Origin: Prochlorococcus sp. AG-409-L21
GTDB lineage: Bacteria; Cyanobacteriota; Cyanobacteriia; PCC-6307; Cyanobiaceae
Length of the DNA stretch: 64,000 nucleotides
Direction: 5' to 3'
NCBI GenBank assembly: GCA_003215475.1
Contig: QCKH01000004.1
Location: 1 to 64,000 of the forward strand
Shown here: positions 1-64,000 of the stretch, piece by piece
Layout: each line of letters starts with the position of its first letter
Numbering within the stretch: position 1 is the first letter of the stretch
Program-made: the position numbers and the translations under genes
Notes under the pieces: generated by a model
What the model was told of the DNA's origin: nothing
Seen by the model: the letters and a program-made list of their open reading frames with translations, nothing else
Databases searched by the model: none

Positions 1-1
1 A

Positions 2-169
2 GATAAAATTTTAGGTAAAATAATGTCAATATCAACGGAAACTTTAGAAGAAAATGAAATATTTAATAAATGTAGTGGGTATGTAAATAATAACAATAAT
101 AAAATCATCCCCTACATTTATAGAAATGGAAGAGAGGACAAAAATAATAACATTAGCGTCATTTGTTGA
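2..169 (+). CDS. C-terminal fragment of an upstream protein of unknown function (truncated by window edge)
   Basis: Open frame from the window start (…DKILGKIMSISTETLEENEIFNKCSGYVNNNN…SVIC*) ending at TGA 167-169; overlaps the next ORF by 44 nt. Confidence 0.4.
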   Translation, partial: DKILGKIMSISTETLEENEIFNKCSGYVNNNNNKIIPYIYRNGREDKNNNISVIC

Positions 170-533
170 TGTAGATAAGGTAGAGGGGTTTAGTAGTTAC
201 ATAAATAAAAGGTTTAGAATACCACAAGATAAAATGTTTATTTACACATCCCCTCAAGAAGAAGGAAAAAAAATACTAACATTTAGATTATATTTAAGAG
301 AAGGAAAAAAAATTAATACAAAATCGTTTTTCCCAACTACAATCATCACCCATAAGAAAGGAGAGTGTTTTTATACTATTAATGCACTGAATAAATTAAT
401 AGAAAGTGAAGTAGATACTGGTAATGTGAATCATAAAGAATATAAAATAGACTGGGACAAATATCAAAATAAAATGTTAATAACTAAAGATAAAGAACTT
501 TCAATAATTGATATTCAACGTAATTTTTCTTAA
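126..533 (+). CDS. hypothetical protein (135 aa)
   Basis: Intact ORF, ATG start, same orientation as neighbours. Confidence 0.7.
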   Translation: MEERTKIITLASFVDVDKVEGFSSYINKRFRIPQDKMFIYTSPQEEGKKILTFRLYLREGKKINTKSFFPTTIITHKKGECFYTINALNKLIESEVDTGNVNHKEYKIDWDKYQNKMLITKDKELSIIDIQRNFS

Positions 534-564
534 TATCGTTATATTTATTATAAAAGACATTAAT

Positions 565-747
565 ATGGACAAAAATAAAGAAAATAAAAAAACTAAAGAT
601 TTAGAAAATTCACTTAACGAATTTCTTAACGTTACAGAAGAGAAAGAATGTGAAGGTGAAGAATGTTTAATTAATGACGGAAAAGAAATTGTTGAGAGAG
701 TAGACAAAATTTATAAAACTACAGACGGAAGACAACTATTAATATAG
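565..747 (+). CDS. small hypothetical protein (60 aa, MDKNKENKKTKDLENS…)
   Basis: ORF track starts upstream at 508; ATG 565 chosen because it lies just after an ATATTTATT element and gives a typical hydrophilic N-terminus. Confidence 0.6.
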   Translation: MDKNKENKKTKDLENSLNEFLNVTEEKECEGEECLINDGKEIVERVDKIYKTTDGRQLLI

Positions 748-751
748 AAAC

Positions 752-1471
752 ATGGATAAGAAAAAATTATTATCGGAAGAATTAAAAAGACATATGGAAT
801 TGTTGGAATACACATTCTATATGGAAGATAGAGTAAATGGTGACGCAGAAACTGAAGACTTATTATTAAGTGCGGAAAAGATTTTTGAACAAGATCCTGT
901 ACCGGGTGAGGATGAAGACCCATTTGCAGATGTCGCAGACGAAGGAGGTGAAGATGACCCATTCGCAGATACTGAAACAGAAGAAGAAACTGAAGAAGTA
1001 GAAACTGACCCTTTTGCTGGTGATGAAGGTGCGGAAGTAGAAGATGAATTTGCTACTGAAGAAGGTGGTGAAGAGACTGTAGAAGTAGATGTGACAGATA
1101 TTGTAGATAAATCTGAACAAACTAGAGCTGAAATAGAAGGACTTACTTCTAAAATGGATGAGTTATTAGGTAAGTTAGGAGATTTAGAGGGTAAAGTAGG
1201 TGATATGGATCAAGTTATCAATAAAATAGATGATTTAGAAAACGAAATCGCAGAAAGAAACCCAACACCAGTAGAAAGATTAGAAATGAGATCAATGGAT
1301 TCCTTTCCATATAGTGTTTCCTTAACTGATTATTGGACAGATAAAGAAGGTTATGATGTAGGTGGTGAAGAAAAAGAAGAATATGTCATCACTCAAAAAG
1401 ACGTAGAAGATTATAGTGCAACAGAGATTAAAGATTCCTTTGACTATAATAAAAATGATGAAAATTCATAA
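752..1471 (+). CDS. acidic protein with DPFA repeats, coiled-coil; possible prohead core/virion component
   Basis: 239-aa ORF; repeated (E/D)DPFA(D/G) motifs in an E/D-rich segment, then a predicted coiled coil. Confidence 0.7.
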   Translation: MDKKKLLSEELKRHMELLEYTFYMEDRVNGDAETEDLLLSAEKIFEQDPVPGEDEDPFADVADEGGEDDPFADTETEEETEEVETDPFAGDEGAEVEDEFATEEGGEETVEVDVTDIVDKSEQTRAEIEGLTSKMDELLGKLGDLEGKVGDMDQVINKIDDLENEIAERNPTPVERLEMRSMDSFPYSVSLTDYWTDKEGYDVGGEEKEEYVITQKDVEDYSATEIKDSFDYNKNDENS

Positions 1472-1486
1472 AATTTAAAAATTTAA

Positions 1487-1518
1487 TTTGACAATTAAAC
1501 CAATAATGTGTATCTTTA
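1487..1518 (+). promoter_or_regulatory. Bacteroidota-type promoter candidate (TTTG-N20-TATCTTTA)
   Basis: -33 TTTG and -7 TAnnTTTR-like elements at 20-nt spacing; overlaps the terminator hairpin. Confidence 0.4.
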
Positions 1519-1537
1519 ATCATTATTGGTTTTTTTT
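1499..1537 (+). terminator. rho-independent terminator
   Basis: ACCAATAATG … CATTATTGGT inverted repeat followed by TTTTTTT. Confidence 0.75.
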
Positions 1538-1559
1538 ATTACAACAATTAAAAAATCTT

Positions 1560-1591
1560 GTTGACTTTTAAGAAAAACTTTATTATATTTA
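1560..1591 (+). promoter_or_regulatory. Bacteroidota-type promoter candidate (GTTG-N20-TATATTTA) upstream of the SSB gene
   Basis: Same spacing as other candidates; 32 nt upstream of ATG 1624. Confidence 0.5.
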
Positions 1592-1623
1592 AAATTAATT
1601 AATAAACTTTAAAAATAATTAAA

Positions 1624-2541
1624 ATGAGTAAAAACAGTTTAGACGCAATTCTGTCTCAGTATGAGAGTAATACTGAAAACAGTTCAAAAAAACCTAAGAT
1701 ATCTAATGAGGATAGACTTAAAAAGTATTTCACAGAAAAACTTCAGCAAGGTGTTAAAAACGCCACTAGAAGATTTAGGATATTACCAGCAAAAGATGGT
1801 AAGTCTCCATTCGAAGAAGTGTATTTTTATGAAAGACAAGTAAATGGTAAATACGAAAAAATTTACTGTACTAAATTAAATGATGGTGAATATTGCCCAA
1901 TCTTTGAAGCTAAAGAAGCTTTATTAATGGAAGGTAGTAAGAAAGCCAAAGAAATGGCGAGAGAGTATACTCCTCGTAAATTTTATGTGGTAAAAGGTAT
2001 CGATAGAGATAACGAAGATCACGGTGTTAAATTTTGGAGATTCAAACATAATTACACAGGGAATGGTGTAATGGATAAATTAATGCCTTTATTCAAATTA
2101 AAAGGTGATATTACAGATGCTAGAGAAGGTAGAGATATTATTATCACTACTAATCGTAATGAAAAAGGTTGGAGTGTTGTAACTTCAATTATGTGTGATG
2201 ATGTTACTATTTTAACAGAAGATACTACTAAAGCTAATGATTGGTTTAATAATGAAGAAACATTTAGAGATGTGTATTCTAAAAAACCATTAGAGTATTT
2301 AGAAATTGTTGCGAAAAATATGACACCTGTATGGGATTCGGAACAATCTAAGTATGTGGCGGAAGAAGAAAAAGACGAAAAAGAAACCGCTTCATTAGAG
2401 GATGAAATTAATTTTATGAGAGATGATTCTCAATCTACTACAACCACCAATAGTGGTGTAAGTGAATCAGAGGGTAATACTGATGACGATAAAGTTACAG
2501 TAACTCAGTTAGATGAAGAATCAGATGATTTACCATTTTAA
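1624..2541 (+). CDS. single-stranded DNA-binding protein, T4 gp32-like
   Basis: 305 aa; gp32-like core (KNATRRFRILPAKDGKSPFEEVYFYE… GVKFWRFKHNYTGNGVMDKLMPLF…), acidic C-terminal tail ending DDLPF. Confidence 0.85.
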   Translation: MSKNSLDAILSQYESNTENSSKKPKISNEDRLKKYFTEKLQQGVKNATRRFRILPAKDGKSPFEEVYFYERQVNGKYEKIYCTKLNDGEYCPIFEAKEALLMEGSKKAKEMAREYTPRKFYVVKGIDRDNEDHGVKFWRFKHNYTGNGVMDKLMPLFKLKGDITDAREGRDIIITTNRNEKGWSVVTSIMCDDVTILTEDTTKANDWFNNEETFRDVYSKKPLEYLEIVAKNMTPVWDSEQSKYVAEEEKDEKETASLEDEINFMRDDSQSTTTTNSGVSESEGNTDDDKVTVTQLDEESDDLPF

Positions 2542-2563
2542 TTTTATTTAATAATTAAAATAA

Positions 2564-2597
2564 AAAATAGGTCTTCTTGTTAGGAGACCTATTTTTG
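2564..2597 (+). terminator. rho-independent terminator
   Basis: AAAATAGGTCT … AGACCTATTTTT hairpin with T-tract. Confidence 0.8.
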
Positions 2598-2612
2598 TAA
2601 AAATTAATAGAT

Positions 2613-3662
2613 ATGCCAAAAAAACCAATTAAGAAAAAAACAACGGATTTCTCTAGTATAAGGAAAAAGTTTTCTTCAAAAGAAAAATATAAAGAACAAA
2701 AATATTTTGATTTAGGTGAAGCGTTTCAAAAAGCTACAGGAATTCCGGGACCGGCACAAGGTCAAATCAATATGTTATTAGGACATTCAGATACAGGTAA
2801 AACTACTGCTCTTATTCAAACTGCCGTAGACGCACAAAAGAAAGGAATACTACCAGTTTTCATAATAACCGAACAAAAATTCAGTTTTGAACATGCTAAA
2901 CAAATGGGTTTAGAAACTGAGTATGTTGAAGAAGTAGATGAAGAAAGTGGAGAAATCGAAGCGTTTTGGGATGGATTTTTATTATATAAGTTAGGGTTTG
3001 AATATATTGAACAGGCTTTTGAATATGTAACTGAAATTTTAGATGCACAAAAAGCAGGTGAAATACCTCACGATATAGTATTTTTATGGGATTCTATTGG
3101 TACTATACCTTGTAAAATGAGTTTTGAGGGTAAAGGGGGAAATCAACATACTGCTAGAGTAATATCGGAGAAATGGGGTATGGGTATGGCACAAAGAATT
3201 ACCTCTTCCCGTAAAGAGTCTTCACCTTATACTAATACAATGGTATTTGTTAACCAACCATGGGTTGAGTTAGCAGATAATCCATTTAGTCAACCTAGAA
3301 TCCAACCCAAAGGGGGGCAGTCTATTTACTTATCTTCTGCGTTAGTATTTTTATTTGGTAATCAGAAAAGTTCTGGTGTTTCTAAATTGAATGCAACCAA
3401 TAAAGGTAGAAAAGTAAATTTTGCGGTTAGAACTAAAGTAGGTATACATAAGAATCATATGAATGGTTTAGGGTATGCAGACTGTAGAATCTTAGCTACC
3501 ACACATGGGTTTATTGAAGATGATAAGAAATCAATAGATTCTTATAAATCTGAATATAAAGAATATTGGTCACATGTGTTTGATAGTGTAGGAGAAGAAG
3601 TAGATTTCACTATAGAAGAAGGTGATCATATTGAGGCACCTGTTGAATATGCTGATAGATGA
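2613..3662 (+). CDS. uvsX: UvsX/RecA-like recombinase
   Basis: Walker A GHSDTGKTTALIQ; DIVFLWDSIGTIP Walker B-like; RecA/UvsX-type arrangement next to SSB and helicase. Confidence 0.85.
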   Translation: MPKKPIKKKTTDFSSIRKKFSSKEKYKEQKYFDLGEAFQKATGIPGPAQGQINMLLGHSDTGKTTALIQTAVDAQKKGILPVFIITEQKFSFEHAKQMGLETEYVEEVDEESGEIEAFWDGFLLYKLGFEYIEQAFEYVTEILDAQKAGEIPHDIVFLWDSIGTIPCKMSFEGKGGNQHTARVISEKWGMGMAQRITSSRKESSPYTNTMVFVNQPWVELADNPFSQPRIQPKGGQSIYLSSALVFLFGNQKSSGVSKLNATNKGRKVNFAVRTKVGIHKNHMNGLGYADCRILATTHGFIEDDKKSIDSYKSEYKEYWSHVFDSVGEEVDFTIEEGDHIEAPVEYADR

Positions 3663-3692
3663 AAAATTGTTTAACTATAAGTAATATGTTAA

Positions 3693-4736
3693 GTGTCGAG
3701 ACCATCTAAAAAAAAGAAATACACTAATACCCTGTTAATCGATGGGGATTCATTATTAAAAACTGCTTATCACGGTGCAAAAAATCTTTATTATAAAGAA
3801 ACACATATAGGTGGTATATATCAATTTCTTACTATGTTAAGAAAATGTTTAAATGAACATCGATATGATAGGGTGTTTGTATTTTGGGACGGTATATTCA
3901 GTGGTAGATTAAGATATGATATCTATAAAGAATATAAATCAAATAGAGATAAGGATTTTTATAACGAACAACCACCCTCCGAACCCGACTTATACGTTCA
4001 AAAAGAACGTGTTATGGGTTATTGTGAAGAATTGTTTATTAGACAGTTTATTGATGAAGTAATAGAGGCAGATGATAGTATTGCATATTACTGTTCTCAA
4101 ATTAAAGAAGATGAGAAAGTAGTTATAATGACTAATGATAGAGACATTCTACAACTCATTAATGAAAGAGTGGGTGTATACGTTATAAATTTAAAAACTA
4201 TTGTGACAAGTACTAATTTCGCCAATTATTTCAAACATCATTATAGTAATGTTAAATTGTTAAAAATTATTTCAGGAGATGCTAGTGATAATATAAAAGG
4301 GATTAAAGGTGTTAGCGAAAAAACACTATTAAAATATTTTCCGGAAATATCTTCCAAAACTTTGACATTGGATGAAATTTTTAGTAAAATTGAAAGTATA
4401 CAAAAAGAAAGAAAAACTAGATTGAAAACATTAGATAATATAATTAATAAAGTGACTTTAGGTATACAGGGGGAGAGTATATTTGAAATCAACGAAAAAA
4501 TTATAAATCTAAAAAAACCTTTGTTAACAGAATCTTCTAAAGAAAGTCTAGATGAGTTATTTGTTTCACCTATTGATCCTGAAGATAGGAATACAAAAAA
4601 TGTAATTAAGATGATGTTAGAAGATGGGTTAACAATGGCAATACCAGGGGGTAGAGATGGGTATATAAATTTTCTACAACCTTTTTTAAGAATAATAAAA
4701 AAAGAACAAAGTTATTACAACAAAATTAAAAATTAA
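3693..4736 (+). CDS. 5'-3' exonuclease / RNase H-like FEN family
   Basis: LLIDGDSLL, VFVFWDG…RYDIYKEYKSNR, MTNDRDILQL, ISGDASDNIKGIKGVSEKTLLKYF (H3TH); GTG start. Confidence 0.85.
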   Translation: MSRPSKKKKYTNTLLIDGDSLLKTAYHGAKNLYYKETHIGGIYQFLTMLRKCLNEHRYDRVFVFWDGIFSGRLRYDIYKEYKSNRDKDFYNEQPPSEPDLYVQKERVMGYCEELFIRQFIDEVIEADDSIAYYCSQIKEDEKVVIMTNDRDILQLINERVGVYVINLKTIVTSTNFANYFKHHYSNVKLLKIISGDASDNIKGIKGVSEKTLLKYFPEISSKTLTLDEIFSKIESIQKERKTRLKTLDNIINKVTLGIQGESIFEINEKIINLKKPLLTESSKESLDELFVSPIDPEDRNTKNVIKMMLEDGLTMAIPGGRDGYINFLQPFLRIIKKEQSYYNKIKN

Positions 4737-4747
4737 AAGTAGAAGTT

Positions 4748-5209
4748 ATGAAAAAGAATTATGAAAATCTTCCTTATGAATTTTTATTACTAATTAATGG
4801 CAAACCTATTGTTGGTAGAAATTTTCAAGTTAAAGGTTTTAATGTAGATAGTTTAAGATCGATAGAATTAAAAGAAACTATAGATGAGGCAGCAGCGGTT
4901 ATTGAAAACCAATTTCAATTAAAAAGTGAAGCCTATTTATGGAGATATTATAACCCATATTTATCTCAAACTAGCGAAGAAGTTGATGGTTTAAAAAAAG
5001 ATGTTTATGAAAATGAAGACTTTTTTACATTACAAATTAAAGTTAAGGGAAGAGTAGTAGCACAAAAGATTTTTAGTGGAAATGACTACCCACCAAAGGT
5101 AAGATATGACGTTGATATCAGATCAATTATTCCTGAAATCATTGCCACAATACAAAATGGCTTGACTTTGAAAAAATATACTAAAGAATATTGTGGTTAC
5201 ACACTTTAG
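4748..5209 (+). CDS. hypothetical protein in replication cluster (153 aa)
   Basis: Intact ORF between exonuclease and helicase. Confidence 0.75.
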   Translation: MKKNYENLPYEFLLLINGKPIVGRNFQVKGFNVDSLRSIELKETIDEAAAVIENQFQLKSEAYLWRYYNPYLSQTSEEVDGLKKDVYENEDFFTLQIKVKGRVVAQKIFSGNDYPPKVRYDVDIRSIIPEIIATIQNGLTLKKYTKEYCGYTL

Positions 5210-5245
5210 TGTATATTTATTAATATATCAAAATTGATAAAAAGA

Positions 5246-6637
5246 ATGACTAAAGAAAAAGAAAAAAATTTAGGTTATTTAGGATGGAGTTTTCAAGTAA
5301 AGTTAGTCAAACAATTAATTGAAGATACTAAGTTTTCTGAAGAAATTATGGATATTATCGATGCAAAGTATTTCGATAATGAGTACCTTAGATTAATTGT
5401 GGCTTGTCTTAAAAATTATTATGAAAGTTACGATACTATACCTACATATGACACTATATTTCAATTAATAAGGGTAGATATTAAAAGAGAAATTGCGAGA
5501 GACTCAGCAATTGAAATGGTTAAGGAGGTTAAAAATGTTGACAATAAAGATTGTCTACACACACAAGAAGTTGCCACTAAATTTTGTAAACAACAAGAAC
5601 TTAAAAAAGCTACAAATAAAATACAAAATATTTTAGAAGCAGGTGATTTTGACAGATATGATGAGTGTGAAGATATTTTAAAAGAAGCATTATCAGTAGG
5701 TGGGGAAAAAGACAATGGTATTGATGTTTTTCACGCAATTGATGAAGTACTTAGTGATGATTTTAGAAATCCAGTTCCAACAGGATTGGTTGGGATAGAT
5801 AACTTAATGGATGGTGGACTATCTAAAGGTGAATTAGGGGTTATTTTAGCACCTTTTGGTGTTGGTAAAACAACATTAATTACCAGAATGGCAAATACTG
5901 CATATAACTTAGGATATAATGTAGTACAAATCTTTTTTGAAGATAATCCAAAGGTTATTCAAAGAAAACATATGACATGTTGGACAGAAATACCTTTAAA
6001 TGAATTAACTGAAAGAAAAGAAGAAGTCAAAGAATTATTACCACAATTTAGAGAAAGAGAGGGTAATCTTATTTTGAAAAAAATGCCAAGTGATGGTACT
6101 ACTATTAATCATATAAAACAATATTTAAGAAAATTAACTTCTAATGGTACTAAACCAGATATTGTTTTTGTTGATTATATGGATTGCGTTGTACCAACTA
6201 AACAATTTAAAGATGAATATGCAGGTGAAGGAAATGTTATGAGACAATTCGAAACTATGATTTCAGAATTAGATATTGTTGGTTGGACTGCAGTACAAGG
6301 AAACAGAAGTTCAATAGGGGCAGATGTTGTAAAAGCAGATATGATAGGTGGGTCAATTAAAAAAGGACAAATTGGACATTTCATAATATCTGTAGCAAAA
6401 ACTTTAGAACAAAAAGAAGAAGGTACTGCCACAATGGCAATATTAAAATCTAGATTCGGTAAAGATGGGATGATTTTCGAAGATATTTTATTCGATAATG
6501 GATCATTAAAAATTGATACTAGTATATCTAGTGACGTTTCATTCTTAGAACACCAAAGAGGTGAAGAGAAAAGAAAGTCTCAGATGGTAACGGAAGCATT
6601 ACGTAAGAAAAGAGAGACATTCGGGGGAAATAAATAA
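5246..6637 (+). CDS. DnaB-like replicative helicase (T4 gp41-like)
   Basis: LAPFGVGKTTLITRMANTA Walker A, IVFVDYMDCV Walker B, DnaB-C region; ATG 5246 preferred over upstream TTG 5234. Confidence 0.85.
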   Translation: MTKEKEKNLGYLGWSFQVKLVKQLIEDTKFSEEIMDIIDAKYFDNEYLRLIVACLKNYYESYDTIPTYDTIFQLIRVDIKREIARDSAIEMVKEVKNVDNKDCLHTQEVATKFCKQQELKKATNKIQNILEAGDFDRYDECEDILKEALSVGGEKDNGIDVFHAIDEVLSDDFRNPVPTGLVGIDNLMDGGLSKGELGVILAPFGVGKTTLITRMANTAYNLGYNVVQIFFEDNPKVIQRKHMTCWTEIPLNELTERKEEVKELLPQFREREGNLILKKMPSDGTTINHIKQYLRKLTSNGTKPDIVFVDYMDCVVPTKQFKDEYAGEGNVMRQFETMISELDIVGWTAVQGNRSSIGADVVKADMIGGSIKKGQIGHFIISVAKTLEQKEEGTATMAILKSRFGKDGMIFEDILFDNGSLKIDTSISSDVSFLEHQRGEEKRKSQMVTEALRKKRETFGGNK

Positions 6638-6663
6638 TAATAAAAAAAAGAACTAGTAAAAAA

Positions 6664-8523
6664 ATGGAGTTATCAAGCAAAATTTTATCTGATATTACTG
6701 TGTATATGAAATATGCTAAGTACTTACCAGAGTTGAATAGAAGAGAAACGTGGAACGAATTAGTTACCCGTAACAAAGAAATGCATCAGAAAAAATATCC
6801 TCATATTGCGGATAAAATTGATGATGTGTATAAATTTGTTTATGAGAAAAAAGTATTACCCTCAATGAGGAGTATGCAATTTGGGGGAAAACCAATAGAC
6901 ATATCACCTAATAGAATTTATAATTGTGCATATATGCCAATTGATCATATTGATTCATTTAGTGAATGTATGTTTTTATTGTTAGGGGGGACTGGAGTTG
7001 GTTATTCAGTACAAAAACATCATGTAGAAAAATTACCACCAGTTAATAAACCATATAGTAAAAGAACTAAAAGATTTTTAATTGGGGACTCTATTGAGGG
7101 TTGGGCTGACTCTATTAAAGTTTTAATGAAGTCTTATCTTAATGGTAAAAGTTCTAGAATAGTGTTTGATTATTCAGATATAAGACCAAAAGGTGCGAGA
7201 TTAGTTACTTCAGGTGGTAAAGCACCGGGACCTCAACCATTAAAAGAATGTATTGTTAAAATAACTGGTATTTTAGACTCTAAGGAAGACGGTGATCAAT
7301 TAACTACTTTAGAAGTACATGATATTGTTTGTCATATTGCAGATGCAGTATTGGCGGGTGGTATAAGACGAGCAGCATTAATTAGTTTATTTTCTGCTGA
7401 TGATATGGAAATGATTGGTTGTAAATCTGGTAATTGGTGGGAAACTGAACCACAAAGAGGTAGAGCCAATAATTCAGCGGTTTTAATGAGACATAAGATT
7501 ACTAAGAAGTTTTTCTTAAAATTATGGAAGAGGGTTGAATTAAGTGGTTCTGGAGAACCAGGAATATACTTAAACAATGATAAAGATTGGGGAACTAATC
7601 CTTGTTGTGAAATTGCCTTAAGACCTTATCAGTTCTGTAATTTATGTGAGGTTAATGTGTCAAACATTGAATCACAAGAAGATTTAAATGAAAGAGTAAA
7701 GGCGGCAGCATTTATTGGTACACTACAAGCAGGGTATACTAATTTTCATTATTTAAGAGATATTTGGCAAGAAACTACAGAAAAAGAGGCATTGATAGGT
7801 GTTAGTATGACAGGTATTGGTAGTGGTAGAGTATTAGGGTACGATATGGAAGAAGCAGCCAAATTAGTTAAGAAAGAAAATTCTAAAGTATCTAAACTTA
7901 TTGGTATTAATAAGTCGGCTAGGACAACTACTGTTAAACCTGCAGGTACTACGTCTCTTACATTAGGAACATCTTCAGGTATTCATGCGTGGCATAACGA
8001 CTTCTATATTAGGAGAGTAAGAGTAGGTAAGAATGAGTCTATTTATAATTATTTAAATACACATCATTCTGAATTATTGGAGGATGATTATTTTAGACCA
8101 CATGATACCGCAGTAATTTCAATACCCCAAAAAGCACCAAAAGGTTCTATTTTGAGAACAGAATCTCCATTTGATTTATTAGAAAGAGTTAAAAAAGTAG
8201 CAACTGAATGGGTGAGAGCGGGACATAATAAAGGTTCAAATAGTCATAATGTATCTGCCACTATTTCCCTTAAAGATGAAGATTGGGAATTAGCAGGTGA
8301 ATGGATGTGGGAAAACAGAGAACATTATAATGGTTTATCGGTTTTACCTTACAATGGTGGTACATACGTACAAGCTCCATTTGAAGACTGTACAGAAGCA
8401 GATTATGAAAGAATGATGAAAACCCTAACTGAGATTGATTTATCTAATGTAATCGAAGAAAAAGATGAAACAAATCTAAGTGGAGAACTAGCTTGTGCAG
8501 GTGGTGCATGTGAAATCACATAA
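6664..8523 (+). CDS. nrdJ: class II (adenosylcobalamin-dependent) ribonucleoside-triphosphate reductase
   Basis: RIYNCAYMPIDH, NPCCEIALRPYQFCNLCEVN active-site region, C-terminal CAGGAC pair; single-polypeptide RTPR-type, no small-subunit gene nearby. Confidence 0.85.
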   Translation: MELSSKILSDITVYMKYAKYLPELNRRETWNELVTRNKEMHQKKYPHIADKIDDVYKFVYEKKVLPSMRSMQFGGKPIDISPNRIYNCAYMPIDHIDSFSECMFLLLGGTGVGYSVQKHHVEKLPPVNKPYSKRTKRFLIGDSIEGWADSIKVLMKSYLNGKSSRIVFDYSDIRPKGARLVTSGGKAPGPQPLKECIVKITGILDSKEDGDQLTTLEVHDIVCHIADAVLAGGIRRAALISLFSADDMEMIGCKSGNWWETEPQRGRANNSAVLMRHKITKKFFLKLWKRVELSGSGEPGIYLNNDKDWGTNPCCEIALRPYQFCNLCEVNVSNIESQEDLNERVKAAAFIGTLQAGYTNFHYLRDIWQETTEKEALIGVSMTGIGSGRVLGYDMEEAAKLVKKENSKVSKLIGINKSARTTTVKPAGTTSLTLGTSSGIHAWHNDFYIRRVRVGKNESIYNYLNTHHSELLEDDYFRPHDTAVISIPQKAPKGSILRTESPFDLLERVKKVATEWVRAGHNKGSNSHNVSATISLKDEDWELAGEWMWENREHYNGLSVLPYNGGTYVQAPFEDCTEADYERMMKTLTEIDLSNVIEEKDETNLSGELACAGGACEIT

Positions 8524-8545
8524 ATTAAACTACATAATATAAATT

Positions 8546-8575
8546 AAGGTGTCTTTTTAGACACCTTTTTTTTTA
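8546..8575 (+). terminator. rho-independent terminator
   Basis: AAGGTGTCT-TTTT-AGACACCTT followed by T-tract. Confidence 0.85.
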
Positions 8576-8608
8576 TATAACCTTTTCTTTTAAAAAATTT
8601 ATTGTAGA

Positions 8609-8617
8609 ATATTTATA
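8609..8617 (+). promoter_or_regulatory. late-promoter-like motif ATATTTATA
   Basis: Exact motif shared by many intergenic regions; 5 nt before ATG 8623. Confidence 0.5.
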
Positions 8618-8622
8618 TACAT

Positions 8623-9006
8623 ATGGCAGATGTAAGATATATAAATATTGATTTCCCTTTTAGGAATAGTGAAAAAGGATTTTATTTTAAATTAAATAAA
8701 ACAGATAAAGAAGCAATAAAGGCAGATTTACTTCATTTATTATTAACTAATAAGGGAGAAAGATTATATATGCCTGATTTCGGTAGTGATTTAAAAAAGT
8801 TTATATTCCAACCCAATGATAATATCACACATAGTGAAATTAGAGATAATCTAAATGAGACAATAAAAAGATATATTCCTAATTTAGTGGTGGATAGTAT
8901 AGAATTTAAAAAAAATGACGTTGAAGAAGTAATAATAGTAGAATTAAAATATACAGTAGTAGAAGGAACATTTTCATCTTCTGATGTATTACAAATAACA
9001 CTTTAA
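8623..9006 (+). CDS. baseplate wedge protein, gp25/GPW family
   Basis: DLLHLLLTNKGERLYMPDFGSDLKKFIFQPND motif typical of GPW/gp25. Confidence 0.9.
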   Translation: MADVRYINIDFPFRNSEKGFYFKLNKTDKEAIKADLLHLLLTNKGERLYMPDFGSDLKKFIFQPNDNITHSEIRDNLNETIKRYIPNLVVDSIEFKKNDVEEVIIVELKYTVVEGTFSSSDVLQITL

Positions 9007-9008
9007 CT

Positions 9009-10832
9009 ATGGAAAAGAAAATTAATTATAATAGTAGAAATTTTGCACAAGTACGGGCAGAATTAATTGCGTTTATACAACAATATTACCCAGAAGTATT
9101 CTCTGATTTTAATGATGCATCGGTGGGTATGATGTTATTAGAATTAAATGCTGCGGTGGGAGATATGTTATCTTTCCATACAGATAGAATGTTTAATGAG
9201 ACACAAATTAATTATACACAGGAAAGGTCATCAGTCTTAGAATTAGCTAGAACTTTTGGTGTTAACATACCTGGTAAAAGACCTAGTATCACTATGGTAA
9301 ATTTCTCTGTTGTAGTACCTGTTGATAGAAATGATGGGGATAAAGCAGATTATAGTTATGCACCTTTATTATTAAAAGGGACACAAGTAAGTGGTGGTGG
9401 AAAAATATTTGAATTGGCAGACGATTTAGATTTCTCTTCACGTTTTAGTAGTAGTGGTATACCTAATATCACAGTAGTACCAAATGAAAATGCTAGTGGG
9501 GGTATAGATAATTATACACTAACAAAAAGGGCACTTGTTTTAAATGGTATAACTAAAGAATATAAAAGAGTAATTGCTAGAGAAGATTATAAACCATTTT
9601 TTGAAATAATATTACCAGAAGAAAATGTTATTTCTATAGAAAATATTATCACATTAGAGGGTACTAATTTAACCACACCACCAACACTTAAAGATTATAC
9701 TACGTTTGATAATAATTATTACGAAGTATCTGCATTAGCCGAAGCGGAAAAGTTTATTGAAGATCCTAATGTACCAAGTACTACTGAAGGTATTAAAGCA
9801 GGAAGATGGAAAAATATACCACAAAGATTTATAAAAGAATATACAGATAATGGTTTCTGTAAAATTATTTTTGGTGGTGGCGAAATTGATACTTCAGAAT
9901 TAAATGATTTTATTGGATGTAGGGGGCAAATTGATCAGATTGGTGATTTTGTTAATAATAATTCATTGGGTACTATACCAGAACCTGGAAGAACAATGTA
10001 TGTAAAATATAGAGTAGGTGGTGGTGCAGATAGTAATGTTGGACCTAATGTACTTAAAAGTTTAGGTGAGGTGTTTATGGTAACTCCGGGAGAAGACCCA
10101 GCAATTAATCTAAATATAAGAAATAGTTTAACAGTAAATAATGTATTACCTGCAATTGGTGGAAAAGAGCAACCTTCAATAAATGAAATAAGAAATTTAG
10201 TTAAATATAATTTTTCATCACAAAATCGATGTGTTACTATCAAAGATTACCTTTCTAGAATTAGTTTAATGCCTGGGAAGTTTGGTGTACCTTTTAGAAC
10301 AGGTGTGTGGGAACAAAGAAATAAAGTTAATATAACTATTTTAGCGTTGGATGGAGATTCCAAACTTACGAATACGTCTACAAGTACACTTAAAGAAAAT
10401 ATTTCTGAATATTTGGCAGATTATAGAATGTTAAATGATTATGTCACCGTAAAGGACGGTAGAATTATTAATTTATCTTTTGAAATATCTCTTTTTACCG
10501 ATAAATCAACATCTAAAGGTGAGATTATGTCAGATGTTATTGAGAAAGTTGATGAATATTTTGATATTAATAAGTGGGAGATGGGTGAAAATGTTTATTT
10601 AGCACAATTAATTGAAAATATTAACAATGTAGGTGGTGTTTTAAATGTTACTGACTTAAAAATATTCAATAAAGTAGGTGGGAAATATTCATTAAATGAA
10701 ATCTCTCAACCTTATATAGATGATGCAACTAAACAAATAGACATATCGGATGATTATACCTTATTTGGTGAACCAGATGCTATGTTTGAGGTTAAATTCC
10801 CAAATAAAGACATTAAAGTAAGATTTAAATAG
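9009..10832 (+). CDS. baseplate wedge protein (gp6/baseplate-J-like)
   Basis: 607 aa; position after gp25; ELNAAVGDMLSFHTDRMFNETQINYTQERSSVLELARTFG N-terminal region typical of this family. Confidence 0.8.
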   Translation: MEKKINYNSRNFAQVRAELIAFIQQYYPEVFSDFNDASVGMMLLELNAAVGDMLSFHTDRMFNETQINYTQERSSVLELARTFGVNIPGKRPSITMVNFSVVVPVDRNDGDKADYSYAPLLLKGTQVSGGGKIFELADDLDFSSRFSSSGIPNITVVPNENASGGIDNYTLTKRALVLNGITKEYKRVIAREDYKPFFEIILPEENVISIENIITLEGTNLTTPPTLKDYTTFDNNYYEVSALAEAEKFIEDPNVPSTTEGIKAGRWKNIPQRFIKEYTDNGFCKIIFGGGEIDTSELNDFIGCRGQIDQIGDFVNNNSLGTIPEPGRTMYVKYRVGGGADSNVGPNVLKSLGEVFMVTPGEDPAINLNIRNSLTVNNVLPAIGGKEQPSINEIRNLVKYNFSSQNRCVTIKDYLSRISLMPGKFGVPFRTGVWEQRNKVNITILALDGDSKLTNTSTSTLKENISEYLADYRMLNDYVTVKDGRIINLSFEISLFTDKSTSKGEIMSDVIEKVDEYFDINKWEMGENVYLAQLIENINNVGGVLNVTDLKIFNKVGGKYSLNEISQPYIDDATKQIDISDDYTLFGEPDAMFEVKFPNKDIKVRFK

Positions 10833-10878
10833 TTACTTTTTACTATATGTGAATTAGTTTTAAAAAAAAATAGAAATT

Positions 10879-11292
10879 ATGGGATGTGATACATGTAAAC
10901 AAAAAAATAGTAAAAATTTAGGAGAAGGTGAAACAATTAATTTATTACCTTCAGAAATAATTAAAGGAGATTTTAGTATTTCTGGGATTTTAATTAAATT
11001 TATTGCTTTTGTAGTAATATTAATTGCTATACCCCCAATTATATTGATATTGGCGGTACAATTATTCTTACAATTCTTTTTCCCTAAATCTTTAATTAAA
11101 TTAACTAAAAAACTTAACAGTGTAGTAAGTAATATTTTTACTAAGTATAGTAGTTTTATTGTAAATAGAAAAATTAAAAAAAGAGAAAAACAATTTCAAA
11201 ACAATACTAAGTATGAAGTAGAGAATTATGTTAATGAGACTGGCCAAGAATTCGAATTTGAGGTTTATGAAAATAATGAAAAAGAGAAATAA
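10879..11292 (+). CDS. membrane-associated hypothetical protein (137 aa)
   Basis: Strong hydrophobic segment FIAFVVILIAIPPIILILAVQLFLQFFF. Confidence 0.7.
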   Translation: MGCDTCKQKNSKNLGEGETINLLPSEIIKGDFSISGILIKFIAFVVILIAIPPIILILAVQLFLQFFFPKSLIKLTKKLNSVVSNIFTKYSSFIVNRKIKKREKQFQNNTKYEVENYVNETGQEFEFEVYENNEKEK

Positions 11293-11300
11293 GGATAAAT

Positions 11301-14300
11301 ATGTCGAAATCTATTCGAATAAGAACAACACCAAATGGAGACGATAAATACATTAAGGTTGAACTTAAACAAGATTTCGATCTACTCGAAATATTAAGTT
11401 TAAAGATAAAACAATCTGATGTTTATGGTAATTTCTGTTCAGGATATGGGGTTGTTGCGGGTAGAGTAATAATAAATAATGGATTTGGTGTTCCTAATGT
11501 AAAAGTTTCCATTTTCATTCCTAGAGATTCTGATGATAGTCTTTTAGAAAAATTATATCCATATACTAGTCCGACTCCCGATCAAAAAAATATTAATGGT
11601 ATTAGATATAATTTATTACCTGATACCCAACAGACATTCGATCATACACCTGTAGGTACATTTCCTACTAAAATGTCTATTTTAGATGATAAAACTAATT
11701 TAGAATTGTATGAAAAATATTATAAATTTACCACAACTACAAACGAAGCCGGAGATTTTATTTTATTTGGTGTCCCTACAGGTAATCAAATACTTCATTA
11801 TGATATGGATGTTAGTGACATTGGTTTTATATCGGCAAGACCTTTTGAATTAGTGGAACAGGGTTACTCTAAAGAATTATTTGAATCTCCTTTTAAATTT
11901 AAATCTAGTACAAATTTAGATAGTTTAACACAGATAGTAAGCCAAAATATACCAGTATTGGTTCAACCTTTTTGGTGTGATAGTTTAAGTACGGGAAGAG
12001 TTATTGGTATTACTAGAGAAGATATTAGTATCGATAGTATGGAACTTATCCCAACGGCAATGTTTTTTGGGAGTGTATTTAGTGATGATGAAAAAGATTC
12101 AATAAATAAAAATTGTAGACCTAGAAAAAAATTAGGTAAAATGAGTGAAGTTATTACTTCTTCAGGAAATATAGAAGCAATTTATAGAACAATAGATGGG
12201 GATATAGACAAATATGAAGTAGGACAAGATGTTATCGATGATAATGGTAACTGGGCAATACAGTTACCAATGAATTTAAGAAAAGTTGTAACAGATGAGT
12301 TCGGTAATTTAATTCCTAGTCCTGATGGTATAAAGGGTATTGCAACAGAAGCAGATTTTAGATTTAGAATCAGTATGGATGCAACTAGTGAAGATAAAAG
12401 ACTTAGACAACGAGCTAAGTTTTTAGTACCTAATCTTACGGGTAATTATAATTTCGACATTTATGATGCACCTGAATTAACTTCAGATTACCCTTTTAAA
12501 ATTAATGAACAATTATCTACCCTTACTCAAAACACACCGTATTCTGCAGACACAACTAACCAATACAATTATTTAGAAGAATTTTATACTTTCCGATGGA
12601 AAAAAGTTTACACAATTAAACAATTTATTGGTAGATATCAGTCAGTTAAAAGTGATGAAAGTAGGGCATTTACTGGTGTTAAAGATATTTTATCAGGTGA
12701 AGCGGTTAATAAATTCCCTACGAATAGAATAGATGTAAATGTTAATTTTTTATATACTATTATTTGTATACTTTTAAGTTTTTTCGCACAAATTGTAGGA
12801 ATTATAAATGGTATTTTAAATATAATAAATGGATTAGTAACTGCCATATGTAATTTTAAAATACCTTTTGGTCTGTGCTCAACTTCATATAAAGGCCCAC
12901 GATTAAAATTAAAATTTAAGACATGGAAAGGTGATGGGGGGTCAGGTTGGAATTCAGATGGTGATAAAAAAGGTGATTATAGTGATGTTTTAGATCCTGA
13001 TACAATAAGTGGTGGTGATGTTGAGGTTTCACTGGGATTAAATGCTTCTTGTAATGATTTAGAAGAGTTATTAGAAGATTACCCCGCAGAAACATGGCAA
13101 AATATGGCGCCTAATGAAAGTCCTAACGCAATTGAGACTTCTCCTGGGGTTAATATTCCAGGAAGATTCCCTGAGAATTTTTGTGGTGGTAGTACTAATT
13201 GTAGTTGCCCAAACGGTATGCCTAGTTCAGGTAAATATTGTTATAATTATGGTGGTTGTCAACCTGGTGGTGCATCTGTAGGGTCAACTGGTTGTAGAAG
13301 ATGGCAACTTGATAATGGTGACATGGAAGGTGCGTGTAACGCAGTAAAAAAAGGTACTAATCAGACAATTAAAGATAATTGTGATGGTCTTAAACTTTTA
13401 GGTAGATGTTGGCAACTTAAAAATAAATGCTTATTTGCAGGTGGTTTATGTAAAAAATGTGATGATATTTGTGACTCTACCGCCCCTAAACATAGTTGTT
13501 GTCCTCCCTCTTATGCTGAAGGATGTCCTAGTAATGATGCCGTTTGTGGTGGTACAGGAGACTGTTGTTCAAAATGTTGTGGTAAAATACCATTAATTAA
13601 ATTAAGGTGTCCTGAAGAACTTAATTTCCCTCCATTAACTATATCTACAATTCCAACACCTTTTGCTAGTGATGTGTGTAATTCGGTTTATGTTGCACCA
13701 GGTGGGTGTATTTCTTGTGCGGGTATAGAAACCGCAGGAATCAGAGATTGGGTTGCTTGTAAATTAGAAAAATTAGCTGCAATTCTTAATATGGTTAAAT
13801 TTGATTTTTATAATGATTGGGTAAGTGGTACATTATATTTCCCTCTAATAAAAAGAAAATATAAAGTTAAGAAAAATAAAAAAGGAAGGGGACAAATAAA
13901 AAAGGATAAATTTTGTGATTTTGACTGTAGACCAGATTATCAAGAGCCACAGACATATAAAAAATATAGATATAAAATTAAGAATAATACATTATTCCAA
14001 AATGAGACTATATCAGTTAATGGTTGTTCAGTAACATTTAAGGCGAGTTATAGGTATGTAACACAGTGGTATGGGACATATGGGCAAGACCCTGTAGCTG
14101 CACAAGCAGCCGCAAATCTTGCTGCTAGAGATGAATTAGTATTTCATGGGGTTGATAGTAATTTAAATGCATGTACCTTAAAATTTAGTGATTCTGCGGT
14201 AAGTCAGGCAATAACTAATAATTCAAATATGTCTGTTACCTTACAAGATAAAACTTTTCCAGGACCACATGGTAAACCTAAATATATTAAGGCAGATGAT

Positions 14301-16214
14301 CCTGTTACGGGATTAGAAACTTGGGAAAATGTAGGGGGGCACGGACATCATCAAAATAGATGTAATAGTGTTTATAGGGTAGAAAGACAAGAATTTTTTA
14401 GAACTACTTTAGGGTGTGATGGTGTGGTTAATCCTGCCGCCCTTGGAACTTATATTGCTAATGGTACAGACATTGAAACTACCGACCCTGAATTAGAAGA
14501 TGGTGTAGGTAGTAGTTGTGTAGGTAATAATAATTGCTCCTCAAAATGTGAAAATGGTGTTAAACCTTGTAATATATTATGTCCTTGTGGTGATATTTCT
14601 GGTGGGTATAATGATAATAATATAAGACATGGGGTTATAAAAATGGAAAATGACACTATTTACTACGCTTCATTAATTAAAACAGGTGATAATGTATTTA
14701 ATGACAAAAATTATAAAGCAAACTTATTATTCCCAACCGATATTAGTGAAATGGGTAGTTCGGTTACATGTGATATAGATGAAGTACCTTTTATAATTGG
14801 AGAGTTAGAACCTACTACATTTGAGGTTAGTGAAGAAAATCTTTCATATAAGATAGATCAAAGTACTAACCCACAAAAGATTGAAAAAGTAGAAGATAAG
14901 GATGCAGAATTAAACTTAAGGGCATATGTTAGTTTTGGATGTACATTCGCTAATTGTGTAAATACAATGGCAACCGCAAACCAATCTCAGATAGGGGTAG
15001 AAATGTTAGATAGTAATGACTTAGGTATGGAAATAGGTAATTGTCAAACATATTTTTTACACGATAGTGATGTAAGAGAATATTTTTGTAGAAGATTTTC
15101 TACTTATACTGACGGAAATTTAAACATTAACTATATGAGACCATCATCAAATGAATTTGATAATGTATATAATGAATATGAAAATCAAACATTAACTAGT
15201 ACTATTACATTTGAAACTGAAGATGGATTGATTGTGGATAACACATATAATGATGCAGATGAGTTTTTAACTGGTGATAGATGTGGGTTAAAGACTGATA
15301 ATACACCTAATTATTTTTATGGTATTGGTGTAGGTGGTGCACAACAGTTCTTTAATGATTTTCCCACAAATTCATTTATTGATGATTTAGGTAACAACGC
15401 TAATTCTTATGGTATTAAATTCAGTACATCACAAACACCTTATTATCATTATTTTGGTATTGTACCTGGTAATACCTCATTACATAAACTAGTAACTAAT
15501 TATTTTGCTGATAAGATAGATAAAGTTACTTTACAAGGTTTAGGTGAAAATGAATTAGCCGCAGAAAACACTTATAACCAACCTAATTTTAGAAATGTAG
15601 AACAAAATAAATTTACAATATTAAAAACTTGTTTAGGTCAAACACAAGTGGCAATGGCAACAGAGGTAGATAATAGTGGGGGAAGTACTGGTGGAGGAAT
15701 TAGTAATTTCGGTGGTGGAATTGTAGCACAAACTGTAAATAATATTATTGCATCTAATTTTAATCCTGGTACCGGTGGAGTAGCACCACCACCACCGGCA
15801 TATTATAACCCACAATTAGATAATGGTACTAGTAATGGTGTAGGGTTAAACTGTTCTACAGGACTTTCACAAAAAACTGGTACAATAACAGTCACCCAAA
15901 CACCATCCTTAGTTACGGTAGAAGTAGATGGTGGAAATACGGCATTAGCTAACAATGTATCAGGTGCCTTTGGTGTTGAGATATTTAACCCTAATGGTTT
16001 TTATACTCCATCACCGCCTGAAGTTACTATAGAAGATAGTCCTAATGCTACCACACAACCTAGTGCATATAGTAACCCATTAAATGGTACTATAAATACG
16101 GGTGACTTAAAATATTATAATATAGTATTCAATAACACAGGTACTTACGATTATACTTTAACGTATAATTGTTTAAATAGTAATCAAAACGGTTATATTG
16201 CTTTACGTACATAA
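11301..16214 (+). CDS. large Cys-rich virion/tail protein with carboxypeptidase-regulatory-like domain (1637 aa)
   Basis: GRVIINNGFGVPNVKVSIFIP…TNEAGDFILFGVPTGNQ; in baseplate cluster. Confidence 0.75.
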   Translation: MSKSIRIRTTPNGDDKYIKVELKQDFDLLEILSLKIKQSDVYGNFCSGYGVVAGRVIINNGFGVPNVKVSIFIPRDSDDSLLEKLYPYTSPTPDQKNINGIRYNLLPDTQQTFDHTPVGTFPTKMSILDDKTNLELYEKYYKFTTTTNEAGDFILFGVPTGNQILHYDMDVSDIGFISARPFELVEQGYSKELFESPFKFKSSTNLDSLTQIVSQNIPVLVQPFWCDSLSTGRVIGITREDISIDSMELIPTAMFFGSVFSDDEKDSINKNCRPRKKLGKMSEVITSSGNIEAIYRTIDGDIDKYEVGQDVIDDNGNWAIQLPMNLRKVVTDEFGNLIPSPDGIKGIATEADFRFRISMDATSEDKRLRQRAKFLVPNLTGNYNFDIYDAPELTSDYPFKINEQLSTLTQNTPYSADTTNQYNYLEEFYTFRWKKVYTIKQFIGRYQSVKSDESRAFTGVKDILSGEAVNKFPTNRIDVNVNFLYTIICILLSFFAQIVGIINGILNIINGLVTAICNFKIPFGLCSTSYKGPRLKLKFKTWKGDGGSGWNSDGDKKGDYSDVLDPDTISGGDVEVSLGLNASCNDLEELLEDYPAETWQNMAPNESPNAIETSPGVNIPGRFPENFCGGSTNCSCPNGMPSSGKYCYNYGGCQPGGASVGSTGCRRWQLDNGDMEGACNAVKKGTNQTIKDNCDGLKLLGRCWQLKNKCLFAGGLCKKCDDICDSTAPKHSCCPPSYAEGCPSNDAVCGGTGDCCSKCCGKIPLIKLRCPEELNFPPLTISTIPTPFASDVCNSVYVAPGGCISCAGIETAGIRDWVACKLEKLAAILNMVKFDFYNDWVSGTLYFPLIKRKYKVKKNKKGRGQIKKDKFCDFDCRPDYQEPQTYKKYRYKIKNNTLFQNETISVNGCSVTFKASYRYVTQWYGTYGQDPVAAQAAANLAARDELVFHGVDSNLNACTLKFSDSAVSQAITNNSNMSVTLQDKTFPGPHGKPKYIKADDPVTGLETWENVGGHGHHQNRCNSVYRVERQEFFRTTLGCDGVVNPAALGTYIANGTDIETTDPELEDGVGSSCVGNNNCSSKCENGVKPCNILCPCGDISGGYNDNNIRHGVIKMENDTIYYASLIKTGDNVFNDKNYKANLLFPTDISEMGSSVTCDIDEVPFIIGELEPTTFEVSEENLSYKIDQSTNPQKIEKVEDKDAELNLRAYVSFGCTFANCVNTMATANQSQIGVEMLDSNDLGMEIGNCQTYFLHDSDVREYFCRRFSTYTDGNLNINYMRPSSNEFDNVYNEYENQTLTSTITFETEDGLIVDNTYNDADEFLTGDRCGLKTDNTPNYFYGIGVGGAQQFFNDFPTNSFIDDLGNNANSYGIKFSTSQTPYYHYFGIVPGNTSLHKLVTNYFADKIDKVTLQGLGENELAAENTYNQPNFRNVEQNKFTILKTCLGQTQVAMATEVDNSGGSTGGGISNFGGGIVAQTVNNIIASNFNPGTGGVAPPPPAYYNPQLDNGTSNGVGLNCSTGLSQKTGTITVTQTPSLVTVEVDGGNTALANNVSGAFGVEIFNPNGFYTPSPPEVTIEDSPNATTQPSAYSNPLNGTINTGDLKYYNIVFNNTGTYDYTLTYNCLNSNQNGYIALRT

Positions 16215-16232
16215 ATGAAAATAAGACAATAA

Positions 16233-16241
16233 ATATTTATA
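16233..16241 (+). promoter_or_regulatory. late-promoter-like motif ATATTTATA
   Basis: Exact motif, 4 nt before ATG 16246. Confidence 0.5.
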
Positions 16242-16245
16242 GTTA

Positions 16246-18246
16246 ATGGATAACAAATATAAAATATTATTAAATAAAGAAAAATCAGTTAACTCTGTAA
16301 ATCAGAATTCTAATGTTCCATTAAATTTAGAAAATAAGAATAGATTATTACCGTTAAGTGATGAACAAAGTGTTATTGATAGTTACGAACAATTCGAAAA
16401 AGAAAGAAAAGAATGTACTACATATAGATTCTATGGGGTAATAAATACGGTGGCTAGTAATTGTTTATATAATGAAAATGTTAATATAGTAACAATTAAT
16501 AATAATTCTTCGGGACGTACAGTACCTTCTCATAGTATATTTGTTAATGATGGTTGGTATGGGTATTATGATGATGTAGATTTATCCACACCCCAAATGC
16601 AAAATGATAATGAGTCTTCTTTATGTCAGTTTAAAACATTTGATCCTGGGTTTGATAGATTATTAGGATTAGATAGTGATGGAAAACAAAATTATTTATA
16701 TAAAATCACATACCCTTTTGAAATAAGGGATATTAATTTAGTAGTAAACAAACAAGGGGTATCACTAAAAGATGGTATACAAGTAATAGAAAAAGGTGTT
16801 GTAACAATTAATAATAGAAACTATGTTTATTTCAAAACACCTATAAATCATGGACTTTCTGAAGATGATGAAGTTAAACTTTTAAATTTTACTGATAATC
16901 AAAATGGAGGATTGTACTTAAATAAGAGAACTTTTAATGTTGTTAAATTAGGTAATCAAAATAATAATTTAACAGAAAGAATATTTGTGTTAGACATTAA
17001 TCCTGTAGATATAGATATAGATTTAGGTGTGTCTACTATTAAAAGAGTAGTTGCTGGTATAGAATCAGAATATTATGTTAGAAGATTAAAATGTTTAACA
17101 ACAGAAGAAAAAGAATATGATATTTATCCTGCCGCTTATGGAGTTAATTATTTTGATGATGGACAAGCAAGTTTTTATTTTAAGAATGATATTGACATAG
17201 ATGGTTTAAGAGATAATTTAGGTAGACCACTTAGCGAACTATTTTTAACTATAGTAAAAAATGATAATGATACACCACTAACAGATTCTAAAAATAGATA
17301 TTGGATAGATCAACAAAAGACATTACCGCCAGAAATAAAAAATAGATTTTGGATGCCGATAGTTGGTGGGTATGAAACAGAGAAAAATGTAAATGTTAAT
17401 TACAATATTAGGGCAGTAGGTGCAAATTATCCTGGGGGTAACCCTAATTACCCACAAGTGTATTTTGATAATATTGATGAAAGTGACTTAACTTTTGATA
17501 ACGATATAGTAGAATATAATGAATACGAATTAACAGAAAGAACTTTAGAGTTTATATATCATAGGATTAATACTGTATATAGAGATAATTTAAATACCAT
17601 TGATAACACTAAACCAGATAAAAGAGAAGGGTATATCTATAATCCTCACCAATTAATCACTATAAGAGAATTTTCAGAATATATTGAAGAAGGTGATTCG
17701 CAAAATACTTTTAATATACCAGATTATGCACAGTTAAAATATTCTGCAACATCTGTTAGTAATATTGTAGATGCGGGGGTTATTAAAAAATTTTCCACAA
17801 TACCGCTAAGTAGTAATTCTAAAATCTATAGGTGGAGAGATTTATTAGATATTGGGTTTGTGGATGGAAATGGTGTTGGTGTAGAGTACCCATTTGAAAG
17901 TGGGGCACATTATATATATTTAAATAATAGTTTTTATTTATTTAGACAAGATCCACCGTGTGAAATCGATTTAACGGAAAAAAGTGTAACATTACCTCAA
18001 GATAGAGATTTATTTATTAATTACACTAGTGAACCTACTTTTTACAATTATGAGGTAGAAAATGTAATTGGTATTTTAGGTACTAATGCACCGGTAGATT
18101 TATTAGACACTAGTATATCACCAACTAATGTAGATATAAAATTTATCACCTATAGTGGGGAATATAATTTAGGGGAAAGAGATACACCAGGTGGGTGTGT
18201 TGACTATTCATTATTAGAAGAAAAAACCATAACTAATGTCTGTTAA
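16246..18246 (+). CDS. probable tail/baseplate protein (666 aa)
   Basis: Intact ORF within structural cluster. Confidence 0.7.
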   Translation: MDNKYKILLNKEKSVNSVNQNSNVPLNLENKNRLLPLSDEQSVIDSYEQFEKERKECTTYRFYGVINTVASNCLYNENVNIVTINNNSSGRTVPSHSIFVNDGWYGYYDDVDLSTPQMQNDNESSLCQFKTFDPGFDRLLGLDSDGKQNYLYKITYPFEIRDINLVVNKQGVSLKDGIQVIEKGVVTINNRNYVYFKTPINHGLSEDDEVKLLNFTDNQNGGLYLNKRTFNVVKLGNQNNNLTERIFVLDINPVDIDIDLGVSTIKRVVAGIESEYYVRRLKCLTTEEKEYDIYPAAYGVNYFDDGQASFYFKNDIDIDGLRDNLGRPLSELFLTIVKNDNDTPLTDSKNRYWIDQQKTLPPEIKNRFWMPIVGGYETEKNVNVNYNIRAVGANYPGGNPNYPQVYFDNIDESDLTFDNDIVEYNEYELTERTLEFIYHRINTVYRDNLNTIDNTKPDKREGYIYNPHQLITIREFSEYIEEGDSQNTFNIPDYAQLKYSATSVSNIVDAGVIKKFSTIPLSSNSKIYRWRDLLDIGFVDGNGVGVEYPFESGAHYIYLNNSFYLFRQDPPCEIDLTEKSVTLPQDRDLFINYTSEPTFYNYEVENVIGILGTNAPVDLLDTSISPTNVDIKFITYSGEYNLGERDTPGGCVDYSLLEEKTITNVC

Positions 18247-19135
18247 TAAAATTAAAATACCACTTAAAGATATTAATATATCGGGATCTTCAATTAACAT
18301 TAATGTTAATTTAGATTTTACGCCTATTGATAATACTGAATTAATAGAAACTAAATTAATTGATGATGAAAGAGAAAAGAGTATTAACCCAATTATAGAC
18401 TATAAGAAAATTAGGTTTTTTCCTGCAGACAATAATTGGAATATTATAAGGAAATTTAAAATTAATTTAAATTTCTTTACATTTAAAAATACAGATTATT
18501 TTTATAGTAATGCTCCGAGTTATAATGGTGCTTCTGCGTATGGTGATTTAGGATTTTCTTTTGACGATATCTTTTGTAGGGCAGATAGGGTTATGAATAG
18601 TTATTTAACTTTTAATTATTATGATTCTGATGAATTACCTAATAATTTAATAGGTAGTACTAATATCTTCACCCAAATATTAAACGATCAAAAAAACGAA
18701 TACGGATTTGTTTTACCGATTAATGAATGTCCTGTTAGTTTTATTTTAGGGGATTCTACTTTAGAACCAGAAACAGTACATGAAGGATATTATATATATT
18801 GGTTTAAAGATTTAGTAGATAATGCGCCGAATCAAGAATATGTAATGTATTTAGAAGTTACATATCAAAATGCGGGAAATGGTTTAACTACTCTACATTA
18901 TGGTAGAAAAACAGTTAATTATAATACTTTAAATTTAACACAAATTAATCAAAATAGATTTTTAAAAATTGTTTTGAAAAATGATAATGGGATATATAAG
19001 TATAGATTTGAACCCAATTCTCAACAAACTGCATTTAATGGTGGGCCGGGTGGAATAAATTTAAATCCCCAAAGTAACATATCAGATTTGCCTTATTTAA
19101 CATTTTGGCAAATTCAACCAAATAAAGGAAACTAA
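18236..19135 (+). CDS. probable tail/baseplate protein (299 aa)
   Basis: ORF overlapping the previous stop by 11 nt (ATGTCTGTTAA). Confidence 0.7.
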   Translation: MSVNKIKIPLKDINISGSSININVNLDFTPIDNTELIETKLIDDEREKSINPIIDYKKIRFFPADNNWNIIRKFKINLNFFTFKNTDYFYSNAPSYNGASAYGDLGFSFDDIFCRADRVMNSYLTFNYYDSDELPNNLIGSTNIFTQILNDQKNEYGFVLPINECPVSFILGDSTLEPETVHEGYYIYWFKDLVDNAPNQEYVMYLEVTYQNAGNGLTTLHYGRKTVNYNTLNLTQINQNRFLKIVLKNDNGIYKYRFEPNSQQTAFNGGPGGINLNPQSNISDLPYLTFWQIQPNKGN

Positions 19136-19143
19136 ACGTAGAG

Positions 19144-19905
19144 ATGAAGGTAAAAAGAAATATAGAAAATTATAAATCTAGGTTAGATAACTACACTTAT
19201 GGGGCAATTACTGCAGACACAGTGGATATAAATGTTTTTTTAACCCAAACTATGGACGATCAAGGAATATTTACAGATTACCCTTTTAAACCATTATTAC
19301 CTTATCTTACACAAAAACCAAATGATTTAGGCACATTTAATTCATTTGTTTATGGTAGATTTCCTGCTGCGCCATTAGCCTTTTACATTAATCCACCAAT
19401 TAGGGTTGAGGGGAGTAGTGATGATTCTAAGTTACCTGACGTATCCTCCTATAGAGTAGATCCACTAACAGGTGAACCTATATTTGTAACTAATTTAGAT
19501 ATGACAGGAAATGCAGATTTAATATTTACAGGTGCTCTTTCTCAAAATAGTCAAAGTGTTACTTATGTTTTAAACGCTAATAGTAACAATATTACGACTA
19601 CAGGTGTTCATTTTATTACTTTTTTAAATGAGTATGAAAATAAAGAAGATGAAAGTGGTAATTTAGTAAGATATAGAAAAACAGATTTTTATAGTGATGT
19701 TAATAGTGTAACTGAGGAAACAGTAACACTTTCTGCATTAACTAAACAAGAAGAATATTTTGGTTTAGTATTTAAACCAGAAGTTGATAGTGAAGTATTT
19801 ATAGATAGAGGTGTGGCAGATATTTTTGAAAGACATGCTTTGTTAGGTGAAATAAAGACAACTAATGATATAGATAATAATAGAAATGGGTTTTTAAGAA
19901 CCTAA
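19144..19905 (+). CDS. probable virion structural protein (253 aa)
   Basis: Intact ORF within structural cluster. Confidence 0.7.
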   Translation: MKVKRNIENYKSRLDNYTYGAITADTVDINVFLTQTMDDQGIFTDYPFKPLLPYLTQKPNDLGTFNSFVYGRFPAAPLAFYINPPIRVEGSSDDSKLPDVSSYRVDPLTGEPIFVTNLDMTGNADLIFTGALSQNSQSVTYVLNANSNNITTTGVHFITFLNEYENKEDESGNLVRYRKTDFYSDVNSVTEETVTLSALTKQEEYFGLVFKPEVDSEVFIDRGVADIFERHALLGEIKTTNDIDNNRNGFLRT

Positions 19906-19918
19906 AAAAAAGATAATT

Positions 19919-20833
19919 ATGGCAACAGGAAATTATGGAACAGTAAGACCAGCAGATGTAGCGGTAGAGGATATAGAGATATTATACTCTTATAGTCCTA
20001 ATAGGGGGAGTAATTCAGCACAAACAGTTTTGACAGAATTAGACCCAACACAGGTTTTAGTACCTGCAAATAACCCCAATAATAATAAAGAAATTTTAGG
20101 GGGAATGTATACTTTAAAATTACCATCAAATGAGTTTACTGCTAAAGGATTTTATAATATTATTATTAGACCAAAACAAATTAGAACTTCTATTGTTGCG
20201 TGTGGTACGTTAGCTAGTAGTCCTGATATCATAGGTATGGTAATAAATTTAAATGATTCTAATATAGACAATGCCGATAAAGTTAAATTAGAAAATGGAA
20301 ATTTAGTAGGGTATAGAGTAGAGTATTTAACTACTAACACAAATGCTGAACAAGATAAAATACAAAATTTATTTAGGGTAGTGACATCCAATAATAGAGT
20401 ACTTGCAGTATCGGAAAACTTAAGTAATTCATCTGATCAAGTATTATCATATTCTTTTGATGATAGTTCTTCATTAGTTTTCTGTACATTAACTCCGTCT
20501 TCTGCACCATCTATCAAACCAAATGTTTTACCATTTATTGGAGAACCGGGTCAAGATATTATTATAACTAATACATTTTTTAATCCTATAATGTTAGAAG
20601 TGGAAATGGTAGAGTATGATGATGAAACTTTAGCATATGCACTATATGGAAATCAAACAAAATCTTTAGAAGACGGTATTTATACAATATACAACTTTGA
20701 CAATGAAATTTATAAACAATATACCTTATTTGAAGTTAAAGATCAGTTTACTGGTAAACCTCTTTATGAGGTTAGAGAAGAACTTAGTTCACCTGACTTT
20801 ACAAAAGAATTTGATGACATTACAGACTTTTAG
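19919..20833 (+). CDS. probable virion structural protein (304 aa)
   Basis: Intact ORF within structural cluster. Confidence 0.7.
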   Translation: MATGNYGTVRPADVAVEDIEILYSYSPNRGSNSAQTVLTELDPTQVLVPANNPNNNKEILGGMYTLKLPSNEFTAKGFYNIIIRPKQIRTSIVACGTLASSPDIIGMVINLNDSNIDNADKVKLENGNLVGYRVEYLTTNTNAEQDKIQNLFRVVTSNNRVLAVSENLSNSSDQVLSYSFDDSSSLVFCTLTPSSAPSIKPNVLPFIGEPGQDIIITNTFFNPIMLEVEMVEYDDETLAYALYGNQTKSLEDGIYTIYNFDNEIYKQYTLFEVKDQFTGKPLYEVREELSSPDFTKEFDDITDF

Positions 20834-20843
20834 GATTAATTAG

Positions 20844-23800
20844 ATGCCACAACAAAATCAAAATAACACCAATAATAATAATAATAGAAAAGTTATTAAA
20901 GTAGCGGGCTATGCGAAAAGAAAATTTTTCGATGGTGGTATTGAATATAGAGATTTTAGTGATGATTTAGTTGGTTTACAATTAACTGATGATGGTGGTT
21001 CATCGTTATTTACGATGGGTAACTTTAAAGTTACTACTAATTTATCCCCTAAATTAAATAAAACGTATAATCAGGGTACATATTCTGATTTTTATGATTT
21101 AGATAGTTTGGATGATAAACAATTTGGTGCGGTAAAAGTACAAAAAAACCAAAAAGCGGGATTAAATTTAGATATAACAAATCCTTTAAGTTATATTTTA
21201 TATGGTTCTTCCGAAGAAAAAATTAGAGTTTCATTGGAATATATACAAGAATATTTTCCAGCCGCAATTTATGTAGATAACAAAATAGGTGCAATAACGG
21301 GTAATAATATCACAGATTATGTCTATGATAATTTAAATGATGAGACTAGTTTTACTGTTAGTACTAATTATTTTACCAATCCTTTTGGTATAAATTATAC
21401 ATTATCTTATAATCTAGTACCTGAGGATCAGATACCCAATCCACTAAGAAATTTAACAGTTAATTACAATCAGTATGTTATAGAACATAATGGAATAAGT
21501 AAAAAGATAAAATCTTTTAGTGGTTCTACTACTAAAACTAATGCAACATTAAAATTTGTTGTAGAAGGAAATCCCTTTCCTGAAATAACAGGATTAAATT
21601 TTTCACAATTTACTTTTTTAAATCCTACTTATAATGCATCTATTCCATTTTTTGTAAAACCAAATGAATTAAAGTGTGAAGAATTTTTCAGTGGTTTGAA
21701 TGACTTAGAAAAAAACTTATTGAATAGAGATGTATACCCTATTTATACGGCAACTTTTAGTCTACCAAAAGAAACCACTCAGGGGGTTATAGTTTATAGT
21801 GATGAAAAGATAACTTTTCCTGTTTTAACAGATGGATACAATCTTAACTTTTTTGATGGGATATATATTACTTATTTAGATGAAATCACTTCTATTGGTG
21901 AAACTTTAGATAAGTTTAAAACTGATATTATAAAGAGAAAATATACTGCAGAAGTTATAACAGGATTTGATACTATCCCTAGGGGTGATGGTGGAGAAGA
22001 TATGGTGATAGATGGTGCAAAAGCAACTAAATTACTTAGAATTTATGGGGTTGAGTTTGATGAAGTTAAAAAATATATTGACGGTATTAAATTTGCACAT
22101 GTTGTTACTTATGATAAGAAAAATAACACACCTGATTCATTAGTAAAAGATTTAGCTAATATGTTAGGGTTTAGTAAATTTGATTTCTTAACTAACCCAA
22201 ACATTTTAAATAATGTATTACCGAGTAATGGTAAAGGATTATTTAGTGGTACATCTACACCACTTAGTTTAGAACAAATAGATATTGAGTTATACAGAAG
22301 ATTAATATTAAATGTTGCTTGGTTATGGAAAAGTAAAGGTACACGTAAAGCAATAGAATTCTTATTTAGATTTATTGGTGCACCAGAATCTTTAGTAAAC
22401 TTTAATGAACATATTGTAATTGCAGATAAACCCGTAAATATACCACATTTAAAAAGTTTATTATATTTGTATACGGGTAGTTCTAATTTGAAAGATTTAC
22501 CATTCGATGATGATGGTTACCCCTTACCAATACCCAACGGTGGATTAGTATTAGTTGGTTTTGATAACACTACTACACCACCATCACCAATATATGAAAC
22601 TAATTGGTTTCAAAAATCTGGTGGGTGGTATAGAGAAACTGGTGGTTTAAACCCACCTATTGATATAACTGAGGATAATAATCCACACGCGGGTGTATAT
22701 GATGGTGGTGCATTTTATTTAGAACAATTTTTAACCTGTCCATTTCCAAATGAGATAGTTAGTAAGTTTATTACTTTAACAGGTAATACACTTTATGAGA
22801 ACCAATTTATAAATTATAATGATGGGTTTATAAATGGTACAATGGATAATGATATATTATATATTACTCCAGTATCTTCAGTTAATAATCAAATAATAAC
22901 CGAAGGTATTGATATTGATTTTACTGTGGTATCTTCACCAGCAACTTCAGGAGGAACTACTATTTTTGAACAATTATGTACTGAAGCACTCGAAGAATAT
23001 AATGAATGGGTAGAACTAATTAAAGAAAATTGTGAATTGATTTACTCACCCGAATGGTTTAGAGTACAACAAAATTATATTGTTGCGAAAAATAATTTAA
23101 ATAGAGAACAAAGTAGTAGGGGAACAGGTATTAATGAAGCATTAGAAATATGTATAAATGTTGATTGTGAAAATATTGAAGTTATAGAAAACCCTTGTGA
23201 TCATTATGAGATGATTAATGAAGATGGGTTTATATATTTTGTTAATGAAAATGGTAAAAAGGTATTTTTTGAGGAATTTCCTCAATGTTGTGTTTCGGCA
23301 GGTGGAGAATATTATACATATGTAAACCAAAAAAATCAAAAAGCATTCTTTTGTGCTAGCGAATCCCCTTGTATAGGAAATCCTATTAGTAGTAATGGAG
23401 AAGCAATTTTATTTGAAGTAGAGGGAGTTAATGCAGTTCCCGATAATATTATTTCAATAACTACCCCGAATAATGATAGACCCACAAACGATGCTAGACG
23501 CACCACAGAAAATGAGTTATGTAAAGAAAATAGTGGTAGTAATACACTTAATGGGTGTTTCCAATTAACCGAACAAGGAGAATATTACTTTGGTTTTAAA
23601 ACTAAACCTAATGAAGAAGATTTTAGTACTAAAATTAGTCCTAGAGAAGCACCTTTTGTTGTATATGATAAAAATAATAATCCTGTAGGGTATATCCCAC
23701 AAGTTCCTGGTATGACTTTATTTACGGAAGGAATTGTTGCGATTAATTATGTTAAAAGTAATGGTGGTATTGTTTATCCATCTTATCAGTCATCGTTTGG

Positions 23801-26800
23801 AAACAATTCCGAATCAAGTGATCCACAACAAGCCTTAGATAAATATGTGAATAACATACGACAAGGTGGTGAAGTACCTTCAGACTTTTATAAATATTTT
23901 ACATCAGTTGATTGTGATAAGAAAAATACTACTTATGAATCTAGTATAGAATGTTGTACATATCATGGATTCGATCATTATTATGTGAATATCACTGACC
24001 CAACGGATGGGTCGGTTAGACAAGTTGTTTATTGTAGACCTAAAGATACTTCAGCAACTGGTGATCTTACACAACCCTCTACACCTGGTTTAGGGGATAT
24101 ATTAGACCCAGGAAAAGAAATAGATAAAGAAATAGAAGTAATAGAAAGAGAAAAAGAAGTAATAAATAAAAAAATAAGTGAAGAACCTTCTTTATCAAGT
24201 AAACAAAAAACCGAATTAACTACACAAAAATTAACTTTAGAACAACGTACACTAGATTTAAATTCGCAAAAACAAAAAATGGAAGTGTCAAATCGTAAAA
24301 CTATGACACCTGCCAATGAAAAAGGGTTTAATAAATACGTAGAAGGAAGTAACCTCAATGCAGTTAAAACAGAAGGTGATCAATTAGTAGTAGGGAAAGA
24401 CCCTAAAGGTGTATATACACAGGGAGTTGACTCTACAAAACCAAATAACCCAACCACTGATTTTGGTTCACCATTTAGTAATCCAGACTTAATGGATAGT
24501 ATTAATTGGGAAGTTGCTTCAGTAGATCAATATGGTAGAATAACATTTATACCTATAGATCGTAATTATGATGATGTCTTAAGTTGGGAATTATTGGCAG
24601 GAGAAGGTGCTGATTTATACAAAGAATGTTGTTTATTACAAGGTTATACTTTTGGAGAATTCCAAATTAACCCACAAACAAATGAGTTAATACCCTATAA
24701 CGGACAACCTAATGAATATACTAATGGTAGTACTTTTTATGCTTGTGTAGATAATACAACCTTACCTTGTACCGAACTTAAAGATGTAAAATTAGTTTTT
24801 GGTAGTAATGGTAATAATGGTTTCTTTTTACCGGAAAATACAGAAAGTAATGAGGTAACCATTAAGTTTGATTATATGATTAAATATAATGCAGAAGAAT
24901 TAATTAATTGTGCAAATATAGAAGTATGTAAAATACCATTAGATTTATATAATAATAGTATCTATAACTTAGATTGTAGAAACTTTATCGTCTTTACTCA
25001 AACCGAAGATAATAAGAATATTTTAAAAGATAATATAAACTATATTGATTCTGACGTATTTGCACAGAATGATTTTAGTTTAAATTCACCCAATGTAGGG
25101 GATTTAGTTGTAAGTGAATTAGATGGTATACCTAATTTAATACCTTATTGGTCAACACAAAACTTACAAGTATGGCAAACTCCTGGTTTACAACAACAAA
25201 TAGATGTAGAGGGAGACTGTTGTAAAGCATTTGGTGGTAATTTATTACCAATAGAACAATGGGGTCCGGTAAACGAAGATAATGTTTATAATATTAGACG
25301 TGAGTTTAATATTGCAATCAAAGCAATTTCTAATAATACACGACAACCAGAATGGGTAACACCTGAAATGTATTCTAATTTTAAATTAATCAACGATAAC
25401 TTAAATAAGGTTAATAAAATTATAGAAGAAGGTTGTTTAAACTATACTCTATTTACGGAAGATAATTTCTGTGATGATTTTGAAAGATTAATAACAACTG
25501 AAAAGGTATGTGCGTTACTAACACCATTAGAATTAGGGGTTAATAGTGAAATGCTAAAAGAGTATTGGAAACTAATAAACCAACTTTTATTAATGCAAAA
25601 AGAACTAGAAATCTGTGTTGAAAGAAAAGAAGGTTTAAGTAAGATTATTGAAGAGGTAGATAAAGAAATGGTTTTAGTAGAAGTAGAAAAAGAAACTAAA
25701 AGAGGAGATTATAGAAAAACAGAAACTAATTTAGAAAATGACCTACTAACTAAACAAAGAGAAATTTTAGAAATTGATGATACATTAACTAACTTAAGAA
25801 ACCAAAATACGGCAATTGATGTAGTTAAACAAGATAATTTACCTAAATTAGATTGTAACTTATACCAACAACAGATTAAAGAGGCACAATCATTTAATGT
25901 TGAGGAATTTTGTAGAAATCAACCACAACCTACTACAGATAATCCAGATGAGATTTTATCTGCATTTAATACATGTGTAAATCAAAAAAGATTTGAGATA
26001 GAACAAGAAGTAAAAAAATATCAACGATTATTTGAAAGTTGTGTTAATAGTAATGTTTATAGTGAAGAAATAACTAGGGCTAGAGTTAATAATGATACTA
26101 TAACTGAAGAAAGATTTACAGAAGAGTATAATACTACATTAAAACAAATAGATGAATTACAAGCAACAATTTATTGTGAAGATATTAGTGAGTTAAATGA
26201 ATCTCTTAGAACAAATAAGGAACAAGAAAATAATATTGAAAAAAATGTAGATGTTGTTGCAAATATTTTAGGTGTTGAACCAACTACTATTAGAAATGGT
26301 AATACAACTGATTTAACTACCGAACAAAAAGTTGAGGTGACTAGAGTTGCTAATGTGAATAAAACAACAGAAAATAAATTATTAATACAAAAAGAAGAAA
26401 AGGAACAAGAATTAAGAAGTTTAGAAACTTTTAAAACACAAGTACGAAATGAATTTAAAGAACAAGAAAGAGAATTAGATGAAAACCTAACCAATATAAA
26501 TAACATTAAAGAAAATATTGTTACAGAAAATAATAATACGGTAGGTAGGGATTGTTGTAAAGAAACTTTAAATGTTGTACGTAAATTAGTTAGTAATATT
26601 AAAAAATATAGAAATAATTTATATTATGAAACCGAAGCACTATATCAAGGGTGGTATTTACAAAGATTTGAAGAATATAAATTATTCGTCAATGAGAAGA
26701 TGGCAACTGCTTTTGAATATATGGATGAATTAAACCTTAATTTTAATATTGAAGTGGATAACACTTCTGTGGGTAGTCAACCACCTAATCAAATATCTTC

Positions 26801-28979
26801 TAATCTAACTACTTTACCAATAATGGGTAATAGTAACCCCATTTGGACATTCCAACCTAAAAATTATAGTGGAGTCGTTATTGGTGGGTCACAATACAAT
26901 TCAAATCTAATTGAAGATTCAATAACAACCGCATTAATACAAAATGGGTATCCTGGTTTAGATGCAGTATTTGAACCACAATGGCAAAATTTTGAGATGA
27001 CATTACCTCAAAATGTAATAGATAATTTAAGACAAAGTTACCCTAATAAACAATTTTATATTTCTTTGGAATTAGAAAATTATGAATGTAGTGTGTGTTT
27101 ATTAATTGATAATATTCAAATAAATTATAAAACATACGATATACTACCATTTTATAATACTGAGGGTTGTGGGTTACCAGAATTAAGTTGTGTTATAGAT
27201 AATAGAAAATCTTGGGTATATAAAGGAGATACAATTAACCCAGTTACTCACTTACCTGATGGTGAATGTCAAAAAAATGAAGTAACTTGTGCAACTCCAC
27301 TACAAATAACTGCACAAAATAGATTATGGCAAAATTTAGAGTATAGATACACTGAATATGATTTTAATCATTCAGATTTAATCATCAACAGTAAATCTGC
27401 AGCATTTCAGATAGATCCGTCTAAGTCTATTGAATGTGATGTTTATAATTTTTGGAGAAATATTGATTGTGATGAATGTCCTACCTCTTGTACGAGTGGT
27501 GAAAGTATTACATATGAAGGTAAAGTACAATATACTGCTAGTTCTTACACTGATTACAGTGTTGTATTGAGTGGTACTTCTGCTGGTGGTTTCACAGGAG
27601 ATTGTAATACGTATGTGAGTTTATTAAATACTAATACTAATTTATTAAAAGAAGAATATTATGTATTAACGGCAGATTATTCACAAGCATTAAGTGCTGG
27701 ATACACTGATTTTATTAATATTGGTGGTAGTATAGACACATTAAACATAGTAGAGAATGATTGTCAGGGTGATACTATAGTGTTAGGAAATAGATTTGAT
27801 TTAAATGAGGAACAAAGATTAATTGTTGAGGATAGTGACGGAACGGTTTCTTTATGGGGACTTTATGTATATACTGGTTCGACACCTTATAGTGGTGGTG
27901 ATATAAATGAAGTTATTAGTGGTGTATCTGCACAAACATTTAATCAGACTAGTGGTATGACAGAAGAATGTTGTGAATCATTAAATAAAACATTATCATC
28001 TAAAGGTAAAAAAGGATTAAGTTTAGATAAAAATTATGTGTGGGACACAACATTGAGTGGTTGTACTTGGAGAGAAATTAATGATGGTCAAGGAGATTGT
28101 ACACATTGTGGTAACACTACCGAATCTTCCTTTACTGCTACTAGTAGTGGGTTAACTTGTGAAGTAGTTAACAAAACGATATGTGTAAATCCGGTAGATT
28201 TCTTAGATACTCCCCCATCTCAAATAAAAGTAAAAGAGGTGTTTGATGAAATGGTACAGAGAAATTTAATTAATGCACAAAATAGACAAACACTTAGTGG
28301 ATACCCAACACTTAAACTATTTTACGAATTATATTTAAATGCAACTAATTGTGGTAAAGATTATAGTGGTAAGTTAACTTACAATAATCTATTCCAATTT
28401 ATGGATTTAATTGGGGATTATTGGTTAGAATTAATTGAACAAGTAATTCCATCTACCACTATTATGGAAGGGTGTGAAAACTCAGGTAAAGTTTATAGGA
28501 ATACTATTTTTGATAATAATAAATTTACCTATAAGAAATACAGTTTAAACTTCTTAGAAGTAACTAATGAATGTAATGTTAGTGGTGTTACAAATAATTC
28601 AATAGGTCAAGAAACTGTAGATGTTGCAGTTGAAGAAGTTTGTTTAGGTGGTGGATGTTTAGGACAATCTAATAAAGATTGTGAAGATAGTATAAGTGTA
28701 TTACAAGGACAAATTGATACGTTACAATCCACTATAACTAGTATTGATGATCAATTACAAGTAATACAATTAGCAATAACATCATTAAAATCACAAAATA
28801 ATAGTAATAATACTAGTAAAGAAACGTCTAAAGAAAATACGTTTAAACAAAGAGAAGACGAAAAGGCAAAAAAAGAAGAAAATAATAAAATTAAAGAGGA
28901 GGTAAGAAGACAAGAAGAAGCAGCAGCTAGAGAACAAAAAGCTAGGGACGCAAGAAATCAAAGAGATCAATTAAGTTAA
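20844..28979 (+). CDS. giant tail/baseplate protein (2711 aa) with coiled coils and repeated CC-containing modules
   Basis: Single ORF; LILNVAWLWKSKGTRKAIEFLFRFIGAPESLVNFNE resembles tail-protein/baseplate segments; coiled-coil regions in its second half. Confidence 0.75.
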   Translation: MPQQNQNNTNNNNNRKVIKVAGYAKRKFFDGGIEYRDFSDDLVGLQLTDDGGSSLFTMGNFKVTTNLSPKLNKTYNQGTYSDFYDLDSLDDKQFGAVKVQKNQKAGLNLDITNPLSYILYGSSEEKIRVSLEYIQEYFPAAIYVDNKIGAITGNNITDYVYDNLNDETSFTVSTNYFTNPFGINYTLSYNLVPEDQIPNPLRNLTVNYNQYVIEHNGISKKIKSFSGSTTKTNATLKFVVEGNPFPEITGLNFSQFTFLNPTYNASIPFFVKPNELKCEEFFSGLNDLEKNLLNRDVYPIYTATFSLPKETTQGVIVYSDEKITFPVLTDGYNLNFFDGIYITYLDEITSIGETLDKFKTDIIKRKYTAEVITGFDTIPRGDGGEDMVIDGAKATKLLRIYGVEFDEVKKYIDGIKFAHVVTYDKKNNTPDSLVKDLANMLGFSKFDFLTNPNILNNVLPSNGKGLFSGTSTPLSLEQIDIELYRRLILNVAWLWKSKGTRKAIEFLFRFIGAPESLVNFNEHIVIADKPVNIPHLKSLLYLYTGSSNLKDLPFDDDGYPLPIPNGGLVLVGFDNTTTPPSPIYETNWFQKSGGWYRETGGLNPPIDITEDNNPHAGVYDGGAFYLEQFLTCPFPNEIVSKFITLTGNTLYENQFINYNDGFINGTMDNDILYITPVSSVNNQIITEGIDIDFTVVSSPATSGGTTIFEQLCTEALEEYNEWVELIKENCELIYSPEWFRVQQNYIVAKNNLNREQSSRGTGINEALEICINVDCENIEVIENPCDHYEMINEDGFIYFVNENGKKVFFEEFPQCCVSAGGEYYTYVNQKNQKAFFCASESPCIGNPISSNGEAILFEVEGVNAVPDNIISITTPNNDRPTNDARRTTENELCKENSGSNTLNGCFQLTEQGEYYFGFKTKPNEEDFSTKISPREAPFVVYDKNNNPVGYIPQVPGMTLFTEGIVAINYVKSNGGIVYPSYQSSFGNNSESSDPQQALDKYVNNIRQGGEVPSDFYKYFTSVDCDKKNTTYESSIECCTYHGFDHYYVNITDPTDGSVRQVVYCRPKDTSATGDLTQPSTPGLGDILDPGKEIDKEIEVIEREKEVINKKISEEPSLSSKQKTELTTQKLTLEQRTLDLNSQKQKMEVSNRKTMTPANEKGFNKYVEGSNLNAVKTEGDQLVVGKDPKGVYTQGVDSTKPNNPTTDFGSPFSNPDLMDSINWEVASVDQYGRITFIPIDRNYDDVLSWELLAGEGADLYKECCLLQGYTFGEFQINPQTNELIPYNGQPNEYTNGSTFYACVDNTTLPCTELKDVKLVFGSNGNNGFFLPENTESNEVTIKFDYMIKYNAEELINCANIEVCKIPLDLYNNSIYNLDCRNFIVFTQTEDNKNILKDNINYIDSDVFAQNDFSLNSPNVGDLVVSELDGIPNLIPYWSTQNLQVWQTPGLQQQIDVEGDCCKAFGGNLLPIEQWGPVNEDNVYNIRREFNIAIKAISNNTRQPEWVTPEMYSNFKLINDNLNKVNKIIEEGCLNYTLFTEDNFCDDFERLITTEKVCALLTPLELGVNSEMLKEYWKLINQLLLMQKELEICVERKEGLSKIIEEVDKEMVLVEVEKETKRGDYRKTETNLENDLLTKQREILEIDDTLTNLRNQNTAIDVVKQDNLPKLDCNLYQQQIKEAQSFNVEEFCRNQPQPTTDNPDEILSAFNTCVNQKRFEIEQEVKKYQRLFESCVNSNVYSEEITRARVNNDTITEERFTEEYNTTLKQIDELQATIYCEDISELNESLRTNKEQENNIEKNVDVVANILGVEPTTIRNGNTTDLTTEQKVEVTRVANVNKTTENKLLIQKEEKEQELRSLETFKTQVRNEFKEQERELDENLTNINNIKENIVTENNNTVGRDCCKETLNVVRKLVSNIKKYRNNLYYETEALYQGWYLQRFEEYKLFVNEKMATAFEYMDELNLNFNIEVDNTSVGSQPPNQISSNLTTLPIMGNSNPIWTFQPKNYSGVVIGGSQYNSNLIEDSITTALIQNGYPGLDAVFEPQWQNFEMTLPQNVIDNLRQSYPNKQFYISLELENYECSVCLLIDNIQINYKTYDILPFYNTEGCGLPELSCVIDNRKSWVYKGDTINPVTHLPDGECQKNEVTCATPLQITAQNRLWQNLEYRYTEYDFNHSDLIINSKSAAFQIDPSKSIECDVYNFWRNIDCDECPTSCTSGESITYEGKVQYTASSYTDYSVVLSGTSAGGFTGDCNTYVSLLNTNTNLLKEEYYVLTADYSQALSAGYTDFINIGGSIDTLNIVENDCQGDTIVLGNRFDLNEEQRLIVEDSDGTVSLWGLYVYTGSTPYSGGDINEVISGVSAQTFNQTSGMTEECCESLNKTLSSKGKKGLSLDKNYVWDTTLSGCTWREINDGQGDCTHCGNTTESSFTATSSGLTCEVVNKTICVNPVDFLDTPPSQIKVKEVFDEMVQRNLINAQNRQTLSGYPTLKLFYELYLNATNCGKDYSGKLTYNNLFQFMDLIGDYWLELIEQVIPSTTIMEGCENSGKVYRNTIFDNNKFTYKKYSLNFLEVTNECNVSGVTNNSIGQETVDVAVEEVCLGGGCLGQSNKDCEDSISVLQGQIDTLQSTITSIDDQLQVIQLAITSLKSQNNSNNTSKETSKENTFKQREDEKAKKEENNKIKEEVRRQEEAAAREQKARDARNQRDQLS

Positions 28980-28989
28980 AAAAAAAGAT

Positions 28990-29592
28990 ATGAAAGACCC
29001 TAAAATAAAAATAATACAAAATAGTCCAGAAGGTAAACAAAAACCGCCTTTGGAAGTGGATACTAATGCGATACCTAAACCTAATCCGACTACCCCAACT
29101 AATAATTCTTCTAATCAGGCACAAATTACTACATTACAAAATCAATATAATTCATTGGTTAACCAAAAAGAAGTTTATACTAACGAACTAGACTTATTAA
29201 ATCAGCAATTACAACAACTTAAAGATGATTGTGAAGAACTAGCTGCACAACAAGCTCAACAACAACAACAATTTATATCAACTAAAGACGATTGTAATTC
29301 TTTAAGTATTGAGATAGAGGCGGTGCAACAACAATTAAAGTTAATCCCACCTAGTACAGTAAGTGGTTGTACTACTAATTCTTCATATAACAGTTTACTG
29401 GCTTATTTAAATGAATTAAAAGAAAAATATAATAATTGTATAACTGGTGCTCAGGCTACTAATGTTACACAATATAATACGGTATTTATCACACAAATAT
29501 ACAACACTAACGAATATGAAGGTAATGTGACAGTTATTGGTGATGATGAGTGGGATGATAATAACCAATTAATTAATGATTGTATACAATAA
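28990..29592 (+). CDS. Q-rich coiled-coil protein (200 aa), probable virion accessory
   Basis: Heptad-like LNQQLQQLKDDCEELAAQQAQQQQQ. Confidence 0.65.
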   Translation: MKDPKIKIIQNSPEGKQKPPLEVDTNAIPKPNPTTPTNNSSNQAQITTLQNQYNSLVNQKEVYTNELDLLNQQLQQLKDDCEELAAQQAQQQQQFISTKDDCNSLSIEIEAVQQQLKLIPPSTVSGCTTNSSYNSLLAYLNELKEKYNNCITGAQATNVTQYNTVFITQIYNTNEYEGNVTVIGDDEWDDNNQLINDCIQ

Positions 29593-29594
29593 AT

Positions 29595-29603
29595 ATATTT
29601 ATA
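29595..29603 (+). promoter_or_regulatory. late-promoter-like motif ATATTTATA
   Basis: Exact motif, 4 nt before ATG 29608. Confidence 0.5.
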
Positions 29604-29607
29604 GATA

Positions 29608-32526
29608 ATGGCGAATATAAAAGGAAATATTACAAACCCAATTACTTTAAACGGTAAAGTTGTTTCAGAAATAGAGGTAAGGACTGATTTTACTCCAACC
29701 TTAAATGTTAGTTATTTGGCAAATTCTTTATCACCTTCCCTTTTTACTGTAAATAACGCTTATTTCTTAGATGATTTGTCTAATGTGAGAGATTTAATTT
29801 TTAAAAGTGTACCAGTAACATTAGGGAATAGTGCATTAAAAGATTCATCCCCTAATAAATTATGTTTATTTAATTATGAAGTGGATGGTGATGGTAATTT
29901 AGTAGATATGGATATATTTGCTAATATCCCAATGCAATACATAGATGGTGGTAAAACGTATACACAATATGGTGCTATTAGTGAGAAGAAAAATTATTTA
30001 GGGTGGGAGCCTTTGAGTAATGAAGACAAATATTCACACATTGAGAGAACAGATGTATATGGGTTTGATTATCCACAATTTACCCCTAGAGGCACTAGAA
30101 AGATACCTGTAACAGAAAGTGCGGATACTTTATGTGGCCCAGTTACTTATGTAGAAAATGAATATACCTATGATAGATTAAATTATAATTGGTTTTTCGG
30201 TAATAATGCGGGAATAAATTTTAATACAATAAAAAGTGGGGCAACACCAGTTACTATTACAGGTAGTGTAGTATCACAAGAAGGATGTTCTTCGATATCT
30301 GACCAAGAAGGTAATCTATTATTTTATACAGATGGTGAAAATGTTTATACTAAGTTAAATACTATAATGTTAAATGGGACTGGATTAAGTAGTTCAGGAA
30401 CCTCCACACAATCTAGTATTATAGTACCCCAACCTGATAGTAATAATTATTATATTTTCACTACGGATTTTGAAGGGAATCCAGATGGGTTTGAATATAG
30501 TATTGTTGATATGACTTTACAAGATGGTTTGGGGCAAGTAACTACAAAAAACATTAAGTTGATTAATAATCCAATAACTGAAAAAGTAACTTCTTGTAAT
30601 CACGCAAATGATGAAGACTATTGGGTTATTACACATACAAGTGGAGATTCTAGATATTACGCTTATAAGTTAAGTAGTAGTGGGTTAGTTGCACCTGTTA
30701 TTTCTAATATCGGTCAAGTTCATAACAGTAGTAGAGGGTATATGAAAACTTCTTTAAATGGGGATAAATTAATTTCCTTATTATACGATGAAAACATAAT
30801 TCAAATTTTAGACTTTGATGCGTCGGGAGGTACATTAAGTAATGAAATAGTTTTAACGGGATTAACATTTAGTAATGGTCCGTATGGATTAGAGTATTCT
30901 TCAGATTCTACTAAATTTTATGTTTCGGATGGGGCATCCCAAACTATTAAACAGTTTGATTTGAGTTACACTTCTTCCACAGAAATGGTGGAAAATGTAA
31001 TAGAAGTGGCATCTATAACTGACTCTAGTTTAGGTGCGTTGCAAATGGGTCCGGATGAAAAAATATATGTGGCAGACAATTTAAAAAATCATTTACATGT
31101 TATACATCGACCTAATGGATTAGGGGTACAATGTAATTTTCAAGAAAGAGGGTTTTATTTAACTGGTGTCACAAGTGGTATAACTTCTACATGGGGGTTA
31201 CCAAATACCGTCACAACCAAAGATCTTTCTTGTGACAGATATATTTACGTCAGTGAAAGAGATAGAACACCTTTTGAATTTGATTTAATAATGAATGATG
31301 TATCAAATGTTATTCAACCTAATATGTTGAACTTTACTGCGGAGATATATCCATTTAACCATAATACGGGTGCTTTTGATGTAGAAAGTTTATTTAACCA
31401 ATCATTTACTTATGATAGGTTTAGTGGAGAAAGCGGTACTACTTTATCTATACCAGTTAGTGGGGTTAGTGAAGGAGAATTTATAATTAAAGGTTATTAT
31501 GAATATCCGATAAAAACATTGCTCCAAAAACAGTTAGGTTTTAGAAGAAATAGTATAAATAATTATAAAAGAGGTACAGAGTATAATATCTATAACCCTG
31601 AAACGGATTGGTATTTTTTAAATATATATGAGGCAGATAAACCTACATTTAGTAATACAGATGTAACACCCGTCAGTACTATTAGTAATTTGAAGGTTGT
31701 TAGTACTTTTACTAATTCTGGAGACACTATTTTTTATTATAATTCTCAGTCTGATCCTATTGTAACTTATAATGGTGTGGTATTGGCTAAAGATATAGAA
31801 TATAGTGCAATTACAACAGGTACAACCCCATATGTTTTATTTAATACACCAACATTGGCGGATCAAATGGTTACTTTAGCTTATGTAGAAGAAGGTAATA
31901 CAAATGAGTTAATTGCAGATACTTATACCGTTATTGCACCAATAGCGAGTGGTAAAACAAATGAACAAACTTCTGAAGATAAATTGTATTATAATACAGA
32001 TAGGGCTAATTTTGAATTCTATTTAGAGATACAACCTTATGGTGACGTTATTTTTACATTAAATGGTACACCATTATCTAATAATATAGAATATCTTCGT
32101 TCTTCTAGTGATTTTAGAAGAATAATAATATTAGTTGATATTAAACCGGGAGATTTAATACAAGTATTTTATAATCCATTAACGGGTGTGTTTGGACCTT
32201 TACAAACGAATGAACCAACATTATCTTGGTCTATAGTTAATGCTCCTACATTAGGACAAAGTGGATTGTTCACAGTTCAAATAACCAATGTTACTGACGA
32301 GGATTATGAAAATGTACAATATTTTGATAGTGTACCATATGTGATTGGACAGAGAACATATTCAGTAACAATGAATTTATCTAATGCAGTGGCAGGTGAT
32401 AAATTAATGTATAGAATAAAAAATGAAAAATTTTATACCCCAATAGTGGGACAAATAATAACAAGTGTTGCTTATAGTGACTCAATTCCTATAGAAATAG
32501 TCACAAATAAGGGAAATATTTATTAA
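29608..32526 (+). CDS. tail-associated protein carrying a bacterial surface-type beta-propeller domain (972 aa)
   Basis: YNWFFGNNAGINFN…EGCSSISDQEGNLLFYTDGENVYTKLNTIMLNGTGL…SSTQSSIIVPQPDSNNYYIFTTD resembles the propeller of flavobacterial secreted/T9SS proteins. Confidence 0.75.
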   Translation: MANIKGNITNPITLNGKVVSEIEVRTDFTPTLNVSYLANSLSPSLFTVNNAYFLDDLSNVRDLIFKSVPVTLGNSALKDSSPNKLCLFNYEVDGDGNLVDMDIFANIPMQYIDGGKTYTQYGAISEKKNYLGWEPLSNEDKYSHIERTDVYGFDYPQFTPRGTRKIPVTESADTLCGPVTYVENEYTYDRLNYNWFFGNNAGINFNTIKSGATPVTITGSVVSQEGCSSISDQEGNLLFYTDGENVYTKLNTIMLNGTGLSSSGTSTQSSIIVPQPDSNNYYIFTTDFEGNPDGFEYSIVDMTLQDGLGQVTTKNIKLINNPITEKVTSCNHANDEDYWVITHTSGDSRYYAYKLSSSGLVAPVISNIGQVHNSSRGYMKTSLNGDKLISLLYDENIIQILDFDASGGTLSNEIVLTGLTFSNGPYGLEYSSDSTKFYVSDGASQTIKQFDLSYTSSTEMVENVIEVASITDSSLGALQMGPDEKIYVADNLKNHLHVIHRPNGLGVQCNFQERGFYLTGVTSGITSTWGLPNTVTTKDLSCDRYIYVSERDRTPFEFDLIMNDVSNVIQPNMLNFTAEIYPFNHNTGAFDVESLFNQSFTYDRFSGESGTTLSIPVSGVSEGEFIIKGYYEYPIKTLLQKQLGFRRNSINNYKRGTEYNIYNPETDWYFLNIYEADKPTFSNTDVTPVSTISNLKVVSTFTNSGDTIFYYNSQSDPIVTYNGVVLAKDIEYSAITTGTTPYVLFNTPTLADQMVTLAYVEEGNTNELIADTYTVIAPIASGKTNEQTSEDKLYYNTDRANFEFYLEIQPYGDVIFTLNGTPLSNNIEYLRSSSDFRRIIILVDIKPGDLIQVFYNPLTGVFGPLQTNEPTLSWSIVNAPTLGQSGLFTVQITNVTDEDYENVQYFDSVPYVIGQRTYSVTMNLSNAVAGDKLMYRIKNEKFYTPIVGQIITSVAYSDSIPIEIVTNKGNIY

Positions 32527-32543
32527 TAATATTTACATTGAGC

Positions 32544-32552
32544 ATATTTATA
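32544..32552 (+). promoter_or_regulatory. late-promoter-like motif ATATTTATA
   Basis: Exact motif, 18 nt before ATG 32571. Confidence 0.5.
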
Positions 32553-32570
32553 ATAAAATAATAATTAGTA

Positions 32571-34778
32571 ATGAGTTATATAAATAAACAAAATACCGCT
32601 TTAGTAAGAGTTAAGTTAACTGATATTGGTAGAGAACAATTAGCACAAGGAAAATTAACATATAATTCTTGGGTGGCAGGTGACTCAGAAGTGGACTATA
32701 ATTATGTTAAGGGATGGAAAGAATTTGTACCTAGTAGTAATGCGGCAACTGGGGAGTTTTTCTTTTATGGGGGAGACGGTTCAGTAACTAGAAATATTTA
32801 TTCAAAAGTTTTAAGACCTAAAGATGAACAACCATTTTTCACTTCATTTCTTTTAAATAACCAAAACGAATTTATACAACCAATTGATACACAAAGTAGT
32901 TTACAATTAATAAAAGGTGTTGTAAGTAATCAGGCGGCAGATAGAGGATTTTTCTCTGGGTCGACTGTTGATGTTGGGTTAACGGCACAAACTTCAACAG
33001 AGTTTATTAAAGAAAGTGGTACAATTGATTTATCTAATTTTACGGGTGAAATTGAGGCTACACCCTTCATACAAGGGGTTTTATCAGGAATTACACTAAC
33101 CGCAACCAGCGAAGATGATTATATAATGTTTAGATTTAGTAATCCAACGTTAGGTGATGTGGATACACCACAAATGACTGCAGCAACTGTCAATCAATTT
33201 TATAATATAACAAGTATTAGTGGTTCGACTATCAAAGTAGATAGAGAATTACCTAATTTTAGTGGTTTTGCTGGTACAATTATAACTTATTATACTCTAC
33301 CTGGTGGTGATGATCCGGAAGATGATTATTATGGATTACCATCGTTATCTTCTTATTGGAATACAGGTACACTTTCTTTTGATAGTAGTTGTGATATTTG
33401 TGTAGAAAATATACCAGTGTGGAATATGAACAATGTGTGGACAGAAAATATGGCAGGACAATGGAAAGAAAACACACAAAATTACCATAATCACACATTA
33501 TTTGGTTCAGAACAATATGCAGGAACTAAACAATATCTAAAATATAATGAAAACCCAACAGTTACACTTAATAGTAATCAGTTATCTGTTAGTTATATGG
33601 ATCAATATGTAAAAGGTATTTCTATTATCCATTATACTAATAGTTGTATTTCTAATTTTTATGGGGAAATGTTTAATATAGACGGACAAAGTGGTAAATT
33701 ATTGAATTTAGATATTCCTGTAATGTGGCACAGACGAAGTGACGGAGGAACTGCCAGTGGTACTACATTAGGAATGAGATTTGTTAGTGACACAATAGAA
33801 AAAACATTAAGTAATACTGATATAGAATATTATGATTTAATAGAGTTTAGTGGAATGTCTGTTACACCAGATGCACCATTAGCAGTGGGTAAAGTATTCC
33901 CACAATTAAAGATTGTGGTTATTGATAATGAAGAATTGTTGGCAGCAATGTCTTATAAATCAAATAGAAACTACTCACTTCCTGATTTGGCAGCTAATTT
34001 AATCCCATGTGTAGATGGTGATTGTACCGGATGTTTAAGTGCGGGCGAGTCGATGTTTTTAACATATGCTTTACAATATACGGGTAGTACAGGATTTACA
34101 ACTGTTTTACCTTGTCAAAGATATACAATACTAGAAAATAATACTCAAAGTGATAAAGATTTACAATTTAGAATTAATAATGTGAGTCAATTACCTTATA
34201 TGAGAAAATTAGAATCACCTTCATATGATGGTTATGGATTTTATGCAAATCAGTTTGTTTTATTAGCACAAAAAATAAATAAAGCAACACAGACTAGACC
34301 AAATCCATCTGAATGGAGAGTAGTAGATTACACAAGTCCTTTAATAACTAGTGTAGCTGGAGAAACTATTGACCCAATTCTTTTGGAAAATCAAAATAGT
34401 GCAAATACAGGATTTGAATTAATAGGTAGTGTGTATGATGCAGCAAGTGCCAATACATTTAATTTAGGGGTTGAATTAGACTTACCTAAAGGAGATAGTT
34501 ATGGTAAATTAAATTTTGGGGATGAAAGATTATTTTATGGTAATTTAAGAACTTTTATTGGTGCAACAATATACAAAACTTTATTTACCATAAATGTGGA
34601 TGGAGCTACTTTACAAAGTAGTTGTAATACCACTTATACTGTAGGTACAGATAGATTTATTTCTGAAGTGGGAATTTTAGATAGTGATGGTAATTTAGTA
34701 TTAGTAGGTAAATTATCTAGACCAATAAGAATAGCGGATAGTAGTACTGCCTCTATTGAACTAACAATTGATTTTTAA
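32571..34778 (+). CDS. probable virion structural protein (735 aa)
   Basis: N- and C-terminal segments resemble those of the next gene. Confidence 0.75.
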   Translation: MSYINKQNTALVRVKLTDIGREQLAQGKLTYNSWVAGDSEVDYNYVKGWKEFVPSSNAATGEFFFYGGDGSVTRNIYSKVLRPKDEQPFFTSFLLNNQNEFIQPIDTQSSLQLIKGVVSNQAADRGFFSGSTVDVGLTAQTSTEFIKESGTIDLSNFTGEIEATPFIQGVLSGITLTATSEDDYIMFRFSNPTLGDVDTPQMTAATVNQFYNITSISGSTIKVDRELPNFSGFAGTIITYYTLPGGDDPEDDYYGLPSLSSYWNTGTLSFDSSCDICVENIPVWNMNNVWTENMAGQWKENTQNYHNHTLFGSEQYAGTKQYLKYNENPTVTLNSNQLSVSYMDQYVKGISIIHYTNSCISNFYGEMFNIDGQSGKLLNLDIPVMWHRRSDGGTASGTTLGMRFVSDTIEKTLSNTDIEYYDLIEFSGMSVTPDAPLAVGKVFPQLKIVVIDNEELLAAMSYKSNRNYSLPDLAANLIPCVDGDCTGCLSAGESMFLTYALQYTGSTGFTTVLPCQRYTILENNTQSDKDLQFRINNVSQLPYMRKLESPSYDGYGFYANQFVLLAQKINKATQTRPNPSEWRVVDYTSPLITSVAGETIDPILLENQNSANTGFELIGSVYDAASANTFNLGVELDLPKGDSYGKLNFGDERLFYGNLRTFIGATIYKTLFTINVDGATLQSSCNTTYTVGTDRFISEVGILDSDGNLVLVGKLSRPIRIADSSTASIELTIDF

Positions 34779-34788
34779 AAATATTCTA

Positions 34789-36087
34789 ATGGGATTTATA
34801 AGTTCAGCAACAACAGTATCAATAACCGCTAAATTAACTTTAGCTGGTAGACAAAGACTATTAACACAAAGCAATCAAATATTAACACACTTTGTTTTAG
34901 GTGATTCAGATGCCAATTATAGAACTAGTGGTTTGTTAAGTACAGGTACAGTTCCCGCTAATAGTGGTAACTTAGGTGAAAATGGTGGAGTGAATGATAA
35001 TATAGATGTGGGTGTAGGTATTAAAAATAAATTATATTTAGATAATACACAAATTAATATAAAGCCAGTTGAGTCGGGTTCTAATGTAGTAAGTAACACT
35101 ACGGTATCATTAGGGGAAACTGTAGTAAGTGGTACTAATTTAACTTATGCATTATTAAATAAAAATGATGGTACATCATCTTTCACTAATTATTTTGAAA
35201 GTTTAAGATTACCTATACTACCATCTAAGAAAAATTTGTTTACTGGTTCTACATCAGCCGATGGTGGTTGGGCAGATACTGCGTTTAGTGGTTTGGCTAG
35301 TGATAGAGTATTAATGTTATCGATAAACACTGATAGTTATGGTGAATTAATAGATGGTAAGAGTATAAAAGCAACTTTACCAATAGCAACAGGGTATACT
35401 TCAGGTGGAGATGTTACTGGAATTACTACCTATGATTGTTATTCTACTTTTGTTAATAGTGGACAATTTAGTTTAGTACAACAAGATGGTAGATATAAAG
35501 ATGGTTCTGTTTTTACAGATGGGTTATTCGGTTCTAATTTCCCAGTTACTTATATGGTTTCTGATAATATACAACGACCAAATAATGATGTATTAAAAAG
35601 TTGGTCAACAGGATATGATTCATTTAAACCGTTTAGTGTTAATAATAAATCTTTGATTAATACTAAAAATGTTACACCAACTAACATTAATGCAGATAAG
35701 GTAATAGGTGTTGCTTATTTAGATAAAGGTTTGATTGCGTTTACGGATCCCGCAATTGTAGATAACATTGCTACTAATTTTTCAGGTGATACTGAAACCG
35801 GTATTGAGACAAATAGTTTTGGTTTCTATTATTATACTGGTGGTACATATAATACTACAGTAGATAGTATCCTAAATAATTTAGTACAAAATGTAGTATG
35901 TATTGCAGGAAGAGGAGAATTTTTTAGGTCTAATAACCCAACTATTGATATTAATGATAATGTGAGAATTAGTGAAGTGGCACTTACTGATGTTACTGGT
36001 GAAATATTAGCAATAGGGAAGGCAGATAGACAAATTATTAAAAAGAAGAATGACTTTGTAATATTTGATGTACAAGTTGTTATATAA
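34789..36087 (+). CDS. probable virion structural protein, paralogous termini with preceding gene
   Basis: ATG 34789 (MGFISSATTVSITAKLTLAGRQRL…) preferred over TTG 34768. Confidence 0.75.
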   Translation: MGFISSATTVSITAKLTLAGRQRLLTQSNQILTHFVLGDSDANYRTSGLLSTGTVPANSGNLGENGGVNDNIDVGVGIKNKLYLDNTQINIKPVESGSNVVSNTTVSLGETVVSGTNLTYALLNKNDGTSSFTNYFESLRLPILPSKKNLFTGSTSADGGWADTAFSGLASDRVLMLSINTDSYGELIDGKSIKATLPIATGYTSGGDVTGITTYDCYSTFVNSGQFSLVQQDGRYKDGSVFTDGLFGSNFPVTYMVSDNIQRPNNDVLKSWSTGYDSFKPFSVNNKSLINTKNVTPTNINADKVIGVAYLDKGLIAFTDPAIVDNIATNFSGDTETGIETNSFGFYYYTGGTYNTTVDSILNNLVQNVVCIAGRGEFFRSNNPTIDINDNVRISEVALTDVTGEILAIGKADRQIIKKKNDFVIFDVQVVI

Positions 36088-36126
36088 ATAAAACCTCATA
36101 GGTTTTAATAAAAAAAATGTTTTATA

Positions 36127-36759
36127 ATGAGTAGAATACTAGGATTAGATGTGTCCACAAAAACTATAGGGATAGCATTATTTGAAGATCAAGGAGAAAA
36201 AGGAAAATTACAATTATTAACCCACATAACCCCTAAAGTTAAACCCAAACCAACAAATAATATTGAGACTTTAATTAAAAAAGTGCAAATTTTTGAAAAC
36301 GATTTTTTAGAAAAATATAGTGATATAGAAATTGATAGGGTGTTTATTGAAGAACCTTTATTACGTTCTAATAATGTAAATACTGTGGCAACCTTATTAA
36401 GGTTTAATGGTATGATTTGTAGGTCAGTTTACGAAGTTTTAAATATTGTACCAGAATTTGTTTCTTCTTATGATGCTAGAAAGTTTGCGTTTCCAGAATT
36501 AATGCAAATCAGACTATTTAAAAAATCGGGAGATAGATATAGCGAGAAAGAGATACAAAAGAAAAATCCTGTGTTATTTGGTGGGTTACCATACGACATA
36601 GATAAAAAAGTAGTAATACATCAAAAAGTCAGCGAATTAGAACCTCAAGTTATATGGATGTACGATAAACACAACAAATTAACTAAGGAAAATTATGATA
36701 TGACAGATGCGTATGCGTGTGTGTTGGGGGGTATGAGAAAGTGTGGTGATTGGTCATAA
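36127..36759 (+). CDS. RuvC-like Holliday junction resolvase/endonuclease
   Basis: RILGLDVSTKTIGIALFE, RVFIEEPLL, and C-terminal MTDAYACVLGG acidic positions (RNase H fold). Confidence 0.75.
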   Translation: MSRILGLDVSTKTIGIALFEDQGEKGKLQLLTHITPKVKPKPTNNIETLIKKVQIFENDFLEKYSDIEIDRVFIEEPLLRSNNVNTVATLLRFNGMICRSVYEVLNIVPEFVSSYDARKFAFPELMQIRLFKKSGDRYSEKEIQKKNPVLFGGLPYDIDKKVVIHQKVSELEPQVIWMYDKHNKLTKENYDMTDAYACVLGGMRKCGDWS

Positions 36760-36791
36760 TTTGGTTAATTAAAATAAATTCACTATATTTG
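36760..36791 (+). promoter_or_regulatory. Bacteroidota-type promoter candidate (TTTG-N20-TATATTTG)
   Basis: Exact consensus; last G is 5 nt before ATG 36797. Confidence 0.65.
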
Positions 36792-36796
36792 TGGAA

Positions 36797-37744
36797 ATGT
36801 CACAACTTATAGTAGAAATATTAGAGGATGTATTAGGTAACTCCAAAAAACATTACGAAAACAAAAGTCAAATATCTTTTGATTGTCCTGTGTGTTCATC
36901 CATTAAAGGATTAGATTGTGGGGACGGGAAAGGTAATTTAGAAGTTAATTATAATCATCATGTTTATAAATGTTGGGCATGTTCGGAAACTCATGGTACA
37001 CATGGTACAATAAATAAATTAATCCGAAAGTATGGTAATAAAACCCATTTAAAACAATATCAATTAGTTATACCTGATAATAAAAGAATTATTGGTGAAA
37101 AAGAAAAAGTGGTAATAAATGGATTACCCAAAGATTTTACTTCATTAACTATAGATAGGGATGATAATGGTTACCGACAAGCCATACAGTATCTTAAAAA
37201 GAGAAACATTGGTTTAGACTTAATTAAAAAGTATAATTTAGGTTATGCAAATACTGGCGACTATAGAGGTAGAATAATATTCCCTTCATATGATTCTGAT
37301 GGTAATATAAACTATTTTTTAGGTAGGAGTTATGAAAAGTATAGTAAATTAAAATATAAGAATCCAGAAGTATCCAAAATGGGTATTATATTTAATGAAG
37401 GCAAGATAAATTGGGATTCAAACATATATTTAGTAGAAGGTGTGTTCGATCATATAACATTACCCAATAGTATTCCTATGTTAGGTAAAGTACTAAATGA
37501 TTTATTGTTTAAAAAGTTAATTGATTGTGCATCTGCAAAAGTTATCATTGTTTTAGATAATGACGCAGAAAAAGATGCAATTAATTTATACAGAAGACTT
37601 AATAGTACTAAATTAAATGGGAGAGTATTAATGGTATATATGCCAAAAAGATTCGATTTATCAGATGTACACCAAAGATTGGGTAGTAAGGGTGTAATTA
37701 AATTAATTACTACTGCAAAACGTATAAAAGAAAGTTTATTATGA
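36797..37744 (+). CDS. DNA primase, DnaG/Toprim type
   Basis: Zinc-finger pattern CPVC…CWAC; Toprim-like VYLVEGVFDHITLPN and IIVLDNDAEKDA; ATG 36797 preferred because GTG 36791 overlaps the promoter element. Confidence 0.85.
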   Translation: MSQLIVEILEDVLGNSKKHYENKSQISFDCPVCSSIKGLDCGDGKGNLEVNYNHHVYKCWACSETHGTHGTINKLIRKYGNKTHLKQYQLVIPDNKRIIGEKEKVVINGLPKDFTSLTIDRDDNGYRQAIQYLKKRNIGLDLIKKYNLGYANTGDYRGRIIFPSYDSDGNINYFLGRSYEKYSKLKYKNPEVSKMGIIFNEGKINWDSNIYLVEGVFDHITLPNSIPMLGKVLNDLLFKKLIDCASAKVIIVLDNDAEKDAINLYRRLNSTKLNGRVLMVYMPKRFDLSDVHQRLGSKGVIKLITTAKRIKESLL

Positions 37745-38127
37745 AATTATTTTTAGATGATGTAAGAGTACCCTACGATGTTTTTAGATTAACAGTTAAT
37801 CCACTATATGAAAATAATGAGGATTGGGTTATTGTTAGAGATTACTACCAATTTATTAATGTGATTACTAAATTCGGTGTACCAGAATATATTTCTTTCG
37901 ATCACGATCTTTCGTATGATGCATATTTAAGTGAAAACCAAAAAGGAGATATAAAATATGATAGTCTTAAAGAAAAAACTGGTTATGATGCATGTAAATG
38001 GTTATGTGAATATTGTGAGGATAATAATATAGATATCCCTAATTATTATGTCCACTCTGCTAACCCAGTTGGTGCGAAGAATATTGACAGATATTTAAAA
38101 AATTTTAAAAAATATTTGGCAGTTTAA
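37741..38127 (+). CDS. cyclic-phosphate processing receiver (cREC) domain protein
   Basis: KLFLDDVRVP, YISFDHDL, KTGYDACKWL, YYVHSANPVGAKNI motifs; ATGA overlap with primase stop. Confidence 0.75.
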   Translation: MKLFLDDVRVPYDVFRLTVNPLYENNEDWVIVRDYYQFINVITKFGVPEYISFDHDLSYDAYLSENQKGDIKYDSLKEKTGYDACKWLCEYCEDNNIDIPNYYVHSANPVGAKNIDRYLKNFKKYLAV

Positions 38128-38146
38128 AATATTTTTTGTAATTTAG
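38115..38146 (+). promoter_or_regulatory. promoter candidate (TTTG-N20-TAATTTAG, imperfect)
   Basis: Correct spacing upstream of ATG 38168; -7 element imperfect. Confidence 0.4.
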
Positions 38147-38167
38147 TGTTAACAAAATCAAACAACT

Positions 38168-38689
38168 ATGAATAATTTAAATGCAATCCGAAAAAACGAA
38201 ACTTCAACAAGTAACTACCCAGAGATAGACAATAAGTTCTATTATGGTAAAGTATCTCAGTATGATAACACTGGTAAATACTTTGAGTTTAGTGTTACTA
38301 ATCACTTAGACGAAAACAAGAAGTATAAATTTCGTTACACCGCAAAATGTAAAGCAGGTTTCCTTAATATTAGTGAAACTCGTTACGATCAGACACCAAA
38401 ACAGTTTATTGAACAAACTTATGGATTTTTAGAGAACGTACAAGTATGGAGTGAATCTGAAAACCCAACAGAAGATCATAAGGGTATTTGGTTAAATGTA
38501 TTATGTACTAAAGGGAAAAAATTCTATTCTATCGATAAGAGTTTCCTTTTGAATCTGACTGTAAGTAATATGCACAACGCTTGGAAGAAGATGGTAGATT
38601 ACGATCTATGGAAGAGAATGGGTACTAAGACTCACGCAGATTATCCTTACAAAATGAATAATGTCGCTACCGAAGAGGTGGCGGCATAA
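38168..38689 (+). CDS. hypothetical protein (173 aa)
   Basis: Intact ORF. Confidence 0.75.
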   Translation: MNNLNAIRKNETSTSNYPEIDNKFYYGKVSQYDNTGKYFEFSVTNHLDENKKYKFRYTAKCKAGFLNISETRYDQTPKQFIEQTYGFLENVQVWSESENPTEDHKGIWLNVLCTKGKKFYSIDKSFLLNLTVSNMHNAWKKMVDYDLWKRMGTKTHADYPYKMNNVATEEVAA

Positions 38690-38708
38690 ACCTTAAAAAA
38701 AAACAATT

Positions 38709-38993
38709 ATGAAATATTTTAACAGACATCAATGTATGAAAAGAGAAACTTTAAGTAGTATCTCCAAAGTTATAACTGATTTATTTGGAATAGATGGTAT
38801 TAGTCCTTTTGGTGGTATCTCTAATATGTTATATGGGTTATATGACGGATTTGACTATTCTGACAAAATTCGTTCACACGAAGAAATGGAAATCATTAAA
38901 GAACAAAGAATGGATTTGTATGAAAAGATTTTAAATATCTGTAAGGATATTGATACATATCCTAAACACGATTATGACGTAACAGTTCACTAA
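38709..38993 (+). CDS. hypothetical protein (94 aa)
   Basis: Intact ORF. Confidence 0.7.
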   Translation: MKYFNRHQCMKRETLSSISKVITDLFGIDGISPFGGISNMLYGLYDGFDYSDKIRSHEEMEIIKEQRMDLYEKILNICKDIDTYPKHDYDVTVH

Positions 38994-39007
38994 ATAATAA
39001 CAATAAT

Positions 39008-39496
39008 ATGGAATTGAGAATTGAGGATTTGTATAGGGATTATTGGAAAAAAATGTTAGTACAGGTTTGTCTTCGGTATACAAAAAATATAGAACAAGCA
39101 GAGGATTGGTGTCAAAACGGTTTTATAAAAATTAATAATAATTTAGATAAATATAAAAATACTGGTTCTTTAGAAGGGTGGGTTAGAAGAATAATTAGAA
39201 ATACAGTGATGGATGATTTAAGGAAAAAGAAATTAGAAGTTACTTACGAAGGTTATGATGATGTGGCAGAAGAAATAATAGAGGAAGAAGATAAGTATAC
39301 ATTTTTACACGTAATGAAAGTTAAAGATGACTTATCCCCCAACTATAAAAAAGTTTTTGATTTACATGTATTAGAACAATTAAAACATAAAGAAATTGCG
39401 GAAATATTAAATATTAGTGAAGGTACATCTAAATCTAATTTCCACAAAGCTAAAAAATCAATTAAAAGAATGTTGTTAACTAGAAAAAATTTGTAA
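39008..39496 (+). CDS. ECF-family RNA polymerase sigma factor
   Basis: Region 2 (AEDWCQNGFIKINNNLDKYKNTGSLEGWVRRIIRNTVMDDLRK) and region 4 (LSPNYKKVFDLHVLEQLKHKEIAEILNISEGTSKSNFHKAKKSIKRML). Confidence 0.9.
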   Translation: MELRIEDLYRDYWKKMLVQVCLRYTKNIEQAEDWCQNGFIKINNNLDKYKNTGSLEGWVRRIIRNTVMDDLRKKKLEVTYEGYDDVAEEIIEEEDKYTFLHVMKVKDDLSPNYKKVFDLHVLEQLKHKEIAEILNISEGTSKSNFHKAKKSIKRMLLTRKNL

Positions 39497-39497
39497 T

Positions 39498-39833
39498 ATG
39501 AAAAATTTTATTTTAATAGTATTTATTTTATTATCTCTTACTCTCTATAGTCAAGAAATTGATTTACATTTAAGTGATAAACAAATACCTAATTATGGGT
39601 TAGCGATGACAGGAACCGGTATGACGTTGTGTGTTATTGGTACTTCTATGAGTCAAAGTCCACAACCAACATATAGTGGGAGGTATGGTATTAATTATGT
39701 GAGATATGAATCACAAAATAATAGATCATTAAGGTTATCGACAATGGCAATAGGTACAGTAGTAACTATTGTAGGTATATTATTGCAAAATAGAAATAAA
39801 AGAAAAAACAATGACAGAGGAAGAAATATATAA
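39498..39833 (+). CDS. secreted/membrane hypothetical protein (111 aa)
   Basis: N-terminal signal-like MKNFILIVFILLSLTLYSQ plus hydrophobic segments. Confidence 0.65.
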   Translation: MKNFILIVFILLSLTLYSQEIDLHLSDKQIPNYGLAMTGTGMTLCVIGTSMSQSPQPTYSGRYGINYVRYESQNNRSLRLSTMAIGTVVTIVGILLQNRNKRKNNDRGRNI

Positions 39834-39975
39834 AAAATGGAAAAAAATACTTAGAGGTATTTCTATAGAAGATGCGATCAGATGTGAAGGATTTAATGAA
39901 GATTTTAAAGACGGTATATTGTCTGCTAAAGAATTAGAAGAAGAAATCTATCAAATATCACTAAAATACTCTTAA
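39811..39975 (+). CDS. small hypothetical protein (54 aa, MTEEEIYKKWKKILRGISIEDAIRCEGF…)
   Basis: ATG 39811, TAA 39973-39975; overlaps the previous gene end; not in supplied ORF track. Confidence 0.5.
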   Translation: MTEEEIYKKWKKILRGISIEDAIRCEGFNEDFKDGILSAKELEEEIYQISLKYS

Positions 39976-39978
39976 AAG

Positions 39979-40010
39979 TTTGTTTTTAAAAAAAAATATT
40001 TTTATATTTG
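39979..40010 (+). promoter_or_regulatory. Bacteroidota-type promoter candidate (TTTG-N20-TATATTTG)
   Basis: Exact consensus 4 nt before ATG 40015 and upstream of the tRNA pair. Confidence 0.65.
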
Positions 40011-40014
40011 AAAT

Positions 40015-40179
40015 ATGATTAACCTAAATAATATAGAAAAATTTAAATTACTGTATAACGACGCAGTAAATAAAGGTGACGAAATGTTTGTGTTTGAAGG
40101 TAGGGATGTTCTTACTTCATACGCTAAATATGTTATTGAATATTTTAATAGTATAGTAAATGCTCGGGTGGTGGAATAG
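40015..40179 (+). CDS. small ORF (54 aa, MINLNNIEKFKLLYNDAVNKGDEMFVFEGRDVLTSYAKYV…) whose stop lies in tRNA-Leu
   Basis: ATG right after a promoter candidate; stop TAG 40177-40179; not in supplied ORF track. Confidence 0.45.
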   Translation: MINLNNIEKFKLLYNDAVNKGDEMFVFEGRDVLTSYAKYVIEYFNSIVNARVVE

Positions 40180-40245
40180 GTAGACACGCAAGACTTAAAA
40201 TCTTGTTCCCATTTGGGAGTGCGGGTTCGATTCCCGCCCCGAGTA
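40162..40245 (+). tRNA. tRNA-Leu (anticodon TAA)
   Basis: GCTCGGG…CCCGAGT acceptor, class II variable arm TCCC-ATTT-GGGA, GCGGGTTCGATTCCCGC T-arm, anticodon loop CTTAAAA; no encoded CCA. Confidence 0.93.
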
Positions 40246-40251
40246 CATATT

Positions 40252-40325
40252 GGACCGGTAGCTCAGCTGGATAGAGCATCTGCCTTCTAAGCAGACGGTC
40301 GAAGGTTCGAATCCTTCCCGGTTCA
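40252..40325 (+). tRNA. tRNA-Arg (anticodon TCT)
   Basis: GGACCGG…CCGGTTC acceptor, TCTGC-CTTCTAA-GCAGA anticodon arm, GAAGGTTCGAATCCTTC T-arm; no encoded CCA. Confidence 0.95.
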
Positions 40326-40387
40326 CTTTTCTTTACTTTAAAATTACAATTAACTTATAATTTATACTAAAGTCATTATACTTATTA

Positions 40388-40642
40388 ATGGTTATGAATG
40401 AAATCTATCATGTATTACACAATAAAGAAAAAGATTTATGGTATATAGTACCCATTAAACAAGGATTTATGTCCACCATCAATGATCTAATGTATGAAAA
40501 AAAAGAAGTTATATTTATTGGGGATGGTAGAAGTAAAAGAGAACAAGTTGAAGATTTAGTAGAATTGGTGTGTATGGATGATGGATATGGAAAATATTAC
40601 ATTCACATCATTTCAAAATTAATTTTTTCTTACGAAGACTGA
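40388..40642 (+). CDS. hypothetical protein (84 aa)
   Basis: Intact ORF, convergent with the minus-strand gene (13-nt overlap). Confidence 0.6.
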   Translation: MVMNEIYHVLHNKEKDLWYIVPIKQGFMSTINDLMYEKKEVIFIGDGRSKREQVEDLVELVCMDDGYGKYYIHIISKLIFSYED

Positions 40643-41916
40643 GTTTCTTTTTTAATAAAATCCGGATTAGGTGCTACAAATGCTCTCAGTTTAACTTTGT
40701 CCCAATCCTTTAATTCAGTAGGGGATTCTTCATCCCATAATTCATCATCATAATCCTCCGTAGGTTTATCACCCATTTTTAAAATAGACATTGTTCTATG
40801 CCACCCTTCTATTAATTGATAAGTTCCATCAGGATTTTGTAGGATAATAACTGGTTCGTTCATTCCATCGTCTCTCCTCATACTCATTTGTGTATCCATT
40901 CGTTCTTCATCGTTTGGTACGTTATATGCATTTATATTACCGAAGTCTCTTTGTTCAAACGCTCTTACTGTACGTTTATCAAAATCCATTGGGTTTACAT
41001 TTAAAACTTGCAACTTCCACGGACCTTTTAAATAGTTATACCACCACCCATTTCCATCACCTTTAATATAAGGTATTGGATCACCATTATAAGTGTTTAA
41101 AATATCTTTCATCGCTGGACGATGACCTGGTGCTCTCATTAATATGATGTTTCTATAATAATCTTGTAAAACATATTCTGGTGTGTCAGGAAATTCTCTC
41201 CTCATTTTTTCATATATTCTTTTGTGGGGATTATTATCTTTATATATTGGAATACTAGTTACCTCTTCTTCTAACTCCACACCCATTTCATATTTGTTTT
41301 TGTTTGGGTTTGCATCACTAACATTCCAATACTTTAAATCCTCTTCTATTTTAGATAATTGACTTTCAGTAATAATAATTTTTCTTTTAGTAATACTTTC
41401 ATTTAAATTTCGTATTACATTCACATCCATATCAAAAACATCGTCATAATCACCTTGTTCTATGAAATCATCTAAGTGAGTTGTTAATTCTGGATTTACC
41501 ATATTACCATAATCAATTTCCCAATCTAGTGCATCACCTGCATCATCCGAATCAGATGCCACCACACTATTTGTCGCTTCTCTCCAAGAGTTAACATTTT
41601 GGTACATTTTAACTTCATACTCTTTCATTTGGGGTACAACTACTTCATCAATAGATGAAAAGTTACCATCAATAGTATTGTGTAAGTTGTTTTTATATAA
41701 AGAATAAAAATACATCAGTATATCCTTATCTAATGCTAAGTTACCTATTATATCATTATCCATTAAAAGGTACATATCAGTTCTATCACCACTCTGACTA
41801 TTACGATTTTTTATTTTACCACCTAAAGTTCTATATATTTCTCTTAATACCGCAACCTCAAATTTATTGAACGGTTGGGTATCGGTAGTATTTCTTATAA
41901 TATCTTTTAGTTCCAT
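40630..41916 (-). CDS. ParB-like/partition-nuclease-domain protein
   Basis: …NEPVIILQNPDGTYQLIEGWHRTMSILKMG… ParB-type motif; start MELKDIIRN (ATG 41916) preferred; one of two convincing minus-strand genes. Confidence 0.7.
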   Translation of the reverse strand: MELKDIIRNTTDTQPFNKFEVAVLREIYRTLGGKIKNRNSQSGDRTDMYLLMDNDIIGNLALDKDILMYFYSLYKNNLHNTIDGNFSSIDEVVVPQMKEYEVKMYQNVNSWREATNSVVASDSDDAGDALDWEIDYGNMVNPELTTHLDDFIEQGDYDDVFDMDVNVIRNLNESITKRKIIITESQLSKIEEDLKYWNVSDANPNKNKYEMGVELEEEVTSIPIYKDNNPHKRIYEKMRREFPDTPEYVLQDYYRNIILMRAPGHRPAMKDILNTYNGDPIPYIKGDGNGWWYNYLKGPWKLQVLNVNPMDFDKRTVRAFEQRDFGNINAYNVPNDEERMDTQMSMRRDDGMNEPVIILQNPDGTYQLIEGWHRTMSILKMGDKPTEDYDDELWDEESPTELKDWDKVKLRAFVAPNPDFIKKETQSS

Positions 41917-41947
41917 TTGTTTTTTTAAAAAAAAATGCTTATCTTTG
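41916..41947 (+). promoter_or_regulatory. Bacteroidota-type promoter candidate (TTTG-N20-TATCTTTG)
   Basis: Exact consensus 11 nt before ATG 41959. Confidence 0.6.
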
Positions 41948-41958
41948 TAATAATAAAT

Positions 41959-42864
41959 ATGCATAAAATGGAGATTATTAAAGAATTATCCGTATTCAAC
42001 AATATAAAATATTATGATGAACCTCATACGTACTATATTGATGGAGAGAAAACAATATCCTGTACTGGTTTCATTCATAAGTTTGAAGAAGACTTTGAAT
42101 CTAATGTAGATAAACCAGATAAGTGGGCGGAAAAACAAGGACATTTTTATAAGGCGAAAAGTATGGCAGATAAGTTTGCACATAAACAGAATTTTTATCC
42201 AATGGAAGATGACCCATATGAGAGACCAGATTATTCAAATCCTAAACCACCGGAAGAATGTACCAGTGAAGAAGACATCAAAAAACTATGGAAATATAAA
42301 AACAATCATGCTACTTTTGAGGGTACAACTCTTCACGACTATATTGAGAATTATTTAAATAATAAAATAATGCCTTATCCCACTAAAAGTCCTGAAGGTT
42401 TAGACTTTAGTGAGATAGAAGAAACATATAAAATTATGGAAGGTTATTTTCATAATTTCTATAATGATACAGTAGCTAAAGGTAAGTTAGTACCAATTAA
42501 ATCAGAGTTAGTGGTTGGTGATAAAGACTATATGTTATGTGGGATGGTAGATCAGTTATTTTGGAATGAGAGGTATGGTACTTTAGAAATATGGGATTGG
42601 AAAACCAATACTCGCTTAAATATGAAAGATGATTATGGAAATAAAATGAAAGATTGTTTATGGATGTTAGATAAGTGTGAATTTAACACATATTCATTAC
42701 AACTTAATATCTATAAAAAAATTATAGAAAAAAATACTAATTTAAAAGTTGGTAGATGTAACTTAGTTTGGTTTAATGAAAACAACCCAAATTATAAAGT
42801 CATTAAATGTGCGGATTACAGTGAACACGTGGATAATATGTTATCTACTTTGATTCCTGCCTAA
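41959..42864 (+). CDS. PD-(D/E)XK superfamily nuclease (RecB/Cas4-like)
   Basis: GMVDQLFWNERYGTLEIWDWKTN … YSLQLNIYKKIIE motif set. Confidence 0.8.
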   Translation: MHKMEIIKELSVFNNIKYYDEPHTYYIDGEKTISCTGFIHKFEEDFESNVDKPDKWAEKQGHFYKAKSMADKFAHKQNFYPMEDDPYERPDYSNPKPPEECTSEEDIKKLWKYKNNHATFEGTTLHDYIENYLNNKIMPYPTKSPEGLDFSEIEETYKIMEGYFHNFYNDTVAKGKLVPIKSELVVGDKDYMLCGMVDQLFWNERYGTLEIWDWKTNTRLNMKDDYGNKMKDCLWMLDKCEFNTYSLQLNIYKKIIEKNTNLKVGRCNLVWFNENNPNYKVIKCADYSEHVDNMLSTLIPA

Positions 42865-42868
42865 TCGC

Positions 42869-42900
42869 GTTGTCTTTTTAATAAAAAATCCTTATATTTA
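42869..42900 (+). promoter_or_regulatory. promoter candidate (GTTG-N20-TATATTTA)
   Basis: Same spacing; 4 nt before ATG 42905. Confidence 0.5.
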
Positions 42901-42904
42901 AGAT

Positions 42905-43723
42905 ATGATAAAAAAATTATTTCACATTGCAGATTTACATTTTAGGACTTATAATAGACATAGTGAATGTAGAGAAGTCTGTAATAAATTCCTGAATGAA
43001 GTAAAATTCTATATGGAAGATAAAAACTTATCTTTTGAAGAATGTAGAATAGTAATTGCAGGAGATATAGTTCATCAGAAGATTACTATATCAAATGAAT
43101 TAACAATGTTAGTTTCGTGGTTTCTTAATAAATGTAGTGAATTGTGTCCCGTAGTATTAATTGCAGGTAATCATGATTTATTGGAAAATAATAAAGATAG
43201 ATTAGATTCACTTACACCCATAATAGAGATAATGAATAATCCTTACGTAAGTTATTTAACTGAGAGTAAATGTTATTTAGACGAAAATATTGTTTGGTGT
43301 TGTTACTCCATCTTTGAAGAAAATGCAAGACCAGATATAGATGCCTGTCGTAAAGAGTATGGTGACGATAAAAAATATATAGGGTTGTTTCATGCACCAG
43401 TTAATGGGGCAATCACTTCAGTAGGATTTGAATTTGAAGAATCAGTAGAATTACAACAATTTGAAGGGTGTGATGCGGTTATTATGGGAGATATACATCA
43501 TAGGCAAAATTTTGTACATAAAGGTATAAATATCACATATAGTGGTAGCTTCATCCAACAAGATTTTGGTGAAAGAGTTTCAGAACATGGATATCTTATT
43601 TGGGATGTAGAACACTTAGATTATACCGAACATGATATTGATACGGAATATGGTTACTATGTATTCAAAATAAATTCTTTAGAAGATTTAGATATCGGTA
43701 AAGAATATCTAACTAATTCTTAA
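42905..43723 (+). CDS. SbcD/gp47-like recombination endonuclease subunit
   Basis: Calcineurin-like phosphoesterase motifs: IADLHFRTYNR, VIAGDIVH, IAGNHDLLENN, IMGDIHHRQ, YSGSFIQQDFGE. Confidence 0.88.
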   Translation: MIKKLFHIADLHFRTYNRHSECREVCNKFLNEVKFYMEDKNLSFEECRIVIAGDIVHQKITISNELTMLVSWFLNKCSELCPVVLIAGNHDLLENNKDRLDSLTPIIEIMNNPYVSYLTESKCYLDENIVWCCYSIFEENARPDIDACRKEYGDDKKYIGLFHAPVNGAITSVGFEFEESVELQQFEGCDAVIMGDIHHRQNFVHKGINITYSGSFIQQDFGERVSEHGYLIWDVEHLDYTEHDIDTEYGYYVFKINSLEDLDIGKEYLTNS

Positions 43724-44385
43724 TGAGAGTCCCAAAAAAAATAAGAGACGAGATTAAAAAATTTTGTGAATTAAACAGTATTGATGATATTGATAAGTTC
43801 ATCGTAAAAAACATTGAAACCGGATTTAATATTGAAAAGTATGGTAACGCACCTTTTATACAAGAAGTGGTGGTAGAAAAAGAAGTAGTTAAAGAAGTAG
43901 TTAAAGAAGTACCGGTAGAGGTGGAGGTAATTAAAGTTGAAGAAAAAATAGTCGAGAGGGAAATACCAATAGAAAAAGAAGTAATTAAAGAGATTACTGT
44001 AGAAAAAGAAGTGTATATTACTGATAATAAAGAGGTAGAAAAATTAGCATCTAAAATTATAGATTTAGAAGAAAAAATATTAAAAGAGAAAAAAAATAAT
44101 ACTTCTTTGCAAAATAAATTAAACAAAATAGAAAAAACTTATACAATAAAAGAGACAGAAAATTTAAACAAAGAGGAATCTATTAGTAAATTAAATATTG
44201 AGATTAAGAAAAAGGATAAAAAAATAAAAGAATTAAAAAATGAAGTGGTTGATTTAGAAAAAGAAATTACGGATTTAAAAAATAAAGGTTTGGGTAATAA
44301 AGGTAGACCTATTAGAGACATTTATGATGAAGAACCTTTTAGTAAAGGTGGACATTGGGGATCTAATCTTAAAGATAAAAAATAA
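43723..44385 (+). CDS. coiled-coil protein with VEKEV/VKEV repeats between gp47 and gp46
   Basis: TAATG coupling to gp47; repeat VEKEVVKEVVKEVPVEVEV…VEREIPIEKEVIKEITVEKEV then long coiled coil. Confidence 0.8.
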   Translation: MRVPKKIRDEIKKFCELNSIDDIDKFIVKNIETGFNIEKYGNAPFIQEVVVEKEVVKEVVKEVPVEVEVIKVEEKIVEREIPIEKEVIKEITVEKEVYITDNKEVEKLASKIIDLEEKILKEKKNNTSLQNKLNKIEKTYTIKETENLNKEESISKLNIEIKKKDKKIKELKNEVVDLEKEITDLKNKGLGNKGRPIRDIYDEEPFSKGGHWGSNLKDKK

Positions 44386-44390
44386 TAAAT

Positions 44391-46772
44391 ATGGAAAATC
44401 AATTTGAAGTGGTTAGAACAAAAAAAATAGTAGAAGTTCCGAGTAACGCACAAATAAGGGTAGATTGGCAAGATTACCCTGAAAATAGAACATTAGAAAC
44501 GATCAATAGAGTTAAAACTTATTTTTCGGATAAGTATGGTTTACCTAAATCATCCATCAAAATTAATTTTATACCGATTTTAAAAAATAGTGTGGGTAAA
44601 GTAGTAGACATCACCGATGGATTGATAGATAATATAATGGACACCGCATATCAAAGAAAATTATTTACTCAGTGGTTAGAAATAAATGGAGTTGATATAG
44701 ATTTTGATCGGTTATGTAGATTAGACGAAAAAGTTAATGATGTATTAGTAAATTTAGGAGAAGAAGATATAAGATATAGGAGATGGAGTATAAATAGGTT
44801 ATGGATTGATAATTTTTTATCTTTTGGTGGTGATAACATAGTGGATTATAATAATCTTAAAGGGTTAACTATAGTGAATTCATTACCAGCCAATCAAGGT
44901 GGTAAAACAATTTTTAGTATTGATTCTTTACTATTCTTATTTTTTGGTAAGACAACTAAAACTGATACTGCCGCTGAAATATTTAATACATTTACTGATA
45001 AAAACGAAGTGGTAGTGGGAGGCGAAATCAATATTGATGGTGAAGAATATATTATTGAACGTAAATTATTTAGGAAAAAAACTAAAACAGGTAATTATAA
45101 AACATCTTCTGAATTAAATTTCTATAGAGTTTTATCAGATGGTAGTCACGAAAATTTAGAGGGTGAACAACGAAGAGAAACTGATAAATTAATTAGTGAA
45201 ACTATAGGTACGTTTGATGATTTTATGTTAACTATTGTTGCAACTGCAAAAAATTTAGAAGATTTATTAGAAACCAAACCAACACAAAGAGGAAGGTTGT
45301 TAACTAAATTTATTGGTTTAGAAATTATTGAGAAAAAAGAAGAAATTAATAAGGGTTTAATGTCTGATTTCAAAAGTAAAATGAAATCAAATATTCATAA
45401 TACTAAAGAATTAGAATTTGAAATTGATGATAATTTAGACAAAATAAAAGAAAATAAAAATACAATAAAAGAAAATAATAATAAATTATTAAAAATAGAT
45501 GAAGAGATCGCTGAAGCCAATAATAAAAAAGAAGTGTTATTATCAGAAAAATATGTTATTGATGATGAAGTAAGTAGTGTAAACCCTAAAACTTTAAAGG
45601 ACGAAATAGGTTCATTAACAGAAGAGGGTGTAACTAAGAAAAAATCTTTAGATAAGATAGTAAAAGATATTAGTAAGATAGGTAAGGTGGAGTATGATGA
45701 AGATACTCATGAAGAATTGAGACTGGAAGAAAAAGATTTATTGTTGAGAGAAAGTAAAGAGGAGAGTAATAAAGAAAGAAAAGAGTTATTAATTAAGAAT
45801 TTAGAAGAGGGTGAAACATGTCCTACATGTAAAAGAGCGTTAGATGATGTAGATCATAGTAAAGAGATAAAAGCGGAAAAGGAAAATTTAAAAACCATCA
45901 AAGGTTTAATAAAAGAAATACAAAAAGATTTAGGGATAACAATTAAGTCTTTAGATAAACAAAACAACCTAAAAAATATTTCTGATGAAAAAGATAAATT
46001 AGAACTAAGTAGAGATAGATTAGAAGTAGAGATAGAAGGTTTAAGGGTAGATTTAAAAGAAAAAATGAATCTACAAAAGAACTATGAACGTAATATTGAG
46101 TATATTGAAAAGAATAGAAACTTAGAAAGTAAAATATTGGGGTACAATCAACTCTTAGAGAAGTTAAATAAAAAAAGAGATAGTGTTAGAAATGAAATAC
46201 AAGACTTAAAAAATGATAATAAAGTTAAAAAAGAAATAAACACCAAAAACAAACTATTAATTCAACAAATATTGAGAGAAGAGGAAGTATTAAAAATATT
46301 TGAAATATATAATAGGATGATTGGTAAAAACGGTATATCTAAGTTGGTTTTATCTTCAGTAATACCTATTATAAATTATGAGTTAGATAGGTTATTAGAT
46401 GAAGTATGTGATTTTCAAATACAATTAGAGATTAATGATAAAAATGAAGTAGATTTTAATATAGTTAAAAAAGACGTAACCAAAAAGTTAAAATCAGGAT
46501 CAGGATTAGAAACAACGTTAGCATCTTTAGCACTTAGATGTGTATTAGGTAGAATTTCTACGCTACCAAAACCAAATATTATCGTCTTTGATGAGGTGTT
46601 AGGTAAAGTTGCGAATATAAATTTAGATTATGTTAAAATATTTTTTGATAAGATAAAAAAGATGTATGAGGTGATTTTACTCATAACACATAACCCTATC
46701 ACGCAAGATTGGGGTGACAAAATTATCACTATTGAAAAAAATAATGACGTTTCGTCATTGCAAATCAAATAA
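44391..46772 (+). CDS. SbcC/gp46-like recombination ATPase subunit
   Basis: Walker A-like LPANQGGKTIFSIDSLLFLFFGKTTKT, CPTCKRAL zinc-hook, LASLALRCVLGRISTLPKPNIIVFDEVLGKV. Confidence 0.88.
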   Translation: MENQFEVVRTKKIVEVPSNAQIRVDWQDYPENRTLETINRVKTYFSDKYGLPKSSIKINFIPILKNSVGKVVDITDGLIDNIMDTAYQRKLFTQWLEINGVDIDFDRLCRLDEKVNDVLVNLGEEDIRYRRWSINRLWIDNFLSFGGDNIVDYNNLKGLTIVNSLPANQGGKTIFSIDSLLFLFFGKTTKTDTAAEIFNTFTDKNEVVVGGEINIDGEEYIIERKLFRKKTKTGNYKTSSELNFYRVLSDGSHENLEGEQRRETDKLISETIGTFDDFMLTIVATAKNLEDLLETKPTQRGRLLTKFIGLEIIEKKEEINKGLMSDFKSKMKSNIHNTKELEFEIDDNLDKIKENKNTIKENNNKLLKIDEEIAEANNKKEVLLSEKYVIDDEVSSVNPKTLKDEIGSLTEEGVTKKKSLDKIVKDISKIGKVEYDEDTHEELRLEEKDLLLRESKEESNKERKELLIKNLEEGETCPTCKRALDDVDHSKEIKAEKENLKTIKGLIKEIQKDLGITIKSLDKQNNLKNISDEKDKLELSRDRLEVEIEGLRVDLKEKMNLQKNYERNIEYIEKNRNLESKILGYNQLLEKLNKKRDSVRNEIQDLKNDNKVKKEINTKNKLLIQQILREEEVLKIFEIYNRMIGKNGISKLVLSSVIPIINYELDRLLDEVCDFQIQLEINDKNEVDFNIVKKDVTKKLKSGSGLETTLASLALRCVLGRISTLPKPNIIVFDEVLGKVANINLDYVKIFFDKIKKMYEVILLITHNPITQDWGDKIITIEKNNDVSSLQIK

Positions 46773-46787
46773 TTTGCCGTATATTTG
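46757..46787 (+). promoter_or_regulatory. promoter candidate (ATTG-N19-TATATTTG)
   Basis: -7 element exact; upstream of ORF 46847. Confidence 0.45.
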
Positions 46788-46818
46788 TAAAAATTGGGTA
46801 ATGGTACTTAATTTGTTA

Positions 46819-46827
46819 ATATTTATA
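46819..46827 (+). promoter_or_regulatory. late-promoter-like motif ATATTTATA
   Basis: Exact motif, 19 nt before ATG 46847. Confidence 0.45.
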
Positions 46828-46846
46828 AAAAGGAAATAGTTTTAAT

Positions 46847-47350
46847 ATGGGAGAAAGTATAATACTAAAAAATTATTGTCTAATAGGTTTAGATGAAATA
46901 ACAGAAATCCAACAAGATTTAGAATATATATCGGAGAGTGTAGTTAATTATGCCACAGGTGATAGTTTAATTATTGCAACATTTAAATCTTCTTTAAACA
47001 TCATAGAGTTGGAAGATTTTTTAAATACACACCAAAGAGCTTATATTGTGTTTGAAATGTTACCCGCCACATATTCAGCTAATTTAATGTTAGAAAAGTT
47101 TCAAAAGGCGTTATTTGGTGGTAAAATAGATAATACTGAATTCTTACCTTTATTTCAGGTAAGAAATAATATGGAAGGTGTTTTAGGACAAATGTTAGAG
47201 GAGGAACGTTTTGATAAAAGAAATATACAAGACATCCAACCCATAAAACCTACGATGGATGAATTATTAGACAAAATTGGGAAGGTAGGTTTAGAAAATT
47301 TAAGTAGAATAGAAAAAGAATATTTAAAAGAATACTCAAATCAACAATAA
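46847..47350 (+). CDS. hypothetical protein (167 aa) upstream of sigma factor
   Basis: Intact ORF; C-terminal MDELLDKIGKVGLENLSRIEKEYLKEYS module. Confidence 0.75.
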   Translation: MGESIILKNYCLIGLDEITEIQQDLEYISESVVNYATGDSLIIATFKSSLNIIELEDFLNTHQRAYIVFEMLPATYSANLMLEKFQKALFGGKIDNTEFLPLFQVRNNMEGVLGQMLEEERFDKRNIQDIQPIKPTMDELLDKIGKVGLENLSRIEKEYLKEYSNQQ

Positions 47351-47360
47351 AAAAAACAAC

Positions 47361-48194
47361 ATGAATAAGAAATTTATAAATACTAAAGAAGATTCTATGT
47401 CCATTTACTTAAAGGATGTAAGAAAAAGTGAACAAATAACACCACAACAAGAAGTAGAAATCGCTAAAAGAATATCAGAAGGGGATGAGAGTGCAATTGA
47501 AGAATTGGTTATGGCTAATTTAAGATTCGTTATAGCAATAGCAAAAGATTATCAAAATCAAGGGTTACCATTGGCAGATTTAATATCTGAAGGTAACTAT
47601 GGGTTGATTACTGCAGCTAAGAGATTTGACTATACTAAAGGTTTTAAATTCATTTCTTATGCGGTTTGGTGGATAAAACAATCTATTTTACAATCATTAA
47701 ATGATAATTCTAGGATGGTTAGAATACCGGCTAATATGATTAATAAACTATCTAAAATAAAAAAAGAAATTGAGGCATTTGAGAAGGAATTTCAGAGACC
47801 ACCTTCTCCCAATGAAGTAGAGTATATTTCTATACCCACATGTAGTTCTTTGAATAACACAATAAATGAAGATGGTGATGAATTAGGTTCACTAATTAGA
47901 GATAACACCTTTGCTAGTCCTGATAAAGTGATTGACCCAAACGACACTTTAAACGGACAGTTAATGAATGTAATGTCTATATTAAGTTATAGAGAAAGAG
48001 AAATAATTAATTGTTATTTTGGTATATTTGGTAGTCCTATGACATTAGAAGCTATAGGCGAAGAATTAGAATTAACTAAAGAGAGAATTAGACAGATTAA
48101 AGAATCTGCAATTAGAAAAATAAGGCATAATGTGGGAGATTTATTAGATTATGTTTTAGAAGAAGAACAAGAAAGTGGTATAAAAATCACTTAA
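47361..48194 (+). CDS. primary-type (RpoD/SigA-like) sigma-70 factor
   Basis: SIYLKDVRKSEQITPQQEVEIAKRISEGDESAIEELVMANLRFVIAIAKDYQNQGLPLADLISEGNYGLITAAKRFDYTKGFKFISYAVWWIKQSI…; region 4 MTLEAIGEELELTKERIRQIKESAIRKIRH. Confidence 0.93.
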   Translation: MNKKFINTKEDSMSIYLKDVRKSEQITPQQEVEIAKRISEGDESAIEELVMANLRFVIAIAKDYQNQGLPLADLISEGNYGLITAAKRFDYTKGFKFISYAVWWIKQSILQSLNDNSRMVRIPANMINKLSKIKKEIEAFEKEFQRPPSPNEVEYISIPTCSSLNNTINEDGDELGSLIRDNTFASPDKVIDPNDTLNGQLMNVMSILSYREREIINCYFGIFGSPMTLEAIGEELELTKERIRQIKESAIRKIRHNVGDLLDYVLEEEQESGIKIT

Positions 48195-48215
48195 TATTAG
48201 AAAAAAAATACATTT

Positions 48216-48240
48216 AAGGGGGTTTTTACCCCCTTTTTTT
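48216..48240 (+). terminator. rho-independent terminator
   Basis: AAGGGGG-TTTTTA-CCCCCTT followed by T-tract. Confidence 0.9.
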
Positions 48241-48279
48241 ATACACTTTTTTGTGTTTTGGTATTATTTATTATTAACG

Positions 48280-48288
48280 ATATTTATA
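48280..48288 (+). promoter_or_regulatory. late-promoter-like motif ATATTTATA
   Basis: Exact motif between terminator and ORF 48316. Confidence 0.5.
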
Positions 48289-48315
48289 TAATATAAAAGT
48301 TAAAAAAAATAAGTT

Positions 48316-48618
48316 ATGAATCAAATATTAAATTTTATTGACAAATGGGGTGTAAGAATTACCTTTTTATTAACATTAGTAATATTCTTAAAGACTTGTG
48401 GTACTAACACTAAAATAGAAAAGGTGCAAAAACAAGTTACCCAACAAACTAATAAATTAGATAGTACAATAGTGGAGATTAATAATAAAACTATTACTAC
48501 TGAGGAATTAATTACACTAATTAAAGAAACCCCAAATTGGAAAACTTTAGAATTAGAAGAGTTATCAGATAAAAATAGAATTCCTATTAATAAATTAAAA
48601 AACGATAACGAAAAGTAA
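48316..48618 (+). CDS. small membrane-anchored protein (100 aa)
   Basis: N-terminal hydrophobic segment WGVRITFLLTLVIFLKTCG then coiled-coil-like region. Confidence 0.7.
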   Translation: MNQILNFIDKWGVRITFLLTLVIFLKTCGTNTKIEKVQKQVTQQTNKLDSTIVEINNKTITTEELITLIKETPNWKTLELEELSDKNRIPINKLKNDNEK

Positions 48619-48630
48619 AATAAATCTATT

Positions 48631-49533
48631 ATGGGACTAATTGGAAGTTGGATTAAAAACAATCCTATACGTACACTGTTTTTGATACCGATTATACTTG
48701 TTGCTGCGATTTCAATATCGCATGTTGTGACATGGTATAGTATCGCAAACCCAATTAATTGGGCAATTTATCTATCAATTGCAATTGAAGTCGGTGCGAT
48801 GACGGCATTAGTTGCTGCAACAAATAGAGTGAAAGGTGGTGTTTGGTTTATGTTTGGATTAGTCACATTTATCCAAATGGTGGGAAATATATATTTTTCT
48901 TTTAAGGAAATTGATGAAACTGGGGAGTTATGGTACTCGTGGATAGAATTAACTACACCTGTATGGGAAATGATGGGTACAGAATTAACTGATACAGTAT
49001 CTCTTAAACGGTGGTTAGCATTTTTAGAAGGTGGTTTATTACCTATAATTTCACTAACTTCTTTACATTTTTTCGTTAAATATAATAAAGTAGAAGATGA
49101 AGAAAAAGAAGAAAATCAAGAAATAGATATGGATAAAATGAGGCAAGAAATAAAAGAAGAATTATTAGTTGAACTTTTACGAAAAGAAACTGCAATTAAA
49201 GAAGAAACTAATGAAGAAGAATCTACTACAACACCAACAGAAGTTGAAGTGGATGAAACTGATTATTTATTATCCTCCGAAGCCAATAAAACTAATTTGG
49301 AAGAATCTATTGAACAAGCCGAAGAAATAAAAGATTTGTATGGCGAAAATAAAAGTGAAGGAGAAATTGTAGAAGAAGAGATTTTAAAAAAAGCATTAGA
49401 TGAGTATAATGAAAAAAAAAGTGGTGAAACTAAAACAACAGTAGTTAAAAATTCGCCAACTGTAATACAAACACAAACCGGTAAAGTTAAATTTAAAAAA
49501 GCAATTTCTAAAAATATACAAAGAATAGATTAA
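48631..49533 (+). CDS. multi-pass membrane protein with acidic tail (300 aa)
   Basis: Several hydrophobic segments (LFLIPIILVAAISISHVV, WAIYLSIAIEVGAMTALVAA, VWFMFGLVTFIQMVGNIYF). Confidence 0.75.
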   Translation: MGLIGSWIKNNPIRTLFLIPIILVAAISISHVVTWYSIANPINWAIYLSIAIEVGAMTALVAATNRVKGGVWFMFGLVTFIQMVGNIYFSFKEIDETGELWYSWIELTTPVWEMMGTELTDTVSLKRWLAFLEGGLLPIISLTSLHFFVKYNKVEDEEKEENQEIDMDKMRQEIKEELLVELLRKETAIKEETNEEESTTTPTEVEVDETDYLLSSEANKTNLEESIEQAEEIKDLYGENKSEGEIVEEEILKKALDEYNEKKSGETKTTVVKNSPTVIQTQTGKVKFKKAISKNIQRID

Positions 49534-50141
49534 TGGTTATAGATGAAAATACATATAAATTAAAGGAGGACAATTTTTATAATAAATCTTTTGATAAAAA
49601 TCAAATTGTTATTGGAAATTCTTTTTCTCATAGTTTAAATCATTTCACTGGTTGGTTAAATAGATTAGATGGGGAATATAAAGAAACTGCACATTATACA
49701 ATTACTAGAAAAGGAGAAATATATCAACATTTCGATACTAATAATTACTCTAATTTTGTAAATGAAAAAAGGGTTGATAAAAAAATTATTTCTATAGTAT
49801 TAGAGAATTTAGGGTGGTTAAAAAAAGATTTGAAGGCAGACAAGTACATTGACTGGGTAGGTAATATTTATAAAAGAAGGGTTAAAGTTTTAGAAAAGAG
49901 ATGGAGAGGACAACAATATTGGGATCCATATACACCAAAACAATTTAATACTACAGTTAAGTTAGTTAAGTTTTTGTGTAATAAATACGATATTGATAAT
50001 AAATGTGTAGGGCATAATACATTTATTAAAGATATTGAGGATTTTAAAGGAGTTGTTTATCGAAGTAATTATTATAAAGATAATACAGATGTTAATCCTT
50101 CTTGGAATTTTTATAAATTTAAAGAAAAAATAGAAAAATAA
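49533..50141 (+). CDS. N-acetylmuramoyl-L-alanine amidase-like (PGRP/amidase_2 fold)
   Basis: FSHSLNHFTGWL…ETAHYTITRKGEIYQHFDTNNYSNF…SIVLENLGWL…KCVGHNTFIKD. Confidence 0.7.
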   Translation: MVIDENTYKLKEDNFYNKSFDKNQIVIGNSFSHSLNHFTGWLNRLDGEYKETAHYTITRKGEIYQHFDTNNYSNFVNEKRVDKKIISIVLENLGWLKKDLKADKYIDWVGNIYKRRVKVLEKRWRGQQYWDPYTPKQFNTTVKLVKFLCNKYDIDNKCVGHNTFIKDIEDFKGVVYRSNYYKDNTDVNPSWNFYKFKEKIEK

Positions 50142-51538
50142 TGAAAAAACAACTAAAAGAGGAACTTAAAAGATTTAATCAGATATTAAATTATGAATTA
50201 TCGGGTAATAATTTAATAAGGGAATCTGTTAGTGTGTTTAGCGACGCAATAATTAATAAATTAACACCCTCTTTACCCCTTAATTCTGAAAGTGATGATG
50301 TAGAATCAATTACCCTTTTACAAAAAACTTTAGTAGATTTAGGTAAATTAAATAAAAATTATGGAATTGATGGGGACGGGGTTGACGGTGATTTTGGTGG
50401 TGACACTAAAAAGGCATTATATAAAACAATAAAAAGTGAACAATTGAATGATATTAACATAGATGAGTTTGAAACGGTATTAGATGATAATTCGGACAAA
50501 ATAGTTAATACGTTAGATAATCATGCAGATTTCTTTAAAAGATATGTGAAACAAGGTGGTGTTAGTAAAGATAAATTTAAGAAATGTAAATCTATAACGT
50601 CATACAAAGATTTAGATTTTGTCCCTAAAAAAAATATGTGCCATACGAGAACAACTATTGCAGAAACACTTAACGAGGTGTTTCCTAAAGAATCACCAAT
50701 TAATAAGGCAGCCATTTTATCCGTTATGATAAAAGAACAGGGTAGGGGTAATAAGATTTGTGCACCAAACAATAATTATGCAGGTATACAAACCGATGCT
50801 GGAAGATGGGGAGATTTAGACGATAAAATAGATGCACAATTTTGTGCTAAAGACGCAGAAAGAGTCAGATCTTTTGCTTCATTTACTAGTTTAAGTAATG
50901 GTTTATCATTCATAAAAAAATCATTTGATAGAAAAAATTGGTTTGTTAAACTTTTAGTAGATAGTGATGATGAAAATGTAGAAACGGAAGAAGTAGATAT
51001 AGAAAAAATTTCTAAAAATCATGCAATTATTTGGCAAACTAAATGGAATTTGAGTTTAAATAAAGAAGAATTTAATAGGTTTAAAAAATATGGATACAAT
51101 CCTTATATGAAAAATAAATCCTTTGCAGATAAAAAAGGGATATATAAAAAATCTGTTAATGACTTAACTACAGAAGAAAAAAAACAACACGACAAAAAAG
51201 ATAAATTTTACAGAAGTCCTGAAAAAATACAAAAAAGTTTAGACTCAGTAAGTAACCACTTTATGACTGCATATAATATATTTAAAGAATTGGGGGGTGA
51301 AGAACCTATAATTACACAACCCGGAATTGATGATGAAATAGATATGGTAGTTGACTTACCACAAGTAACTATAACAACATCTAAAAATAGAGGTGGTGGT
51401 GGAACAATGTGGTTTGACCCAGATGACTTCAAATCAAAGAAAGATACTATAATACCAAATATTTATGGTAGAGAGATAGATATAAAAAAGGGAGATATAG
51501 TTCCCGATCATTTAAGAAATGATGATGACGATTTTTAA
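50141..51538 (+). CDS. cell-wall hydrolase candidate with peptidoglycan-binding-like and glucosaminidase-like regions
   Basis: LLQKTLVDLGKLNKNYGIDGDGVDGDFGGDTKKAL; NKAAILSVMIKEQGRGNKICAPNNNYAGIQTD. Confidence 0.6.
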   Translation: MKKQLKEELKRFNQILNYELSGNNLIRESVSVFSDAIINKLTPSLPLNSESDDVESITLLQKTLVDLGKLNKNYGIDGDGVDGDFGGDTKKALYKTIKSEQLNDINIDEFETVLDDNSDKIVNTLDNHADFFKRYVKQGGVSKDKFKKCKSITSYKDLDFVPKKNMCHTRTTIAETLNEVFPKESPINKAAILSVMIKEQGRGNKICAPNNNYAGIQTDAGRWGDLDDKIDAQFCAKDAERVRSFASFTSLSNGLSFIKKSFDRKNWFVKLLVDSDDENVETEEVDIEKISKNHAIIWQTKWNLSLNKEEFNRFKKYGYNPYMKNKSFADKKGIYKKSVNDLTTEEKKQHDKKDKFYRSPEKIQKSLDSVSNHFMTAYNIFKELGGEEPIITQPGIDDEIDMVVDLPQVTITTSKNRGGGGTMWFDPDDFKSKKDTIIPNIYGREIDIKKGDIVPDHLRNDDDDF

Positions 51539-51551
51539 AAAATAAAAAGAT

Positions 51552-52088
51552 ATGAACCAACATGATGAAACAAGAAAAATATTAGAATTAATTAGAGAAA
51601 GTGGTAGAAAAGTATCTCCCACTAAAAAATTAATTAATGAGCAAGACATAAGCGCCCAAAAACAAGATGAAAATGCGTTAGACCCTACAGAAATTAGAGA
51701 ACAAGAAAGGTTATTTAGGGATACTGTAACACAAAGAGTTAAATTTAATCAATTAAAATTATATCCTAAGGCTCAGAATGTAGAATGGAGTGGTAAGTTT
51801 ACGGATAATGAAATTGAATGGTTTTATTCGTTAGATGATTCACAAGGGGTTTATATTACAACTGACTTATTACAACTTAGGGAGGATACAATGAAATTAC
51901 TTCAAAAGTTAATAGGTTATTATAAAACATGGTCAGAAGATTGGGCAAAAAGAATTGCAGAAGAATATGAGAATGATTTGGTAGACGAAGAAAATGCTGA
52001 AGAAGGACCAGAAAGTTTAGAATCACCAGGATTTGGGGAAGAAGGAGGAGGTGAAACTATGCCACAAACCCCAACTACCGATGCTTAA
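51552..52088 (+). CDS. hypothetical protein (178 aa)
   Basis: Intact ORF. Confidence 0.7.
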   Translation: MNQHDETRKILELIRESGRKVSPTKKLINEQDISAQKQDENALDPTEIREQERLFRDTVTQRVKFNQLKLYPKAQNVEWSGKFTDNEIEWFYSLDDSQGVYITTDLLQLREDTMKLLQKLIGYYKTWSEDWAKRIAEEYENDLVDEENAEEGPESLESPGFGEEGGGETMPQTPTTDA

Positions 52089-52461
52089 AATTAATATAGA
52101 CTTAAAGGCAATCTTAATATTATCACTAGCCGTTGCACTGGTTTTAAGTTTAGTGTTTAGACCTAGTGTGCCTATAGAAGAATATGAGAAGGAGATTGAA
52201 ATTTTAAAAAGACAAAATCAAGAGTTGATGATGTCTAATGATAGTATTACTAAAGCAAATAATAAATTACAGAAAGAAATTGAAGTAATATTATATGCTA
52301 TTGATAGTACTAAATCAGTTTTAGCTGCAACTGAACATAAATTAGAAGAATTAGAAAAAAGAAGAAATGAAGTATCTAATATCGTTGATAATATGGATAG
52401 CGATGACGTTACCAATACTATCTCAGACTATCTCAAAAGGAGAGGTCAAAACAATCGTTGA
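52081..52461 (+). CDS. i-spanin-like protein: N-terminal TM segment plus coiled coil
   Basis: MLKINIDLKAILILSLAVALVLSLVFRP…EYEKEIEILKRQNQELMMSN…; ATG 52081 overlaps previous stop. Confidence 0.6.
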   Translation: MLKINIDLKAILILSLAVALVLSLVFRPSVPIEEYEKEIEILKRQNQELMMSNDSITKANNKLQKEIEVILYAIDSTKSVLAATEHKLEELEKRRNEVSNIVDNMDSDDVTNTISDYLKRRGQNNR

Positions 52462-52825
52462 TGATAGTGGTGACACATTAGTTATTATGAACTTAGAAGA
52501 CGCTAAGGTAATTCTTAATGATCTTTTAGAATATGAAATTGCAGATAGTTTATTAACTGTATATAAAGAAAAAGATTCTTTAAATACTGAAACAATTACA
52601 CTACAGAAGGAAGTCATATTTAAATTAATGGAAAAATCCGATAACCAAGCAGAGCAAATAAAAAACTTTCAACAGTTATTAGATAATAAAGATGAAGAGT
52701 TAGGACATAAAGATGATACTTTAAAACAGTATAAAAAAGAACTAAGAAAACAAAAATTTCTAAAATTTTTAGGTTTTGGTGGATCAGTAATTTTACCTAT
52801 TATCGCAATATTAATTTTAGTCTGA
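52367..52825 (+). CDS. secreted coiled-coil protein with C-terminal TM; overlaps preceding gene (spanin-pair-like)
   Basis: Signal-like MKYLISLIIWIAMTLPILSQ, coiled coil, C-terminal FGGSVILPIIAILILV; 95-nt out-of-frame overlap. Confidence 0.65.
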   Translation: MKYLISLIIWIAMTLPILSQTISKGEVKTIVDDSGDTLVIMNLEDAKVILNDLLEYEIADSLLTVYKEKDSLNTETITLQKEVIFKLMEKSDNQAEQIKNFQQLLDNKDEELGHKDDTLKQYKKELRKQKFLKFLGFGGSVILPIIAILILV

Positions 52826-52843
52826 TTTTTTTAATAAATTTTA

Positions 52844-52852
52844 ATATTTATA
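52844..52852 (+). promoter_or_regulatory. late-promoter-like motif ATATTTATA
   Basis: Exact motif, 18 nt before GTG 52871. Confidence 0.5.
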
Positions 52853-52870
52853 AATAAACATTATCTCATT

Positions 52871-53131
52871 GTGGAAGATAGAGAATTAAAACATATTATT
52901 AGGGAAGCATTAACTAAAACGGATGAAAACAAAATTGGTGTTATGATTCGTAAAGAGATAAGAGATGCTTTTGGTAAAGATTTAGAAAAAAAAGTTACTG
53001 CTATTGTAGAAAAACAAATAAAAGGTACTAAATTTGAAAAAGAAGTGGTAAAAATAAGTAAAGATGTATTAGAACAACTTTATAGAGAATTATGGATGAG
53101 GAGAATGTTTTGGAAAAATGCAATTAAATAA
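52871..53131 (+). CDS. small basic/acidic hypothetical protein (86 aa)
   Basis: ORF with GTG start, TAATG coupling to next gene. Confidence 0.65.
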   Translation: MEDRELKHIIREALTKTDENKIGVMIRKEIRDAFGKDLEKKVTAIVEKQIKGTKFEKEVVKISKDVLEQLYRELWMRRMFWKNAIK

Positions 53132-54282
53132 TGGGAACTAGCGAAGCATACGAAAAATATAATAAGGTTAAAAAAGTAATAAAATCTTGTGAAAATGAGG
53201 CACAATTAAATGTCGCAATAAGAATGTTTAATATATTATTAGAAAAATATGGTAAAGACATTCCTGACAATAATCTTCATATATTAAAAGAATTATTAAG
53301 TCTTATGAGACTTAAATGTACAGGTGATGAAGAAATTAATGAAATATTTAATAGTGGTGAAGATTTTAGTAAACAATTAGGGTTAAGTCAAACAAGAGAG
53401 TTAAGAGATTTAGCACCTAAAATGTTAAAAGAAATTAATATAGGAACACAAATTGAACAAAACCATTTACCTTTAGAACAAGCTAAAGAGTTAGCTACAC
53501 AAAATGTACAACAAATATCAGATTACTATACTAATCCAGATTATTGTATAATTGCGGTGGAGAGTAAATCAGGTAATAAAAAAACAGTTAGGGTTGAGAA
53601 AAAAGTATATGAAAAAAGCGAAGTAGAAAAAGATGTTTTAATTATGGATGATATGGAAATATTTCATGAAGATTTAGATACTAATGAAATTGCAAATAGA
53701 TTAAGAGATCAGTTAAGACAACAACAGAGAAAAAAGTTTACTAAAAAAGAAATTTTTGATAAGATAAGGGAAAAACGTCAACAAGAACTAGAAAGAAGAA
53801 GGTCCGAAGATTTTATTGAAGATGAAGAACTAGAAGAAGCCACTGGTGCGTCTAGTGCAGGTGCGTTTGTAGGTCCATTAAATCAAGAACCAATCACTAA
53901 AAGATTTGCTAAAAATGAAATACCGGTGACGAAAAATGGTATCACTAAACCTATAGGTAAAATGTATTCAATGGATATTTTAGAAGAAGATGAAGAAATA
54001 GAAGAAGCAGTAGATTATGGGGGTGCGGTAGGATCTTATGTTACACCAGCAATGTGGGCTAAAAACAAAAAGAATTGGAGGGGTGCACATAAATTAGCAT
54101 ATCCGGGAGGTAAATTTGTTAATATTAAAAAGAAATGTAGTACTCACCCTTATTGTGATCAAGGTGCGGGTGGACCGAGTGGGTCTCCTATAACACTTTC
54201 TAACACATCGGATATGAAAATAGACAATGTATTTAATGAAAATAAAATAATTAAAAAAAGTAATTTAAAACTTAAAAAATAA
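53131..54282 (+). CDS. hypothetical virion-associated protein (383 aa) with internal repeat
   Basis: EDEELEEATGASSAGAFVGPL and EDEEIEEAVDYGGAVGSYVTPAMW repeats. Confidence 0.7.
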   Translation: MGTSEAYEKYNKVKKVIKSCENEAQLNVAIRMFNILLEKYGKDIPDNNLHILKELLSLMRLKCTGDEEINEIFNSGEDFSKQLGLSQTRELRDLAPKMLKEINIGTQIEQNHLPLEQAKELATQNVQQISDYYTNPDYCIIAVESKSGNKKTVRVEKKVYEKSEVEKDVLIMDDMEIFHEDLDTNEIANRLRDQLRQQQRKKFTKKEIFDKIREKRQQELERRRSEDFIEDEELEEATGASSAGAFVGPLNQEPITKRFAKNEIPVTKNGITKPIGKMYSMDILEEDEEIEEAVDYGGAVGSYVTPAMWAKNKKNWRGAHKLAYPGGKFVNIKKKCSTHPYCDQGAGGPSGSPITLSNTSDMKIDNVFNENKIIKKSNLKLKK

Positions 54283-54301
54283 GACATTATCTAATTAATG
54301 T

Positions 54302-54310
54302 ATATTTATA
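54302..54310 (+). promoter_or_regulatory. late-promoter-like motif ATATTTATA
   Basis: Exact motif, 17 nt before ATG 54328. Confidence 0.5.
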
Positions 54311-54327
54311 TATAAACAAACAATAAA

Positions 54328-55176
54328 ATGGAAAAGAAATTTTTAACTAAAAATACAAAAGTTACCATTAATGAAGAGGCGGCACCTAATGGATTAAAAA
54401 CTTATGAAAAAATCCATAAAGAAGATGCAACTATTAATAATGATGCATTAAAGGAGATTGGGAAGAAGTTAGAAGATTATTATGGTGATGAATTAAAAGA
54501 ATTAGATCCGGTATTAAAGGTAGATAGAGAACAAGAATCAACTGGTGATGTAGATGTATATGATATTGAAGCATTAGGTACTGGAATGCAGGCATTAAAA
54601 TATGATGATGAAGGTAGTGAAGTATTTAAAAAGTTTATGAAAAGAATGGACGATTTAAATGATACCTCAGAATACGATAAAGAATTTGGTACTAAAGATG
54701 GTTTCGGTGCAACAGACAAAAAAGATGACACTTATGAGAAATTAGAGAAAGCATCTGATGAGTATAAAAAGAATAAATATGATGAACCTAACCCTGAAAT
54801 TGCAACACGTAGAGTAAGAGTTCAAACAGAGTCAAAAAATGAAAAAATGAAAAGATTAAATTTTAAAAACGAATTTACTTCAATAGAAGAAGTTAAAGAA
54901 TTAATACCTGAAAATTATAAGGTGGATGATCACACATTTTTAATGACAGATGGAAACCAAACATATAAATTTAGATGGGACGAATCTTTAAAAGAGGCAA
55001 CAGTATTAAATTATAAAAACACTCAACAAATTAGTGAAAATGTTGATAAAATGAAAAAACTTTATGATTTTAAATATGGTGATGTAAACACTAAAACCAA
55101 TGATTATACTGAAGAAACAAAAGTTTTTAAAAATTTAATGGAATCTATTAAAGATAAAGATTTATTATCTGAATAA
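54328..55176 (+). CDS. hypothetical protein (282 aa)
   Basis: Intact ORF. Confidence 0.75.
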   Translation: MEKKFLTKNTKVTINEEAAPNGLKTYEKIHKEDATINNDALKEIGKKLEDYYGDELKELDPVLKVDREQESTGDVDVYDIEALGTGMQALKYDDEGSEVFKKFMKRMDDLNDTSEYDKEFGTKDGFGATDKKDDTYEKLEKASDEYKKNKYDEPNPEIATRRVRVQTESKNEKMKRLNFKNEFTSIEEVKELIPENYKVDDHTFLMTDGNQTYKFRWDESLKEATVLNYKNTQQISENVDKMKKLYDFKYGDVNTKTNDYTEETKVFKNLMESIKDKDLLSE

Positions 55177-55201
55177 ACCACAAATCTAAAACCACATAAT
55201 T

Positions 55202-55226
55202 AAACCTCCATTTGGGGGTTTTTTTA
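55202..55226 (+). terminator. rho-independent terminator
   Basis: AAACCTCC-ATTT-GGGGGTTT followed by T-tract. Confidence 0.85.
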
Positions 55227-55236
55227 TGCCTTATAT

Positions 55237-55245
55237 ATATTTATA
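55237..55245 (+). promoter_or_regulatory. late-promoter-like motif ATATTTATA
   Basis: Exact motif, 4 nt before ATG 55250, right after a terminator. Confidence 0.55.
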
Positions 55246-55249
55246 AGTA

Positions 55250-56005
55250 ATGGGTTTAAATTTTAAAAATATATTATTAGAATCAATAATTGACGAATTA
55301 GATAATCTAAGTAGAATGGATAAAGCGGTTCTTAAGTTTATCCACAACTCTATGTCACAAGAAAAATTTCCTCATCTAGTTGGTAATAAAAGCTATGATT
55401 TTGATGCTAGTGACGCACTAAGAATTAATGATTTAATTAATAGTTTTGGTTTAAAAGATTATGACTATGCTTTCAAAATGTGGAATTTTTATAAAAGGTT
55501 TGGGAATGTCTTATTTGATGATGAGGTATTTGATGACTTTTCATACAAACAAGAAGATTATGATGATGCAACTAAACTTATAGTTGCAAAATATTATATA
55601 GATAATCTAGTAGGTAGGGAAATTTATCCGGGATGGACAATAGAAATGATGGAAGATCCAATTGGTATGGTAGAAGAAGATGTTATGACGTTTACAGTGG
55701 GTAATGATAAGTCAGAAGTAATATATCTCTATTTACTAGATTTAAATGGTAAAAGATTACAGGGAGATATAATTACTCATAATGTAGGATTAGGCGCATA
55801 TTTTGTGGAAGCAGGTATATCTAAACATAATGATGTTATTGATAGTATTGAGATACCAAACCCTTTAAAAGAAAGATTAATAGATTTAAGTGATGAAAGT
55901 TTGGAAAAATATTTTGATTTCATTATTGAACAAATACAAGATGAGATTGAAGAATGGGATGAAGACATCCTACACTACTACAAAGATTGGGAACCAGAAA
56001 GGTAA
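55250..56005 (+). CDS. hypothetical protein (251 aa)
   Basis: Intact ORF. Confidence 0.75.
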   Translation: MGLNFKNILLESIIDELDNLSRMDKAVLKFIHNSMSQEKFPHLVGNKSYDFDASDALRINDLINSFGLKDYDYAFKMWNFYKRFGNVLFDDEVFDDFSYKQEDYDDATKLIVAKYYIDNLVGREIYPGWTIEMMEDPIGMVEEDVMTFTVGNDKSEVIYLYLLDLNGKRLQGDIITHNVGLGAYFVEAGISKHNDVIDSIEIPNPLKERLIDLSDESLEKYFDFIIEQIQDEIEEWDEDILHYYKDWEPER

Positions 56006-56048
56006 AATAAGTACGAAGAAACCAATAATAGAAGAAAAAAACAAAAAG

Positions 56049-56885
56049 ATGTTATTAAAAAAAGGAAGTAAAGGGGATGATGTTAAAGAATTACAAAAAT
56101 TATTAAAAATTACTGTTGATGGTGATTTTGGTCCAGCAACTGAATTAGCCGTTATGAAATTTCAAGGACAACAAGGGTTAAAAACCGATGGTATAGTCGG
56201 TCCTAAGACATGGGCAAAAATACAGAGTAGAAATGGGGGTGAACAAAATAGTGATGGGTATGTTTGGATATTAGATAATGGACATGGAGGGATAATAGAC
56301 GGTGTATATCAAACATCTGGTAAACGATCACCTAAATGGGAAGATGGTACACAGTTATTTGAAGGAGAGTTCAATAGAGCGGTTGTAAAGAGAATAATTA
56401 AGATGTGTGAAAAGGATGGTATTGAATGTATTAATTTAGTTGATACCGAAAAAGATTTATCATTAAGATGGAGAACTGATAAAGCAAATGATATATACAG
56501 AGAAAGACAACAAAGTGATGGTAAGAAATGTATTTATGTTTCAGTACACGCTAATGGATTTAATAAAGAATCTGCACACGGTTGGTCGGTGTATACAACC
56601 GTAGGGGAAACTAAATCAGATAAAATTGCTCAGATATTACACGAAAAGGCAAAGGCAGAATTTCCTACACATAAAATGAGGATGGATAATAGAGATGGTG
56701 ATGCCGATAAAGAATCTAACTTTTGGGTTTTACGTAAAGTTGTTATGCCTTCCATATTATCAGAAAACTTTTTTATGACTAATAGAGAAGAAAGTAAACT
56801 TTTATTAAGTGAGGAAGGAAGAGATAGGATTGCTAAAATACATTACCAAATGATAAAAGAAGTAGAAAAGAATAAAATTATATAA
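56049..56885 (+). CDS. N-acetylmuramoyl-L-alanine amidase (amidase_3) with N-terminal peptidoglycan-binding domain
   Basis: MLLKKGSKGDDVKELQKLLKITVDGDFGPATELAVMKFQGQQGLKTDGIVGPKTW; WILDNGHGG…FEGEFNRAVV…ISVHANGF-like CIYVSVHANGFN…SENFFMTN; ORF track start 55890 is too far upstream. Confidence 0.88.
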   Translation: MLLKKGSKGDDVKELQKLLKITVDGDFGPATELAVMKFQGQQGLKTDGIVGPKTWAKIQSRNGGEQNSDGYVWILDNGHGGIIDGVYQTSGKRSPKWEDGTQLFEGEFNRAVVKRIIKMCEKDGIECINLVDTEKDLSLRWRTDKANDIYRERQQSDGKKCIYVSVHANGFNKESAHGWSVYTTVGETKSDKIAQILHEKAKAEFPTHKMRMDNRDGDADKESNFWVLRKVVMPSILSENFFMTNREESKLLLSEEGRDRIAKIHYQMIKEVEKNKII

Positions 56886-56930
56886 TATAGTCTTTATATA
56901 GTTCAAACCCAATATTATATTAGTGTTGTA

Positions 56931-57398
56931 ATGAATAGTGCAGAATTTATAGAATATATATCTAGACCACTTACTAGTGATGAAATGAATTTGCTATATA
57001 AGGCAAATAATATAAATTATGATAGATGTAATTTATATTATGATTTTATTACATCTTTAAATAGAAGTGTGAATAATACATTTTTAGGGGACGATGTAAT
57101 CAATTCCGAAGAAGATATTAAAAATCATTTTGAGTGGTGTTTTAATAACAGAATAGAAAAATTCGCAAAAGAAGGTATATATTTTTTAGATACTAACACA
57201 TTAAAAGAATACTTCTTCAATTTTTATATTGAAATATTTTATAATAATACTAACAAAAAAGATTCTTTAGAAAGATTAGATAAATTCCCTAATATGTCTT
57301 TTAAATACTATAGGTTAAAAACTAGATCAGATATGGATGTTTTATTAGAATTATACCGAATTTTCGATAAATCTTTAGATTTTAAATTAAAAATGTAG
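56931..57398 (+). CDS. hypothetical protein (155 aa)
   Basis: Intact ORF. Confidence 0.65.
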   Translation: MNSAEFIEYISRPLTSDEMNLLYKANNINYDRCNLYYDFITSLNRSVNNTFLGDDVINSEEDIKNHFEWCFNNRIEKFAKEGIYFLDTNTLKEYFFNFYIEIFYNNTNKKDSLERLDKFPNMSFKYYRLKTRSDMDVLLELYRIFDKSLDFKLKM

Positions 57399-57443
57399 TA
57401 TTTAGTATTTATTTTATAACAAAATAGTTTTATAGTTAGAGAT

Positions 57444-57692
57444 ATGAATAATAAAGTAAAATTTTTAGAAATAGTTTTGGCAGATTTAGTGTCACAAAGA
57501 GACACTGCAGAAATGGATTTAAATTACGTTTTAAATTCAGAGAGTAATAAAACAGAAAATAAAAAAACAGATTTTATCTCGGTTTTAGATGAAATAGTTA
57601 GAATTAACAATAAAATCCAAACACTGAGTGAATATTTAGCCCAACTCAACGCTACTACAGTAGCTAATGAGGTAGAAGCTAAAACAGAATAA
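57444..57692 (+). CDS. hypothetical protein (82 aa)
   Basis: Intact ORF. Confidence 0.65.
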   Translation: MNNKVKFLEIVLADLVSQRDTAEMDLNYVLNSESNKTENKKTDFISVLDEIVRINNKIQTLSEYLAQLNATTVANEVEAKTE

Positions 57693-57719
57693 ATAATAAC
57701 AATAATTAAATTAAGAAAA

Positions 57720-57908
57720 ATGAAAAATTTCGAAACATTAAAAGAATTAGTTGCAAGCTTAGAAGAAGATGCAGTAAAATTTTATGAAAAAAATAATAAA
57801 GCAGCAGGTACTAGAGTAAGAAAAGGGTGTCAGGAAATTAAGAATTTATGTCAAACTATTCGTGTTGAAGTGTCTGAGTTAAAGAAAAGTGATACAGTAA
57901 CAGTATAA
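57720..57908 (+). CDS. histone H1-like (Hc1 family) protein
   Basis: MKNFETLKELVASLEEDAVKFYEKNNKAAGTRVRKGCQEIKNLCQTIRVEVSELKK closely resembles Bacteroidota histone H1-like proteins. Confidence 0.8.
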   Translation: MKNFETLKELVASLEEDAVKFYEKNNKAAGTRVRKGCQEIKNLCQTIRVEVSELKKSDTVTV

Positions 57909-57926
57909 GTTATTAAATATAAATAG

Positions 57927-58115
57927 ATGGACGTTCTTAACAAAATATTTTTATTCTTATTAATACTTTCTATTCTTAATGTTATTAGGAATTCATTTTT
58001 TTTAGTGAGGAATTATATGGATGGGGAAAGATTTGTGTTAAGTAAATTTTCTTTATGGATGTTAGGGATGTCTATCTCTTATATTATATTAATTTTAATA
58101 GATGGAGTAAAATGA
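57927..58115 (+). CDS. small membrane protein (62 aa)
   Basis: Two hydrophobic segments. Confidence 0.6.
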   Translation: MDVLNKIFLFLLILSILNVIRNSFFLVRNYMDGERFVLSKFSLWMLGMSISYIILILIDGVK

Positions 58116-58579
58116 TACAAGATAAATTAAATAGTTTAAGACCCTATGTTACTGGTTTAAGATTTGTGAAAGATCTTCCTGTGGTAGATTTAATCATAAA
58201 GGAAGGTTGGAATATGTTTGAATCAGATAAAGTTTCTTATAAACCTAGTGCGAACAATAAAAATTATTTTATGGTTTTCCCAAAGGATCCTAAAGATTCA
58301 ATTGATGATGTAGTTATACACGTAGAAAATGTTATTTCTATTAATATAGAAAAAGAGAACAAATTAGTTTTATTAAAGGCAAAAATTGAAGAGTTGAAAC
58401 TTTTATTTACAAATAAAGGGTTAAGTGAGTTAGAAACATTAAAATTTGTATTTCCTGATGTTACTGAACCTACGTTGGAAGATATTCCTATATCTACTAC
58501 TAGTAGACATAGTAAAAATGGTGTTGAATTACCACCTAAACAAAACACAAAGGAGGTTTTGGAAAAAGAGGAAAAATAA
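58112..58579 (+). CDS. hypothetical protein (155 aa)
   Basis: ATG 58112 (ATGA overlap with previous stop) preferred over 58055. Confidence 0.7.
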   Translation: MIQDKLNSLRPYVTGLRFVKDLPVVDLIIKEGWNMFESDKVSYKPSANNKNYFMVFPKDPKDSIDDVVIHVENVISINIEKENKLVLLKAKIEELKLLFTNKGLSELETLKFVFPDVTEPTLEDIPISTTSRHSKNGVELPPKQNTKEVLEKEEK

Positions 58580-58592
58580 TTCCTCTTTTTTT
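58563..58592. terminator. bidirectional terminator between convergent genes
   Basis: AAAAAGAGGA … TCCTCTTTTTTT hairpin with T-tracts on both strands. Confidence 0.7.
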
Positions 58593-58911
58593 ATGCTTCA
58601 AAATGTTCTTGTAAGGTATGAATCAACCAAGTAGTACCAGATAAAAGACAACTATCGAGAAATATAGATATATAGATATTATCTAAACCATTAGAATAAA
58701 AAGGCGAAAATTGAGTATAAGTACTTATTTGTGAACCAAGAGATAATATAAAACCTACCCAAAAAGGCATACACATCATACAACTAAACAATTTACCCCA
58801 AAAATCAGGTGATATTAGAGTGAGTTTATCCCTTAACCCCTCAAATATACTTCCATATACTATAATATTTGAAATTCCATAACACACTAAAATAGTTAAT
58901 ATAATTTCCAT
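58591..58911 (-). CDS. small membrane protein, DUF1360-like
   Basis: DKLTLISPDFWGKLFSCMMCMPFWVGFILSL CxxC/W pattern; hydrophobic. Confidence 0.65.
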   Translation of the reverse strand: MEIILTILVCYGISNIIVYGSIFEGLRDKLTLISPDFWGKLFSCMMCMPFWVGFILSLGSQISTYTQFSPFYSNGLDNIYISIFLDSCLLSGTTWLIHTLQEHFEA

Positions 58912-58957
58912 TTTTAATTATTTTTTTAATATTTATTATAAAACAAATATACTTAAA

Positions 58958-59383
58958 ATGCGGTTAATTGTAAATGAAAGACAATATAAAGAGTTATTAT
59001 CAAACCAAAAACAGAACCTAAGTACGGGAGATGAATGGGTAAACTATATTAGTGATTTCACAATAACCAATCTAGAAGATAAAAATTTACTAGAAAGTGT
59101 ACTAACAAATAATAATTTAAAATATAAATTAGGTAAGTTTAATTTTTATAAAAAATTACCTATAGATAATATTATTTTAAATGTTTATAGTGAAGAAAAC
59201 TCACCATTTAATTCCGAATTTGATGAAAGAGAAATATTTATAAATGAAAATAAACAGATAAAAAATGTCAATATTAATATTACTATAGATAAACTCCTAA
59301 CATTAGAAGAACAAATAGATAAAAATAATTTAAAGTTAACCTTACATAAAATAAAAGAGTGGTATGAAAATAATAATAAGTGA
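58958..59383 (+). CDS. hypothetical protein (141 aa), N-terminal MRLIVNERQYKELL tag
   Basis: Intact ORF; overlaps next gene by 20 nt. Confidence 0.65.
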   Translation: MRLIVNERQYKELLSNQKQNLSTGDEWVNYISDFTITNLEDKNLLESVLTNNNLKYKLGKFNFYKKLPIDNIILNVYSEENSPFNSEFDEREIFINENKQIKNVNINITIDKLLTLEEQIDKNNLKLTLHKIKEWYENNNK

Positions 59384-60365
59384 AAAGCAATTAAAAATAC
59401 TTAGAGAAGATAGTATATCTTCAGAAACTGACGTTGCATTAGATGATTTGAAAACTGCGGATCATTGGGTGGATGAGTTAGATGGTAAATATATTAAACG
59501 ATATAAAAAAAATAATGTGGATCACGTAAAACGTATACAGACAATGTTAACATTATTGGGTTACGATGTAGGACATTACGGTGATGGTGAACCAATGATA
59601 GACGGTATTTATGGACCGGACACCGCAGAAGCAGTAAGAGATTACCAAAAAGATGTATTCATTGAACCGATTGAGTGGGACTCAATTATTGGCCCTAAAA
59701 CGTATACGGAATTATATGATGACATAGAAGAATTAGGAGATGATCACGCTATGTCAGTAGAAGAGGTATTATTATTGGGGTTAGATGATGAAAACATTAT
59801 GGGGGATGAAGATGATCCACATTATGATGACGAGGAAGATGATGAAGAAGAGGAAGAAGAAAATGATGATTTTGAATATAGTGATGGGATAGAAAAGTGG
59901 TTCGCACCTATCTCAGAAGAAGGATCGGGATGGGAAATAAGGTATCACGATCATTTTGGATCTGGTAAATATGGTGCGAGTAGAGGTAATAGAATTCACA
60001 AAGGATTAGACATTATTTCAAATAAAGACGAAAAGGTATTTTCCCCTATGGATGGAAAAATTACGAGAACATTTCACCCATATAGTGATAAATGTAGATT
60101 TTTAAAAGGGGTAGAAATTGTAGGTGAAGGTGAATATTCGGACTATAAAATGAAATTAATGTATGTGGATTTAGAAGATAATGTAGATACTGGAGATAGT
60201 GTTAAAAAAGGAGACGTAATTGCCATCCAGCAAGATTTATTGGAGTGTTATCCACCCAAACATGGTAAAAGTATGACTAATCATATACATTTTGAAGTGT
60301 ACGAAAATGGAAGGAGTATTGACCCTGAACAAATAATAGATATGGAAAGACCTATAATGGTATAA
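59364..60365 (+). CDS. M23-family (LytM-like) peptidase with peptidoglycan-binding domain
   Basis: VKRIQTMLTLLGYDVG…IDGIYGPDTAEAVRDYQ; NRIHKGLDIISNKDEKVFSPMDGKI…SMTNHIHFEVYENGRSIDPE. Confidence 0.85.
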   Translation: MKIIISEKQLKILREDSISSETDVALDDLKTADHWVDELDGKYIKRYKKNNVDHVKRIQTMLTLLGYDVGHYGDGEPMIDGIYGPDTAEAVRDYQKDVFIEPIEWDSIIGPKTYTELYDDIEELGDDHAMSVEEVLLLGLDDENIMGDEDDPHYDDEEDDEEEEEENDDFEYSDGIEKWFAPISEEGSGWEIRYHDHFGSGKYGASRGNRIHKGLDIISNKDEKVFSPMDGKITRTFHPYSDKCRFLKGVEIVGEGEYSDYKMKLMYVDLEDNVDTGDSVKKGDVIAIQQDLLECYPPKHGKSMTNHIHFEVYENGRSIDPEQIIDMERPIMV

Positions 60366-60375
60366 ATTTAATTAA

Positions 60376-60753
60376 ATGAATAAATACGGAGGAGTTTTAT
60401 TAATTTGTGAGAAAAGTGGTAAGTTTTTATTGTTAAAACGTTCTGCAAAGTCCACATATCCCAAAACTTGGTCAATAGTATCTGGTGGTATAGAAAAAGG
60501 AGAAAGTCCATTAGAAGGGGTTAAAAGAGAGTTAAAAGAAGAAACCCAAATAGATAGTAACAATATTAAGTATGAATTTTTTGAACATCAAAATCAATTG
60601 ATACCATACTTTGATTTCTTTATTGGGTATTGTGATGAAGAATTTGAATGTAAATTAGATAATGAAAATATTGATTGGGGATGGTTTGATATAGAAAATC
60701 TACCAAAACCATTATTTCCTACCTTATATTCTTCACTAGTTAGAATTATTTAA
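60376..60753 (+). CDS. Nudix hydrolase
   Basis: Nudix box GGIEKGESPLEGVKRELKEETQI. Confidence 0.9.
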   Translation: MNKYGGVLLICEKSGKFLLLKRSAKSTYPKTWSIVSGGIEKGESPLEGVKRELKEETQIDSNNIKYEFFEHQNQLIPYFDFFIGYCDEEFECKLDNENIDWGWFDIENLPKPLFPTLYSSLVRII

Positions 60754-60766
60754 GTATAATTGTAAT

Positions 60767-60958
60767 ATGGATGAAATAGAAAGAGAACGATTTAAGATTG
60801 AAATCGATAAAGAAAAGACTGAATTAAAAAAAGAACAATTTATTAAAGAAATTAGATCTGGGTTAGGTGACCATATTAAAAAAAATGGTAATAAAATTAA
60901 TAGAATTGAAAAAACCAAATGGCAAAAATTTTGGTTAAAAATTAGAAAAATATTTTAA
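60767..60958 (+). CDS. small charged hypothetical protein (63 aa)
   Basis: Intact ORF. Confidence 0.55.
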   Translation: MDEIERERFKIEIDKEKTELKKEQFIKEIRSGLGDHIKKNGNKINRIEKTKWQKFWLKIRKIF

Positions 60959-60959
60959 A

Positions 60960-61181
60960 ATGAATTTAGAAAAAGTTTTAGATATTGCAAATGAATGTGT
61001 GAGTAATGAAACCATACCAACAGAAGGGTTAACCCTTATGTATTTTTTAGATGGAAAAACCCACCGACATTTAGATGAAGAATTGTTTTATAAAACTAAT
61101 AATAGTTTAAATTCGTTCCAACACAACAAAGAAATAGAAGTGAATATTGCAGGTATTACTTTTATTTTTAAAGAAAAATAA
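60960..61181 (+). CDS. hypothetical protein (73 aa)
   Basis: Intact ORF. Confidence 0.6.
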   Translation: MNLEKVLDIANECVSNETIPTEGLTLMYFLDGKTHRHLDEELFYKTNNSLNSFQHNKEIEVNIAGITFIFKEK

Positions 61182-61182
61182 T

Positions 61183-61214
61183 TTTGACATTATAAGAAAA
61201 ATTGTTTAACTTTA
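61183..61214 (+). promoter_or_regulatory. Bacteroidota-type promoter candidate (TTTG-N20-TAACTTTA)
   Basis: Same spacing, 16 nt before ATG 61231. Confidence 0.55.
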
Positions 61215-61230
61215 CACAAAAAGTTTACTT

Positions 61231-62292
61231 ATGCAAGAAGAAAATGAAATGGAAGATTTCATCGATTTTATATTAAATGATGAAGTAAAAGAAAAAGAAA
61301 AGGAATTGGGGTTAGAACATCCTAGTGTAGAATATGAAGAAAAAGAAAGAGAGGCTGCAGATAAAATTTTAGAAGAAAGAAGTATTGAAGAAAGATTATC
61401 TTATTATACATGTAAAAGATTTCAGGGCGATGAACGAGGTGTATGTGATAAAATAAATAAATTAGGTAGGTGGTTAAAAGAAAAAGATGGTTTAGATATG
61501 CAACCTATTATTGATACTTTATTGTCACCTTTAAGAGATAACAAAGATATGAATCCCGATTTCCAAAAACCATTAAAATATCTATATGAAACAGGTAAAT
61601 TTAATGATATAACAGAAAAAAATGGTATATACACTTCTCAAAGATTATTAAATTGTGAATTAGTGAGAAATGAAAAAGGAGAATGGGTTTTTGTAAATAA
61701 GTTAAACACTAGTTGGAGTGATTTGGCAGAATTACTTACAACGTTATTTATGCGAGGTGGTAAAATAGAGTTGTTAAAAAATATGAATATTACTGAAATC
61801 AAAAATTTTATGTATGATTTAAGAGTAAGTGGTAACCCTACTCGTAAAAATCCTCAAACATCACATTTATATAGATTATTGGATAAATATTTCGATGTTA
61901 ACGAATATGGGGATTATACATATAATACACGAAAAAATACTATCATAGGTGATGAGATTGAAGATTTAACTATAAAGTTATTAGAAAAACAAGGGTTTAA
62001 ATTATTGTATCACGGTAGTAATGGTAATTTTATTGATATGAAATATGGTATTGATATGATAATGGAATTAGAGGGTAAAGTTTATTTAATACAAGTTAAA
62101 AGTAAATCTAACGCAGCGAAGATGGCGATGGATTACCCTAGTTATAAGTATATTGATTTGTTTGCTGGTGAAACACCAGATAAGAATGGTATAATGTTAT
62201 ACGACAGAGATTCAATGAAAGAAGGTGAGTTCATTGCCAAAGATATCCTACAAGATAATTTAGATTATTTGATTAATAAGTATTCCAATTAG
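61231..62292 (+). CDS. protein with C-terminal restriction-endonuclease-like (PD-(D/E)XK) domain
   Basis: DEIEDLTIKLLEKQGFKLL…KYGIDMIMELEGKVYLIQVKSKS (D…ExK-like QVKSK). Confidence 0.6.
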   Translation: MQEENEMEDFIDFILNDEVKEKEKELGLEHPSVEYEEKEREAADKILEERSIEERLSYYTCKRFQGDERGVCDKINKLGRWLKEKDGLDMQPIIDTLLSPLRDNKDMNPDFQKPLKYLYETGKFNDITEKNGIYTSQRLLNCELVRNEKGEWVFVNKLNTSWSDLAELLTTLFMRGGKIELLKNMNITEIKNFMYDLRVSGNPTRKNPQTSHLYRLLDKYFDVNEYGDYTYNTRKNTIIGDEIEDLTIKLLEKQGFKLLYHGSNGNFIDMKYGIDMIMELEGKVYLIQVKSKSNAAKMAMDYPSYKYIDLFAGETPDKNGIMLYDRDSMKEGEFIAKDILQDNLDYLINKYSN

Positions 62293-62309
62293 GGGATATT
62301 TATTAATAT

Positions 62310-64000
62310 ATGGATAAAAAATCATTAGACATAATAGTAGAAGAATTCTTTGATACCGGTAAATTGGTATTAAATGAAAATTACTGGGATGATACAGTAA
62401 GAATATTTACTAATTTAAGAAATAATCCTCAAACCGTTGATCAGTTATTAGATAGATATGACAGTATCCGTAATGGTGTCTATTCAGATAGAATTGGAAG
62501 GTTAAACGATATGATGGTTAATAATGAAATATCCGTATTTGATTTTATTGAAGGTTTACAAAGTGATGAAGTTGATGAAGAAGAATATTCGGAAGATGGG
62601 GTTATTTTCCCAACAACTGACACTACTGAGGTAGAAGATGAAAAAGAGGTTGAAGTTTCTGACGAAGAATCTAAAGAAGAACCATTATATATTAGTGATA
62701 AAGTAGTAAAATTAACCAATCCCATACAAAGAAAAAATCAAATTAAAAAACAAAATAATACTCCTTTATTACCATTATCTAGAAATTATGATGGTGATAA
62801 AGATAGTGAGTTATATAAGTCTAATTTAAGATTGTTACAATATATTCTATGGAAAGGAGCCTGGACAAGAGAAGACATAGGTCCAACAGAAACTAGTGAA
62901 TTGAAAAATGAAATAGATAATTCCGAATTTGGGGAAATGACTGATATGTTACTTAGACTTTTCCAAACTATTCAAATGCAAAAAGAATATAAAGATAATA
63001 ATGAACCGGATTATATACTATATTTTAATGATGGGCAACCTTCTTTAGAATGGAAAGAAGGTAGTATACCTATGTCTGTATATAAAAATTTACCACAAAT
63101 ATATAAAAATGAAGGTATAGTAGATAAGGGGACATGGGATAAATTGATGAAAGTGATGGAGGAAAAAGAAATTATAAAATTAGAATTCATACCTAATTCT
63201 GAAGGTAATATAGATAGAATTGTTGATAAATCTCAGATAAAAACTATTGACGTAAATAATGATACCTTTGATGAAAGTAAGAGAGACATGTTTAAGTCAT
63301 TATCACTTAAATTTTTTAATAATTTACATAATAATGAAATATATAAAACGACATTCCAAAAACAATGGGGGGATTTACAACAAAAGTTTTTGAAGGGTAT
63401 ACAAAGAGTAAGAAAAATAGAAGAATTAGAGAAGAAAAAGGAAAAATTTTTAAATGGTTTAACTCTAGATTATAGAGAAAGAAATGAAAAAGGTATTAAG
63501 CGATATATAAAAGATAATTTTGATACCCCAATTACAGATTTAAAGTCCACATCAAATAATATAGATGTAGAACCCATAGAGTTTTGGGAGAATTATAAAG
63601 ATAGATGGGACGAAATTAATAGAAGAACAGGTGGTGGAAGTACTGAAGGAGAAAGAGAAAAGAAGGATTTACAAAAAGAATATGTTAAATATAGAAATCG
63701 AAGATCTACTATTGAGGGTATATATGAAAAAATAATTGATAAATTAAAAGAGGCATTGAGAGGAAGAATATTATCTATAAATGAAATTAACACCATATTA
63801 CATAATGTAAATGACTCATTATATGAAGTATTTGATACTGATAGACGACTTACCACACAAATAAACAATGCTAGAAACCTAATTAAGGATCTCTTTGATA
63901 AATTAAGTAAAAAGGATGATATAGATGTATATGACGTAGTAGATTTCTTAAAAAACATAAATACTAGAAAACTCAGTTATGATGTATACGAAAAAAGTTT
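62310..64000 (+). CDS. hypothetical protein, runs off the window (at least 563 aa)
   Basis: Open frame from ATG 62310 (MDKKSLDIIVEEFFDTGKLVLNENYW…) with no stop to the window end. Confidence 0.75.
   Translation, partial: MDKKSLDIIVEEFFDTGKLVLNENYWDDTVRIFTNLRNNPQTVDQLLDRYDSIRNGVYSDRIGRLNDMMVNNEISVFDFIEGLQSDEVDEEEYSEDGVIFPTTDTTEVEDEKEVEVSDEESKEEPLYISDKVVKLTNPIQRKNQIKKQNNTPLLPLSRNYDGDKDSELYKSNLRLLQYILWKGAWTREDIGPTETSELKNEIDNSEFGEMTDMLLRLFQTIQMQKEYKDNNEPDYILYFNDGQPSLEWKEGSIPMSVYKNLPQIYKNEGIVDKGTWDKLMKVMEEKEIIKLEFIPNSEGNIDRIVDKSQIKTIDVNNDTFDESKRDMFKSLSLKFFNNLHNNEIYKTTFQKQWGDLQQKFLKGIQRVRKIEELEKKKEKFLNGLTLDYRERNEKGIKRYIKDNFDTPITDLKSTSNNIDVEPIEFWENYKDRWDEINRRTGGGSTEGEREKKDLQKEYVKYRNRRSTIEGIYEKIIDKLKEALRGRILSINEINTILHNVNDSLYEVFDTDRRLTTQINNARNLIKDLFDKLSKKDDIDVYDVVDFLKNINTRKLSYDVYEKS

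Follow-up and report, generated by a model that had tools for sequence, protein, structure and literature searches.

A predicted seven-bladed beta-propeller, very likely akin to exported Bacteroidota proteins, is the constant part of a phage tail-cluster protein

The window, by which we mean the whole 64-kb stretch of DNA analysed here, is the first part of a contig of 83,794 bases (C4) that was assembled with a genome of 1.34 Mb (27 contigs, 70% complete). An identical contig is listed as viral in IMG/VR, and the phage genes of the window code for a ribonucleotide reductase, a DnaB-like helicase, a UvsX-like recombinase and a baseplate wedge protein; SbcC/SbcD-like proteins and an endolysin-like protein are encoded as well. 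The contig, which was met in one bacterial genome only, belongs to a large tailed phage that is best explained as myovirus-like. The wedge protein (positions 9009–10832, forward strand; PHROG 219, E 4e-23) shares homology with its counterpart in Flavobacterium phage immuto and with a protein of Microcystis phage Mel-JY01. Its closest full-length counterparts in the GenBank phage set, from Mel-JY01, an uncultured phage and immuto, are 25–28% identical, indicating a divergent large phage. A pair of adjacent tRNA genes, Leu(taa) and Arg(tct), lies at positions 40162–40326.

The gene studied here, P0001, occupies positions 29608–32526 of the forward strand, starts with ATG and codes for a tail-cluster protein of 972 aa with an internal beta-propeller, predicted at residues 192–534 (30181–31209). 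A preliminary description of this DNA had given the same reading frame, and all of the residues quoted there were found in the translation. Eight full-length relatives are 68–69% identical to P0001, and the wider family reaches down to 48% identity. P0001 is one of a series of tail-cluster ORFs, with the wedge homologue upstream and a DNA primase downstream, and by its position near the wedge homologue it is a phage tail/baseplate-cluster gene. Upstream of it is a giant ORF of 2711 aa (20844–28979, forward strand), which is poorly and only in part conserved in relatives and may be the variable part of the tail of this phage; several of its stretches are Cys-rich, for example ECCTYHGFDHYYV and QCCVSAGGEYYTYV. 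Downstream, on the same strand, are tail-cluster neighbours of 735 aa (32571–34778; 64–87% identity across relatives, no family match) and 439 aa (34768–36087; 54–83% identity across relatives). By eye, these two proteins look alike at their starts (VKLTDIGREQLAQGKLTYNSWVAGDSEVDYNY and AKLTLAGRQRLLTQSNQILTHFVLGDSDANYR) and at their ends (FISEVGILDSDGNLVLVGK and RISEVALTDVTGEILAIGK).

The order of wedge gene, large ORFs, fibre-like ORFs and primase gene is shared with Mel-JY01, in which the proteins at the equivalent place have no detectable relationship. No match was obtained when the GenBank phages were searched by tblastn with whole P0001, the 735-aa neighbour, the 2711-aa ORF or the most divergent propeller, and the GenBank phage collection that was searched thus contains no member of the phage group of P0001.

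The central segment of P0001 had been described as a beta-propeller, and structure prediction bears this out. An AF2 model of residues 190–545, computed from an alignment of 12 phage and 9 bacterial rows, reached a pLDDT of 90.4 and a pTM of 0.91 and contains about 28 strands, equal to seven four-stranded blades when blades are counted and assigned by eye from the DSSP string and from repeated motifs. The ring is closed by the final strand, WGLPN (residues 529–533), which completes the first blade. Comparison of this model with the PDB using Foldseek gave 884 matches at E ≤ 1e-3; among the matches listed, these are overwhelmingly propellers, including 6-phosphogluconolactonase-like, SMP30, YVTN and WD40 types. 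Since the TM-scores are modest (0.3–0.55), no one propeller family is singled out. Family libraries alone miss the fold: searches of the segment against Pfam, PHROG and NCBIfam gave nothing above cut-off, and the sole weak match was to the propeller family SGL/SMP-30 (E 0.013, residues 412–469, below cut-off). A viral fold library also contains several proteins of uncultured tailed phages that match the P0001 segment as propellers, so that nothing is unusual per se about a phage protein with a propeller. From the model and the bacterial homologues presented below, residues 192–534 are predicted, with high confidence, to form a seven-bladed beta-propeller.

The N-terminal flank (residues 1–189; 29608–30174, forward strand) is fast-evolving and of no known family, whereas the C-terminal flank (residues 546–972; 31243–32523, forward strand) is beta-rich and carries two related short repeats on the same strand, DPIVTYNGVVLAKDIEYSA (residues about 712–763; 31741–31896) and DVIFTLNGTPLSNNIEYLR (residues about 809–860; 32032–32187). 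Aligned with hhalign, the two repeats matched with a probability of 96 and an E value of 4.3e-9 over 32 columns. Neither flank matched a family in Pfam, PHROG or NCBIfam, and a PDB sequence search with P0001 returned chance-level matches only. The flanks had been taken for ordinary phage tail sequence; gene position and the internal repeat pair agree with this, but no known phage tail family was matched. A full-length AF2 model (15 phage rows) reached a pLDDT of 57, with residues 690–965 mostly at 65–89 and the N-terminal part at very low confidence. Because the model is poor overall and its N-terminus unusable, we make no claim on the N-terminal fold; Foldseek matches to this model are dominated by propellers and long chance alignments. 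Kinship of the flanks with the syntenic 954-aa protein of Mel-JY01 (profile match with E 0.02, probability 2%) and with the 735-aa neighbour was considered, and neither was significant.

A scan of GTDB genomes uncovered 16 loci with relatives that span the whole propeller domain at 34–44% identity (E 4e-76 to 1e-52, the values being relative to the candidate stretches), far beyond chance. These loci belong to eight Rufibacter strains and Sabulibacter (Hymenobacteraceae), and for the rest to Bacteroidales, Chitinophagales, Bacteroidota or Bacteroidetes MAGs and one Ignavibacteria MAG. The Rufibacter proteins have an apparent signal peptide and, after it, a propeller that makes up nearly the whole protein. 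Four other homologues end in a T9SS sorting domain, of type B (TIGR04131) in two MAG proteins (L051 and L056) and of type A (TIGR04183) in two more (L054 and L055), and one bacterial homologue carries SprB repeats and an L-type lectin domain. Thus, the propeller is indeed common to secreted, T9SS-sorted bacterial proteins, and its matches extend beyond phages to bacterial surface homologues; the preliminary description was also right to see a host-type module inside a phage tail-cluster gene, given the whole-length homology. Its attribution to flavobacterial proteins in particular was wrong, as the named strains are Hymenobacteraceae. We regard it as very likely, on the strength of these alignments, that the P0001 propeller is homologous to the exported Bacteroidota propellers. 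We know of no ligand for the latter.

The two kinds of protein have the whole propeller and its blade motifs in common but differ around it. P0001 has no sorting or PKD domains (searches against NCBIfam and Pfam covered TIGR04131, TIGR04183, CHU_C and Por_Secre_tail), its flanks are phage-specific, and its N-terminus, MANIKGNITNPITLNG, has by eye no hydrophobic stretch and no apparent signal peptide. Searches of limited sensitivity did not find the propeller in the 59 other genomes related to that of the contig, or in members of the same family in three larger draws. Broad genome draws likewise gave very few bacterial propeller homologues, although the first look of the search may miss many. 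In the own genome, one TIGR04183 domain was found; the searches of the host for SprA and TIGR04131 were run without a working control. As a separate observation, open stretches in two uncultured phage assemblies of 642 kb (L130; LR756502.1, 517342–519387) and 635 kb (L131; LR745206.1, 15118–16833) end in TIGR04131, with E values of 9e-14 and 3e-12. Both matches are above cut-off, and contamination of either assembly is possible; phage-encoded T9SS cargo would, if true, be unexpected.

Five scans of viral contigs yielded about 30 distinct contigs, of 31–254 kb, with a P0001-type gene. The propeller is present in 30/30 of the viral loci found by the C-terminal flank, the window contig included; the five contigs that flank scans caught and propeller scans missed proved to have it. 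No propeller-less or swapped version was found when viral contigs were searched with either flank. Two relatives differ by insertions: in L038 (7482–11135), about 260 extra residues lie inside blade 7, the last blade, and give a PA14 match below cut-off (E 9e-4), as if the propeller were exposed; in L034, about 80 residues are inserted in the N-terminal flank.

Among 15 phages, the propeller has a mean pairwise identity of 69%, compared with 49% in the N-terminal flank and 52% in the C-terminal flank, making the propeller the most conserved part of P0001. Pairwise dN/dS in the propeller is 0.03–0.09 in close pairs with informative pS, a range similar to, or slightly above, that of neighbouring genes; distant pairs are near synonymous saturation and their values are not for close reading. 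The propeller is under purifying selection. Compared with its nearest relatives, the window has 63–75% identity over the whole gene and 70–73% in the propeller, whereas the downstream neighbours are at 81–93%; at larger distance, conservation of the propeller (60–71%) is close to that of the 735-aa neighbour (64–74%). Because identity in the propeller is near 60–73% at all distances, exchange between phages was suspected. It is not supported, since the propeller and flank trees are without conflict and both group the window, at 100% support, with L002, L004 and L009; in the propeller tree, most of the deeper forks are poorly supported. Neither diversification nor module swapping of the propeller relative to the neighbours was found; the gene exceeds its downstream neighbours in divergence only when the closest relatives are compared. 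The simplest reading of the identity pattern is that of freely varying positions upon a strongly constrained core.

In a tree with nine bacterial propellers, the phage propellers form one clade (100/100), consistent with one capture, although the tree is unrooted and several bacterial branches are long. The idea of a captured host module is consistent with this result. A single old acquisition in the P0001 phage group appears likely, and so does transfer from bacterium to phage, with the qualification that an unrooted tree imposes on direction.

These data bear directly on the earlier proposal that the propeller is a recently captured, variable module that determines host range. The divergence of the propeller and the whole gene from the nearest relatives beyond that of the downstream neighbours is what such a module might produce. 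In contrast, the propeller occurs in all relatives found and forms one clade, no conflict is seen between its tree and the flank tree, the flanks are more divergent than the propeller, and dN/dS is well below 1. Comparison among phage relatives thus points to a fixed segment rather than a recent or swappable one, and we consider this reading very improbable; a host-range determinant in the usual variable sense is just as hard to credit.

The best explanation overall, on which we are evenly divided, is that the propeller, captured once long ago, has become a core module of a fibre associated with the baseplate and binds a conserved surface ligand. P0001 would be a structural, tail- or baseplate-associated fibre-like protein, presumably present in the virion. 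An ancestor of the phage group would have acquired a seven-bladed propeller of the kind exported by Bacteroidota, once, and the propeller would since have been passed down together with the rest of the gene. On the tail, it would form a platform, probably exposed, between an N-terminal attachment part and the C-terminal beta-rich part, and its conserved face could bind a broadly conserved host surface ligand, most likely a glycan. Polar residues common to phage and bacterial propellers (for example E225, Q268, E325, H332, H343, K380, E429, Q449 and Q479) fit a conserved ligand site, but they may equally determine the fold. By analogy with known phage propellers such as the platform of phi11 Gp45, which probably binds in this way, receptor or polysaccharide binding is plausible, and we give surface binding as the present function an even chance. 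As a rule, domains that bind receptors diversify faster than what lies next to them, and the P0001 propeller does not diversify faster than its own flanks, which counts against binding.

An alternative is a purely architectural role, in which the propeller would be an exapted beta-sheet platform that holds neighbouring fibre or baseplate parts while other, more variable proteins, for example that of the 2711-aa ORF, bind the receptors. A most conserved part that is never lost or swapped and is under purifying selection fits this role, and few of the neighbours are as little conserved as the 2711-aa ORF, the coverage of which is partial in relatives, although the loci of relatives may not span its whole length. 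However, the known phage propeller of phi11 Gp45 belongs to a receptor-binding protein (PMC4901313), and in bacteria the homologues occur as free proteins, secreted or at the surface, so that a phage-specific scaffold role does not explain the conserved residues shared with them. We consider an architectural role possible but somewhat unlikely. A tail enzyme, for instance lactonase-like or glycan-degrading, would agree with the 6-phosphogluconolactonase-like proteins, SMP30 and Drp35 among the top PDB fold matches, with conserved His, Glu and Gln residues in the propeller, and with the enzymatic propellers of some phage tailspikes, the endosialidases of K1F and phi92 (PMC4901313). Yet the TM-scores against these enzymes are about 0.4–0.5 at identities of 10–15%, and the SGL match is below cut-off; an enzymatic role seems improbable.

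Returning to ligand binding by a core module, a bolder version, which we find rather doubtful, is that this widespread group of large phages as a whole depends on one fixed, captured Bacteroidota surface propeller, a copy of a bacterial matrix or adhesion module, as a generalist first-contact anchor. Its ligand would be one that many Bacteroidota share, perhaps a glycan also bound by the bacterial secreted propellers, and specificity would lie elsewhere in the tail. In any case, P0001 connects a phage tail-cluster protein with exported Bacteroidota proteins at the level of sequence, which goes beyond a common fold. The propeller looks like a fixed tail part rather than a fast-changing host-range switch, which corrects the usual guess: the captured domain is the constant part of P0001, and a search for host range there would probably mislead. 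If phage and bacterial propellers do bind the same ligand, one assay would inform on both an uncharacterised exported family and a phage group.

Among known phage systems, the receptor-binding proteins of phi11 (Gp45) and 80alpha (gp61) consist of a stem, a propeller platform and a tower (PMC4901313, PMC7048315); in phi11 Gp45 the platform is five-bladed, there are two tower domains, and the propeller cavity was modelled with GlcNAc (PMC4901313). Like P0001, these proteins have a propeller in mid-protein, preceded by an N-terminal part and followed by two similar units (PMC4901313, PMC7048315), and they are baseplate-associated (PMC4901313, PMC7048315), as P0001 is by gene position. Unlike P0001, they have five blades and a helical coiled-coil stem and belong to Staphylococcus siphoviruses, and there is no sequence match; the resemblance is one of analogy, not homology. 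PhiKZ gp131C (4GBF), a baseplate-peripheral protein of a myovirus, also has a seven-bladed propeller (PMC4901313), the function of which is likewise unproven, but there it is C-terminal and in P0001 internal, and 4GBF is absent among the 50 fold matches listed. BACON domains, a Bacteroidetes-type module in tail-associated proteins of crAss-like phages with a possible role in host binding (PMC6949934), are a different domain and stand in tandem, with arrays evolving through transfer and duplication, whereas P0001 carries a single, fixed propeller.
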